A DNA stretch of 44,804 nucleotides from an uncultured Akkermansia sp. Lineage in GTDB: Bacteria > Verrucomicrobiota > Verrucomicrobiia > Verrucomicrobiales > Akkermansiaceae. Location: positions 1 through 44,804 of the forward strand of contig CANQSY010000006.1 of assembly GCA_947626635.1 (NCBI GenBank), read 5' to 3'. Below are positions 1 to 44,804 of this stretch, one piece after another. Within the stretch, counting starts at the first letter, position 1. The number at the start of each line of letters is the position of its first letter. The notes under the pieces are model-generated. The model saw only the letters and a program-made list of their open reading frames with translations, did no database searches and was not told the origin of the DNA. Made by a program: the position numbers and the translations under genes.

Positions 1-87
1 CGTAAATCGTAAATCGTAAATCGTAAATCGTAAATCGTAAATCGTAAATCGTAAATCGTAAATCGTAAATAGGCGCCTCCGGCGCCC
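1..87 (+). repeat. Dispersed intergenic repeat, copy A: ten CGTAAAT heptads plus hairpin
   Basis: Bases 1-70 are exactly ten perfect copies of CGTAAAT; the array is cut by the window edge and may be longer. A hairpin follows at once: GGCGCC (72-77), loop TCC, GGCGCC (81-86). The same heptads recur in at least seven more copies here, most followed directly by a hairpin of different sequence. No gene is visible in 1-294 apart from repeats A and B and the promoter of the next gene. Confidence 0.9.
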
Positions 88-105
88 AGGTCCCTCGTGG
101 GCTTT

Positions 106-222
106 GTAATTCGTAAATCGTAAATAGGCGGTGGAACACCGCCCTGTCCGAACGCTACGCATTCGCACCGCCGGAACGCGTGCAGCGCGAGAATTCCCTG
201 AAATCGTAATTCGTAATTCGTC
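106..222 (+). repeat. Dispersed intergenic repeat, copy B
   Basis: A short heptad tract (106-125) is followed by the perfect 7-bp hairpin GGCGGTG / CACCGCC (127-133 and 137-143, loop GAA). After a short spacer comes the GC-rich palindromic box (173-198, imperfect here) and a second heptad tract (199-220) without a hairpin after it. The order box, heptads, hairpin matches copies C, D and E. Confidence 0.8.
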
Positions 223-255
223 CGTTGATCCCGGAAATTCAGCTTTCGCGTAAGC

Positions 256-283
256 TTGACACATTGCTTCTCGCCCGTATAAT
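256..283 (+). promoter_or_regulatory. Sigma70-type promoter of the BASS-like transporter
   Basis: TTGACA (256-261), 16-bp spacer, TATAAT (278-283): both hexamers match consensus. The -10 box ends 11 nt before the ATG at 295, so the predicted leader is only about 4-5 nt and has no room for a Shine-Dalgarno sequence. Confidence 0.75.
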
Positions 284-294
284 GCAGGGCGACT

Positions 295-1194
295 ATGCTG
301 CGTATCATCAGAAAATGGGGCTTGCTCATTTCTTTTGTCGTGGGGGGATTGCTGCCTCATTTGCAGGCGTATTCGTGGCTGATTCCCTACTTCGTGGGGA
401 TCATGCTCACCATCACGCTCACCGGCATGGAAACGACTCGTTTGCGCCCGCGTCGCGAACATTTCTTTCTCCTCGTCGCCAACCTCTGTATAGGGATTGT
501 GCCATGGAGCATTCTGCACCTGGCGGGTTATGAAAATCTGGCGGAAGCTGCTTTCCTTGCGAGCATCACCGGTGCGGCGGCCAGCAGCCCCGTTGTCGTC
601 CACCTGTTGGGCGGGAAGTCTGAATTCGCCGCCGTCGCTCTGCTGTTCAACAGCGTGATGGCCGCCATCGCCATTCCCCTGCTCGCCCCATTCACCATCA
701 CTCCCCGCATCGGTCTCACCTTATCGCGGCTTCAGATTTTTCACGTCGTGCTGGACCAAGTTCTCGTGATGCTGATTCTCCCGTGCGTCGTCGCCGTGCT
801 GCTGCGTTGGCTCCTGCCGGCAAGTAAAACCATCAGCCGTAAGTTGAGTGATCTCTCCTTCTGCCTTTGGATGCTCAGCATGGTACTCGTGGCTGCCACC
901 GGCGTGACCCGCATCGTTCAAACCGGCGCTGACACAGCCCAACTCCTGCCCTACTTCATCCTGGCAGCCGTCCTCTGTACTCTCGGCTTTACCATCGGAC
1001 GCCTGATCGGCGGTAAAAATTACGCCTGCGAAGTCGGTCAATGTCTCGGACAGAAGAACACGATCGTCGGCATCTACATCGGACTCTGCTACTGCTCCCC
1101 GCTCGTCTTTCTGGGCCCCACCCTGCACCTCCTTTGCCAACACATCTTCAACACGTGGCAATTCATCCGCGCATCGTCCCGCAAGACAGCGTAG
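295..1194 (+). CDS. Bile acid:sodium symporter (BASS)-like membrane transporter
   Basis: A 299-residue, very hydrophobic protein with about eight to ten membrane segments and short loops, of usual length for the BASS / arsenite-resistance transporter superfamily (COG0385-like). The hydrophobic pattern, the SITGAAASSPVVVHLLGG stretch near residue 98 and the late GQCLGQKNTIVGIYIGL stretch resemble the broken-helix core and GxxN-type motif of this family. Family members move organic anions with sodium; the substrate here cannot be told. The start at 295 follows a consensus promoter by a few bases. The gene stands alone between dispersed repeats and is convergent with the autotransporter. I infer the family from topology and motif resemblance; another ten-helix carrier family is possible. 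Confidence 0.6.
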   Translation: MLRIIRKWGLLISFVVGGLLPHLQAYSWLIPYFVGIMLTITLTGMETTRLRPRREHFFLLVANLCIGIVPWSILHLAGYENLAEAAFLASITGAAASSPVVVHLLGGKSEFAAVALLFNSVMAAIAIPLLAPFTITPRIGLTLSRLQIFHVVLDQVLVMLILPCVVAVLLRWLLPASKTISRKLSDLSFCLWMLSMVLVAATGVTRIVQTGADTAQLLPYFILAAVLCTLGFTIGRLIGGKNYACEVGQCLGQKNTIVGIYIGLCYCSPLVFLGPTLHLLCQHIFNTWQFIRASSRKTA

Positions 1195-1263
1195 CTCCCA
1201 TCACTCCCGCTACCCCTCACCCACGCAACGATCCCGGAAATTCCGCTGCGCATTCGCACCGGT

Positions 1264-1309
1264 GGAACGCGCGCAGCGCGCGAATTCCCCGAAATCGTAA
1301 TTCGTAAAT
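1264..1309 (+). repeat. Dispersed intergenic repeat, copy C
   Basis: GC palindrome box (1264-1290, CGCGCGCAGCGCGCG core between GGAA and TTCC), then a heptad tract ending CGTAAAT at 1309. The stretch before it (about 1231-1263) also resembles DNA preceding copy F. The hairpin at 1310-1348 follows without a gap, in the place where other copies carry a GGC-rich hairpin. Confidence 0.8.
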
Positions 1310-1348
1310 GCTTTAGAATCAGCTTCGATTAGAAGCTGATTCTAAAGC
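1310..1348. terminator. Perfect 17-bp hairpin across the autotransporter stop codon
   Basis: GCTTTAGAATCAGCTTC (1310-1326) and GAAGCTGATTCTAAAGC (1332-1348) are exact reverse complements around the 5-nt loop GATTA. The autotransporter stop (TAA on the minus strand, 1329-1331) lies in the loop, and the arm at 1332-1348 encodes the end of its last residues FRISF. There is no strong T-run on either side, so it may be an mRNA 3'-end stabiliser or a weak bidirectional terminator rather than a classic intrinsic terminator. Confidence 0.6.
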
Positions 1349-4300
1349 CCGTTGTGGCGTCGAAACTGGTCCAGCCTTGGCGGAACTCCACGCTGCCGTC
1401 CATGAAGAAGGAGCCACCGGAGAGCCCCCCGCCGAGCGGGATGGTGATGCCGGCGCCTATCTCCACGCCCACAACGCCGACCTCTGCACCGACCATGTTG
1501 GTGACGTAGGAGCCATTGATGAAGCGCGTAGCGGCTTCGCCGCGGCGGTCGCCGGCATCGACCTTAACGAGGAGACGCGACTCGAAGAGGGCGCTGCGGT
1601 TATAGACATTCTCACCGATCAGCGACTGGAAGCGAGCGCCGGCGCCGAAGGTGAGAGTTGTGCTGTCCATATCCTCCACGCTGAGGCCGGCGTCGCTGCC
1701 GCTCTCCATGAAGCCGTCGATCTTGTTGTAGCGGACTTCCGCGTTGATGACGTACTGCATCACACTGCGCGCATCCTTCTGCAGCAGGGTGGTATAGCCT
1801 AATTCGTAGAGGGCGCCCAGAGCGTAGCCATTTGTATCGGCATCCGCCGTGTAGTTGCCGCTGCCGGTCATCACCGTGCGGTGCGTCTTGAAGTCGGCCG
1901 TACCTTCGCTGAGCACGAGAGTGTGCATCCAGCGACCGCTCATGTAACGCACAAACGCCGTGGCGTACATGGTATCCATATCGCCGCTGATGCTGTCCGC
2001 CCCGGTGCATTTGAGGTCGTTGTACATGGCCGTGAGAGCGAGACCGACCGTCGTGTTGCGCGAGATATCGGCATCCACGCCGAGTGTGCCGCCCCAGCCA
2101 TTGAGGCGGTAGCCGGGCGCAAGACCATCTGCATCCAGCTCGCGGAAGGAGCTCTCTGCGTTGACCCATGCGTGCCAGTAGGGCATATCGTCATCCGTGG
2201 CAGCCTGTGCCGCTTCATCGCCCATGGAGGTCGTGCGATTGCGGATTACGGTAAGCTGGCGGTGCATATCCTCGCCGAGGGCAGCGCTGTAGCCGGTGTA
2301 GGCTGCGCCGGACGCCGCAGCGAGCATCTTGGCAAGGTCGGCATTGTTGCCGGAGCTCAAGAGCCTCTGAGCCTCGTTCCGCAGCTTGTTGGTATCGGAA
2401 TTCGGGTTGTTGATAGCTTCTGCCGCTTTGGGATTAAAGCCGGTAAGCTCCCAGAGAGCCTTCGCTCCCTCAACGGCGTTCTGATGGGTACCCTGCACAG
2501 CCTCGGCAAGGGAGTTCGTGTCAGACTCCGTCAAATCCAGATAAATCTCACCACCTTCCGCCTTAAGAGTCGCTTCCTTCACGTGCAACCAAGCGCCGCC
2601 CACGAGCTGACTCCGATCCAGCTTGCGGCTGGTTGCAGAGTCAAGTTCGGAGGCTGCCACTCGCGTCTCCAATTCCGAGTCTCCCGCGACCTCATCGACT
2701 TCCACAGCATTCAGGTTAACACTGCCGTCGGCATATGTTCCTATCACGAACTTCTTAGAAGTGGGCGCCGAGCCGCTATCGACACGGAACGTGATATCAG
2801 CATTCTTCGCCAGGTTGAAATCCTGGAACTTCATGCCTGCATTGGCAGTATTGAACGTGAAGACAAAGGTCGTATGCGAACCGTCTTCCATGTTCACGTC
2901 ACCCATCTGCCAACCCTCATTCATGCCGCTCTCGTTCACCACGTCGAAGAGCACCTGCGCTCCGCTCTCCATGGTCACGTTCCAGTTCTCACCTCCTTTC
3001 ATGCGCGTGAACACCTGACAGAATATTCCGATACCCTTAAACGTCATCGTGCCATTGTACCCGCTGAGATCTCCTCCGTTGGTAGAGAAGCTGCCTCCGT
3101 ACAACAGGAACTCGTAATCTCCGGTACCTGTGATCGTACCGTCATTCATAATGAGACCGCAGAGGGTGCCGTTCGTCGGCCCAGCCTCCCCGCCTCCATC
3201 CGCAGTAGGAACTGCATCACCTTCGACCGCAAGGCTGTGCGCAGTTACAGACTCAGCGCCGACCTCCAACACCGTACCTTCTCCATCCAGCATGAGCAAG
3301 ACGTTGTTCAGCTTACTCCCTTTTTCCATCTTGACATTTCCCTTCACTTCTACAACACCGTTCACGTCGGAGAGGAAGGGCATATCCGCGCCAATCGCCA
3401 CACCAGCGCCGACTGTCGTAGCTTCTTCTTTCGTATCCCCGCCCACGAGTTGCAGCACGCCAAGATCATTAAGTTTCACGTTGTTGGACGCACCGTCGCT
3501 ATCCCCCACCGCATCACCTTCTACTGAGATGTCTCCGGAGACCGTAGCGGACCCTCCGTTCACCACGAGCTGAGTGTTGCCGGCATCGCCGGTGAAGGTC
3601 ACGTCGGTGAGCAGGTTCTCCTCATTTTGCAGCTCAAGAGTGCCTTGATCCATGTAGAGACCCTGTCCCTCTCTGAGGTCGAGTTTCCCGCCCATCACCG
3701 TCTTCGATCCAGCATCCTCGTGGTTGATGTGCAACTCAGCTTCTTTCACGGTGATCCCGCCGGAATACGTCATTTCTTTTTCCTTGCCGGTATTCTTGAG
3801 GGTCACCATATCGTTATCTCCACCACCGGTAATGGTCAATGTGGCATTCGCGTTGTTACCGCTCAGATTGTGCACCGTCAAGCCGTCAGCTTCCCAGTCT
3901 CCCACTGCCCTATCCTTGTCTCCTTCCGAGAAGTCGATGTTCGTGTTGCTGTCCACGATGACCTGTCCATAGTCGCCCACGCTGTCGTAGATGTTCTTAT
4001 CGCCGCTCTCCCATTTCGTGGGTTCGTCCCTATCGTTATCCTTGGAACTGACGTATGTATCACCCTCCGGAGACGGTGTATCGGATTTAGTCCATGTCAG
4101 GCAGCCGCTTTCATCGACCGTCAGGTCGCCGTAGGAATCGCCCGGATCCTTGCCATCGACGGTGAACTTAAAGTTGTTCCAACCATCGCTGAAGCCCTCC
4201 ACATCAGCAAACAACTGACCGCCGTTCTTGAATTTCTCCAGGAACTCGCTGCTGAAGTCGAGGGTGAGATCTCCACTGTTGCCGTCCATGCTGTCGAAGT

Positions 4301-7300
4301 CCAGCGTGCCGGTAAAGTCGCTCCCGAGGCTCAGCGTGCTGTCCGCACCCCATTTGAAGGAGCCTGCTGCCAAGCCATTTCCGCCCTGCACGGTCAAGCT
4401 GCCGTCCTCCGTGATCTCGAGCTCGGTGAGCGTACCGCTCACCGACCCCAGCGTACTCTTCTTTCCGCCCACCGTCAGATTCCCGCCTTCCACGCTCAGC
4501 GCGCCCTTCACCTCGGTGTCCTTCATGCTCAGGTTGCCGCCGGAACCTAGTTGCGCGCTGCCCCACGTGCCGCCGCCGTTCGCCGTCAGCGTACCGCTGC
4601 CCACGTTCACATCCCCCGTCACATTCAACTTACCGTCCGTCGTCACGCTGCTTCCGCTGCCCAAGGTCAGGTTGCCGCCGACATTCAGCTGCTTGTCGCC
4701 GAAGTCAACGGTCGTCTTCTTGTCCTTCCCCACCGTGAGGCCTCCTTTTGTCTCGAGCGTACTGCCATCGCCTTGGAAGGTGTAATCACCTCCGTCGAAC
4801 TCCACGCTGTTCGCCGTCACATCTTCCGTCATCTGCACCGTGTAATCCGACTCTGGCGTTCCCGCTACGTGGACGTCCACCCCGGCGGCATCTTCCGGCC
4901 AAACCACACTCGGATCCTCACCCGATGATGTACTCCATTTCATGTTTTCGCCACCCCAAGTCAACGTGCCGCCGCCCTCCTCACCTGTCCAGTAAAGGTC
5001 GGGGTTCTCCGGCGCCTCCCACGTGAGTTTTCCTTCATTATTCAGTCCGAAGTTACCGTACCTGTCTTCATTCACCGTTTGCCCATTGATAGTGAACGTG
5101 AAATAATCCTTCCAATTCGTGACATCCCCCCAGCCACTGAAGAGCTGCCAGTTGCCACTGCGGAGTTTATCCAGCATCTCCGAGGAGAGGTCGATCGTGA
5201 GCAGGTTACCATCTGTGGGCTTCGTCAGCGTCGCATCCGTGAGGTTGATCGTGAGCTGTGAATCGATGTCCAGCGTAGCTCCCTCACCCCAAGTGAGTCC
5301 GCTCGTGATACCTAACGACTGCTCTCCCTCGCCGCCGATATGCACCGTCGAACCGGCGCCCAGCGTGAGCTTCGTGAGAGAGCCGGTGACTCCTTCATCG
5401 AAGTTCACCGTAGCGTTGTCCCCGATTTCTATCGCCTTGCTGAGCGTCGCCGCTCCTTTGAACGTCATCGTCCCGGCCGCCACCTTGAAGTCCTTATCCA
5501 TGGTCGCGTCGTCACTGATCGTCAGATCACCCGCAATGCCATAGCCGGTGTTAGCATTGAAGGTCACTCCCGCATATTTGCCCGTGTATGTAGCCCAGTC
5601 CAGCGAACTATCCTGACCCGTGCTGTCCCACAGCAGGTACACCGTCTCCGGCGCGCCGGAGACGTCCGCGCGGTTCAGGGTGAGCGTGCCCTTGCTGATT
5701 TGAGTAAGGGAATTGAACGTAAGATCCCCGCCAAGGTTCAGTGTGGGACTAGCACTTGAGGTCATAGTTATTTGCAGCGTCTTAATGCTGCCAACACTTC
5801 CGTTCGCACCGGTGATGGTGAGGTTCGTCCCACCTGCGAGATCCAGCGTTCCGGCTCCGGAAAGAGAACCATCAATCGTAGAATTTGTGGCTCCGGTGAA
5901 ACGGAGGGCTCCTTCCTCGACCTCTACATCGCCATGGATTGTAACCGTTCCTGCGCCGATAACCTGCACTTTACTGCCGGCCTTCTTGAGGTTGATCCTC
6001 GCGTTTTTCTCGCCGAGGGTGAATTCACTCGTCCATGCAAACTTGTTCGCGGTCGGAGTCAGGGTCAGCGTAAGAGCATCTTTGGTCTCCTCACCACCCG
6101 AGGTCTGCTTGATGGTGATCTTCTCCGCAGGTGTAACTCCATCTCGAGGCCAATCGCCTGCCCCAAAATCACCGAAGCTCAAGTCTCCACCCATTTCAAC
6201 GGTGCCGGAATCACCGACACCAACGGTCAGTTGTTTCACCGTCCCGCCCGCGGCGAGTTGCAACGTGCCGCCGGAGAGAGTAACGCTCGAGAGAGTAACA
6301 GAGTTGCTGAAGCCCTGCGTGCCGCTCTGGACAGTGAGCGCCAGCGAATCGGCTACCGTTCCCTCAAACGTGCCGCCGGTTCCGCTCACCGTGATAGAGC
6401 CTCCGACCGTACCGCTGCCGGTCAACCCACCCACCGTGAGAGTGTCGCCCGTGAGCGTTCCGCCCACGTCCACCACGCCCGCGGTCGAACCGGAGAGAGT
6501 TTGGTCGCCCTTGCCGAGGGTGAGTGTCGCCTCGGCGTTCCCTGAGTTGTCAAGTTCGGCCGTGATGGAGCCGTTTAGCGTGCCGCCGTTCTCGCCGAGC
6601 GTGAGTTTCTTGTCGGTGCCCAGTGTGTTATCCCCCGTCAGGTTGAGCGTACCGCCATCCAGCGTGATGCCGCCGGTGAAGGACGTTCCATCGAGAGCCT
6701 TGTCGAGCGTCATGTCCCCCTTCACGGTCAGATCCGCCGAACCTTCCAGCGCACCCTTCACCTCCGTCGTCACTTCAAACGTGGTGGCGTCATTGAGCGT
6801 CAACGTGCCGTACACGACAAGTGTTTGCCCGTTGCCCTTGAAGGTGTACGTCGTTGAGTCGTCGTCTACCTTCCCAACCGTCAGGGAGTTAACACTAACT
6901 TTATTATCGGTATCGCCGGAAACGGTGACATCAACTGTACCCGTATCGCTCTCCCCTTGCAAGACGACGTCCTTGCTCGCGTTCACATCGCCGGAGTCTG
7001 TATCCCAACCAAGAGCTTTCCCACCGCTGATGCTGTCGCCCAACGTCACGCTCCCTGTCTCCCCTCTCCATGTGTAGGTATCCAACGTGGGTTCTTCAGT
7101 CTCTCCCCATGTCAGTGTCCCGTCAGAGGTCAGCGTGAGGTTGCTGTACGTGCCGTCGTCATTCGCGACCGTTACGTTAAAGTTGCCCGAGAAGTCATAG
7201 CCTTCTCCCCAAGTGAAGAACTTGTAACTGTTGTCCTCTGCGTTGAGCCCGTCCAAGAAGGCTTTGTCCAGGGTGATGGTGAGTTTACCACTGAGGCTCG

Positions 7301-10300
7301 TCACGCCTGAAAGGTCAATTCCCAAACCTTCTCCCGCCGTACTGCTCACGTCAATCGAGGCGCCTTCCGTCCAGCTGAACGAGGAACCGAGGGTGATCTG
7401 CTGGCTGCCGGAGAGCTTCAGCTTGCTGCCATCCAACACAAATCCGCCGAAGCTGTACGCAGTAGTGCTGCCTTGCAATTCCAACGTCCCGCCGCCCGTC
7501 ACCTTGAACGCCTGCGTGACTGCCCCGCCTTCCGTGAAGGTCTTCGTATCGCTGCTGGCTACCTTCACACCGATACCGACATTGCTCCCGATAGTCACTC
7601 CACTGCTCATTTTGTACTGAGCGTAGAAATTGTCCAGAGTGGCCGAGCCAGTATCACCCACCTTGGACATCAAAACGTACACGATGCTGTTTTCCGGAGA
7701 CGCATTTGCATTTTCGATTGTTCCTGAGCCTGAACCGGGATCTGCCGCAGTTGCATTGCTATACAGGCAGAAACCAATCTCCCCAACCACGATGTCGTTC
7801 TTCAACTTCAGAGTGTTCGTCTTCCCATCATTAGAGAAACGAATACTGGCAATGTCGCTACCTTCTCCGTTAATGGTCAAGGTTGTATCAAGAAGGTAAA
7901 GGTTGCCATCTCCATACACCTTGCCGTCAATTTGAGCATTGTTTGACAAGGTGAGACGCAGCACACCGGCTTGAATGTTGACATCGCCCGAAATCGAGAT
8001 ATCCCCTTGAGCAATGCTTTGGTGATAGTTTCCTTTCTTTACCAAATTGATGCGATGAGAGCTATCACCCAGTTTCAAACCTCCCCAGAGCAGCGTCTCT
8101 CCTCTGCGTTCAACCCCTTCCGTTCCAACCATCCCCTCGCAGATCGTGAAGTCAATCGTCTCAGAAGCTTCAGACAGTATGGTGTAATTGGAGCCAGTCT
8201 TGCTTCCGTTCCACTCACCGCCGGAGATACCCTTCTTGGCAGTGAACGCACCTCCAAGAGTCAATGTTGCGTCAGGATTGAATTTCACTTCACCATCAAT
8301 GCTACTTGCCCCCTTCACCTTCAAGGTCGTGGACTCTGCAAGTTCGACGTTTACGGTGAGCCCTTCCGTCTCCGCCTTTTGCGTCAAACTCCCAAGCGTG
8401 CCGGTGTTGGCAAACTTGAGCGTCACGTTGCCGGTGCCGTCCACCGTGAGGGCGCCGCTCTCACCGGTCACGCTCTCGAACGTCGTCGTGGAACCGGAAG
8501 CGAGCTTCAGGGTGCCTCCATTCTCCGTCACGTCCAATTTCTTCACCGTCGCGGCAGCATCCTTTAATTCGACAGTTCCTCCGTCCAAGCCCAAGGTTCC
8601 TTGGCCTGCATAGCCTTGAATGGAAACCGTGACGTTCTGACCCACGACGAAGGAGCTTTCCGCAGAGGAACCGAAGGAATTCGTGATGCTGAGCGTGGCG
8701 TCATCGTCCTTTCCGGTGACGTTGTAGGTGGCCGCTCCCTCGATAGTAAGCGAAAGAGCCTCTACAACGCCGCCTACCTTCACGCTATGATCCCCGTCTG
8801 CTGCCGCAAACTTCACAGAAGCTTTGTTCTCGAATGTCTTATCGTCCTTCCACCCGGTGCCGGTACTCGTACTCGTGTCCCAGATCAGCTCGTTTGTGTC
8901 TTCGTAGACGTACTCTCCGGCGAGCGAAGAGAGGGTCAGCGTGCCATCGGCATTCAGCTCCAGTTTGAACGCTTCCTGATCGTACCCGGTAAAGACGAGC
9001 CTGCCGGACTGCACCAGAGAGGTGAAGTTTTTATTGCCTCCGGTAAACAGCTCGTAGGTGGTACTTCCTGACCAATCCAACCCCGTTAGGTCAATGGTCA
9101 GTGTATGACCATCGCTCACCACAATGCTCCCGATGTCCAATTTCACGGTGCCCGACACGCCCAATGTGGCATCGCAGTTGGTGTTCAAGGTAAGCGTCGT
9201 AATAGACAAGGGATTCGCGCCGCCAAGCTTCAGCAATGAACCATTGTTCAGAGTGAGGGAAGTGAGCTTGTTGTACGTAGTTTCTTCTTCCGATGCCTTG
9301 ACACTGCCCCAAGTCATTTGCGTGTTCTCGCCCAGCGTGAGCGAAGCGCCATCGTTCACCGTCGTCTCGCCGGAAATGGTGACCGAACTTCCACTGAAGG
9401 TGACGACTCCCTTGAGTTCCAGCGCACCGGCCGTAACGGTACCGGCTTTGAGCTCCACACCATCGACGAGAAGTGTGCTGGCATTGGTAGTCGTAAGCGT
9501 GATATTGCCTGTAAACGATCGGAAGTTTTCCCCGGAGAATTCCAACACATTGCCTCCGCTTCCTGCCGTGATCAGGAAATTCCCTTTCCACCCGCTCATG
9601 TCTCCTGTGAATTTCCAATGCTGACCATGAATCGTCCCCTCGACCATCTTGAAGTCGCTACTTTCAGCGTCCTCAGCCGTCGAGAATTTGCCGTTGAATA
9701 CGTAGGGATTTGTTCGGTCGGAGAACCCATTGTTGATCGACAGATCTGTCATCAACACCACGTCAGCCTCAACGGTTACATCAGCCCCCTCTACATTGGG
9801 ATCGGGGAAATAGAGCACCTCGGTCTGTTGAATGATGACAGTTTTGCCTTTCGCGTTGTCAGACGACTTCAAAAAGCTGTCCCACTCACTTGTATTATGC
9901 ACTATCGGCTCGACAGCCGTCCAGCTCAGTTGACCGGTCTCGCTCAATTTGAGGCCTCTGAGATTTTTCCCATTTACATAGATATTGAAGAAATCATCCC
10001 ACTCCTTCCCCTGAGTGTCGAGAGCATCCCACAGCGTTCTAAAGTGATCTGAATTAAAGAGCTGGTACGTCGTCTTGCTTCCATCCTGATCCCAAACGTC
10101 GTATCCCGTCAGCGTAATGCTGAGTTTGCCGTCCGCATCCAACACTAAGCTCGTGAAGTCCAGATTCCCACCGTCTTGCGTCATGGTGAGCGTCAGCATA
10201 CCACCGTTCGCCGCATGCAGCGTCGTACCCTTCAACGTTCCACTGTTTACCTCCAAGTTTGCATTCGCCCCCAACGTGAGTTCTGTCAGCTCGCCTGTGA

Positions 10301-13300
10301 ACTCGTCGAGTTTCAACTTCCCTCCCGTCACCTTCAGGGTTCCTGCCGCAGCCGTCAACCCACCCGTTATCGTGCTTGTTTCAGTTGAAGAAACCTCCAA
10401 CACGCCGCCGTTCAATGTGACACTCCCGGAGATAGAACTATCGCCATAGAGCTCCATTTGTCCCGCGCTTACCGTCAACGCTCCTGCCATTGTGAGACCG
10501 TTGATGCGCTGCGTACCCTTGCCGGACTTGACAAGGTTAACCCCGTCCAGTATATTCAGCGAGAATTTGAAATCTTTTGTGGCCGACTCTGCTACATCGA
10601 CGGTGAGGTTAACAGCATCTTGAGTATCAGCGGATTTTTTGATAGTACGCCCCCGATCATAGGCCGTATTATCGCCGTCCGTTGTCAATCCGCCGAATTT
10701 TGCGTTCGCCCCCAAGGCTACCTTTGCCCCATAAAGACTCATCGTCAACTCCCCCCTCATATCAGCCCCTCCTTTCAGGTTAACCCAATGAGAACCGTCT
10801 TCATCACTTTCCGCATCAGCGGTTGTCGCAGCATTGACAACAAGCAGCGAACCGTCTCCCACGATTTGCTTTTCAAAGGTAAAGTTGAGACCTTGATGAG
10901 TAGAATCTCCGTCAAGCTTCACTGTTCCCCCCGCTATTTTAAAGCTTTCCGCAATGGTTGTCTCCTCGGTAAATGTAAGAGTCCCGTTGCCCGTTATGCC
11001 GTAACCCACGTTTTCCCCATATTCGGCGCCCGTTTTAAAATTTTGCATAAAATCGCTCCCTTCTACCGCCTCCTGTCCCGCATCAATCTTCCTCAGGATG
11101 TACACGGTCGACGCACTTGCATCCTCGGATCGGCTGAAGGTGCGTCCGCTCCCCCCACCATTCTCCATATCGTCCACGATGAGGTCAGCGCCAAGCGCGA
11201 TGTTTGCTCCCCAGCCGGAACGCAACACGCCTGCCAATGTTCCTCCTTTTTTCAGAGTGAGCGTACCGTACACCCCGAGCTTCCCACTACCGCTGAATTC
11301 ACCCTCCACTGTGAGCGAGGCGCTACCGTCCAAGTTGAGCCCCTTCGTGTTGTTATAATTTTCATCAAGTTCTCCGCCCACGAATTTGAAATTACCACCC
11401 ACTGTCAGACTCTTGCCTGTTCCTTTGACTTCCAGCAGAGCATCTTGCTCTACTGTCACATCTCCATTGATGGCGAGATTGGCGGCATTACCCAAAGACG
11501 CTTTACCCCCACTCACCTTCAAACCTCCCTCCCATGGCGTCTCTGTGTTGTCACCGGTCAAAGTCAGCTCCCCGGTTCCTGTCTTACCCAGCCCTGTGCC
11601 CGCGCCAAACGTCACCTTGGTTGCGTCCAGATCTGTTCCCTCGGATTTCACCCAATACGTAGTTTCTTCCTCAGACCCCTTCGCCGAGAAGCTCAGCGTC
11701 CCGGTCATCGACCCAACGGTCAAGTCCCCGCCGAGCGTGACAGTCAGCCCCGTGTCAGTGCCGTTCATCGCCCCGGTCACCGTGCCGCCATTCCCGAGCG
11801 TCAGGTTACCAACACCCGTCACAGAGCCGAAACTCACCGTGCCGGTGCTGAACTCCGCAGCGGTTCCGCTTCCTGCCAGCGTTAACGCACCGCTCACCGT
11901 CACGTTCGTAGTGAATGTCGCCGTTGCTCCATCCGACACCATGAGGTCTCCACCCACCGTGAGAGTCTCAGTGCCTGTGGGTACAAAATTCCAAGTCGCC
12001 ACACCGCCACCGATCGACATATCCTTGGTCTGAATGTTCGCCCCAAGCGTCACCGTATGTGGTTCCCCGCCGTCACTATCCACAAAATGCACATTTTGAC
12101 CATTCGACCAGTCCTTCGACTCACCGCCCTCCTCAGTCGTGCCGAACTGGACTCCCTCGTCTCCACCCCACGTCAGATTCCCTGTCTCTCCGTCTCCTCC
12201 GCCCCAATACAAATCATCACTGAGCGGCGTGGGCGCTTTTTCCCATATCAGTTTGCCATTCTCATCGAGCTGAACCTGATCTTTCAGGTCATTCGCCCCA
12301 TCAGCTCCACCCCAGAAGGTAATCCTGTCCTTGATAGACGAAAGCCAAGCACTATAACCACCGGTGAAGAGTGTCAATCCATCGGCATGCTGCGACACCC
12401 ACTCATCACTCCAGTCCGTCAGAACGATCTTCAGCTCGCCGGTGCCGTCAATCGTCAGAGCCGTGATGTCGAGGAAGCCGCCATCGAAGTTGTTCCCGAC
12501 AGTAAGTTTAATCGTCCCTGTGCTGGTACCGAGAGCGAGTGTGCCTGCCTTCATCTTTGCCCCGGAACCCAAAGCGATGGACGTATTGTTACCCATCGTG
12601 ATCGTGCCTTGGAATCCGGTTGCATCCGTTCCACCCGTCAGGATGAGTCCGGCGCCCTCGAGCAACTCGAGGCTGGCAGAAGACGCTCCACTCAGTTTGT
12701 CCACAACGGTGAATTCACTGTCGTCAATCTTCAACGCTCCGGCTGTCACCTTCAGGTTCTGGATCTTCCAGTGGGTGCCGACAGAGCTTTCCTCATACTC
12801 TTTGAGTGTAAGGTTATTGGAACCTTTCTTTTCCAAGCCAACGTTGTCAAACTGCAACGAACCTTTGCCATTGCCCAAGTCGTGGCGATGCCAAGAAATT
12901 TCTTTGTCGCTGGTAAAATCCAACACGAGGTTCACCGGACCTCCTGTACTAACGTTTGCGATTTTGAGGAATTTGTTCTCATTATCATCTCGATTGAAAA
13001 GCCAATCGTGAAGAATCAAATCCGCTCCGAGGTTCAGGGTTACGCCCCATCCCAAATCCATGCTCTTTAACTCGCCGCCCTTGTTCAAGGTGATAATACA
13101 GGTCGCAACATCACCCCCTCTACCAATCGCCTTCAGCTCCCCTGTAGTCCCACCGCTGATCTCTTCCGTAAAGGTATATTGGTGTTGGTCGAGCGTCAGT
13201 TTCCCTGCCAGCGTTGTCTTGCCGACCACAGTCATATTCATATCTACCTTCACCTCTGCGCCGGTGCCAATATCCAGCGTCCCGGTCGCGGTAATACTCG

Positions 13301-15971
13301 TTCCGCCCTGGAAGGTATATTTCGCACCATCCGATACCGTGATGTTCTGCGCACTCACCGCCCCAGACACCGTGATATCCACGTTTGATGTGGCTCCTGT
13401 GGCGGAGAAGGTAATGTCGTGGCTCGCACTCTCCTGCTCTTTCCCATCGAAACTCGCTGAACTCCACGTCCCTGCGCCCATATCCCAGGTCCAATCCTGA
13501 TCTATCTCTCCCCAAACAAGGTTACCCCCATCGACATGAAGGTTCTTGTACGTGCCGACACTATCATCCGCTACGGAGAACGTGAAGAATTTGTCCCAAT
13601 CCTCGTTCCAATGGGTGAAGAGCTTGATAGTGTTGGATGCCCCATCACCCATGAAGTCCGAGGTCAACACAATAGAAAGCACTTTACCTTCGATGCCCTG
13701 CAACGCAGTTTCGGTGAGCGTAATCTGCTGCCCATTCGCATTGAGCTTGATCTTGCTCCCTGTTTCAAAACTTAACGCCCCCGTGAGCTCCAGGTTGCCG
13801 GACTTCACATCAAGGGTGGACTTCACATCAAGGGTGGAAGTGGCTCCAAGGGTAAGATCCTTGAACTTTCCGCTCAGCGTCGCCACCTCCAGCGTGCCGG
13901 AGGAGACCTTCAATCCCGCGTTCCCATCACCATTCAAGGTCCCGGAGATTGTGCCGCCTTCTCCCAATTCCAAAGTTTCACCCGTCGTCAGCGACAGGAC
14001 AAGACCTGTAGCCACCGTGATGCTCTTAGCTTTGCCGCCTTTCGTAATAGTGAACGTACGCGTTCCATCCTTCAATTGGCTTCCTGAAGTGTCCCCTGTG
14101 ACGGACAGGGAGTAATTTTCTGCCTTCAAACTCCCGATCGAGAAGGAACCAACCGCTGTTCCATCCTGCAGGAAAGAAATTCCCGAATCCTCCATGAGAG
14201 TGAGGTTCCCTGTCGTCGTCACGCTTTTATTGAAAGACAGAGCGGTCATTGAGAGACCTGTAAAGTGTTTTTGGTTATACCTGTGCACTCCGCTTGCTCC
14301 TATGACGAAGTCACTCTCGAGATTATCTACATTGTTTTCATTGTCATTCCACGGTCCGAAGTTCAACTGAGCTCCCTTTATGTAAATTGTCTTTGGCCCC
14401 TTGTTACCGAAGCTTCCTCTTTCTTGGAATTCAGCGTTGCCCGTGAGGTAAAGAGAAAGTAGCCCTTCCAGCAGACCCGAGCTGCCGAGTTTCACTTCTG
14501 TTGCGTTAGCTGACTCCGAACCATTCGAGCCCGTGCCATTGAGGCGTAGGTTGACGCTTTCTGGGGTGGAAATTGTGATTGCCGCCAAAGCGCTGTTTAT
14601 GTCGATGTTTGTATTGCCCTCCACGCTCGCTCCACCAGTGTTCGTGGCTACCTTGTCATAGACGATATTGGTAAAGTCATCCGGTTGGTTATCGGATTTA
14701 ATACTAAGCCAGCCGTTTTTGCCCCCCTCATCAGTGATAAGTGACGCTGTGAACCCGTCGCTCACTCCCGTAAACGTCAGGCTCTCGCTCCAATCTTCTT
14801 TGTGAGAGGAAAGCCACGTACTAAATTGAGTATCGCCGAATATATCAAACTCACCGGTGGAGAACCCACTCAGGTTAATCGTCAGCTTGCCTCCCGTAAT
14901 TTCGGAAAAGTCCAGCTTTGCAGAATTCCCATAGACTATTTCAATAACGGACGAATCGCCGGAACTCACCGTAATCGCTCCTGCTGTCAGCGTCCCGCCC
15001 GTTAGGATGAACTGAGATTCCGCTTCCAGCGTCAGTCCGTTACTCAGCGTAAGTGAACCATTCTGTAATTCAACTTTGGCATCTTCTGCCACGATCAATT
15101 TCGTTAAGCTGCTAGTGTGGTCTGTGCCGCTCGTTTCCCCGAACACAACGCGTCCGGAAGCAGTTGATCCGGATATCGTTGACACCGTGAGCGTATAAGC
15201 CCCAGTTACACCCCCTTTGAACTGGAAACCGCAGTTAGCGCCAAACGTTGTCACTCTGGCATCCTCTTGCAAGGTTAACTTTCCGCTAGTTTTTACCCAA
15301 AGGTTGCCACCATCGTCTCCCACCTTCAGGACAGCATTTTGCGCGGCGTTGGGGTGAGCTCTACCGTCATCGTCAAAAATTTTGGAACAGGTTCCAGTAC
15401 CGATGATGAAGTCCGTCTCCAAAGCATCGTAACCCGAACTGTTACCATTCCATATCCCAAAGTTCAACTGAACACCGTTAACATACAACTCCTTCGGTCC
15501 CTTCGTTCCAAAAGCTCCCGTATCCTGCACAATGCCCTGTCCTGTCAACCACAGCGACTTTAGGCCGTCAAATTTCGTGTTTGATGCTCCACTACCCCCA
15601 CCAAGCTTGATCTCTGTTGTATCTGCAATGCCGCTAAAGTTTATCTTCAGATTCAACTGATCCAAGTCCAACTCCTCCCCTGATTTCGGCAGTTTGTTGG
15701 TCCAATAACTATCCTGTACCCCTTCAGCGGTCGTACAATCTACTTCAACACTGCTATTGGCATCAAACTGTTGTTCCGATGCTTTTGTGTACTCCTGCAC
15801 ATCACTTGGTCCCGAGAATTCCGCACTCGCCCTCTGGCTCGCGATGAGGAACACCGCGGCGATGCCTGAGGCGGAGGCGATGGTGGTGGGGATGGAGGCA
15901 GCGGGCAGAGCTACCGCGGCAAGGCAAGCCAGGAGAGCCTTGCGAAGACCCGAAGGAAGATGCAGTTTCAT
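1329..15971 (-). CDS. Giant autotransporter with beta-strand-repeat passenger and C-terminal barrel
   Basis: A 4880-residue predicted type V secretion protein. The start is ATG at 15971 (MKLHLPSGLRKALLACLA, a basic plus hydrophobic signal sequence), not an in-frame ATG at 16100 that lies upstream of the predicted promoter. The passenger is rich in Gly, Thr and Ser and is built of LTxGGGTLxxTG-like beta-helix strands, as in autotransporter-associated beta-strand repeat proteins. Eight long modules end with a recurring signature (LTIxL...LF...W...F.F...GxLxW) near residues 424, 820, 1242, 2014, 2345, 2957, 3652 and 3959. An Ala-rich helical linker near 4500-4590 leads into the barrel (about 4594-4880), which ends in the aromatic motif FRISF, as expected for BAM insertion. 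The ligand is unknown; adhesion or surface coating is inference. The upstream region carries a candidate invertible promoter. Confidence 0.93.
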   Translation of the reverse strand: MKLHLPSGLRKALLACLAAVALPAASIPTTIASASGIAAVFLIASQRASAEFSGPSDVQEYTKASEQQFDANSSVEVDCTTAEGVQDSYWTNKLPKSGEELDLDQLNLKINFSGIADTTEIKLGGGSGASNTKFDGLKSLWLTGQGIVQDTGAFGTKGPKELYVNGVQLNFGIWNGNSSGYDALETDFIIGTGTCSKIFDDDGRAHPNAAQNAVLKVGDDGGNLWVKTSGKLTLQEDARVTTFGANCGFQFKGGVTGAYTLTVSTISGSTASGRVVFGETSGTDHTSSLTKLIVAEDAKVELQNGSLTLSNGLTLEAESQFILTGGTLTAGAITVSSGDSSVIEIVYGNSAKLDFSEITGGKLTINLSGFSTGEFDIFGDTQFSTWLSSHKEDWSESLTFTGVSDGFTASLITDEGGKNGWLSIKSDNQPDDFTNIVYDKVATNTGGASVEGNTNIDINSALAAITISTPESVNLRLNGTGSNGSESANATEVKLGSSGLLEGLLSLYLTGNAEFQERGSFGNKGPKTIYIKGAQLNFGPWNDNENNVDNLESDFVIGASGVHRYNQKHFTGLSMTALSFNKSVTTTGNLTLMEDSGISFLQDGTAVGSFSIGSLKAENYSLSVTGDTSGSQLKDGTRTFTITKGGKAKSITVATGLVLSLTTGETLELGEGGTISGTLNGDGNAGLKVSSGTLEVATLSGKFKDLTLGATSTLDVKSTLDVKSGNLELTGALSFETGSKIKLNANGQQITLTETALQGIEGKVLSIVLTSDFMGDGASNTIKLFTHWNEDWDKFFTFSVADDSVGTYKNLHVDGGNLVWGEIDQDWTWDMGAGTWSSASFDGKEQESASHDITFSATGATSNVDITVSGAVSAQNITVSDGAKYTFQGGTSITATGTLDIGTGAEVKVDMNMTVVGKTTLAGKLTLDQHQYTFTEEISGGTTGELKAIGRGGDVATCIITLNKGGELKSMDLGWGVTLNLGADLILHDWLFNRDDNENKFLKIANVSTGGPVNLVLDFTSDKEISWHRHDLGNGKGSLQFDNVGLEKKGSNNLTLKEYEESSVGTHWKIQNLKVTAGALKIDDSEFTVVDKLSGASSASLELLEGAGLILTGGTDATGFQGTITMGNNTSIALGSGAKMKAGTLALGTSTGTIKLTVGNNFDGGFLDITALTIDGTGELKIVLTDWSDEWVSQHADGLTLFTGGYSAWLSSIKDRITFWGGADGANDLKDQVQLDENGKLIWEKAPTPLSDDLYWGGGDGETGNLTWGGDEGVQFGTTEEGGESKDWSNGQNVHFVDSDGGEPHTVTLGANIQTKDMSIGGGVATWNFVPTGTETLTVGGDLMVSDGATATFTTNVTVSGALTLAGSGTAAEFSTGTVSFGSVTGVGNLTLGNGGTVTGAMNGTDTGLTVTLGGDLTVGSMTGTLSFSAKGSEEETTYWVKSEGTDLDATKVTFGAGTGLGKTGTGELTLTGDNTETPWEGGLKVSGGKASLGNAANLAINGDVTVEQDALLEVKGTGKSLTVGGNFKFVGGELDENYNNTKGLNLDGSASLTVEGEFSGSGKLGVYGTLTLKKGGTLAGVLRSGWGANIALGADLIVDDMENGGGSGRTFSRSEDASASTVYILRKIDAGQEAVEGSDFMQNFKTGAEYGENVGYGITGNGTLTFTEETTIAESFKIAGGTVKLDGDSTHQGLNFTFEKQIVGDGSLLVVNAATTADAESDEDGSHWVNLKGGADMRGELTMSLYGAKVALGANAKFGGLTTDGDNTAYDRGRTIKKSADTQDAVNLTVDVAESATKDFKFSLNILDGVNLVKSGKGTQRINGLTMAGALTVSAGQMELYGDSSISGSVTLNGGVLEVSSTETSTITGGLTAAAGTLKVTGGKLKLDEFTGELTELTLGANANLEVNSGTLKGTTLHAANGGMLTLTMTQDGGNLDFTSLVLDADGKLSITLTGYDVWDQDGSKTTYQLFNSDHFRTLWDALDTQGKEWDDFFNIYVNGKNLRGLKLSETGQLSWTAVEPIVHNTSEWDSFLKSSDNAKGKTVIIQQTEVLYFPDPNVEGADVTVEADVVLMTDLSINNGFSDRTNPYVFNGKFSTAEDAESSDFKMVEGTIHGQHWKFTGDMSGWKGNFLITAGSGGNVLEFSGENFRSFTGNITLTTTNASTLLVDGVELKAGTVTAGALELKGVVTFSGSSVTISGETTVNDGASLTLGENTQMTWGSVKASEEETTYNKLTSLTLNNGSLLKLGGANPLSITTLTLNTNCDATLGVSGTVKLDIGSIVVSDGHTLTIDLTGLDWSGSTTYELFTGGNKNFTSLVQSGRLVFTGYDQEAFKLELNADGTLTLSSLAGEYVYEDTNELIWDTSTSTGTGWKDDKTFENKASVKFAAADGDHSVKVGGVVEALSLTIEGAATYNVTGKDDDATLSITNSFGSSAESSFVVGQNVTVSIQGYAGQGTLGLDGGTVELKDAAATVKKLDVTENGGTLKLASGSTTTFESVTGESGALTVDGTGNVTLKFANTGTLGSLTQKAETEGLTVNVELAESTTLKVKGASSIDGEVKFNPDATLTLGGAFTAKKGISGGEWNGSKTGSNYTILSEASETIDFTICEGMVGTEGVERRGETLLWGGLKLGDSSHRINLVKKGNYHQSIAQGDISISGDVNIQAGVLRLTLSNNAQIDGKVYGDGNLYLLDTTLTINGEGSDIASIRFSNDGKTNTLKLKNDIVVGEIGFCLYSNATAADPGSGSGTIENANASPENSIVYVLMSKVGDTGSATLDNFYAQYKMSSGVTIGSNVGIGVKVASSDTKTFTEGGAVTQAFKVTGGGTLELQGSTTAYSFGGFVLDGSKLKLSGSQQITLGSSFSWTEGASIDVSSTAGEGLGIDLSGVTSLSGKLTITLDKAFLDGLNAEDNSYKFFTWGEGYDFSGNFNVTVANDDGTYSNLTLTSDGTLTWGETEEPTLDTYTWRGETGSVTLGDSISGGKALGWDTDSGDVNASKDVVLQGESDTGTVDVTVSGDTDNKVSVNSLTVGKVDDDSTTYTFKGNGQTLVVYGTLTLNDATTFEVTTEVKGALEGSADLTVKGDMTLDKALDGTSFTGGITLDGGTLNLTGDNTLGTDKKLTLGENGGTLNGSITAELDNSGNAEATLTLGKGDQTLSGSTAGVVDVGGTLTGDTLTVGGLTGSGTVGGSITVSGTGGTFEGTVADSLALTVQSGTQGFSNSVTLSSVTLSGGTLQLAAGGTVKQLTVGVGDSGTVEMGGDLSFGDFGAGDWPRDGVTPAEKITIKQTSGGEETKDALTLTLTPTANKFAWTSEFTLGEKNARINLKKAGSKVQVIGAGTVTIHGDVEVEEGALRFTGATNSTIDGSLSGAGTLDLAGGTNLTITGANGSVGSIKTLQITMTSSASPTLNLGGDLTFNSLTQISKGTLTLNRADVSGAPETVYLLWDSTGQDSSLDWATYTGKYAGVTFNANTGYGIAGDLTISDDATMDKDFKVAAGTMTFKGAATLSKAIEIGDNATVNFDEGVTGSLTKLTLGAGSTVHIGGEGEQSLGITSGLTWGEGATLDIDSQLTINLTDATLTKPTDGNLLTIDLSSEMLDKLRSGNWQLFSGWGDVTNWKDYFTFTINGQTVNEDRYGNFGLNNEGKLTWEAPENPDLYWTGEEGGGTLTWGGENMKWSTSSGEDPSVVWPEDAAGVDVHVAGTPESDYTVQMTEDVTANSVEFDGGDYTFQGDGSTLETKGGLTVGKDKKTTVDFGDKQLNVGGNLTLGSGSSVTTDGKLNVTGDVNVGSGTLTANGGGTWGSAQLGSGGNLSMKDTEVKGALSVEGGNLTVGGKKSTLGSVSGTLTELEITEDGSLTVQGGNGLAAGSFKWGADSTLSLGSDFTGTLDFDSMDGNSGDLTLDFSSEFLEKFKNGGQLFADVEGFSDGWNNFKFTVDGKDPGDSYGDLTVDESGCLTWTKSDTPSPEGDTYVSSKDNDRDEPTKWESGDKNIYDSVGDYGQVIVDSNTNIDFSEGDKDRAVGDWEADGLTVHNLSGNNANATLTITGGGDNDMVTLKNTGKEKEMTYSGGITVKEAELHINHEDAGSKTVMGGKLDLREGQGLYMDQGTLELQNEENLLTDVTFTGDAGNTQLVVNGGSATVSGDISVEGDAVGDSDGASNNVKLNDLGVLQLVGGDTKEEATTVGAGVAIGADMPFLSDVNGVVEVKGNVKMEKGSKLNNVLLMLDGEGTVLEVGAESVTAHSLAVEGDAVPTADGGGEAGPTNGTLCGLIMNDGTITGTGDYEFLLYGGSFSTNGGDLSGYNGTMTFKGIGIFCQVFTRMKGGENWNVTMESGAQVLFDVVNESGMNEGWQMGDVNMEDGSHTTFVFTFNTANAGMKFQDFNLAKNADITFRVDSGSAPTSKKFVIGTYADGSVNLNAVEVDEVAGDSELETRVAASELDSATSRKLDRSQLVGGAWLHVKEATLKAEGGEIYLDLTESDTNSLAEAVQGTHQNAVEGAKALWELTGFNPKAAEAINNPNSDTNKLRNEAQRLLSSGNNADLAKMLAAASGAAYTGYSAALGEDMHRQLTVIRNRTTSMGDEAAQAATDDDMPYWHAWVNAESSFRELDADGLAPGYRLNGWGGTLGVDADISRNTTVGLALTAMYNDLKCTGADSISGDMDTMYATAFVRYMSGRWMHTLVLSEGTADFKTHRTVMTGSGNYTADADTNGYALGALYELGYTTLLQKDARSVMQYVINAEVRYNKIDGFMESGSDAGLSVEDMDSTTLTFGAGARFQSLIGENVYNRSALFESRLLVKVDAGDRRGEAATRFINGSYVTNMVGAEVGVVGVEIGAGITIPLGGGLSGGSFFMDGSVEFRQGWTSFDATTGFRISF
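13801..13836 (-). repeat. 18-bp in-frame tandem duplication inside the autotransporter
   Basis: The 18-mer GACTTCACATCAAGGGTG occurs twice in direct succession (13801-13818, 13819-13836). It adds six residues and gives the duplicated peptide TLDVKS TLDVKS. Exact identity suggests a recent replication-slippage event in a repeat-rich coding region. Confidence 0.85.
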
Positions 15972-16057
15972 TGCTTGATAGGATAAAGAAATGAAGTGAC
16001 CGTCGAATTCGAAGCTCTGCCTACATGACAGAGTACAACTTCTTCTACGATTCCAAC

Positions 16058-16087
16058 AGTATACCTCTTTCCCAATGAGAAGTGCAA
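16058..16087 (-). promoter_or_regulatory. Promoter of the giant autotransporter, spacer formed by an inverted repeat
   Basis: Read on the minus strand: TTGCAC (16087-16082), 18-bp spacer, TATACT (16063-16058). The -10 is strong. The -35 keeps the TTG shared by the other promoters predicted here (TTGACA, TTGCCT, TTGCGC) but is otherwise weak. Transcription would start near 16051, about 80 nt before the ATG. Seventeen of the 18 spacer bases are one arm of the inverted repeat at 16065-16246. Confidence 0.6.
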
Positions 16088-16246
16088 GCAAAAATTTCAC
16101 ATTTCTTTGAGAATGGACTTTTTATAACAAAAGCAGATAGCAAAAGAACGATATGCCGAATTGGGTTATTTCCAATCATCGACGGGTCAAATAATTATCG
16201 ACTAAACAATTACGAATTACCTCCGGATATTCTCATTGGGAAAGAG
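16065..16246. other. Candidate invertible DNA segment (phase-variable promoter)
   Basis: CTCTTTCCCAATGAGAA (16065-16081) and its exact reverse complement TTCTCATTGGGAAAGAG (16230-16246) bound a 148-bp AT-rich segment (16082-16229). The left arm fills the space between the -10 and -35 boxes of the autotransporter promoter, so flipping the segment would replace the -35 hexamer TTGCAC by CGGATA while leaving the -10 in place. No convincing gene lies in 15972-16397, the AT-richest stretch of the window. Invertible promoters bounded by inverted repeats are well known for surface structures of gut Bacteroides. No recombinase gene is in the window, so the switch is inference; the repeat itself is seen directly. 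Confidence 0.6.
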
Positions 16247-16363
16247 ATGAGCAACTCATGGTGGGAAAAAGTAACGATTTCGCGATAAAAAATTGGGGCT
16301 ACGACATTCCGAGCGAAGACGCGGCGCTTTTCTTTTCGTTCCGCGTAGCGGCATGGAAAAGGT

Positions 16364-16391
16364 TTGACATTTGCGGGAATCCAACTAATAT
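16364..16391 (+). promoter_or_regulatory. Promoter of proS, predicted leaderless
   Basis: TTGACA (16364-16369), 16-bp spacer, TAATAT (16386-16391). The ATG at 16398 begins 6 nt after the -10 box, which puts the expected transcription start on or next to the start codon. Confidence 0.75.
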
Positions 16392-16397
16392 CAGCTC

Positions 16398-17918
16398 ATG
16401 GCACAGCAGAATGCAATAACGCCCACGCGCGCGCAGGATTTTCCGGAGTGGTACCAGCAGGTTATCAAGGCGGCGGATATGGCGGAAAACTCGGAGGTAC
16501 GCGGTTGTATGGTGATTAAGCCGTGGGGCTACGCAATTTGGGAGCTGATCCAGCAGCAGCTGGACGCAGAATTCAAGCGCACGGGACACAAAAACGCCTA
16601 CTTCCCCTTGCTCATTCCCATCAGCTACCTCGAGAAGGAAGCAGAACACGCCGAGGGTTTCGCCACGGAGTGCGCCGTGGTCACCCACCACCGGCTCGAG
16701 GCTAAAAAGGACGCCGAAACCGGGAAAACGCGCATGATCCCCTCCGGCGAGCTGACGGACAAATATGTCATCCGCCCGACGTCGGAGACTGTGATTGGCG
16801 CGGCATTCTCGCGCTGGCTGGAATCTTACCGCGACCTGCCCTTCAAGGTGAACCAATGGTGCAACGTGATGCGCTGGGAGATGCGTCCGCGCATTTTTCT
16901 GCGCACGACGGAGTTCCTCTGGCAGGAGGGACACACCGCCCACGAAACGCGCGAGGAGGCCGAACAGGAAACGGCGACCATGCACAAAGTTTACGAGGAC
17001 TTCCAGCGCGACGTCCTCGCCATCGCTTCCATCCCGGGAGAAAAGACCGAGCACGAGCGCTTCCCGGGGGCAGTGCGCACCTACACGGTGGAAGCCATGG
17101 TGCAGGACCGCAAGGCGATTCAGGCCGGCACCTCCCACTTCCTCGGTCAGAATTTTGCCAAGGCTCAGAACATTGTCTTTGCCGGACGCGACAACGAGAG
17201 GCAGTTCGCCTGGACCACTTCCTGGGGCGTCTCCACCCGCATGATCGGCACGCTCATCATGGCGCACGCGGATGATGATGGTCTCGTGTGTCCGCCGCGC
17301 GTGGCGCCGCTGCAGGTGGTCATCATCCCGGTGACGCCGAAGCCGGAGAGTCGGGAGAGCATTCTGGCGCACTGCCGGGAGCTGGCGCAGAAGCTCGCCG
17401 CACAGCAATTTCACGGTATGCCGCTGCGCGTTGAGGTGGACGAGAGGGACCTGAACGGAGGCACAAAGAAATGGGAGTGGATCAAGAAGGGCGTGCCTGT
17501 GCGCCTCGAAATCGGTCCGAAGGATCTCGAAAAGGGAAGCGTGTGTCTCGCGCGGCGGGATCACCCCGGCACGGATAAGATCTTCATCCCGGAGGCAGAT
17601 TTCCTGACCGGCGCCGTGCAGCTGCTGGAGGAAATTCAGGACGCGCTGCTGGAGCGCCAGCGCTCCTTCCGCGATGCGCACATCCGCCCGTGCAGCGACC
17701 TGGAAGAGTTCAAGAAGAACTTCGGCGGCGAGGGGGACGCCGACTGGCTGCTCTGTCCCTGGGACGGCACGCCGGAGCAGGAGGAAGAGCTGGGCAAGAG
17801 CCTGCGCATCTCCATCCGCTGCATTCCTCTGGGCGAGATGGGAGAGGGTCCGTCCGCTCCCTGCATCCTTACGGGTCGACCCACCACGCGCCGCGTCCTC
17901 TGGGCACGCAGCTACTAA
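16398..17918 (+). CDS. proS: Prolyl-tRNA synthetase, archaeal/eukaryotic-type
   Basis: ProRS charges tRNA-Pro with proline in the cytoplasm. The 506-residue length, the lack of the bacterial-type editing insertion, and the end RVLWARSY with its C-terminal tyrosine fit the type 3 (archaeal/eukaryotic-like) form. Class II synthetase landmarks are RPTSETVIG near residue 130, the FLRTTEFLWQEGHTAH motif 2 region near 170, and GTSHFLGQNFAKA followed by HADDDGLVCPPRVAPLQVV (motif 3 and the start of the anticodon-binding domain). The start at 16398 directly follows a strong promoter. nadE starts 17 nt downstream, so the two are probably co-transcribed. Identification is secure. The type 3 form is common in several bacterial phyla and does not by itself prove recent transfer. 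Confidence 0.96.
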   Translation: MAQQNAITPTRAQDFPEWYQQVIKAADMAENSEVRGCMVIKPWGYAIWELIQQQLDAEFKRTGHKNAYFPLLIPISYLEKEAEHAEGFATECAVVTHHRLEAKKDAETGKTRMIPSGELTDKYVIRPTSETVIGAAFSRWLESYRDLPFKVNQWCNVMRWEMRPRIFLRTTEFLWQEGHTAHETREEAEQETATMHKVYEDFQRDVLAIASIPGEKTEHERFPGAVRTYTVEAMVQDRKAIQAGTSHFLGQNFAKAQNIVFAGRDNERQFAWTTSWGVSTRMIGTLIMAHADDDGLVCPPRVAPLQVVIIPVTPKPESRESILAHCRELAQKLAAQQFHGMPLRVEVDERDLNGGTKKWEWIKKGVPVRLEIGPKDLEKGSVCLARRDHPGTDKIFIPEADFLTGAVQLLEEIQDALLERQRSFRDAHIRPCSDLEEFKKNFGGEGDADWLLCPWDGTPEQEEELGKSLRISIRCIPLGEMGEGPSAPCILTGRPTTRRVLWARSY

Positions 17919-17935
17919 CTCCACCCACCGCTTCC

Positions 17936-19849
17936 ATGGCTTCCCTCGGTTACTACAGACTCGCCGCCGTCATCCCGCACATCCGCGTGGCGGACGTCCC
18001 GGGCAACACGAAACTCCTCATCGACGGCGCGCACGATGCCGCCGCCCAAGGCGCGCACGCCGTGCTCTTCCCGGAGCTCAGCCTCACCGGCTACACCTGC
18101 GGCGACCTCTTCTTCCGTCCCTCCCTGCAGAAGGCGGCGCTCGCGGGTCTGCGCGAACTTGCTGCAGCGACAGCGGAGCTCTCCTGTGTGCTTATCACCA
18201 CCATCCCTCTCGTCGTCCGCGAGGGTCTGTACAATGTAGCCGCTGTGTTGCAGGGCGGAAAACTCCTCGGTCTCGTTCCTAAGAGCGTCCTGCCCAACTA
18301 CCGCGAATTTTACGAACGCCGCCAATTCCGTCCCGCCGCCGAGCTTTCCGCTTCCTCGGTGCAGATGGAAGGCTTCGGCGAGGTTCCCCTCGGCACCGAC
18401 CTCCTTTTCGAGGATGGCGAGGGTTTCACTTTCGGCGTAGAGATCTGCGAGGATCTCTGGGCTGTGCTGCCGCCCAGCTCGCGACTCGCCCTGCTCGGCG
18501 CGCGCGTCATCTTCAACCCCTGCGCCAGCACGGAAATGGCAGGCAAGGCCCACTACCGCCGCCAACTCGTCGCTCAGCAAAGCGGGACCTGTCTCTGCGC
18601 CTACGTCCTCGCCTCCGCCGGTGTCGGCGAAAGCTCCCAGGATGTCGTTTACAGCGGTCACGCCCTCATTGCCGACAATGGTCATATCGTCGCCGAAAGC
18701 GCGCGTTTCTCACGCAGCATGACCCTCACCTGCGCCGATGTGGACGTGGAGCGCCTCGGCGCGGCGCGCATGTCCGAAAGCTCGTACAACGAGAACCGGC
18801 TGCCGCAGGAATGGCGCGGGGTGCGGCGAGTGCGGCTTGAGCCGCTGCCCGCAGAGTGCGACCTGCGCTTCGCCCGCCTGCCCAAGCACCCCTTCCTTCC
18901 GCCGCCCGCGCAGGTTGCCGAGCGTTGTGAGGATATCCTCAACATCCAGGCGGCGGGTCTCGCCAAGCGCATGGAACACTCCGGCGCCCGATGCCTCGTG
19001 CTCGGCGTTTCCGGCGGGTTGGACAGCTCGCTCGCGCTGCTCGTCTGCTCCCGCGCCTGCGAGATGTTGGGGCTTTCTCCTTCCTGCATTCGCGCTGTCA
19101 CGATGCCGGGCTTCGGCACCACGGGACGCACGCACGACAACGCCGTGCGCATGGCGCAGCTGCTCGGCGTCTCTTTCTCCGAGGTTGACATCCGCGAGGT
19201 CTGCAAGCTTGAGTTCTCCATGCTCGGTTTCGATCCCTCCCAGCGCACGACGACCTACGAAAATGTGCAGGCGCGCGCGCGCACCCAGCTGCTCATGAAT
19301 CTTGCCAACATGCACGGCGGTCTCGTCGTGGGCACCGGCGACCTCTCGGAAATCGCCCTCGGCTGGTCCACCTACAACGGCGACCACATGAGCATGTACG
19401 CCGTGAACTGCTCCATTCCCAAGACGCTCATCCGCTGCCTCATTGCCCACGTGGCTCGCAACTCCTCGCCGGAACTCGCCGACGTGCTGCTGGACATCAT
19501 CGATACGCCGGTCAGCCCGGAGCTCCTCCCGCCGGCGGATGACGGAACCATGGAGCAAAAGACCGAGGAGGTGCTGGGTCCTTACGATCTGCACGACTTC
19601 TTCCTCTACCACTTCATCAAGTACGGAGCCTCGCCGCAGAAGTTGCTCGCCCTCGCGCGCCATGCCTGGGGCAATGACTACGACCCCGCCGTCATTGAGT
19701 CCACCCTGCGCACGTTCCTCTCCCGCTTCTACGCCCAGCAGTTCAAACGCAGCTGCATCCCCGACGGTCCCAAGGTGGGCACCATCTCCCTCTCGCCCCG
19801 CGGCGATTGGCGCATGCCCAGCGATGCTTCGCCCACAAGCGAACAATGA
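17936..19849 (+). CDS. nadE: Glutamine-dependent NAD+ synthetase
   Basis: Last step of NAD biosynthesis: amidates nicotinic acid adenine dinucleotide using ammonia channelled from glutamine. The 637-residue two-domain architecture is clear. The N-terminal nitrilase-like glutaminase has the triad Glu47 (FPELSLTGY), Lys116 (VPKSVLPNY) and Cys171 (GVEICEDLW), close in spacing to the Mycobacterium enzyme. The C-terminal synthetase has the ATP-pyrophosphatase P-loop SGGLDSS near residue 358. Start chosen at MASLGYYRLAAV (ATG 17936); the reading frame is open further upstream, but that part overlaps proS. There is no Shine-Dalgarno sequence before the ATG. It probably shares the proS transcript; the next repeat element (copy D) lies about 80 nt past the stop. 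Confidence 0.96.
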   Translation: MASLGYYRLAAVIPHIRVADVPGNTKLLIDGAHDAAAQGAHAVLFPELSLTGYTCGDLFFRPSLQKAALAGLRELAAATAELSCVLITTIPLVVREGLYNVAAVLQGGKLLGLVPKSVLPNYREFYERRQFRPAAELSASSVQMEGFGEVPLGTDLLFEDGEGFTFGVEICEDLWAVLPPSSRLALLGARVIFNPCASTEMAGKAHYRRQLVAQQSGTCLCAYVLASAGVGESSQDVVYSGHALIADNGHIVAESARFSRSMTLTCADVDVERLGAARMSESSYNENRLPQEWRGVRRVRLEPLPAECDLRFARLPKHPFLPPPAQVAERCEDILNIQAAGLAKRMEHSGARCLVLGVSGGLDSSLALLVCSRACEMLGLSPSCIRAVTMPGFGTTGRTHDNAVRMAQLLGVSFSEVDIREVCKLEFSMLGFDPSQRTTTYENVQARARTQLLMNLANMHGGLVVGTGDLSEIALGWSTYNGDHMSMYAVNCSIPKTLIRCLIAHVARNSSPELADVLLDIIDTPVSPELLPPADDGTMEQKTEEVLGPYDLHDFFLYHFIKYGASPQKLLALARHAWGNDYDPAVIESTLRTFLSRFYAQQFKRSCIPDGPKVGTISLSPRGDWRMPSDASPTSEQ

Positions 19850-19926
19850 TAGTTGGCAGACTTCGCGTGACCCCCTGCGCGGCACAAGAGGTTCTATCTT
19901 CCCTTCCGCTGCGCGTGCGCACCGCC

Positions 19927-20000
19927 GGAACGCGCGCAGCGCGCGAATTCCCTGAAATCGTAATTCGTAAATAGGCAGCCGCATTTTCTAATGCGGTGCC
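19927..20000 (+). repeat. Dispersed intergenic repeat, copy D, with 11-bp hairpin
   Basis: GC palindrome box (19927-19952), heptad tract (19953-19972), then a hairpin: GGCA-G-CCGCATT (19974-19985), loop TTCT, AATGCGG-TGCC (19990-20000), 11 base pairs with one bulged G. The stem differs completely from those of copies A, B, C, E and G, but the position right after the last CGTAAAT is the same. It may serve as the proS-nadE transcript end, although a T-run is lacking. Confidence 0.8.
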
Positions 20001-20012
20001 CGTAGATTGAAC

Positions 20013-20041
20013 TTGACTTTCCCGGGTTGTTAGCGTAGAAA
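20013..20041 (+). promoter_or_regulatory. Promoter of the secreted 168-aa protein
   Basis: TTGACT (20013-20018), 17-bp spacer, TAGAAA (20036-20041). The ATG at 20054 is 12 nt past the -10 box, giving a predicted leader of about 6 nt. Confidence 0.55.
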
Positions 20042-20053
20042 TCAACTACGCTT

Positions 20054-20560
20054 ATGACGAAAACGCTAACGAACTTGATTCTGCCGGCGCTGGTGGCCGT
20101 AGTCGCCTTTCATGCGCAGGGCGAAGAAACCGCTAACCAGCAACAGACCAATACGCCCCTGCTGCAAATTTCCATCGGTAAGCAAGGCGATGCCTGCATC
20201 AATGTAATGAGCATAACCTCCATCACCAAACACAGCTACAAACTCAACGGAGGAATCAAGGTCTCGGAAGTCACGATTGATACAATAGGCAATAATACTT
20301 TGCGATTCTATTACGTGGACACCTCCCTCCCCTCCCCCGCGCCCACAGGGGCTTCAAAAGGGGTGGACATGGAGAATGTGCGGTCCAAGGTACTCAACGG
20401 AAAAGACGCAGATTTACCGTCGGTCAAATTCCCGGAAGGCACGTACGCTCATTCCGTGGAGTACCAGCTGCCCAGCGAAGCAGCCGTCAATCGACTCTAC
20501 ACCACCGCCGTCACCGTGTGGGACGCCGGTGCACCTAAAAATGTCACATTCAAACTCTGA
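20054..20560 (+). CDS. Secreted protein of unknown function
   Basis: A 168-residue protein that I do not recognise. Residues 1-23 form a typical Sec signal peptide (basic MTKTL, hydrophobic LILPALVAVVAF, cleavage likely after AQG), so it is probably periplasmic. The mature part is small, polar and beta-rich in character, with no Cys pair, metal motif or lipobox. It lies 27 nt upstream of a secreted FKBP isomerase in the same direction, with a terminator after that gene and a promoter before this one, so the two form a two-gene exported unit. A folding client or partner of the isomerase is possible but only inferred from position. Confidence 0.75.
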   Translation: MTKTLTNLILPALVAVVAFHAQGEETANQQQTNTPLLQISIGKQGDACINVMSITSITKHSYKLNGGIKVSEVTIDTIGNNTLRFYYVDTSLPSPAPTGASKGVDMENVRSKVLNGKDADLPSVKFPEGTYAHSVEYQLPSEAAVNRLYTTAVTVWDAGAPKNVTFKL

Positions 20561-20587
20561 CATCACCACACCAACCAAATAACAAGC

Positions 20588-21445
20588 ATGAAAAAAAGCA
20601 TCACCGCGATACTCGGATTAAGTCTCTGCGCGACGGCTCCGCTCTTTGCGCAGGATCAATCGACGCCGGCTCCTGAACCGGCAGCCACAGAAGCCCCGGC
20701 ACCGGAACAGGCTACCGCCCCCGCCCCCTCTCCGGAGGTCGTCACCAAAGTTATATCTTACTACCTGGGCTATAACACGGGGCAGCAATTAGGCTCTTTT
20801 GACGATGGTCCGTTGCACATTGACGATATTGACGGCGCCGTTTTCATGAAGGCTCTTGAGGATGGATTGAAGGGCAAGGTGGACCCGGAAATCACCAAAA
20901 TGGACCTTCATGCCTGCATGAACGCCTTTGTGGAAAAATTGGCGGCACGCAACAAGGAACTCTCCGCCCAAAACCTCGCCAAGTCCGATGCCTTCTTTGC
21001 TGAGAACGGCAAGAAGGAGGGCGTGGAGACGACGCAGAGCGGCCTGCAGTATAAGGTTCTTACCCCGGCCGAAGGAGAAAAATACGACGAGGCCAAGCAC
21101 GGCAAGAACGTCCAAATGTACATCACCTACGAAGGGAGACTGCTGGACGGCACGGTGTTCGACAAAGCCGAGACCCCGACGCCCTTCCCCATCGTGGGCG
21201 TCATCCCCGGCGTAGCCGAGGCCCTGCAGATGATTCCTGTCGGCTCCGAGTGGGAAATATACATCCCCTCTAAACTCGCATACGGCGAGCACGGCCCCGG
21301 TCCTCTCGGCGCGAATGCAGCGCTCATTTTCAAAATCAAGCTGCACGAGATCAAGCCCATGGGCACAACGGATAACCCCATCGAGCTCACCCCCGAGATG
21401 CTCCAGCAGATGAAGGACGCCGGCATGGTTCCGGTCGAGCAGTAA
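20588..21445 (+). CDS. FKBP-type peptidyl-prolyl cis-trans isomerase, exported
   Basis: Catalyses cis-trans isomerisation of Xaa-Pro bonds, here in the periplasm. Of 285 residues, 1-21 are a signal peptide (cleavage near LFA-QD). A Pro/Ala/Glu-rich linker (about 24-50) follows, then an alpha-helical FKBP_N-type dimerisation domain with YYLGYNTGQQLG (about 58-70) to about residue 140. The C-terminal FKBP domain includes YKVLTPAEGEKY, VQMYITYEGRLLDGTVFD, VIPGVAEALQMIPVGSEWEIYIPS-type stretches, YGEHGPGPLG and the terminal IFKIKLHEIK. The architecture is that of Mip/FkpA macrophage-infectivity-potentiator-like proteins. It is followed by an intrinsic terminator. Which FKBP subfamily name applies cannot be decided here. 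Confidence 0.92.
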   Translation: MKKSITAILGLSLCATAPLFAQDQSTPAPEPAATEAPAPEQATAPAPSPEVVTKVISYYLGYNTGQQLGSFDDGPLHIDDIDGAVFMKALEDGLKGKVDPEITKMDLHACMNAFVEKLAARNKELSAQNLAKSDAFFAENGKKEGVETTQSGLQYKVLTPAEGEKYDEAKHGKNVQMYITYEGRLLDGTVFDKAETPTPFPIVGVIPGVAEALQMIPVGSEWEIYIPSKLAYGEHGPGPLGANAALIFKIKLHEIKPMGTTDNPIELTPEMLQQMKDAGMVPVEQ

Positions 21446-21469
21446 TCACCCTGCCTTCTATCTTGACCG

Positions 21470-21505
21470 CCCGGACGGAGTTCTTTCTCCGCCCGGGTTC
21501 TTTTT
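21470..21505 (+). terminator. Rho-independent terminator after the FKBP gene
   Basis: CCCGGACGGAG (21470-21480), loop TTCTTT, CTCCGCCCGGG (21487-21497): an 11-bp stem with one A-C mismatch, followed by TTCTTTTT (21498-21505). This is the clearest intrinsic terminator in the window and separates the FKBP unit from purM. Confidence 0.85.
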
Positions 21506-21613
21506 GCCCACCACGTTCGAGTCAATTTGCCGGCACGAAGGACCTTTCCCCTTCTCTCTCTGCCTGCCCCCACGCCAATAACCAACAAATAGAGAAGCAC
21601 GAGCAAATACGGC

Positions 21614-21642
21614 TTGCCTTTCAGGGATGGGGTTGGTATAAT
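21614..21642 (+). promoter_or_regulatory. Promoter of purM-purF
   Basis: TTGCCT (21614-21619), 17-bp spacer, TATAAT (21637-21642). Transcription would begin near 21649, about 26 nt before the ATG. No PurR-like operator was recognised. Confidence 0.65.
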
Positions 21643-21674
21643 GCGCGCGTCTCCACGCGATACCATCTTCTCCT

Positions 21675-22673
21675 ATGTCAGGCAATCTCACTTACAAGCA
21701 GTCCGGAGTTGACACTATTGAAGCTCAATCTTTTGTAAAAAACATCAGCGCCCATGTCAAACGCACGCAGAAGACGCGGCAACTTTGCAATGCTTTCGGA
21801 CTCTTCGCGGCTGCCTATGACCTCTCTTCCTACAAGGAACCGGTCATTGTAACGGGGACGGACGGCGTCGGTACAAAGACCGAATTGCTCTTTGAGCAGG
21901 ATATGCTCGAGACGGCGGGCAAGGACCTCGTGGCGATGAATGTGAACGACATCCTCACCACCGGCGGCGATCCCCTGCTTTTCCTCGACTACCTGGGCAT
22001 CTCCAACCTCAAGTCCGAGACGCCGCGCATCACGCGCCTCGTCGCAGGTATGGCGGATTACTTGGAAAGCTGCAACTGCATTCTGGCGGGAGGTGAGACG
22101 GCGGAAATGCCGGGCGTCGTTCCCGAGGATCTTGTGGAACTGGCGGGCTTCTGCATCGGCTGTGTCGAGAAAAGAGCCATGATTGATCCCTCCCGCGTGG
22201 CAGTGGGCGACGTGCTGATCGGTTATGCCAGCGACGGCTTCCACGCCAATGGCTGGAGTCTCGTACGCCGTATCCTTCAGCAAAATCCGGACCTCCTCTC
22301 TCAGGACGAATTGCGCGCCGCCCTCGCCCCTACCCGCCTCTACCACGACGTCGTTCACGACATGCGCGCCATGGGTATCGTGCCCAAGGCGTACGCCCAC
22401 ATCACGGGCGGCGGGCTGCCGGAAAATCTGGAGCGCTTCCTCGGCGACCGGGGAGCCGACCTCACCGTCCCGCACTGGGACAACGACCCCGTCCAAAAAG
22501 TCCTCCGCTTCGTGGATGCCGAGGACCGATTCCACACCTTCAACATGGGCATCGGCTGGGTCACGATCGTACCGCCGGAGCAGGCGGAACAGGCCATGAA
22601 AGCCGGACCGGGCGGCTGCATCATCGGTACGATACGGGATGGACGCGGCATTCATGTGCGCGTTGCCGATTAA
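21675..22673 (+). CDS. purM: Phosphoribosylformylglycinamidine cyclo-ligase (AIR synthetase)
   Basis: Fifth step of de novo purine synthesis: ATP-dependent closure of FGAM to AIR. At 332 residues it is slightly shorter than the usual 340-350. Family signatures are SGVDTIEAQSFV near the N-terminus, GTDGVGTKTELL near residue 56, DLVAMNVNDILTTGGDPLLFLDY (phosphate-binding region), GGETAEMPG near 138 and GDVLIGYASDGFHANGWSLVR near 176. It has its own promoter and stands 21 nt upstream of purF, the first-step enzyme, so the pair forms a purine unit. The start at 21675 has no Shine-Dalgarno sequence. Its product AIR is the substrate of the PurE encoded at 29891. Confidence 0.96.
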   Translation: MSGNLTYKQSGVDTIEAQSFVKNISAHVKRTQKTRQLCNAFGLFAAAYDLSSYKEPVIVTGTDGVGTKTELLFEQDMLETAGKDLVAMNVNDILTTGGDPLLFLDYLGISNLKSETPRITRLVAGMADYLESCNCILAGGETAEMPGVVPEDLVELAGFCIGCVEKRAMIDPSRVAVGDVLIGYASDGFHANGWSLVRRILQQNPDLLSQDELRAALAPTRLYHDVVHDMRAMGIVPKAYAHITGGGLPENLERFLGDRGADLTVPHWDNDPVQKVLRFVDAEDRFHTFNMGIGWVTIVPPEQAEQAMKAGPGGCIIGTIRDGRGIHVRVAD

Positions 22674-22694
22674 CCCCTTACCCTGCGCAATGCC

Positions 22695-24611
22695 ATGTCC
22701 GACCCCCTGCATCATGAGTGTGGCGTAGCCGCCATCCGCTTGCTCAAGCCGCTCTCGTACTTTGCCGACAAGTACGGTTCGCCGGATTGGGCGTTCAACA
22801 AGCTTTTCCTGCTGATGGAAAAACAGCACAACCGAGGACAGGACGGCGCGGGCATCGGCTGCGTCAAGCTCGATGTGCCGCTGGGCGACCCCTACGTCTT
22901 CCGCGCGCGCAACGCGACTCCCTCCGCTCTCACGGATATCTTCAACGCGCAGCAGAGAAACCTTCGCACGCTTAGAGAAACAGAGGGGCTCGACTTGCAG
23001 GACGCCGCTCAGTTCAAGAAGCACTTTAACTTCGGCGGAGAAATCCTCATGGGGCACCTGCGCTACGGCACGAGCGGACAGTTCGACGAGGGCAGCTGCC
23101 ACCCCTTCCTGCGCCGCACCAATTGGGCCACTCGTACCCTCATGCTGCTCGGCAACTTCAACATGACGAATGCCGATGAGCTGAACCGCAAACTCATTGA
23201 GCGCGGACAACACCCCATCTTCGACACGGACACGCAGGCCGTGCTGGAGGAAATCGGCTACTACCTGGACGAAGCCCACACGGATATCTACCGCGAGCTG
23301 CGCGATAACATGCCCGGTCGCGAAATACCCAGCGTCATTTCACGCCGACTCGACCTCTACGATATCATCGGAAAAGCCTCCCAGAGTTGGGACGGCGGGT
23401 ACTGCGTCATGGGCGCCGTCGGTAACGGCGACTTCTTCTGCCTGCGGGATCCGCACGGCATCCGTCCCTGCCACTACGTGCTCACCGACGAGTATCTGGC
23501 GATGGCGAGCGAGCGTGTGCCGCTCATGAGTGTCATGGAGGTCGAGAGCGAAGATGTCCATGAGCTCCCGCGCGCCAACATGATCGTCGTCAAGAGCGAC
23601 GGCGCTATCAGCATCCGCGAGTACACGAAGCCGCTGGAGCCGACCCCCTGCTCCTTCGAAGCCATCTACTTCTCGCGCGGCAACGACCCCATCATCTACC
23701 GCGAGCGCAAGGCGCTCGGCGAAAATCTCGCGGCGAAGGTTGTGGAGTGTCTCGGTGATGACTTCTCACGCGCCGCCATCACCTACATCCCCAACACGGC
23801 CGAAGTCTCCTACTACGGTCTGCTGGAAGGATTGCGCACCTACCGCCGCGACCGCGCCACTGCCGCCATGATCGACGCCTTCCATCGAGGCACCCTCACG
23901 GACGACCTCATCCGCGAGCTCATTCAGCGCCGCTGGCCACGAGCCGAAAAGATCGCCCACAAGGATATCAAGCTGCGCACCTTCATCTCCGAAGAAAGCA
24001 GCAGAAAACAACTCGCCGCTCAGGTGTACGACCTCACCTACGGCGCCGTCGGAACGGACGAAGTCCTCATCGCGATTGACGACTCCATCGTGCGCGGAAC
24101 GACGCTTAAATCATCGCTCCTGCGTCTCCTGGCTCGCTCGAAGGCCCGCAAGATCATCATCCTCTCCTCGGCGCCGCAAATACGCTACCCGGACTGCTAC
24201 GGGATCGATATGAGCGAGCTGGGGAAGTTCATCGCGTTCCAGGCGGCCATCTCCCTGCTCAAGAAGCGCGGGGATTACGGGTACATCGCGAAGGTGTACG
24301 AGGAGTGTCGGCATCAGCTCACCCTCCCTGCGGCGGAACGCTCCAATCCCGTCAAAAAGATCTACTCTCCCTTCACGGTGGAGGAGATCACCAATGAAAT
24401 TTCTCTCCTCGTCACGCCGGACAATTCCCCCTGCGAAGTGCAAATCATCTACCAGACTCTCGAAGGGCTGCACACAGCCATTGAGGGTCCATGCGGCGAT
24501 TGGTACTTCAGCGGAAACTATCCGACTCCCGGCGGGTTCACCACCGCCAACGTCGCCTTCATCAACTGGTTTGAGGGACGCGACGGACGTTCCTACTCAC
24601 TGCCTGTGTAA
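22695..24611 (+). CDS. purF: Amidophosphoribosyltransferase, long form
   Basis: First committed step of purine synthesis: PRPP plus glutamine to phosphoribosylamine. Residue 9 (HECGVAAIRL) is the expected N-terminal nucleophile Cys after removal of an 8-residue propeptide. The Ntn glutaminase domain shows EKQHNRGQDGAGI and GHLRYGTSG. The phosphoribosyltransferase domain has the PRPP loop VLIAIDDSIVRGTTL near residue 460. At 638 residues it is well over the roughly 470-505 of Escherichia or Bacillus PurF. It resembles the long PurF of Bacteroides, with extra insertions and about 100 extra C-terminal residues ending RSYSLPV. The cysteines of Fe-S type PurF enzymes were not recognised. It follows purM by 21 nt. 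Confidence 0.92.
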   Translation: MSDPLHHECGVAAIRLLKPLSYFADKYGSPDWAFNKLFLLMEKQHNRGQDGAGIGCVKLDVPLGDPYVFRARNATPSALTDIFNAQQRNLRTLRETEGLDLQDAAQFKKHFNFGGEILMGHLRYGTSGQFDEGSCHPFLRRTNWATRTLMLLGNFNMTNADELNRKLIERGQHPIFDTDTQAVLEEIGYYLDEAHTDIYRELRDNMPGREIPSVISRRLDLYDIIGKASQSWDGGYCVMGAVGNGDFFCLRDPHGIRPCHYVLTDEYLAMASERVPLMSVMEVESEDVHELPRANMIVVKSDGAISIREYTKPLEPTPCSFEAIYFSRGNDPIIYRERKALGENLAAKVVECLGDDFSRAAITYIPNTAEVSYYGLLEGLRTYRRDRATAAMIDAFHRGTLTDDLIRELIQRRWPRAEKIAHKDIKLRTFISEESSRKQLAAQVYDLTYGAVGTDEVLIAIDDSIVRGTTLKSSLLRLLARSKARKIIILSSAPQIRYPDCYGIDMSELGKFIAFQAAISLLKKRGDYGYIAKVYEECRHQLTLPAAERSNPVKKIYSPFTVEEITNEISLLVTPDNSPCEVQIIYQTLEGLHTAIEGPCGDWYFSGNYPTPGGFTTANVAFINWFEGRDGRSYSLPV

Positions 24612-24731
24612 ACCTCTCCAGAGAAACAGCGAGGTCCCCTCCGACCGTCCGCCACCACGTATGCACGGCTGCGCGCGAACCTCATCGACCGCCTGCAACC
24701 GCCACCCTCCTCCAAGGAACTCAGTACAGAC

Positions 24732-25343
24732 ATGTCCGCCACCGAGCCAGAAGAGAATTGGAAAGAACTCCCGGATGAGGAGCTCATCCGCATTACGCTC
24801 ACCGGCGAGACCCGCGCATTCGATGAATTGATCCGCCGCCACAGCCGTCGGCTGCACGCAATGCTGCTCCAGATGCTCGGCTCGGAGGCGGATGCCTACG
24901 ACGTGGCACAGGAAGCCTTTCTGCGCGCCTTTCGTTCCCTGCGGTACTTTAATCAGAAGAGCGCCTTCTACACGTGGCTCTACACCATTGCCGCCAACCA
25001 GGCCCGCAACTTCATCCGCAAACGCAAACGCGACCGCGCCATCAGCATCAACGACGATGAGAATGGCGACCCCCTCGAAAAAGATTCCGAGCTCGCCGAC
25101 CAGGCGGTGGATGCCGACCCCGTGCGCAACGCTCACATAGCCGACATCAAAAAGCGCCTGCGCAAAGCCATGGAGCAGCTCTCACCCTCCCACCGTGAGG
25201 TCGTCACTCTCTGCGACGTCATGGGGCTCTCCTACCAGGAAATTTCCAAGATTCTGCACGTGTCCGAGGGAACGCTCCGCTCGCGCATCTTTTACGCCCA
25301 CAAGCAGCTTCAAAGCCTGCTCGGCGACCTGGATCGTCATTGA
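24732..25343 (+). CDS. ECF-family RNA polymerase sigma factor
   Basis: Directs core RNA polymerase to alternative promoters. The 203 residues show sigma region 2 (FDELIRRHSRRLHAMLLQML through DAYDVAQEAFLRAFRSL and YTWLYTIAANQARNFIRKRKRD) and region 4 (LSPSHREVVTLCDVMGLSYQEISKILHVSEGTLRSRIFYAHKQL), joined by an acidic linker of about 45 residues. This is the two-domain ECF (sigma-E-like) layout. It sits 120 nt after purF and is convergent with purA, so no anti-sigma factor gene is adjacent on either side, unlike many ECF sigma genes. Which signal activates it, and whether it shares the purM-purF transcript, cannot be seen. Confidence 0.93.
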   Translation: MSATEPEENWKELPDEELIRITLTGETRAFDELIRRHSRRLHAMLLQMLGSEADAYDVAQEAFLRAFRSLRYFNQKSAFYTWLYTIAANQARNFIRKRKRDRAISINDDENGDPLEKDSELADQAVDADPVRNAHIADIKKRLRKAMEQLSPSHREVVTLCDVMGLSYQEISKILHVSEGTLRSRIFYAHKQLQSLLGDLDRH

Positions 25344-25356
25344 AGTATGCGCCCGT

Positions 25357-26631
25357 TCAGAGCCGGACGCGCAAGGTTTGGGAACGGTCGGGACCGACGC
25401 CGACGGAGCCGACGGGGCAACCGATGATCTCACCGAAGCGCTTGACGAAGTCACGGCAACGCGGCGGCAACTCCTCCCACGAGGTGCATTGGGTCGTGTC
25501 CTGCATCCAGCCGGGAAGCGTTTCAAAAATGGGAGTGCACTTTTCCCACTCGCTGATGAGGGCGGGCGGTACATCCAGTGTCTGATCCCCTAGTTTGTAA
25601 CCCGTGCAAATCTTGATCTCCTGACACGCATCCAGCCCATCCAGATTGGTCATCGCCATCTCGTCGAACCCATTAAACATGGCCGAAAAGCGCAACACAA
25701 CCCCATCCGCCCAGCCGCAACGGCGCGGACGTCCCGTGGTGGCTCCGAACTCGCGTCCCAGCCCGTGCAAATAGTCGGCCAGCCGGGCATCCTCGGACAC
25801 AAACGGTCCGGCGCCCACGCGGGTGGTGTACGCCTTGCAGACGCCGATAATTTTATCGATGCCGGTGGGGGGAACGCCGGACCCGGTGCAGCAACCGCCC
25901 GCGCTGGTGTTGGACGATGTAACGTAGGGGTAGGTTCCGAAATCGATGTCGAGCATGGCCCCCTGCGCGCCCTCGAAGAGGATGTTCTTGCCGGCTTTCA
26001 GCGCCTGATTGAGCACGGGGATGGTGTTCGTGATATGTGGACGAAGCTGCTCCGCGGCAGCCATCACGGCGGAGAGGGTCTCCTGCGGGTCGACGGCGGC
26101 ATGTCCCAGGCGCACGAGTTCTTCATTGGCCGTCGTGATGCGTGCCTGGAGGACAGCTTCAAGATGGGTCGCGTCCATCAAATCCGCCATGCGGATACCG
26201 ATGCGGCGCACCTTGTCGGCATAGGTGGGACCAATCCCCTGCTTGGTGGTGCCGATTTTGTGGTCGCCGAGGGCTTCCTCCTGCGCGGCGTCGATTTCCT
26301 TGTGGAGAGGTAAAACGACGTGGGCGCGATCGGAGAGGAGAAGGTTCTGCGGCGTTATTTCTACCCCGAGGTCACGCAGGTAGGCCATTTCCTCCACGAG
26401 CGAGGTGGGGTTGATCACGACTCCATTGCCGATGATGTTGAGCTTCCCGGTCCACAGGATGCCGGAGGGCACCAGGTGCAGCACGTACTTCTTGCCGTGC
26501 GCTATCACCGTGTGACCCGCATTGCTGCCGCCCTGGCTTCGCACCACGATGTCCGCGTCCTCCGTGAGGAAGTCGATCACCTTGCCTTTGCCTTCATCTC
26601 CCCACTGGGAGCCGATTACGAGTGTATTCAT
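25357..26631 (-). CDS. purA: Adenylosuccinate synthetase
   Basis: First step from IMP to AMP: GTP-dependent joining of aspartate to IMP. The 424-residue length is normal. The N-terminal GSQWGDEGKGKVIDFL carries the P-loop-like GDEGKGK and the catalytic Asp near position 13. GSNAGHTVI carries the catalytic His near 41. IGTTKQGIGPTYADK and FEGAQGAMLDIDFGTYPYVTSSN are IMP/GTP-binding signatures. It begins 6 nt after the carA stop and is almost certainly co-transcribed with it, an unusual pairing of a pyrimidine/arginine gene with a purine gene. No Shine-Dalgarno sequence precedes its ATG. It converges on the sigma factor gene with a 13-nt gap. Confidence 0.97.
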   Translation of the reverse strand: MNTLVIGSQWGDEGKGKVIDFLTEDADIVVRSQGGSNAGHTVIAHGKKYVLHLVPSGILWTGKLNIIGNGVVINPTSLVEEMAYLRDLGVEITPQNLLLSDRAHVVLPLHKEIDAAQEEALGDHKIGTTKQGIGPTYADKVRRIGIRMADLMDATHLEAVLQARITTANEELVRLGHAAVDPQETLSAVMAAAEQLRPHITNTIPVLNQALKAGKNILFEGAQGAMLDIDFGTYPYVTSSNTSAGGCCTGSGVPPTGIDKIIGVCKAYTTRVGAGPFVSEDARLADYLHGLGREFGATTGRPRRCGWADGVVLRFSAMFNGFDEMAMTNLDGLDACQEIKICTGYKLGDQTLDVPPALISEWEKCTPIFETLPGWMQDTTQCTSWEELPPRCRDFVKRFGEIIGCPVGSVGVGPDRSQTLRVRL

Positions 26632-26637
26632 AGAGAG

Positions 26638-27795
26638 TTAAGCTTGATATTTGCCGGCCTTGAAGTCCTCGATCAGACCGATGAATTCACCGAAGAAGTA
26701 GGTAGCGTCCTTGGGTCCGGGCGCCGCCTCCGGGTGGTACTGGACACAGAAAATGGGCAGCGTCTTGTGCCGTAAGCCCTCCACGGTGCCGTCGTTGAGG
26801 TTGATGTGCGTCACCTCCACGTCGTCCGGGAGTGAATCCGGATCCACCGCGAAGCCGTGGTTTTGCGAGGTAATGGCGACCTTTCCCGAGCGCAGGTCCT
26901 TGACAGGTTGATTGCCGCCGCGGTGACCGAATTTCAACTTGAAGGTTTTACCGCCGAAGGCGAGTCCGAGAAGCTGGTGTCCCAGGCAGATGCCGAAGAT
27001 CGGCAACTTGCCGAGCAATTTCTGCAACTCCGCGTAGATTCCCGGCAGGGCGGACGGATCCCCCGGCCCGTTGGAAAGGAAGATGCCATCCGGCTTGAGC
27101 GCCAGCACGTCCTCCGCCTTCGTGTGCGCCGGTACCACCGTCACATCAAACCCCTCGCGCCGCAGGCAGCGCAGGATGTTGCGCTTGATGCCAAAATCAA
27201 AGGCGACGATGCGGTAGCGCACCGGAGGAAGCTCGACGTAGTTGGTGAGATCCCCCGTCGTCTTGTTGGGCAGCTTCCAGTCGCGCGATTCCTCCTCCCA
27301 GTGGTAAACGTGGTCCGTGGTCACCTCGGTGACGAAATCACTGCCGGTCATGGGTGGAGCGGCTTGAGCGGCGGCGACCGCCTGCTCGGCAGAAAGCTCG
27401 GTCGTGAGGCAGGCCCGCTGCGCGCCTTGAGTACGCAACAGTTTCGTCAATTTCCGGGTATCGATCCCCTCAATACCGGGGATGCCGTGCCGGGCTAACC
27501 AGTCGGGCAGCGACTCCTGCGCCCGCCAGTTGGAATGCAGGCGCGCCACCTCCGCCACGGCAAAGCCGCGTACCTGCGGCGCCGCGCTCTCGATATCCTC
27601 CGCACACACTCCGTAGTTACCGATGAGCGGGTAGGTCATTGTGACAATTTGGCCTCGGTAGGAGGGATCCGTGAGCACCTCCTGATAACCGGTCATCGAG
27701 GTGTTAAAACAGACCTCACCGGTAACAGTCCCGGTAGCTCCGAAAGAGGTCCCCTCGAATATCGTTCCATCTTCTAGCGCCAGTATTGCTTTCAT
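26638..27795 (-). CDS. carA: Carbamoyl-phosphate synthase, small (glutaminase) subunit
   Basis: Hydrolyses glutamine and passes ammonia to the large subunit CarB for carbamoyl phosphate, the precursor of pyrimidines and arginine. The 385 residues hold the N-terminal CarA domain (LEDGTIFEGTSFG, GYQEVLTDPSY) and a class I glutamine amidotransferase domain. Its nucleophile is Cys270 in FGICLGHQLL, with His354 and Glu356 in VQYHPE. SNGPGDPSALP and SQNHGFAV are also typical. carB is not in the window; the next gene downstream is purA, 6 nt on. The carbamoyl phosphate would feed the aspartate carbamoyltransferase encoded at 30862. Confidence 0.97.
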   Translation of the reverse strand: MKAILALEDGTIFEGTSFGATGTVTGEVCFNTSMTGYQEVLTDPSYRGQIVTMTYPLIGNYGVCAEDIESAAPQVRGFAVAEVARLHSNWRAQESLPDWLARHGIPGIEGIDTRKLTKLLRTQGAQRACLTTELSAEQAVAAAQAAPPMTGSDFVTEVTTDHVYHWEEESRDWKLPNKTTGDLTNYVELPPVRYRIVAFDFGIKRNILRCLRREGFDVTVVPAHTKAEDVLALKPDGIFLSNGPGDPSALPGIYAELQKLLGKLPIFGICLGHQLLGLAFGGKTFKLKFGHRGGNQPVKDLRSGKVAITSQNHGFAVDPDSLPDDVEVTHINLNDGTVEGLRHKTLPIFCVQYHPEAAPGPKDATYFFGEFIGLIEDFKAGKYQA

Positions 27796-27816
27796 TCTGA
27801 TATGTGCAGCCGAAGC

Positions 27817-27845
27817 ACTTTAGCAAAGTGACACATAGAAATCAA
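27817..27845 (-). promoter_or_regulatory. Possible promoter of carA-purA
   Basis: On the minus strand TTGATT (27845-27840), 17-bp spacer, TAAAGT (27822-27817), with a second overlapping TTGACT at 27850-27845. The predicted leader is about 15 nt. Both hexamers are imperfect. Confidence 0.4.
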
Positions 27846-27920
27846 GTCAAATCAGCGTGAATGTCTAACTTCTGAATGCGGCGGCACCATCGCGCGGCGG
27901 CCTGAATTTCCACATTCTGC

Positions 27921-27949
27921 TTGACATAAGGGACTTTTGCTTCTAAAAG
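27921..27949 (+). promoter_or_regulatory. Promoter of fmt, predicted leaderless
   Basis: TTGACA (27921-27926), 17-bp spacer, TAAAAG (27944-27949), then GGAGGGG and the ATG at 27957. The transcript would start at or next to the ATG, so the purine run looks like a Shine-Dalgarno but would barely be in the mRNA. Confidence 0.5.
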
Positions 27950-27956
27950 GGAGGGG

Positions 27957-28940
27957 ATGCGTATCGTCATGATGGCCACAGGGGAGATCGCGATACCCTG
28001 CTTCCGGGCACTCCGAGAGCGAGGGGGTCTCGCCGCGCTCATCACCCAGCCGGACCGTCCGGCCGGGCGACGCCGAAAACTCACGCCTCCCCTCATCAAG
28101 GAAATAGCCCAACAGGCCGGGGTCCCGGTGCTGCAGCCGGAAAACGTACGCAGCGAGGACAGCCTCCTCAAGTTACGTGAGCTCGCCCCGGACATCGTCG
28201 TTGTGATGGCATACGGTCAGCTTCTCTCGCAGGAGGTCATTGACGTGCCGAAGCTGGCCTGCATCAATGTGCATGCTTCGCTGCTGCCCCGCCACCGAGG
28301 CGCCGCGTGCATCCAAGCCGCTATCGAGGCAGGCGACGACAAGACGGGCGTAACCATCATGCACGTCGTCAAGAAACTGGATGCGGGTGATATCATCCGC
28401 AAGGCGAGCATCCCCCTGCGCGGCACGGAGACAGCCGAGGACCTGCACGACGCTCTAGCGCGACTGGCGCCGAAGGAGCTGTTGACGGCATTGCAGGCGC
28501 TGGAGGAAGGGACGGCTGAACGCGAGGAACAGGACGAAAACCTCATGACCTACGCCGGCAAACTCAGCCGAGCCGACGGCAAAATTGACTGGTCCCAGCC
28601 GGCGCTGCAGGTCGCCCGCAAAATCCGCGCCTACCACCCCTGGCCCGGTACCTATACCTCCTACCCCTCCGTCAAGAGCGGGTCGGACAAGACACTGAAG
28701 ATTTTCCCACCCATTGACGTGTTCACGGGAATCGAGAAACCCATCGACGCATGTCCCGGGATGGTGCTGGAAGCAACATCCGAAGGGTTGATTATTTCCT
28801 GCGGCGGGGTGCACGGCGGGGCGATCCGTATCTCAACCCTTCAGCCGCCCGGCGCCCGCAAAATGAACGTCGAAAGTTTCTTTGCCGGTCACAAGATGAT
28901 CCCCGGCATGATTCTCGGTCTGCCGGACTCGATGAACTAA
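27957..28940 (+). CDS. fmt: Methionyl-tRNA formyltransferase
   Basis: Formylates initiator Met-tRNA using 10-formyl-tetrahydrofolate. At 327 residues it has the normal length. Catalytic Asn104, His106 and Asp142 lie in INVHASLLPRHRGAA and KKLDAGD. QPDRPAGRRRKL (residues 31-42) is the usual flexible tRNA-contacting loop, and IEAGDDKTGVTIM is conserved. The C-terminal beta-barrel tRNA-binding domain begins near residue 205. The start MRIVMMATGEIAIP aligns with the usual N-terminus of the family. It stands as a single gene, divergent from carA and convergent with a lipoprotein gene. Def, often next to fmt, is not adjacent. Confidence 0.96.
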   Translation: MRIVMMATGEIAIPCFRALRERGGLAALITQPDRPAGRRRKLTPPLIKEIAQQAGVPVLQPENVRSEDSLLKLRELAPDIVVVMAYGQLLSQEVIDVPKLACINVHASLLPRHRGAACIQAAIEAGDDKTGVTIMHVVKKLDAGDIIRKASIPLRGTETAEDLHDALARLAPKELLTALQALEEGTAEREEQDENLMTYAGKLSRADGKIDWSQPALQVARKIRAYHPWPGTYTSYPSVKSGSDKTLKIFPPIDVFTGIEKPIDACPGMVLEATSEGLIISCGGVHGGAIRISTLQPPGARKMNVESFFAGHKMIPGMILGLPDSMN

Positions 28941-29000
28941 TGGTTCCCCTTCCCGGCAACGCAGCAGGTTGTTTCTACGGAGATGTCGGCAAAGTTCCGT

Positions 29001-29660
29001 CTAATTCCATTCGTTGAAATTATCGGGGATCTCATCGAGATAGCTGGGCGCAGATGTGGGCGCGGCAGGAGGAGCCGGCATGGATGTCGGTCCTGAAGAT
29101 GCCGGAGGCGTGGGCTGAGAGGCCGGCGGAGCTGTCACCTCAATTCCACCCTCTGCCGTCGGTTCAGAGTTGGAGTCGTCGGCAGGAAGGAACGAGCCTC
29201 CCGGCGGACGGAGTCCTCCCTGCGCAGCGGGCAGAGGCGCCGACTCCGGCTGTTTGACGAGCGACTCCGGCAGGGCTTCCTTCGGCTTCGGCGGCAGGAC
29301 ATCGCGGTAGAGAAACACGCGATCCCCACTCGCCACACTCCCGGAACGGATGTCCGCCACAATCATCCCATTGCGCGGCGTGCTGTTCCCGGATATCTCG
29401 AGGTTCCCTATGCGCGTCGTCGTTCCATCGGCTGGATGAGTAATCACGGTCGTGCCGGGCTGAGGCACGGGTCCGATGATACGCAGCAAGGCAAACTTTT
29501 GCGCGGGGTAAACCTGATGCACCGCGCCAAGATGCAAGGGCGGCGGAGCTTTGGGCTGCTCCTTCTCCTTCCCGCTCTCCTCGGTCCTGTCCATCCACGA
29601 GCACCCAACCGCCGCCAGAACCCACAGCATACCCGCTGCTATCTGTGAGACTTTTCTCAT
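29001..29660 (-). CDS. Proline/alanine-rich lipoprotein of unknown function
   Basis: A 219-residue protein I do not recognise. The N-terminus is a lipoprotein signal (MRKVSQIAAGMLWVLAAVGC, lipidated Cys20). Residues about 45-130 form a compact beta-rich part (GAVHQVYPAQKFALLRIIG, RIGNLEISGNSTPRNGMIVADI, GSVASGDRVFLYRD). It reads like a small barrel that could be a flagellar-assembly-T-like or SH3-like fold, but no assignment is claimed. The last 85 residues are a low-complexity Pro/Ala/Ser tail ending DEIPDNFNEWN. It is a monocistronic gene with its own promoter, convergent with fmt. Anchoring in the inner or outer membrane cannot be decided. Confidence 0.75.
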   Translation of the reverse strand: MRKVSQIAAGMLWVLAAVGCSWMDRTEESGKEKEQPKAPPPLHLGAVHQVYPAQKFALLRIIGPVPQPGTTVITHPADGTTTRIGNLEISGNSTPRNGMIVADIRSGSVASGDRVFLYRDVLPPKPKEALPESLVKQPESAPLPAAQGGLRPPGGSFLPADDSNSEPTAEGGIEVTAPPASQPTPPASSGPTSMPAPPAAPTSAPSYLDEIPDNFNEWN

Positions 29661-29666
29661 GCTCCC

Positions 29667-29695
29667 AGACTACACCACCCCGCCGCTCGCGTCAA
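29667..29695 (-). promoter_or_regulatory. Promoter of the Pro/Ala-rich lipoprotein, predicted leaderless
   Basis: Minus strand: TTGACG (29695-29690), 17-bp spacer, TAGTCT (29672-29667), then GGGAGC and ATG. The -10 box ends 6 nt before the start codon, the same spacing as at proS and at the thioredoxin-like lipoprotein. Confidence 0.6.
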
Positions 29696-29851
29696 GTCAC
29701 TATGTTGGGCGATGGTTTTCCTTGATGCTTCCCTGCAAGGCCGGAGGAACGATGAGAGTGCAGACGATGAACCATCTACAATCGACCGAACTTTTCATCA
29801 TCGCAATGTATTGTCCTTAAGGTGTTCAAAACGACAAGACTTTGTTTGCCC

Positions 29852-29880
29852 TTGCGCGGGCGCGCGAAAGATGGTAGAAT
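29852..29880 (+). promoter_or_regulatory. Promoter of the purE-pyrR-pyrB run
   Basis: TTGCGC (29852-29857), 17-bp spacer, TAGAAT (29875-29880). The ATG of purE at 29891 is 10 nt downstream, so the leader would be about 4 nt. That leaves no room for a PyrR-type attenuator ahead of purE. I see nothing else in the 29696-29851 spacer. Confidence 0.6.
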
Positions 29881-29890
29881 GGTCCACGGC

Positions 29891-30301
29891 ATGAAAGTAA
29901 TCATTATTTACGGGAGCAAGAGCGATTGGGACTTCATGGGGCCGGCACGCGAGTACTTTGCTGAGCATGAGATAGAGAGTGAGGAAGTCGTGTATTCGGC
30001 GCACCGGGATTTGCCGGGGTTGCTCGACTACCTGCGCGGTCTCGAAGCCAAGGGGGAGCAAGCCGTTCTTCTCTGCGTTGCGGGACTATCCGCCGCTCTT
30101 CCGGGTGTTGTGGTCATGAATACGCAGCTGCCTGTCATCGGGGTGCCGGTACCATGCGGTCCTCTCAACGGAATGGATGCCCTGCTGGCGATCTCTCAGC
30201 TGCCGGGCGGCGTACCGGCGACGACGGTGGGTCTCCACAAAAAGGCGCCTTTGAATGCCGCCATGGCCGCGCACCGCATCCTCCAACTCGCCTCCCATTA
30301 A
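29891..30301 (+). CDS. purE: N5-carboxyaminoimidazole ribonucleotide mutase / AIR carboxylase, PurE family
   Basis: Sixth step of purine synthesis. Class I PurE rearranges N5-CAIR (made by PurK) to CAIR; class II carboxylates AIR directly. The 136 residues start at MKVIIIYGSKSDWDFM (ATG 29891); in-frame upstream starts overlap the promoter. SAHRDLPGLLDY carries the His/Arg expected in class I. However, the class I AAHLPG motif reads AGLSAALPG here, so the His is an Ala. Bacteroides-type PurE proteins share this Ala as far as I recall. No purK is in the window. GVPVPCGPLNGMDALLAISQLPGG and LNAAMAAHRIL complete the family pattern. pyrR begins 25 nt downstream. Confidence 0.9.
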   Translation: MKVIIIYGSKSDWDFMGPAREYFAEHEIESEEVVYSAHRDLPGLLDYLRGLEAKGEQAVLLCVAGLSAALPGVVVMNTQLPVIGVPVPCGPLNGMDALLAISQLPGGVPATTVGLHKKAPLNAAMAAHRILQLASH

Positions 30302-30326
30302 CAACCCCCACATCGACCTGCCCGCC

Positions 30327-30836
30327 ATGCCCGTACTGAACGAAAAGGACATCCAAGAGGCCTTGGAGAAATGGACCGACCACATTCTCGCTGCCGCCGC
30401 GCAGGCGTCCTCGCTGGGTCTCGTCGGTCTCATCAGCCACGGCGACGTCCTGGCTCAACGCCTCATCCGCGCCCTGGAGTTGAAGGGGATGCACGCACAG
30501 TACGGCGCCATCGATATCACGCTCTACCGGGACGATCTCGACTTGCGCGCGGCACGTCCGGCCCTGCGTTCGTCGTACCTTCCCTTCTCCACGGACGGGA
30601 TGCACCTCATTCTTGTCGACGACGTGATTCAAAGTGGTCGAACAGCCCGCGCGGCGATGGAGACGATTTTCGAGTATGGGAGACCGCAACGGGTGGAGCT
30701 GCACTGCCTGGTGGACCGGGGACACCGCGAGCTGCCGATCCAACCGGACTATGTGGCTTTCCGCCTGGAGAATGCGACCGGCGACGTGAACGTCCGACTC
30801 AAGGAACTTGACCGCCAAGACGCCGTGCATTATTAA
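30327..30836 (+). CDS. pyrR: PyrR-type bifunctional pyrimidine regulator / uracil phosphoribosyltransferase
   Basis: PyrR binds pyr mRNA in response to UMP/UTP in Gram-positive bacteria and also makes UMP from uracil and PRPP. The 169 residues start at MPVLNEKDIQEALEKW (ATG 30327). Family landmarks are GLVGLISHGDVLAQRLI near residue 32, the TLYRDDL stretch near 70, and the PRPP loop LILVDDVIQSGRTARAAM near 95-112. DRGHRELPIQPDYV near the C-terminus is a PyrR signature. It sits 25 nt before pyrB. I found no PyrR-binding RNA loop or attenuator in the short gaps, so the regulatory role is unproved here and salvage enzyme activity may be its main job. Confidence 0.93.
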   Translation: MPVLNEKDIQEALEKWTDHILAAAAQASSLGLVGLISHGDVLAQRLIRALELKGMHAQYGAIDITLYRDDLDLRAARPALRSSYLPFSTDGMHLILVDDVIQSGRTARAAMETIFEYGRPQRVELHCLVDRGHRELPIQPDYVAFRLENATGDVNVRLKELDRQDAVHY

Positions 30837-30861
30837 CCACCCCACTTACCTTTTGAGCACC

Positions 30862-31785
30862 ATGAAACCAAGAAAAGACCTGCTGACGATCGAATCCCTC
30901 AGCGACGAGGAAATTCACACGATTCTCGAGTCCGCTGTTGCGATGAAGGAGATCTTCACGAAGAGCGTGAAGAAAGTGCCGGCCCTGAAGGGAAAATCCG
31001 TGCTGACTCTTTTCTACGAGCCGAGTACACGCACGCGCTCCTCCTTCGAGGTCGCCGCCCACCGACTCTCCGCCGACGTCACAACCTTTACGCTCTCCAC
31101 TTCCTCCGTCGTCAAGGGCGAAAGCGTTCACGACACCATCGATACGCTCATGAGCATGAAGATGGACTACATCGTCGTGCGCCACAAAAACAGCGGCATA
31201 CCTGCCGTCATCGCCCGCCACTGCAATGCCTCCGTCATCAACGCAGGCGATGGCGCGCACGCTCACCCCAGCCAGGCTTTCCTGGATGCTTTCACCATCC
31301 GCGAAAAATACGGTGAGGTGGACGGCAAGCGCGTGGTCATCATCGGCGACATCCTGCACAGCCGTGTAGCGCGCTCGACAAGTGTCATCCTGCGCCGTCT
31401 CGGCGCTCAGGTCGCCTACATGGGACCCGGCTCGCTTGTGCCCCCCATGGCCCACACCGGGATTCCTCAGCTCAAGGACTGGGATGAAATCTTCACGTGG
31501 AAACCGGACGTCATCTACCTGCTGCGCGTGCAGAACGAACGCATTGAAAGCCCCTTCTTTCCCGTCGCAGATTACCACCAGGCGTACGGCGTGACCGAAG
31601 AGCGGCTGCGCCGCATCGATGCACAGGATATTTCCATCATGCACCCGGGTCCCGTGAACCGAGGCGTCGAGCTCTGCGACGCCGCCATGGATTACAGGAA
31701 TTGCCTCGTCTGCAACCAAGTCGAAAACGGCATCGCCGCCCGCATGAGTATTCTTTACCATCTTACCCCTGCAACTTTGTCATGA
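30862..31785 (+). CDS. pyrB: Aspartate carbamoyltransferase, catalytic chain
   Basis: Second step of pyrimidine synthesis: carbamoyl phosphate plus aspartate to carbamoyl aspartate. At 307 residues it is the normal catalytic chain length. FYEPSTRTRSSFE near residues 53-65 is the carbamoyl-phosphate site; HPSQAFLDAFTI near 135 and HPGPVNRG near 260 are also conserved. Start at MKPRKDLLTIESLSD (ATG 30862), 25 nt after pyrR. Its stop overlaps the next start by 4 nt (ATGA at 31782-31785), so pyrB and the dihydroorotase-like gene are translationally coupled. No pyrI regulatory-chain gene is seen. The arrangement pyrR-pyrB-pyrC' matches Pseudomonas, where ATCase is a PyrB-PyrC' dodecamer. Confidence 0.97.
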   Translation: MKPRKDLLTIESLSDEEIHTILESAVAMKEIFTKSVKKVPALKGKSVLTLFYEPSTRTRSSFEVAAHRLSADVTTFTLSTSSVVKGESVHDTIDTLMSMKMDYIVVRHKNSGIPAVIARHCNASVINAGDGAHAHPSQAFLDAFTIREKYGEVDGKRVVIIGDILHSRVARSTSVILRRLGAQVAYMGPGSLVPPMAHTGIPQLKDWDEIFTWKPDVIYLLRVQNERIESPFFPVADYHQAYGVTEERLRRIDAQDISIMHPGPVNRGVELCDAAMDYRNCLVCNQVENGIAARMSILYHLTPATLS

Positions 31786-33083
31786 CCAATTCTTTCATCA
31801 CCAACGCAGTCTGGGCCCCCTCCGGCAAAAAGGTCCACCTCCGTCTCGGAAAGGCAGGCAACTCCGTCCGTCTCGATCCCGCGGCGGCGACCGCCGTTCC
31901 TGACACGGAGGATGTAAAGGGTATCACGTCCACCGACGTCGAGCTCCCGGACGGAGCACACTGCACGGATGCCTCCGGCAAACTTCTTCTCCCCGCGCTC
32001 TTCGATTTGCACACGCACATCGAGATACCCGGTCGCAGCAAGCGCGAGTGCATCATGCGAGCCGGCGAGGCGGCTATCCACGGCGGCGTCTGGGGCATGC
32101 TCGTGCTGCCCTCCCCGGCATTTTGCTTTGACAACGGCGCTGCGCTGGACAGCTTCCGCGAGGCGGTGGAGGAGCGGTCCGTCGCAGAAATGGTGCCCTG
32201 CGGCTGCATCACCCTCGGCATGCTCGGCGAACAGCAGGCTCCGTACAACACACTGGCCACCACACGCGATATCACCATCCTGTGCGACGGCGATCGGGCG
32301 CCGCAAAATCTTCTCTTGCTTTACCGCGCCATGCAGTACGCGGTGGACCTGGACCTCACGTTTGCAGCTCGAGCGGACGTACCGGCGCTCACAGCTCATA
32401 CGTACGTGCACCCGGGTTCCACCGCTTACAAGCTGGGACTCCATCCCTGCCCCCCCTGCGCGGAGGAAATCGGCACGGAAACTCTGCTGCGTATGGCGGA
32501 GGCTACCGGTGCGAAATTGCACCTCCAGCTCGTAAGCACCGCCGAAAGTGTACGAATCATCCGTCGCGCCAAGGAACGCGGCGTCAAGGTTACCGCCGAG
32601 GTCGCCCTGCATCACCTGCTCTACACGCACGAAGACATCGGCGATTATAACACCGTCTTCAAAACAACGCCGCCCCTGCGTGACAAAGAGGACGGGGAGG
32701 CCCTGCTGGAAGGCGTGAAGGACGGCACCATCGACTGCATCGTCAGCGCCCACACGCCGTGCACCCCCTTCGCGAAGAAGCAGGATTTCATCAGCGCACC
32801 GGAAGGTATGGTGGCGCTCGACACGCTCCTGCCGACACTCTACACGAAGCTGGTGAAACCGGGACGGCTCAGCTGGGCGGAGCTTATCCAAGCCTGTTGC
32901 GTCAAGCCGGCGCTCATCGCACGACCGTGGGACCACGAGGAAGGCGCAAGCAGCGAAGTTCCTCTCCTTCTTTTCGATCCCTCCGCAGAATGCGTCGTGG
33001 ACGAATCAACCCTCGCCTGCGGCACCCTGAACACCCCCCTGCTGGGTGAGACCCTTTGCGGCAGGGTGACCCTTCCCCTGTAA
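31782..33083 (+). CDS. Probable inactive dihydroorotase homologue (PyrC'-type ATCase partner)
   Basis: A 433-residue protein of the class I dihydroorotase family over its full length: FDLHTHIEIPG, VTAEVALHHLLYTHED, TTPPLRDKEDGEALLEGVKDGTIDCI and LNTPLLGETLCGRV align well. Compared by eye with Aquifex dihydroorotase from memory, HxH (His77, His79) and an Asp in CDGD are kept. The substrate Arg of HxHxR is Glu81, the MDHCED His is replaced in FAARAD, the HIQHVST His is Leu in HLQLVST, and the TDHAPH Asp is Ala in SAHTPC. Two metal-site histidines and the catalytic base are therefore missing, and hydrolase activity is unlikely. The 4-nt overlap with pyrB suggests a structural role in ATCase, as for Pseudomonas PyrC'. 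An authentic pyrC should exist elsewhere. Confidence 0.85.
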   Translation: MTNSFITNAVWAPSGKKVHLRLGKAGNSVRLDPAAATAVPDTEDVKGITSTDVELPDGAHCTDASGKLLLPALFDLHTHIEIPGRSKRECIMRAGEAAIHGGVWGMLVLPSPAFCFDNGAALDSFREAVEERSVAEMVPCGCITLGMLGEQQAPYNTLATTRDITILCDGDRAPQNLLLLYRAMQYAVDLDLTFAARADVPALTAHTYVHPGSTAYKLGLHPCPPCAEEIGTETLLRMAEATGAKLHLQLVSTAESVRIIRRAKERGVKVTAEVALHHLLYTHEDIGDYNTVFKTTPPLRDKEDGEALLEGVKDGTIDCIVSAHTPCTPFAKKQDFISAPEGMVALDTLLPTLYTKLVKPGRLSWAELIQACCVKPALIARPWDHEEGASSEVPLLLFDPSAECVVDESTLACGTLNTPLLGETLCGRVTLPL

Positions 33084-33092
33084 TGTTTGCCT

Positions 33093-34031
33093 ATGGTCAT
33101 CTACATCATCAGCGACTGTAAAAAAGGACACCTCTCCCAAACGCGGGGACTGGCCCAGGCTCTGGTAAGTTGCGCCCGGGAGCAAAAGCCGGACGAGGTC
33201 CACGAGGTGCACGAGATCGACGTGAGCCACATGGGCTTTCTGGACAAGCTCACCTACAGCGGAGCGGAATTGCAGCTGCCCAAGCCGAATCTCATCCTTT
33301 GCGCTGGGCACGGTACCCATCTCGCGGCGCTTCGATTGGCGCACGTGATGCGTTGTTTGTGTATGACCTGCATGAAGCCGAGCATCCCGACGAATTGCTT
33401 CGACCTCTGCATCATTCCCCGTCATGACTACCCCGAGGGAAAGAGCTTACCGAGTCATATTCTTCTCACCCATGGCGCCCTCAACAGCATCCACCCGCAG
33501 CCTGACGTCGAGAAAAAAGAAACGCTCATCCTCATCGGCGGTCCCAGCAAGGAATTCGGGTGGGATGAGGACCACCTGCTCACCCAGCTCGCCACCATTG
33601 CCCGCTACAACGTGGGACAAATGGTACTCACGACCTCTCGCCGCACACCGGAGGATTTTCTCCACCTGCTCACCCCCGCCTGCCCCAGCATACGCATCGA
33701 ACCGGTAGAATCCACCCCTCCGACCTGGGTCGCCGAACACCTTGCCTGCGCCAGGGAGGTATGGGTCACTCAGGACAGCGTCTCCATGGTCTATGAAGCG
33801 CTTTCCAGCGGAGCCCCCGTGGGGATCATTGAAATGCCCCCCCACCCCAAACGCGCGGGCAAAGCTCCCAGCCGGGTCAACCGCGGTCTCTCCACGCTGG
33901 TGCAGGAAGGCTATGTGACCACTTTCACCCAGTGGCTCAGCTCCCACACCCTTAAGGCCGGTCCTCCCCTGCAAGAAGCCGATCGCGTGGCGCGGCACAT
34001 CCTCACTCATTTTCCCGCCCTCCTCTCATGA
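33093..34031 (+). CDS. ELM1-like (mitochondrial-fission ELM1 family) protein
   Basis: About 312 residues resembling the bacterial ELM1 family (DUF1022), named after a plant protein and related in fold to GT-B glycosyltransferases. Supporting stretches are the N-terminal IISDCKKGHLSQTRGLAQAL, LILCAGHGTHLAALRLA, LLTHGALNSIHP, ILIGGPSKEFGWDEDHLL and VTQDSVSMVYEALSSGAPVGIIEMP, the last being a GT-B-like nucleotide-site pattern. ATG at 33093 is preferred; an in-frame TTG two codons earlier is possible. It lies 9 nt after the pyrC-like gene and overlaps the next glycosyltransferase by 4 nt (ATGA). A role in lipopolysaccharide core or surface glycan assembly is inferred from this linkage. Bacterial function of the family is poorly known. 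Confidence 0.75.
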   Translation: MVIYIISDCKKGHLSQTRGLAQALVSCAREQKPDEVHEVHEIDVSHMGFLDKLTYSGAELQLPKPNLILCAGHGTHLAALRLAHVMRCLCMTCMKPSIPTNCFDLCIIPRHDYPEGKSLPSHILLTHGALNSIHPQPDVEKKETLILIGGPSKEFGWDEDHLLTQLATIARYNVGQMVLTTSRRTPEDFLHLLTPACPSIRIEPVESTPPTWVAEHLACAREVWVTQDSVSMVYEALSSGAPVGIIEMPPHPKRAGKAPSRVNRGLSTLVQEGYVTTFTQWLSSHTLKAGPPLQEADRVARHILTHFPALLS

Positions 34032-35128
34032 AAATCCTGTATCTCCTACCGGCGCTCTCCTCCGGGGGGGTGGAACAAGTTGTTCTGGAGCTCTGTGAGG
34101 GCCTTACTCCTCGAGGTGTGGAATGCGTCGTCGCCTCCGCGGGCGGACGCATGGTTCCCCTCATCGAACAGACAGGAGCCAAACACTTCACCTGCCGACT
34201 GGAGAAAAAAAGCTTGCGCCTCATCCCGGAGGTTTTTCGACTGGCGCGGTTGATCCGCGAACAAAAGCCGGATATCGTGCACATTCACTCCCGAATCCCC
34301 GGCTGGGTTGCTCACTTTGCTTTCAAGTTGCTGCCGAAACAGCAGCGTCCCATCCTCGTCTCCACCTTTCACGGCTTCTACTCGGTCAATGCCTATTCGG
34401 CGATTATGACCAAAGCTCAGCGCATTATTGCCGTTTCTCATTGCATCCACGACCATATCCTGCAAAAGTACCCCCATGTCCCGGCCGAACGGGTGTGCAC
34501 GATCCCCAATACGATCGACATCAGCGAACACAACCCCTCTTTCCGTCCCACGGAAGAATGGCTCGCCACCTGGCGTCATGAGCACCCTGAACTCGACGGT
34601 AAGTTCGTCCTTTGCTTGCCGGGACGCATCACGCGCGGCAAGGGGGTGCATCACCTCATTCCCATCCTGTCCCGTCTCAGGAAGATGGGGGTACCGGCTC
34701 ACGTGCTCCTGGCGGGCGAGACCAAAAAAGGAAAAGAAGCTTTGCGCACTGAGCTCATGCGGGGATTTGAACATGAGGGATTGAGCCGGGATGTGACGTG
34801 GCTCGGTCTGCGGCGTGACGTCCGCGAAATTTTCTTTGTAAGTGATGTCATCCTGTCGCTCAGCATACAGCCTGAGGCAGGTCCCAAAGTCACTTTAGAA
34901 GCCCTGGCTCTCGGTCGCCCCGTTGCCGGCTATGCCCACGGAGGCGTCGGTGAAGAACTTGAAATCTTTCTACCGGAGGGGATGGTACCGGTGGGGGATA
35001 CCGAGGCCATGGCGGAAAAGCTGGCAGACTGGTACCGACATCCACCCGAATTGAAACACCCCGTGGGCGCTCCCTACACGAGAGAGGATATGATCGATGC
35101 TCACCTGAACCTCTACCGCTCTCTATGA
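34028..35128 (+). CDS. Glycosyltransferase family 4 (GT-B fold)
   Basis: Transfers a sugar from a nucleotide donor, probably onto lipopolysaccharide core or another surface glycan; donor and acceptor are unknown. The 366 residues form two Rossmann-like halves. The N-terminal half has LPALSSGGVEQVVLELCEGL (residues 8-27), PDIVHIHSRIPG and FHGFYSVNAYS. The C-terminal half has LPGRITRGKG with Arg200 and Lys205, and PEAGPKVTLEALALGRPV with the EX7E pair Glu283 and Glu291. All catalytic hallmarks are present. It overlaps the ELM1-like gene upstream and its paralogue downstream by 4 nt each (ATGA), indicating coupled translation. Confidence 0.92.
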   Translation: MKILYLLPALSSGGVEQVVLELCEGLTPRGVECVVASAGGRMVPLIEQTGAKHFTCRLEKKSLRLIPEVFRLARLIREQKPDIVHIHSRIPGWVAHFAFKLLPKQQRPILVSTFHGFYSVNAYSAIMTKAQRIIAVSHCIHDHILQKYPHVPAERVCTIPNTIDISEHNPSFRPTEEWLATWRHEHPELDGKFVLCLPGRITRGKGVHHLIPILSRLRKMGVPAHVLLAGETKKGKEALRTELMRGFEHEGLSRDVTWLGLRRDVREIFFVSDVILSLSIQPEAGPKVTLEALALGRPVAGYAHGGVGEELEIFLPEGMVPVGDTEAMAEKLADWYRHPPELKHPVGAPYTREDMIDAHLNLYRSL

Positions 35129-36237
35129 TGAAGGTACTGCATTACGCTCCCTCCCTCGAGTCCGGCAGTCCCGACGAACTGGCGGTCGATCTGGCATTCG
35201 CTCTGCAAACGCGCGAGGTGAACAGCATTGTCGCCACCCCCTTAAAAAAATTCGTCACCCCCATTCTCAGCGAGAAGGTTCGTTACGCTCGTTGTGCAAG
35301 CAGGTCACTGACCGGACTCTGGGGGTACGCCCGTAACTTGCGCGAGCTCATCCGACGCTACTCACCCGACATTGTCCAGGCCTATGGCTACGACGCCATT
35401 GCCGTGGCCACCCGGGCGTGCGGCGGTCGGGGAAAGAAGAGACGCCACCCCCATCTCGTCGGTGTCCTGAGCACCTACCCTTCCTCCGCCGATTTTGCCG
35501 AACACACGCGTCTCATGGAGTGCGATGCCATCACCATCACGCGCACCGAGTTGCGCAACTACCTCAAAACCTTCCATCCCTCCATCATCAAATCGTGGAT
35601 CATCCCCTACGGTGTGAATGAGCTGCATTTCCACCCGACCTACAAACCGTCGGCGGACTGGCTCGACCGGTGGAACGCCGAACACCCCGAGCTGAAGGAG
35701 CGTTTCACCATCTGCCTTCCGGCGTCCCTGCATGAACAGAATTGCGCGCTGCACATCGTCCCCATCCTGAGCCTGCTCCACAGCCAGGATATTCCCGCTC
35801 ATGCCTTGTTCACCGGCAGCCTACGGAACGCCGACCCCGACTACCTCAAAAAACTGCGGCACGACCTCCGAGCCGCCGGACTGACGGACAACGTCACCTT
35901 CCTCGATGAGCCGAAAAATCTGCGGGATGTTCTCTGCGCCAGCGACGCTGTGCTCTGCCTCACGCAACGACCTGTCGTGTACCACCGCGAGGCTCTTCAA
36001 GCCTTGGCGCTGGGGAGACCGACGGCAGGGTACGGTCATGGCGCCGTGAAGGAGTATCTGGAAGCGATGCAGCCAATGGGCGTGCTGCCCGTGGGCGACT
36101 GCGATGCGGCGGCTGATATTCTTTCCCAGTGGTACGGCTCGCCCCCCGATCCCATCACCGAAATCCCCTTCCCCTACAAACTCAGCGACACCGCTAAAAA
36201 ATACCACGAATTATACACGCAACTCACCCACACCTGA
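35125..36237 (+). CDS. Degenerate GT4-like paralogue, probably catalytically impaired
   Basis: A 370-residue protein that aligns without gaps to its upstream neighbour across key stretches (for example SDAVLCLTQRP against SDVILSLSIQP, and ALALGRPTAGYGHG against ALALGRPVAGYAHG). It is clearly a tandem duplicate. The GT4 active-site residues are gone: Arg200 is Ser201, Lys205 is Asn206, and the EX7E glutamates are Val284 and Gln292. The N-terminal Gly-rich acceptor loop is also changed (LESGSPDELAVDLAF). The frame is intact and the gene is tightly packed, so it is kept under selection. It may have become a non-catalytic partner of the active enzyme or may use another mechanism. Confidence 0.85.
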   Translation: MMKVLHYAPSLESGSPDELAVDLAFALQTREVNSIVATPLKKFVTPILSEKVRYARCASRSLTGLWGYARNLRELIRRYSPDIVQAYGYDAIAVATRACGGRGKKRRHPHLVGVLSTYPSSADFAEHTRLMECDAITITRTELRNYLKTFHPSIIKSWIIPYGVNELHFHPTYKPSADWLDRWNAEHPELKERFTICLPASLHEQNCALHIVPILSLLHSQDIPAHALFTGSLRNADPDYLKKLRHDLRAAGLTDNVTFLDEPKNLRDVLCASDAVLCLTQRPVVYHREALQALALGRPTAGYGHGAVKEYLEAMQPMGVLPVGDCDAAADILSQWYGSPPDPITEIPFPYKLSDTAKKYHELYTQLTHT

Positions 36238-36242
36238 CGACG

Positions 36243-37649
36243 ATGAAAATACACTTCTGCGGTGCAGCAGGCACCACCACCGGCTCCCAACACCTCCTCG
36301 AAATCAACGGCAAAAAAATCTTGTTGGATTGTGGTCTCTACCAGGGTCACCGCGCGGACGAGTTGCGTATCAACCGCGACTTTCCTCTCTTCAATCCTGA
36401 AGAAATCGACCACGTCATCCTCTCCCACGCCCACATCGACCACTCCGGCAATATCCCCAACCTCGTGAAGCGCGGTTTTAAGGGCTTCATCTATTGCACG
36501 CACGCCACCCGCTCTCTCTGCGCCATTATGCTCGTGGACGCTGCCCGCATCCAGGAGCACGACTGCGCCTTCCTCACCAAAATGCACAAGCGCGCCGGCG
36601 GCGAAGGCACCGTCGCCGAAGTTATTTATACCGAAGAGGACGCCCGTAAGAGTCTGGATTCCTTCATCGCCCTCAGCTACGAACGCCGCATGTACATCGA
36701 CGATGGCATTGCCCTCACCTTCTACGACGCCGGTCACATCCTGGGCTCTGCCCAGGTCGTGCTGGACATCGACGACCACGAGGACGGCAAGCACAAGCGC
36801 CTGCTCTTTTCCGGCGACGTAGGTCGCGGCAACAACGAGCTGCTGCGGGATCCCGTGCCGGTGGAGGGTGTGGACATCATGCTCATGGAAACAACGTACG
36901 GCGGGAGGCACCACGAAGCGCCCAGCAGGGACGACGAAAGTTTCTTCCGCGAAGTCAAGGAAGCTCTGGACCGCGGAGGGAAAATTTACATCCCGGCCTT
37001 TGCCGTGGAACGCACCCAACAGCTCCTCTTCCTGCTCAATCACGCTTTTGAGGAAGGAATGCTGGGGAAAACGCAGGTGTACGTGGACAGTCCCATGGCC
37101 ATCAGCGCCACCGAGCTCTTCCGCACTCATTCCGAGTGCCTCAACCCGGAGGTCTATGCCTCGCTTTTTGTCAGCAAGGACCCCTTCTCTTTCGCCAACC
37201 TCCATATGTGCCGCACGGTCACCGAGTCCCAGTATCTCAATGACCTCAAGAAATCCGCCATCATCATCTCCGCCTCCGGCATGTGCGAGGCCGGTCGCAT
37301 CCTGCACCACCTCAAACTCGGCATCGGCAACGCCAAAAACACAGTTCTCTTCGTCGGCTTCTGCGCCGCCAATACTCTCGGTCGCCGCATCATGGACGGC
37401 GCCAAGGAAGTGCCCATCCTCGGCGGTCACTACCCCGTACGCGCTCACATCCGCACCCTGGATTCTTTCTCGGGCCACGCGGATCACAACGAGCTCCTGC
37501 GCTACTTCCGCAACACGAAAGGTCGCAAATCTCACGTCTTCCTCGTGCATGGCGAACCGGACTGCGCGCGAGCCATGCAGGATGCCCTGCGCACCGAAGG
37601 GGTAGAAAGCATCCACATCGCGGCGAAGGATGAGATTGTGACCTGCTGA
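36243..37649 (+). CDS. Beta-CASP metallo-beta-lactamase-fold ribonuclease-like hydrolase
   Basis: A 468-residue cytoplasmic metal-dependent hydrolase of the CPSF73/YSH1-like beta-CASP group (COG1236-like), whose characterised members cut or trim RNA. Motif II HAHIDHSG (residues 62-69) binds two zinc ions. YDAGHILGSA and FSGDVGR are motifs III and IV. The beta-CASP part includes ETTYGGRHH (motif A), PAFAVERTQQLLFLL, SASGMCEAGRILHHL (motif B) and DSFSGHADHNELL (motif C with its His). The start ATG is 5 nt after the previous stop. The RNA substrate is unknown. Its presence in an operon with glycan and cell-wall genes is probably positional. Confidence 0.93.
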   Translation: MKIHFCGAAGTTTGSQHLLEINGKKILLDCGLYQGHRADELRINRDFPLFNPEEIDHVILSHAHIDHSGNIPNLVKRGFKGFIYCTHATRSLCAIMLVDAARIQEHDCAFLTKMHKRAGGEGTVAEVIYTEEDARKSLDSFIALSYERRMYIDDGIALTFYDAGHILGSAQVVLDIDDHEDGKHKRLLFSGDVGRGNNELLRDPVPVEGVDIMLMETTYGGRHHEAPSRDDESFFREVKEALDRGGKIYIPAFAVERTQQLLFLLNHAFEEGMLGKTQVYVDSPMAISATELFRTHSECLNPEVYASLFVSKDPFSFANLHMCRTVTESQYLNDLKKSAIIISASGMCEAGRILHHLKLGIGNAKNTVLFVGFCAANTLGRRIMDGAKEVPILGGHYPVRAHIRTLDSFSGHADHNELLRYFRNTKGRKSHVFLVHGEPDCARAMQDALRTEGVESIHIAAKDEIVTC

Positions 37650-37656
37650 CGCAACA

Positions 37657-38403
37657 ATGAAACGCCTCTTCGCCAGTCTCCTCTGCCTCGTCCTCCTCGG
37701 CATCCCCGCATACGCGCAGATGCCGACCGACTGCACTCAAGCCGTGATCGGCATCGCTGACGGGTGGGACAGTTCCACCGTGAACCTCTCGCTCATGCAA
37801 AAGCAGACGGACGGTCGCTGGACGCGTGTGCTGGGTCCCATCCCCGGCAGACTCGGTCGCGCCGGCTTGGTCTGGGGGCTCGGTGTGCACGCCAACCCGC
37901 GCGGAGTCACGATAAAACGGGAGGGCGACGGACGTTCCCCCGCCGGCATCTTCCGCATCGGAGGGCTCTGGACCACCAACAAAACTCCCGTGAAGCACCA
38001 CCGACGCATCCCGGAAGTAAAGGTTTGCCCGCGGGATATCTGGGTCTCCGACCCCACGCAGCCTCGTCTTTACAACCGCCACATCCGACTGGACCATCCT
38101 GCGTCCACACCGTGGGAACTCAAGGAGCAGATGCGACAAACGGACTATGCACACAGCATCAAGTTGCTCATCTGCCACAACACGTGGGAAACGCCCGGAC
38201 GTCCCATTCCGGGAGCCGGCTCCTCCATCTTTTTCCACATCTGGCGACGGGACGGCGCGGCTCCGACCGCCGGCTGCACCGCCATGGCCGAAGCAAACCT
38301 GCGCGCTATCATCGCCTGTCTGGATCCCTCCCGCAATCCGGTCTATATCCTGCTCCCCCGCGCAGAATATGCCCGTCTGCGATCGTCCTGGAAACTACCC
38401 TAA
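37657..38403 (+). CDS. Exported L,D-transpeptidase (YkuD family, COG3786-like)
   Basis: Periplasmic enzyme of peptidoglycan 3-3 cross-linking or lipoprotein attachment; some relatives hydrolyse rather than join. The 248 residues start with a signal peptide (MKRLFASLLCLVLLGIPAYA, cleavage after Ala20). The catalytic site is His194 and Cys207 in FFHIWRRDGAAPTAGCTAM, the HIxR...TxGC pattern of the COG3786 branch rather than the SHGCxR of the other two L,D-transpeptidases in this window. DGRSPAGIFRIGG near residue 91 is the donor-site region. It starts 7 nt after the beta-CASP gene. Confidence 0.9.
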   Translation: MKRLFASLLCLVLLGIPAYAQMPTDCTQAVIGIADGWDSSTVNLSLMQKQTDGRWTRVLGPIPGRLGRAGLVWGLGVHANPRGVTIKREGDGRSPAGIFRIGGLWTTNKTPVKHHRRIPEVKVCPRDIWVSDPTQPRLYNRHIRLDHPASTPWELKEQMRQTDYAHSIKLLICHNTWETPGRPIPGAGSSIFFHIWRRDGAAPTAGCTAMAEANLRAIIACLDPSRNPVYILLPRAEYARLRSSWKLP

Positions 38404-38421
38404 CATCTTTTTCTCTGCGCC

Positions 38422-39258
38422 GTGCTTCTCTACCAACAGATCAACCTGATTCTGCTCCTGCTCGGTTGTTTGCTGAGCCTCGTGATCATCGTATCCCACG
38501 CTTTACGGGCACAGAAACTCCCTGCCGCTGCCCCGGCAGAAAAGGAGTTGTTCCCCACGAAAAGCGACACGGTATGCTGCGTTCTTTTCTTCCTCCTTCT
38601 CGTGTTTTTTAATCTCCCGAGTATGATCACTCCCGAGTCGGACGACGAGAAGATCAGCGGACTCTCTTCCCTCTACTCCCTCGTACTGACCTCCGTCTTC
38701 TACCTGCCTATCTTGATCCGCATGTTCTCCGTGTCGCGCTGCAACTTGGCGCCCGGGATGGGTTTCTCGAGAATATCGCCTATCGAGTTGCTGCGCAAGC
38801 ACCTGCTGTGGGTGATCCTTCTCCCCATCGTGACCGGTACGGTGCTGGAAATCTGCGGCTTTTCCTCCTTCCTCCACGAATGGACCTCCACGCCCATCAC
38901 GCAACACATTATTTCCTCGGCGATTGAAACAGACAGCACGCTCGCTCGCATCTGCATCGTCGTGCTGTCCGTTGTTATTGCACCCGTAGCCGAGGAGTGT
39001 TTCTTCCGCGGTTTCCTCTACAACATCCTCAAAGGCATTTCCGGCAAAATGGTGGGGGCCCTTGTATCGTCGCTGTTTTTTGCCGCGCTCCATGGCTCAC
39101 TGGTGCAATTCATTCCTCTTTTTGTGTTCGCCTTGTTGCAGTGCGGGTTCTACGAGAGAACGCGCACGCTCGTTGCGCCCATTGTCGCGCACGTGCTCTT
39201 CAATCTTCCCGCCACCATCGTGATCCTGCTCTCCCCTGCTTACGCTATCACCCCGTGA
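38422..39258 (+). CDS. CPBP-family intramembrane metalloprotease
   Basis: A 278-residue integral membrane protein of the CAAX protease / bacteriocin-processing (Abi) family. The three motifs are EECFFRG (Glu191, Glu192, Arg196), AALHG (His224) and VAHVLFN (His257), all in hydrophobic segments, with about seven or eight membrane spans in total. Members act as glutamic or metal-dependent proteases in bacteriocin self-immunity, prenyl-protein processing or envelope maintenance; the substrate is unknown. GTG at 38422 is the only start that keeps the first membrane helix. Its stop overlaps the thiL start by one base (TGATG). Confidence 0.9.
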   Translation: MLLYQQINLILLLLGCLLSLVIIVSHALRAQKLPAAAPAEKELFPTKSDTVCCVLFFLLLVFFNLPSMITPESDDEKISGLSSLYSLVLTSVFYLPILIRMFSVSRCNLAPGMGFSRISPIELLRKHLLWVILLPIVTGTVLEICGFSSFLHEWTSTPITQHIISSAIETDSTLARICIVVLSVVIAPVAEECFFRGFLYNILKGISGKMVGALVSSLFFAALHGSLVQFIPLFVFALLQCGFYERTRTLVAPIVAHVLFNLPATIVILLSPAYAITP

Positions 39259-40163
39259 TGAAGAAACAGCCTCTCAGTCAACTCGGGGAGAATGCACTCC
39301 TTTCCCGTTTGCTTGCTTGCTTTCCTCCTCCCGAGAATTCCCCGCAGCTCCTGCAGGGACCCGGAGACGACTGTGCCGTCGTCCGACGCGATGAGCAATG
39401 GGACACGCTGCTCAAGACCGATGCCGTGGTGGAAGGCGTGCATTTCGTCGCCGGAACGGAACCGAGCCTGATCGGTCGCAAAGCCCTCGCCCGCGCCGTC
39501 TCGGACATCGCGGCTATGGGCGGTATCCCCGAGCACGCTCTCGTCACTCTCTTCACTTCCCCGCAGCGCGACGTCCAACTGCTGGAGGGTCTCTACTCCG
39601 GCATGGCCCAACTCGCCTCCCGGTTAGACATCTCTCTTGCCGGCGGAGAGACCTCCTCCCTGCCGAACGATGGGCTCATGCTCAGCATCGCTCTCTTCGG
39701 ACGCGTCGAGCACGGACGTGCCCTGCTGCGCAGTGGAGGAAAGCCTCGGGATGTGCTTTGCGTCTCGGGTCCGCTGGGCGGTTCTTTCGCCAGTGGACGA
39801 CACCTCACCTTTGAGCCCCGCGTCTCTCTCGCCCGGGAGCTCCTCCTCTCCTCCTCTCCCCCTCATGCCGCCATGGACCTGTCCGACGGCTTGTCGGCCG
39901 ACCTTCCGAGGCTTGCGGCGGCAAGTCAATGCGGGTTCAGCATTGATGTGAATCTTCTCCCGCTGCAACCGGACTGCAGTATCCAGCAAGCCCTCACGGA
40001 CGGCGAGGACTACGAGTTGCTCCTCGCCCTCGCCCCGGAATCCGCGCCGCAGATGTGCGAGCAATACGGTCTCGTACCCATCGGACGCCTCACGGAAGAA
40101 ACCACCGACACCCTCTCCGGAGGCTGGCAGCATTTCACCTCCACCCCGAGTTCACAAGCATGA
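39258..40163 (+). CDS. thiL: Thiamine-monophosphate kinase
   Basis: Last step to thiamine pyrophosphate: ATP-dependent phosphorylation of thiamine monophosphate. The 301 residues show GPGDDCAVV (residues 35-43), LKTDAVVEGVHF, AVSDIAAMGG (metal/ATP site), AGGETSSL, DLSDGLSADLPRLA and DGEDYELLLAL, the full signature of the PurM/ThiL fold. Start at MKKQPLSQLGENALL (ATG 39258); the frame is open upstream but that part lies in the protease gene. The stop overlaps the next start by 4 nt (ATGA at 40160-40163). No TPP riboswitch and no other thi gene is nearby. Confidence 0.95.
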   Translation: MKKQPLSQLGENALLSRLLACFPPPENSPQLLQGPGDDCAVVRRDEQWDTLLKTDAVVEGVHFVAGTEPSLIGRKALARAVSDIAAMGGIPEHALVTLFTSPQRDVQLLEGLYSGMAQLASRLDISLAGGETSSLPNDGLMLSIALFGRVEHGRALLRSGGKPRDVLCVSGPLGGSFASGRHLTFEPRVSLARELLLSSSPPHAAMDLSDGLSADLPRLAAASQCGFSIDVNLLPLQPDCSIQQALTDGEDYELLLALAPESAPQMCEQYGLVPIGRLTEETTDTLSGGWQHFTSTPSSQA

Positions 40164-41509
40164 ACGCCTCCCCTATTCGCGATGTCCTGGAGAAGTACGG
40201 CATCACTCCTTCCAAGACGCTGGGTCAGAATTTCCTGGTGGATAAGTCGACGGCACGCGCCATTGTTGACCTGCTGGAAACGGATCCGCAGGACTGCATC
40301 ATCGAGGTAGGTCCCGGCGCCGGCGCCCTCACGGAATTCGTCGCTCCTCTTTGCCGCAAGCTCATCCTCGTCGAGTTCGACAAACGTCTCGCCGACTACC
40401 AGCGCACCCGCTGGGCGGATGATCCTCACGTCGTCGTGTACCAGGCAGACGCCGCAACCTGGGACCCGCGTCCTCTCTTCGCGGAACAACCCGTGAAGTT
40501 CCTCGGCAACTTGCCGTACTCTGCCGGGGGCGCCATTCTCGAAAATTTTCTGCAGGGGGAAAGTCCGTGCAGTCGAGCCGTCATTATGCTGCAAAAGGAG
40601 CTTGTGGAGCGTATTTTGGCAAAGCCGGGCGATGAGGCGTACGGCCTGCTCTCCCTGCGCATGCAAATGAACTGGGAAGGTCGGCTGGCGCGCATCGTTC
40701 CTCCCTCGGTCTTTCGTCCCCAGCCCAAAGTGGACTCTGCCGTGATGGTGCTCACTCCGAGGGACACCCGCGAGGAGCCGGTCTATGACCGTCGGTTGAT
40801 GGATGAGCTGATGCGCCGCTGCTTTTCCTGTCGCCGCAAGCAGATGCGCAAGCAAATGCCCGCCCGTCCTCCCTGGGAACAGGTCTGTGCCCAACTCGCC
40901 ATTTCCCCCACAGCGCGCCCTGAGGAGGTCAGCCTCTCGCAGTGGATGGCCCTCACCCGCGCGTATGACCCCAACCCGCTGGCAGCTATTCCTCAAAGAG
41001 ACGACGAAATTTTTGATGTCGTGGACGAAGCGGACTGCCCCGTACGCACCGCCACGCGCCGAGAGGTACACGAGCAGGGTCTCATCCACCGGGCGGTCCA
41101 TATCCTGGTTTTCAACAAACGCGGGGACTGCCTCCTGCAAAAGCGCTCGCTCCTCAAGGACCACATGCCGGGCGTGTGGGACTCCTCGGCGGCCGGACAT
41201 TTGAATGTCGGGGAAGATTACCTGTCAGCGGCTGTTCGCGAGCTTCGTGAGGAGCTGGGCATCCGCTCCCCCGCCGAGCTCCGCCTCATCGGTCAACTTC
41301 CTCCTTCTCCCGATACAGGAATGGAGCACGTCCACCTTTTCGCCACCCGCTACGATGGCAAGGTGCACTTCCCCGCCGCCGAAATTTCAGCCGTGCTCCC
41401 CTTTCCGTCGGAGCTCATTGATTCCTGGCTCGCGCGTCGTCCGCAGGATTTTGCGACCTCGTTTGCAGTCTGCTGGCGTCTCGCGCGCAACGTCGTCCCA
41501 AGCATTTAA
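40160..41509 (+). CDS. rsmA: Fusion of RsmA (KsgA) 16S rRNA dimethyltransferase with a Nudix hydrolase
   Basis: Residues 1-270 are a complete RsmA, which dimethylates two adjacent adenines near the 3' end of 16S rRNA using S-adenosylmethionine. Visible are LGQNFLVD (21-28), EVGPGAGALT (49-58), the catalytic GNLPYSAGG (116-124) and FRPQPKVDSAV. After a short linker, residues about 283-449 form a Nudix domain whose box GX5EX7REUXEEXGU is exact: Gly346, Glu352, Arg360-Glu361 and the EELGI end at 368. VHEQGLIHRAVHILVFNKRGDCLLQKRS resembles the YfcD/isopentenyl-diphosphate-isomerase-like Nudix branch. No stop or frameshift separates the parts. The Nudix substrate is unknown. The start overlaps thiL by 4 nt. 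Confidence 0.92.
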   Translation: MNASPIRDVLEKYGITPSKTLGQNFLVDKSTARAIVDLLETDPQDCIIEVGPGAGALTEFVAPLCRKLILVEFDKRLADYQRTRWADDPHVVVYQADAATWDPRPLFAEQPVKFLGNLPYSAGGAILENFLQGESPCSRAVIMLQKELVERILAKPGDEAYGLLSLRMQMNWEGRLARIVPPSVFRPQPKVDSAVMVLTPRDTREEPVYDRRLMDELMRRCFSCRRKQMRKQMPARPPWEQVCAQLAISPTARPEEVSLSQWMALTRAYDPNPLAAIPQRDDEIFDVVDEADCPVRTATRREVHEQGLIHRAVHILVFNKRGDCLLQKRSLLKDHMPGVWDSSAAGHLNVGEDYLSAAVRELREELGIRSPAELRLIGQLPPSPDTGMEHVHLFATRYDGKVHFPAAEISAVLPFPSELIDSWLARRPQDFATSFAVCWRLARNVVPSI

Positions 41510-42510
41510 CTTGCCGGTTGCGTCGGTTGCTCAGCTTTCTCCTGGGTCTTCGTCTCCGCCTCGCGACTCTTCTCAACGCCGGTCTTCACTCGCTCAAGCA
41601 TGGCGCGCAACTCCGGAACAGCCGGCGAATCGGGCGCAGCCTCTATCGCTTTCTCGATGTACGGCGCAGCCTCCGCCATGTGGTTCTCCCGCAGGTACGT
41701 TACGGCGATAAGGTGATGCAGGGTCTGACGCACCACCGGCACGAGATCGTCGCGCTGCAGTTGTTTGAGCGTCTCTTCCCTCAGACGAGGCAGCGCCGTT
41801 TCAGGCGGCACATCCTTCATACCCAGTCCAATAGCCTCGTCGATTTCCCGCATCTGCTGATCGACGACTTTCATCTCATTTTCCGTGCGCACCATACCTG
41901 TCTTATCCTCCGGGTCGAGTCGGCGGATCTCCTCCATGGTGTGGCTGTAGTAAAGGGGACGCAACCGAGGCGCGACCAACTGCAGGGCCCTCCACAGACT
42001 CTGCGCGCGCTCCGTTCCTTCCTGCTTGCGGGCCTTGGTCATCTCTCCCTCAAAGCGAGCAATTTTTTCCACCCCCTCCCGGAAATCCTTCAGGTAAGCC
42101 TCCGGGTCGGATATCGTACCGACTTTGATGACAAAGGGACAACCGGCATCATTCACAAGAATCATCGTCGGAAGACTGGCAATCCCATACTGCTCCAACG
42201 TTTCATGAAGCTCTTTCGCTCCGGGAGCATCCTCCTTGAGCTTGGCCGGACATACAATCTTCACCGCTACAAGCTTGTTGTCCGACATGAATTCCTCGAA
42301 TTTCTCGCTCGCCAGCACTTTTTCGTCCAGTATCTTACACTGCGGACACCACCCCTCCCCCGTGAAATACAACATAGCCGGCGTTCCCTTCTCCTGCGCC
42401 GCTTGCAACCCGAGCTTGTAGCCGTTCTCCCACTTCACTTCGTCCCTCCCGCATCCGCACATCAGGACCATGACTCCGAACAACGCCACAATTTGATACA
42501 ATCTTTTCAT
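41506..42510 (-). CDS. Thioredoxin-fold lipoprotein with C-terminal helical repeat region
   Basis: A 334-residue exported lipoprotein. The start is MKRLYQIVALFGVMVLMCGC (ATG 42510, lipidated Cys20), chosen because a TTGACA/TATGAT promoter ends 6 nt upstream; a longer in-frame start at 42615 lies ahead of that promoter. Residues about 30-155 are thioredoxin-like, with the redox pair in WCPQC (YFTGEGWCPQCKILDEKVL), a cis-Pro-type site (GIASLPTMILV) and a conserved VKI strand. It resembles the DUF255 / thioredoxin_7 type. Residues about 160-320 are charged and helical with a TPR-like stretch (AVTYLRENHMAEAAPYIEKAIEAAPDSPAV). It probably acts in periplasmic disulfide handling. Its stop shares the TTAA at 41506-41509 with the convergent rsmA stop. 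Confidence 0.85.
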   Translation of the reverse strand: MKRLYQIVALFGVMVLMCGCGRDEVKWENGYKLGLQAAQEKGTPAMLYFTGEGWCPQCKILDEKVLASEKFEEFMSDNKLVAVKIVCPAKLKEDAPGAKELHETLEQYGIASLPTMILVNDAGCPFVIKVGTISDPEAYLKDFREGVEKIARFEGEMTKARKQEGTERAQSLWRALQLVAPRLRPLYYSHTMEEIRRLDPEDKTGMVRTENEMKVVDQQMREIDEAIGLGMKDVPPETALPRLREETLKQLQRDDLVPVVRQTLHHLIAVTYLRENHMAEAAPYIEKAIEAAPDSPAVPELRAMLERVKTGVEKSREAETKTQEKAEQPTQPAS

Positions 42511-42516
42511 GCCCCC

Positions 42517-42545
42517 ATCATATCCATATCCGGCTGTCTTGTCAA
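42517..42545 (-). promoter_or_regulatory. Promoter of the thioredoxin-like lipoprotein, predicted leaderless
   Basis: Minus strand: TTGACA (42545-42540), 17-bp spacer, TATGAT (42522-42517), then GGGGGC and ATG. The -10 box ends 6 nt before the start codon. The inverted-repeat arm at 42564-42583 lies 18 bp upstream of the -35. Confidence 0.75.
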
Positions 42546-42563
42546 TCCACACATACCCTAACT

Positions 42564-42960
42564 GCACACGTGTCCCAATAAAATCTTCTCCTCGATCAAT
42601 GAACCCATATCCCATGCGTTTCTAAGGATGAACGAAGTATGCCGGCAAAGCCGCTCCATAAGCGTAGCATTGTCCTTATGGAAGAGGCCCAATAAAAATG
42701 AGAATTATAATTGACTTGCCCGCCGGAATACTTCTCTCCTCCCCACGCAAAGCGTGCTAGCTTCCCAAATCGTAAATCGTAATTCGTAAATCGTAAATAG
42801 GCGCCGATAGGCGCCCAGGGCCCTCGGGCGCTTTGACTCCTCGCGCTTTGCGCGCTAGCATCCCAAATCGTAAATCGTAAATCGTAAATAACCAACAACT
42901 TATGCTACATGATACACCATTAACCACTTATTGAGGGTGTTTTTCTTGGGACACGTGTGC
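42564..42960. other. Second long inverted-repeat pair: paired operators or invertible segment
   Basis: GCACACGTGTCCCAA (42564-42578) and its exact reverse complement TTGGGACACGTGTGC (42946-42960) extend inward to 19 of 20 matches (42564-42583 and 42941-42960). Read toward each flanking gene, the same motif precedes both -35 boxes, 18 and 28 bp away, so it may be a shared regulator site; its core ACACGTGT is itself palindromic. The pair also bounds 357 bp that could invert. Within 42584-42940 I see only repeat copies G1/G2 and a short CCATAAG/CTTATGG inverted repeat (about 42658-42682), and no gene. Confidence 0.6.
42767..42889 (+). repeat. Dispersed intergenic repeat, copies G1 and G2
   Basis: G1: heptad tract (42767-42798) followed by the hairpin GGCGCC (42800-42805), loop GATA, GGCGCC (42810-42815). 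G2: heptad tract 42865-42889 without a hairpin. Each is preceded by a GC-rich inverted sequence and a CTAGC(T/A)TCCC stretch, in place of the GAATTCCC box of other copies. The bases after the G1 hairpin (CCAGGGCCCTCGGGCGCTTTG) resemble those after copy A. Confidence 0.8.
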
Positions 42961-42988
42961 GTTTGCCCTGTTTTGTCTCGTAATTGAC

Positions 42989-43017
42989 TTGACAAATGGC
43001 ATGAGATGGTGCATAAC
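42989..43017 (+). promoter_or_regulatory. Promoter of the two L,D-transpeptidase lipoproteins
   Basis: TTGACA (42989-42994), 17-bp spacer, CATAAC (43012-43017). Leader of about 30 nt, with the purine-rich GGAGAGG (43040-43046) ahead of the ATG at 43055. This is one of the few Shine-Dalgarno-like sites in the window. Confidence 0.6.
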
Positions 43018-43054
43018 GTGCGGGCGCACGTGGTGCGCGGAGAGGTAGAGAACG

Positions 43055-43645
43055 ATGAAACGTATTTTCCCATTAACCGCAGTCATGCTCCTGGTGTCCT
43101 GCACGGCGCAAAATGAGATCACGTCGGCGCTCGGCGGCGGGTATTTGTTCAAACCGGACACTCTCTTCAGCTCTGCGAAGGATGCTGTATCGGATGGTTA
43201 CTGGGACAAGCCGTCCGGTCTCTCCGGCTCCCACCTCATCATTGTTGATACTCAACTGCAGCAAGCAAAATACTACATAGGCGGACGCCAAGTGGGACTT
43301 TCCGCCATCTCGTCCGGCAAGGCGGGTCACGGTACTCCGCGCGGCACGTTCTCCGTCATAGCGAAGGATATTGACCATAAATCCTCCTCCTACGGCAGCA
43401 TCGTCGATTCCGCCGGCAACACCCTCGTCGAGGAATACACGGTAGGAGAACCCATCCCTGCCGGTGGACGCTACAAGGGCGCGGAAATGAACTTCGGGCT
43501 GCAAATCACCTCCGGCGGAATCTGGATGCACGAAGGTATCGTGACCTCGGCGCCGGAGAGCCATGGCTGCATCCGTCTGCCCCGCAAGATGGCGCAAATC
43601 TTCTATGAAAACACGCCGATAGGAACGAAAGTCATTATCAAGTAA
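43055..43645 (+). CDS. L,D-transpeptidase lipoprotein (YkuD family)
   Basis: Periplasmic, membrane-anchored cell-wall enzyme that forms or remodels 3-3 peptidoglycan cross-links or attaches proteins to peptidoglycan. The 196 residues carry a lipoprotein signal (MKRIFPLTAVMLLVSC, lipidated Cys16). The YkuD domain runs from about residue 59 (SHLIIVDTQLQQAKYYIGG) to the C-terminus. Catalytic His159 is in GIWMHEG and Cys172 in SHGCIRLP. HGTPRGTFSV near 92 is the usual substrate loop. The next L,D-transpeptidase gene starts 11 nt downstream, so the two are an operon with one promoter. Confidence 0.92.
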   Translation: MKRIFPLTAVMLLVSCTAQNEITSALGGGYLFKPDTLFSSAKDAVSDGYWDKPSGLSGSHLIIVDTQLQQAKYYIGGRQVGLSAISSGKAGHGTPRGTFSVIAKDIDHKSSSYGSIVDSAGNTLVEEYTVGEPIPAGGRYKGAEMNFGLQITSGGIWMHEGIVTSAPESHGCIRLPRKMAQIFYENTPIGTKVIIK

Positions 43646-43656
43646 ACGAGAACGCT

Positions 43657-44469
43657 ATGAACGTAAGCAATACCAAGTTGGGGACCTACCTCTCGGCGCT
43701 TCTTGTTATTCTATCATTCGTATCCTGTTCGCACCAAAATCCGCAGCTCGTCGCGGCAAAAGAGGAACTGGCGCAGGTGCAGATGAAGCAGGCTCGCTAC
43801 AATTACCCGCCTGACTCCTACGAGTTCTTCGTCTCCCACAATCAGTACCCCGTCACGATCAAGATCTACAAAAATCCCGAACTCCTTCAACGAGCGCCCG
43901 GTCATTGCAAGGTCATCATCTGCCTCGAGCAACAGCGCGGTCGCCTCTACGTCGATGGACAAGTCGCCGCCGATTGGCCCGTTTCCACCGGCATACCCGG
44001 TCGCGAGACTCCCACAGGCAATTATACCGTCCGTGGAAAGAAAGAATCGTACTCCTCCAACCGCTACGGGAAGATGTTCGACGCTGAGGGCAAGTGCATT
44101 AATTCTGATGCCGATGCGTTTAAGGATGCTGTGCCGGAGGGCGGTCGCTTCGAGGGCTCGCCCATGCCATTCTGGCAGAGACTTACCGGCGACGGCATCG
44201 GGATGCATATCGGAAAAGTACGCGCCGGTCACCGCCTCTCCCATGGCTGCATCCGTACCCCCGGTGACATGGCACGCGACCTTTACAAGGTAACCCGAGT
44301 AGGAACCAGGGTTTCCGTCATCAAAGATATCGAACCCGAATATCCCGCAAGGGAGGCACTCGTGGCAGGTGCCGAGCAGAATGCTCTCGAACGCCGTGCC
44401 CGGGAGCTGCAGCAAAAAATCTACGACCTCACCATGCAGCAGCTCGCTGCGGAGGACAGCGATACCTGA
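43657..44469 (+). CDS. L,D-transpeptidase lipoprotein (YkuD family), second of a pair
   Basis: A 270-residue relative of the preceding gene product. Lipoprotein signal with Cys24 (ILSFVSC), then a charged helical segment (residues about 30-47, likely coiled coil). A YkuD domain from about residue 85 has GRETPTGNYTV, catalytic His184 (GIGMHIG) and Cys198 (SHGCIRTP). The last 40 residues are a second charged helix (EQNALERRARELQQKIYDL), absent from the first enzyme. The helices at both ends suggest oligomerisation or partner binding. There is no Shine-Dalgarno sequence before its ATG, so coupling to the upstream gene 11 nt away is likely. Confidence 0.9.
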   Translation: MNVSNTKLGTYLSALLVILSFVSCSHQNPQLVAAKEELAQVQMKQARYNYPPDSYEFFVSHNQYPVTIKIYKNPELLQRAPGHCKVIICLEQQRGRLYVDGQVAADWPVSTGIPGRETPTGNYTVRGKKESYSSNRYGKMFDAEGKCINSDADAFKDAVPEGGRFEGSPMPFWQRLTGDGIGMHIGKVRAGHRLSHGCIRTPGDMARDLYKVTRVGTRVSVIKDIEPEYPAREALVAGAEQNALERRARELQQKIYDLTMQQLAAEDSDT

Positions 44470-44482
44470 CCGGCCAAAGCCC

Positions 44483-44515
44483 ATCTTCGGTTTCCCCGCT
44501 TGCCTTCCCGAAGAT
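44483..44515 (+). terminator. Possible terminator after the L,D-transpeptidase pair
   Basis: ATCTTCGG (44483-44490) and CCGAAGAT (44508-44515) are exact reverse complements around a 17-nt loop. The following DNA (TCCGCTTTATTTCCG) is only moderately T-rich, so termination strength is uncertain. Confidence 0.4.
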
Positions 44516-44537
44516 TCCGCTTTATTTCCGTTCCTCT

Positions 44538-44613
44538 GGAACGCGCGCAGCGCGCGAATTCCCCACATCGTAAATCGTAAATCGTAATTCGTAAATAGGC
44601 GCCGCCAGGCGCC
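44538..44613 (+). repeat. Dispersed intergenic repeat, copy E
   Basis: GC palindrome box (44538-44564), heptad tract (44565-44596), hairpin GGCGCC (44598-44603), loop GCCA, GGCGCC (44608-44613). This is the most complete copy in the window. The 44470-44804 stretch holds only copies E and F, the possible terminator and a possible start of the next transcript. Confidence 0.85.
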
Positions 44614-44684
44614 CGGCGCCCCTGCCCCCTTCCTACTCCCCCTCACGCAACGACCCTTGAAATTCCGCTCCGCACCGGCTCCGC

Positions 44685-44737
44685 AGAAACGCGCGTAGCG
44701 CGCGAATTCCCTGAAATCGTAATTCGTAAATCGTAAA
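44685..44737 (+). repeat. Dispersed intergenic repeat, copy F
   Basis: GC palindrome box with two changes (44685-44711, CGCGCGTAGCGCGCG core), then a heptad tract (44712-44737). No GGC hairpin follows. The stretch before it (CACGCAACGACCC, AAATTCCGCT) matches the stretch before copy C, showing that the repeated unit extends further upstream. Confidence 0.75.
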
Positions 44738-44773
44738 CGGTTAATTAGGGTGTTAAAATGAAGGGGACTGCGG

Positions 44774-44804
44774 TAGAATAAACGCAGTTGCGGAAAGGGG
44801 GAGA
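44774..44804 (+). promoter_or_regulatory. Possible start of the next transcript
   Basis: TAGAAT (44774-44779) could be a -10 box, with TGTTAA 17 bp upstream as a poor -35. The window ends in the purine run GGAAAGGGGGAGA (44792-44804), which may be a ribosome binding site for a gene beyond the edge. Confidence 0.3.

Follow-up and report, generated by a model that had tools for sequence, protein, structure and literature searches.

A probable invertible promoter upstream of a 4880-residue autotransporter gene in an uncultured Akkermansia, and a candidate recombinase encoded away from it

The promoter of a gene for a 4880-residue autotransporter in an uncultured Akkermansia sp. is very probably a phase-variation switch (inverton), in which a tyrosine recombinase would invert the segment at positions 16082-16229 and so turn the autotransporter ON or OFF. 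The window, by which we mean the whole analysed stretch of 44,804 nucleotides, lies on contig C6 of a 2.16 Mb assembly (155 contigs, 98.8% complete), and the closest named relatives of its signal region are nearly all uncultured Akkermansia MAGs from the rabbit gut. Paralogous promoters of the same genome and related promoters in other genomes support a promoter-inversion switch at this position; from these comparisons we infer flipping at the window locus itself, its ON/OFF effect and the identity of the enzyme.

Inverted arms and promoter boxes at the window locus

On the forward strand, the two arms CTCTTTCCCAATGAGAA (16065-16081) and TTCTCATTGGGAAAGAG (16230-16246) are perfect complements over 17/17 bp with 148 bp between them, exactly as a preliminary description, made from the letters alone, had reported. 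That description held a chance match of this length to be very unlikely, and 60 simulated windows (first-order Markov) contained no inverted pair of at least 15 bp within 300 bp, the expected number of pairs at 14 bp being 0.03 in such simulations of the window. The minus strand reads, in succession, distal arm, a 148-bp segment ending in TTGCAC, proximal arm, a single G, TATACT and then the gene, whose ATG is found 93 nt past the proximal arm (Table 1). The arm had been said to occupy the whole gap between the -10 and -35 boxes, which holds but for this one G. As in Akkermansia invertons, short inverted repeats here border a segment that lies between genes and precedes one for a surface protein. 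The assembly holds 16082-16229 in a single orientation; opposite orientations are seen among paralogs of the same genome.

Inversion would bring CGGATA (16224-16229) to the -35 position in place of TTGCAC and leave the -10 unmoved, an exchange that had been anticipated and that is borne out by the sequence layout. We also agree that the -35 is weak, a point against the proposed switch: it is so by E. coli standards, and a scan for the sigma-70 consensus does not report the window promoter. The autotransporter assignment stands as well, since the C-terminus of the protein matches the Pfam Autotransporter beta-domain (2.3e-29); this match comes from a scan of the C-terminus, the domain having been missed when the entire 4880-residue protein was scanned at once. 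On the other side of the segment, proS is probably not switched by inversion, because it has a promoter-like match of its own outside the segment and there is no TATACT at the distal arm.

A reversed heptad match at 16208, which had been said to fit a past flip but perhaps to be due to chance, is imperfect and uninformative, and heptad-repeat orientation was dropped as evidence of flipping. The GTAAATC heptad itself occurs in tandem and dispersed form at window positions 1-67, 42768-42886 and 44570-44586, and is also frequent between genes in other Akkermansia MAGs.

Table 1. Features of the window in and around the putative switch (positions in the window)
Feature	Position	Strand	Remarks
Switched gene (putative), 4880-aa autotransporter	1329..15971	-	Signal MKLHLPSGLRKALLACLAAV, C-terminal beta-domain; ATG at 15971
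-10 hexamer TATACT	16058..16063	-	Fixed, outside the segment; AAAGAGRTATACT common to paralogous promoters
Gene-proximal arm	16065..16081	-	TTCTCATTGGGAAAGAG on the minus strand; takes 17/18 bases between -35 and -10
-35 hexamer TTGCAC	16082..16087	-	Within the segment; part of a genus-conserved ..TTTTGCTTGC block
Invertible segment (putative), 148 bp	16082..16229	-	Assembly orientation read as ON; paralogs show opposite orientations
Gene-distal arm	16230..16246	-	CTCTTTCCCAATGAGAA on the minus strand; exact inverted copy of the proximal arm
proS promoter-like site TTGACA-16-TAATAT	16364..16391	+	Outside the segment; consensus match only, chance level 1.0 per region
Divergent prolyl-tRNA synthetase gene (proS)	16398..17918	+	No TATACT beside the distal arm

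Paralogous promoters and two arm codes

The window promoter region recurs before three further autotransporter genes of the same genome (on C9, C40 and C7), all of which retain AAAGAGATATACT and an inverted partner at the 167-bp spacing of the window. In C7, a conserved TTGC(G/A)C is turned towards the -10, and its complement is located just inside the far arm in C9 and C40. When one of the two is inverted, the segments of C7 and C40 have an identity of 0.95, as opposed to 0.49 in the same orientation, and their downstream 100 bp are identical (1.00); likewise, two loci with CGGATT-type arms from one other Akkermansia MAG (L111 and L114) compare at 0.97 inverted versus 0.51 as written. Such patterns are what site-specific inversion would leave behind, and we regard the opposite segments of C7 and C40 as coming close to direct proof that flipping occurs in this genome, albeit at loci other than that of the window. 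The preliminary description proposed to look for the opposite orientation in related genomes; opposite orientations are seen between two loci of another species (L111/L114) and between two paralogs of the same genome (C7/C40), and its scenario of a promoter-inversion switch that moves the -35 only gains support from the paralogs and relatives, in which 43 distinct pairs share the layout.

Across all fetched loci, from the window genome and its relatives, we recorded CTCTTT-type pairs 61 times, with 43 distinct strong pairs, of which 32 have a centre spacing of 165-170 bp. The AAAGAGRTATACT core was a far better query than the window arm, which, with up to two to three mismatches allowed, returned mostly chance matches. 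TTG[CA] is positioned at the -10 end only in 16 of the 61 records, at the far end only in another 16, at both ends in four and at neither in 25; many of these last carry a TTGACA-, TGGACA- or TGTACA-like hexamer at one end. The genes downstream include many autotransporters with an MKLHLP signal as well as MKKTI-type secreted proteins, and other N-termini, assigned by eye and not by family search, resemble sugar-nucleotide, glycosyl- and acyltransferase genes. Helical phasing of the spacing gave a similar concentration for periods of 10.5-12.5, owing to one dominant cluster, and nothing is claimed from it.

More complicated arrangements are also evident. In several cases (G022:C56, G008:C25 and G014:C8), two divergent genes are separated by a single segment that is flanked by TATACT at either side, which would give either/or expression of the divergent genes. 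At L081 (3078-3336) and L082 (4933-5132), a single segment with TATACT at both ends separates divergent autotransporter genes, an arrangement that suggests mutually exclusive expression of two autotransporters. At least three CTCTTT-type sites precede one autotransporter gene at L117 (61-357) and L118 (2611-2911), and their blocks appear in different orientations, possibly representing a multi-segment shuffling promoter. The window's own genome has two CTCTTT-type inverted pairs next to each other between divergent genes at L156 (G000:C70, about 6943-7596).

The window-type arms follow the code TCTCWTT NNN AAWGAGA, the outer bases being common across loci and the three central bases varying between pairs while matching within a pair. 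For A. muciniphila, the inverton arms are CGGATT..AATCCG (Jiang et al. 2019, as cited in PMC13343947 and PMC11892184). Among 76 Akkermansia genomes, CGGATTNNNAATCCG is found 36-84 times in twelve, 22 and 88 times in two more, and 0-8 times per genome in the window's group; conversely, TCTCWTTNNNAAWGAGA is found 5-43 times in the window's group and is lacking (zero counts) in the CGGATT-rich genomes. The window genome itself is nearly devoid of CGGATT..AATCCG (1 palindromic site versus 36-84 in muciniphila-type genomes). Since the CGGATT loci examined (L111, L114, L172, L183, L198) also place the arm between a -35-like block (TTGC or TTGACA) and a -10 (TATACT or TATAAT), the two arm codes are, on this comparison, the same promoter layout with a different putative recombination site.

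A candidate recombinase and competing explanations

The genome contains 12 integrase matches, none of them on contig C6, so there is no recombinase gene beside the switch, in line with what had been remarked for the window. A search of the genome for tyrosine or serine recombinases had been advised; it yields the former, but the latter are absent, with no PF00239 match in the genome compared to matches in 10 of 14 control genomes. The tyrosine recombinases comprise XerC- and XerD-like proteins and a genus-wide family of proteins of about 335 aa with at least five full-length members in this genome, for which a tree was calculated from 105 members fetched from 20 genomes. A short contig (L084, G000:C111) has three low-GC tyrosine recombinases in a row, which were set aside as probably foreign to this genome (mobile element or contamination).

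One single-copy member of the family, C108 (G000:C108:2808-3830), is encoded away from the targets. Every one of the 23 genomes that have two or more TCTCWTTNNNAAWGAGA sites also has a C108 ortholog, and among the 38 genomes lacking such an ortholog none reaches two sites (Fisher p 9e-10, a value that ignores relatedness and should be read with caution, the genomes being related and not independent events). Fourteen genomes have an ortholog of at least 68% identity, and each of these carries 5-43 TCTCWTT sites; in 24 more the ortholog has 49-59% identity, and nine of those 24 have at least two sites. The 15 genomes that have such a distant ortholog and no sites count against the assignment; samples of 100-120 kb from three of the 15 contained no matching pairs, and a search for inverted pairs over 400 kb from four genomes whose orthologs are distant revealed no new motif. 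The C108 gene is intact, and its product retains Arg, Lys, Arg, His and Tyr at the catalytic positions. The structure predicted for it (pLDDT 84.7) matches Tn1549 Int, lambda Int and Cre. In place of the usual HxxR box, every aligned family member has DxxR, aspartate (D287 in C108) replacing the first histidine. As an intact tyrosine recombinase that is distributed in step with the sites, the C108 ortholog is, from genome comparison, the rather probable recombinase acting on the window arms. For the other arm code, G083 has 74 CGGATT sites and a single family member, of the L268 type, whose orthologs of at least 91% identity are single-copy in exactly twelve genomes, the same twelve that have 36-84 CGGATT sites; a gene that is sister to this member is present in G027 (88 sites) and G013 (22).

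The recombinase genes have repeat pairs of their own. An inverted pair (arms of at least 12 bp, 100-300 bp apart) ends near the start codon in 52 of the 95 family members with full upstream sequence. The corresponding numbers are 8 of 2000 for random segments and 2 of 279 for the regions upstream of other ORFs at the same loci. Arm similarity tracks protein similarity (Mantel rho 0.46, 0/1000 permutations), and ATATGATTTCAAATCATAT, ACAGGATTNNNAATCCTGT and CAGCATTCATAATGCTG are subfamily-specific arms, each confined to one subfamily; examples with a pair just upstream of the recombinase start are L258, L274, L285 and L294. These putative switches may control the recombinase genes themselves. 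The putative master types C108 and L268 have no inverted pair of their own, and neither does the C15 type.

In the mechanism we propose, the recombinase, most likely the C108 ortholog encoded away from its targets, would pair the two 17-bp arms and invert 16082-16229, with the -10 staying beside the gene and the -35 riding on the segment. In the assembled orientation, where TTGCAC faces TATACT at 18 bp, the autotransporter would be ON; after inversion, with CGGATA at the -35 position, it would be OFF. The outer arm bases TCTCWTT..AAWGAGA would act as recombinase-binding half-sites common to the loci, and the pair-specific three middle bases should restrict recombination to partner arms. For the genus, we lean slightly towards a scenario in which the recombinase family has diverged in its site codes, a single-copy master member (C108 type for TCTCWTT, L268 type for CGGATT) flips dozens of dispersed promoters of surface genes, many paralogs are phase-variable themselves through an invertible element of their own with a cognate arm, and clades have exchanged codes while keeping the layout.

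Near-palindromic arms that overlap a promoter and keep an almost constant distance of 167 bp would also be fitting for a looping repressor, and the arms could then be an operator pair for a DNA-binding regulator or a looping element, with no recombination involved. We consider this very unlikely, as near-identical paralogs have their inter-arm segments in opposite orientations, and the three central bases, though different from pair to pair, are the same in the two arms of any one pair, as crossover regions require. The single orientation in the assembly would also be expected from a former invertible promoter now locked as a relic; arms that are perfect over 17 bp, showing no decay, together with an intact candidate recombinase gene make this an improbable reading. 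A chance inverted repeat is of negligible probability, the expectation being far below 1 per window and the layout being repeated at dozens of loci.

Recombination at the arms could also be the work of an enzyme other than C108, be it XerC/XerD, a C15-type paralog or a self-switched paralog, and to this we assign a real if lesser probability, given that genes for XerC, XerD and at least five members of the family are present in the genome and that the C15 type, too, is without an upstream repeat pair. XerC and XerD, however, are general housekeeping enzymes, which one would not expect to follow a single arm motif. The C15 type is absent among the fetched members of G020 and G025 despite 15 sites in each (G020:C64, which is broken, and G025:C147, a fragment, were outside the fetched set), and the C90-, C67- and C10b-type genes of the window genome fall into subfamilies that carry other arm motifs.

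Relation to known switches

Invertible promoters are already known in Akkermansia, where they affect capsule and colonisation, and the cps1 capsule switch of A. muciniphila is an inverton (PMC13343947). The window shares with the A. muciniphila invertons the genus, short arms about 160-175 bp apart and surface genes including autotransporters, as well as the -35/arm/-10 layout seen at the five CGGATT loci above; it differs in its arms, TCTCWTT/AAWGAGA and not CGGATT/AATCCG, and these are found in other species. No recombinase is named for the A. muciniphila sites in PMC13343947 and PMC11892184, and in the openly licensed papers searched we found neither a report naming the enzyme that flips Akkermansia invertons nor the arm code, the clade-wise exchange, the likely enzyme or the repeat pairs at recombinase genes described here. 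A proximity-based survey (PMC11892184) would miss a recombinase encoded away from its sites. The present comparison offers one candidate recombinase gene per clade and a second arm code, and such matched recombinase-site pairs would be useful for testing how these enzymes choose DNA.

Switches of the fim type in E. coli have dedicated nearby recombinases and invert the whole promoter. In them, as proposed for the window, a surface protein is controlled by a promoter element that a tyrosine recombinase turns round, and they include the switch of the autotransporter UpaE (PMC6083910), whereas the window has no adjoining recombinase gene and the -35 side alone would move. The serine invertase switches of the Hin/Gin kind are different again, the window genome being without a serine recombinase. 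In Bacteroides fragilis, Mpi inverts many dispersed capsule promoters and is encoded away from most of its targets; the layout proposed here likewise has one recombinase for many dispersed surface-gene promoters, mostly distant from the enzyme gene. The phylum and the arm motif are different, and the whole promoter is within the segment there, as opposed to the -35 side only here. Mpi-mediated inversion of capsule promoters is among the examples cited in PMC11892184. The Bacteroides comparison drawn in the preliminary description is a functional likeness only; the close relatives of the window's putative switch are the Akkermansia invertons.
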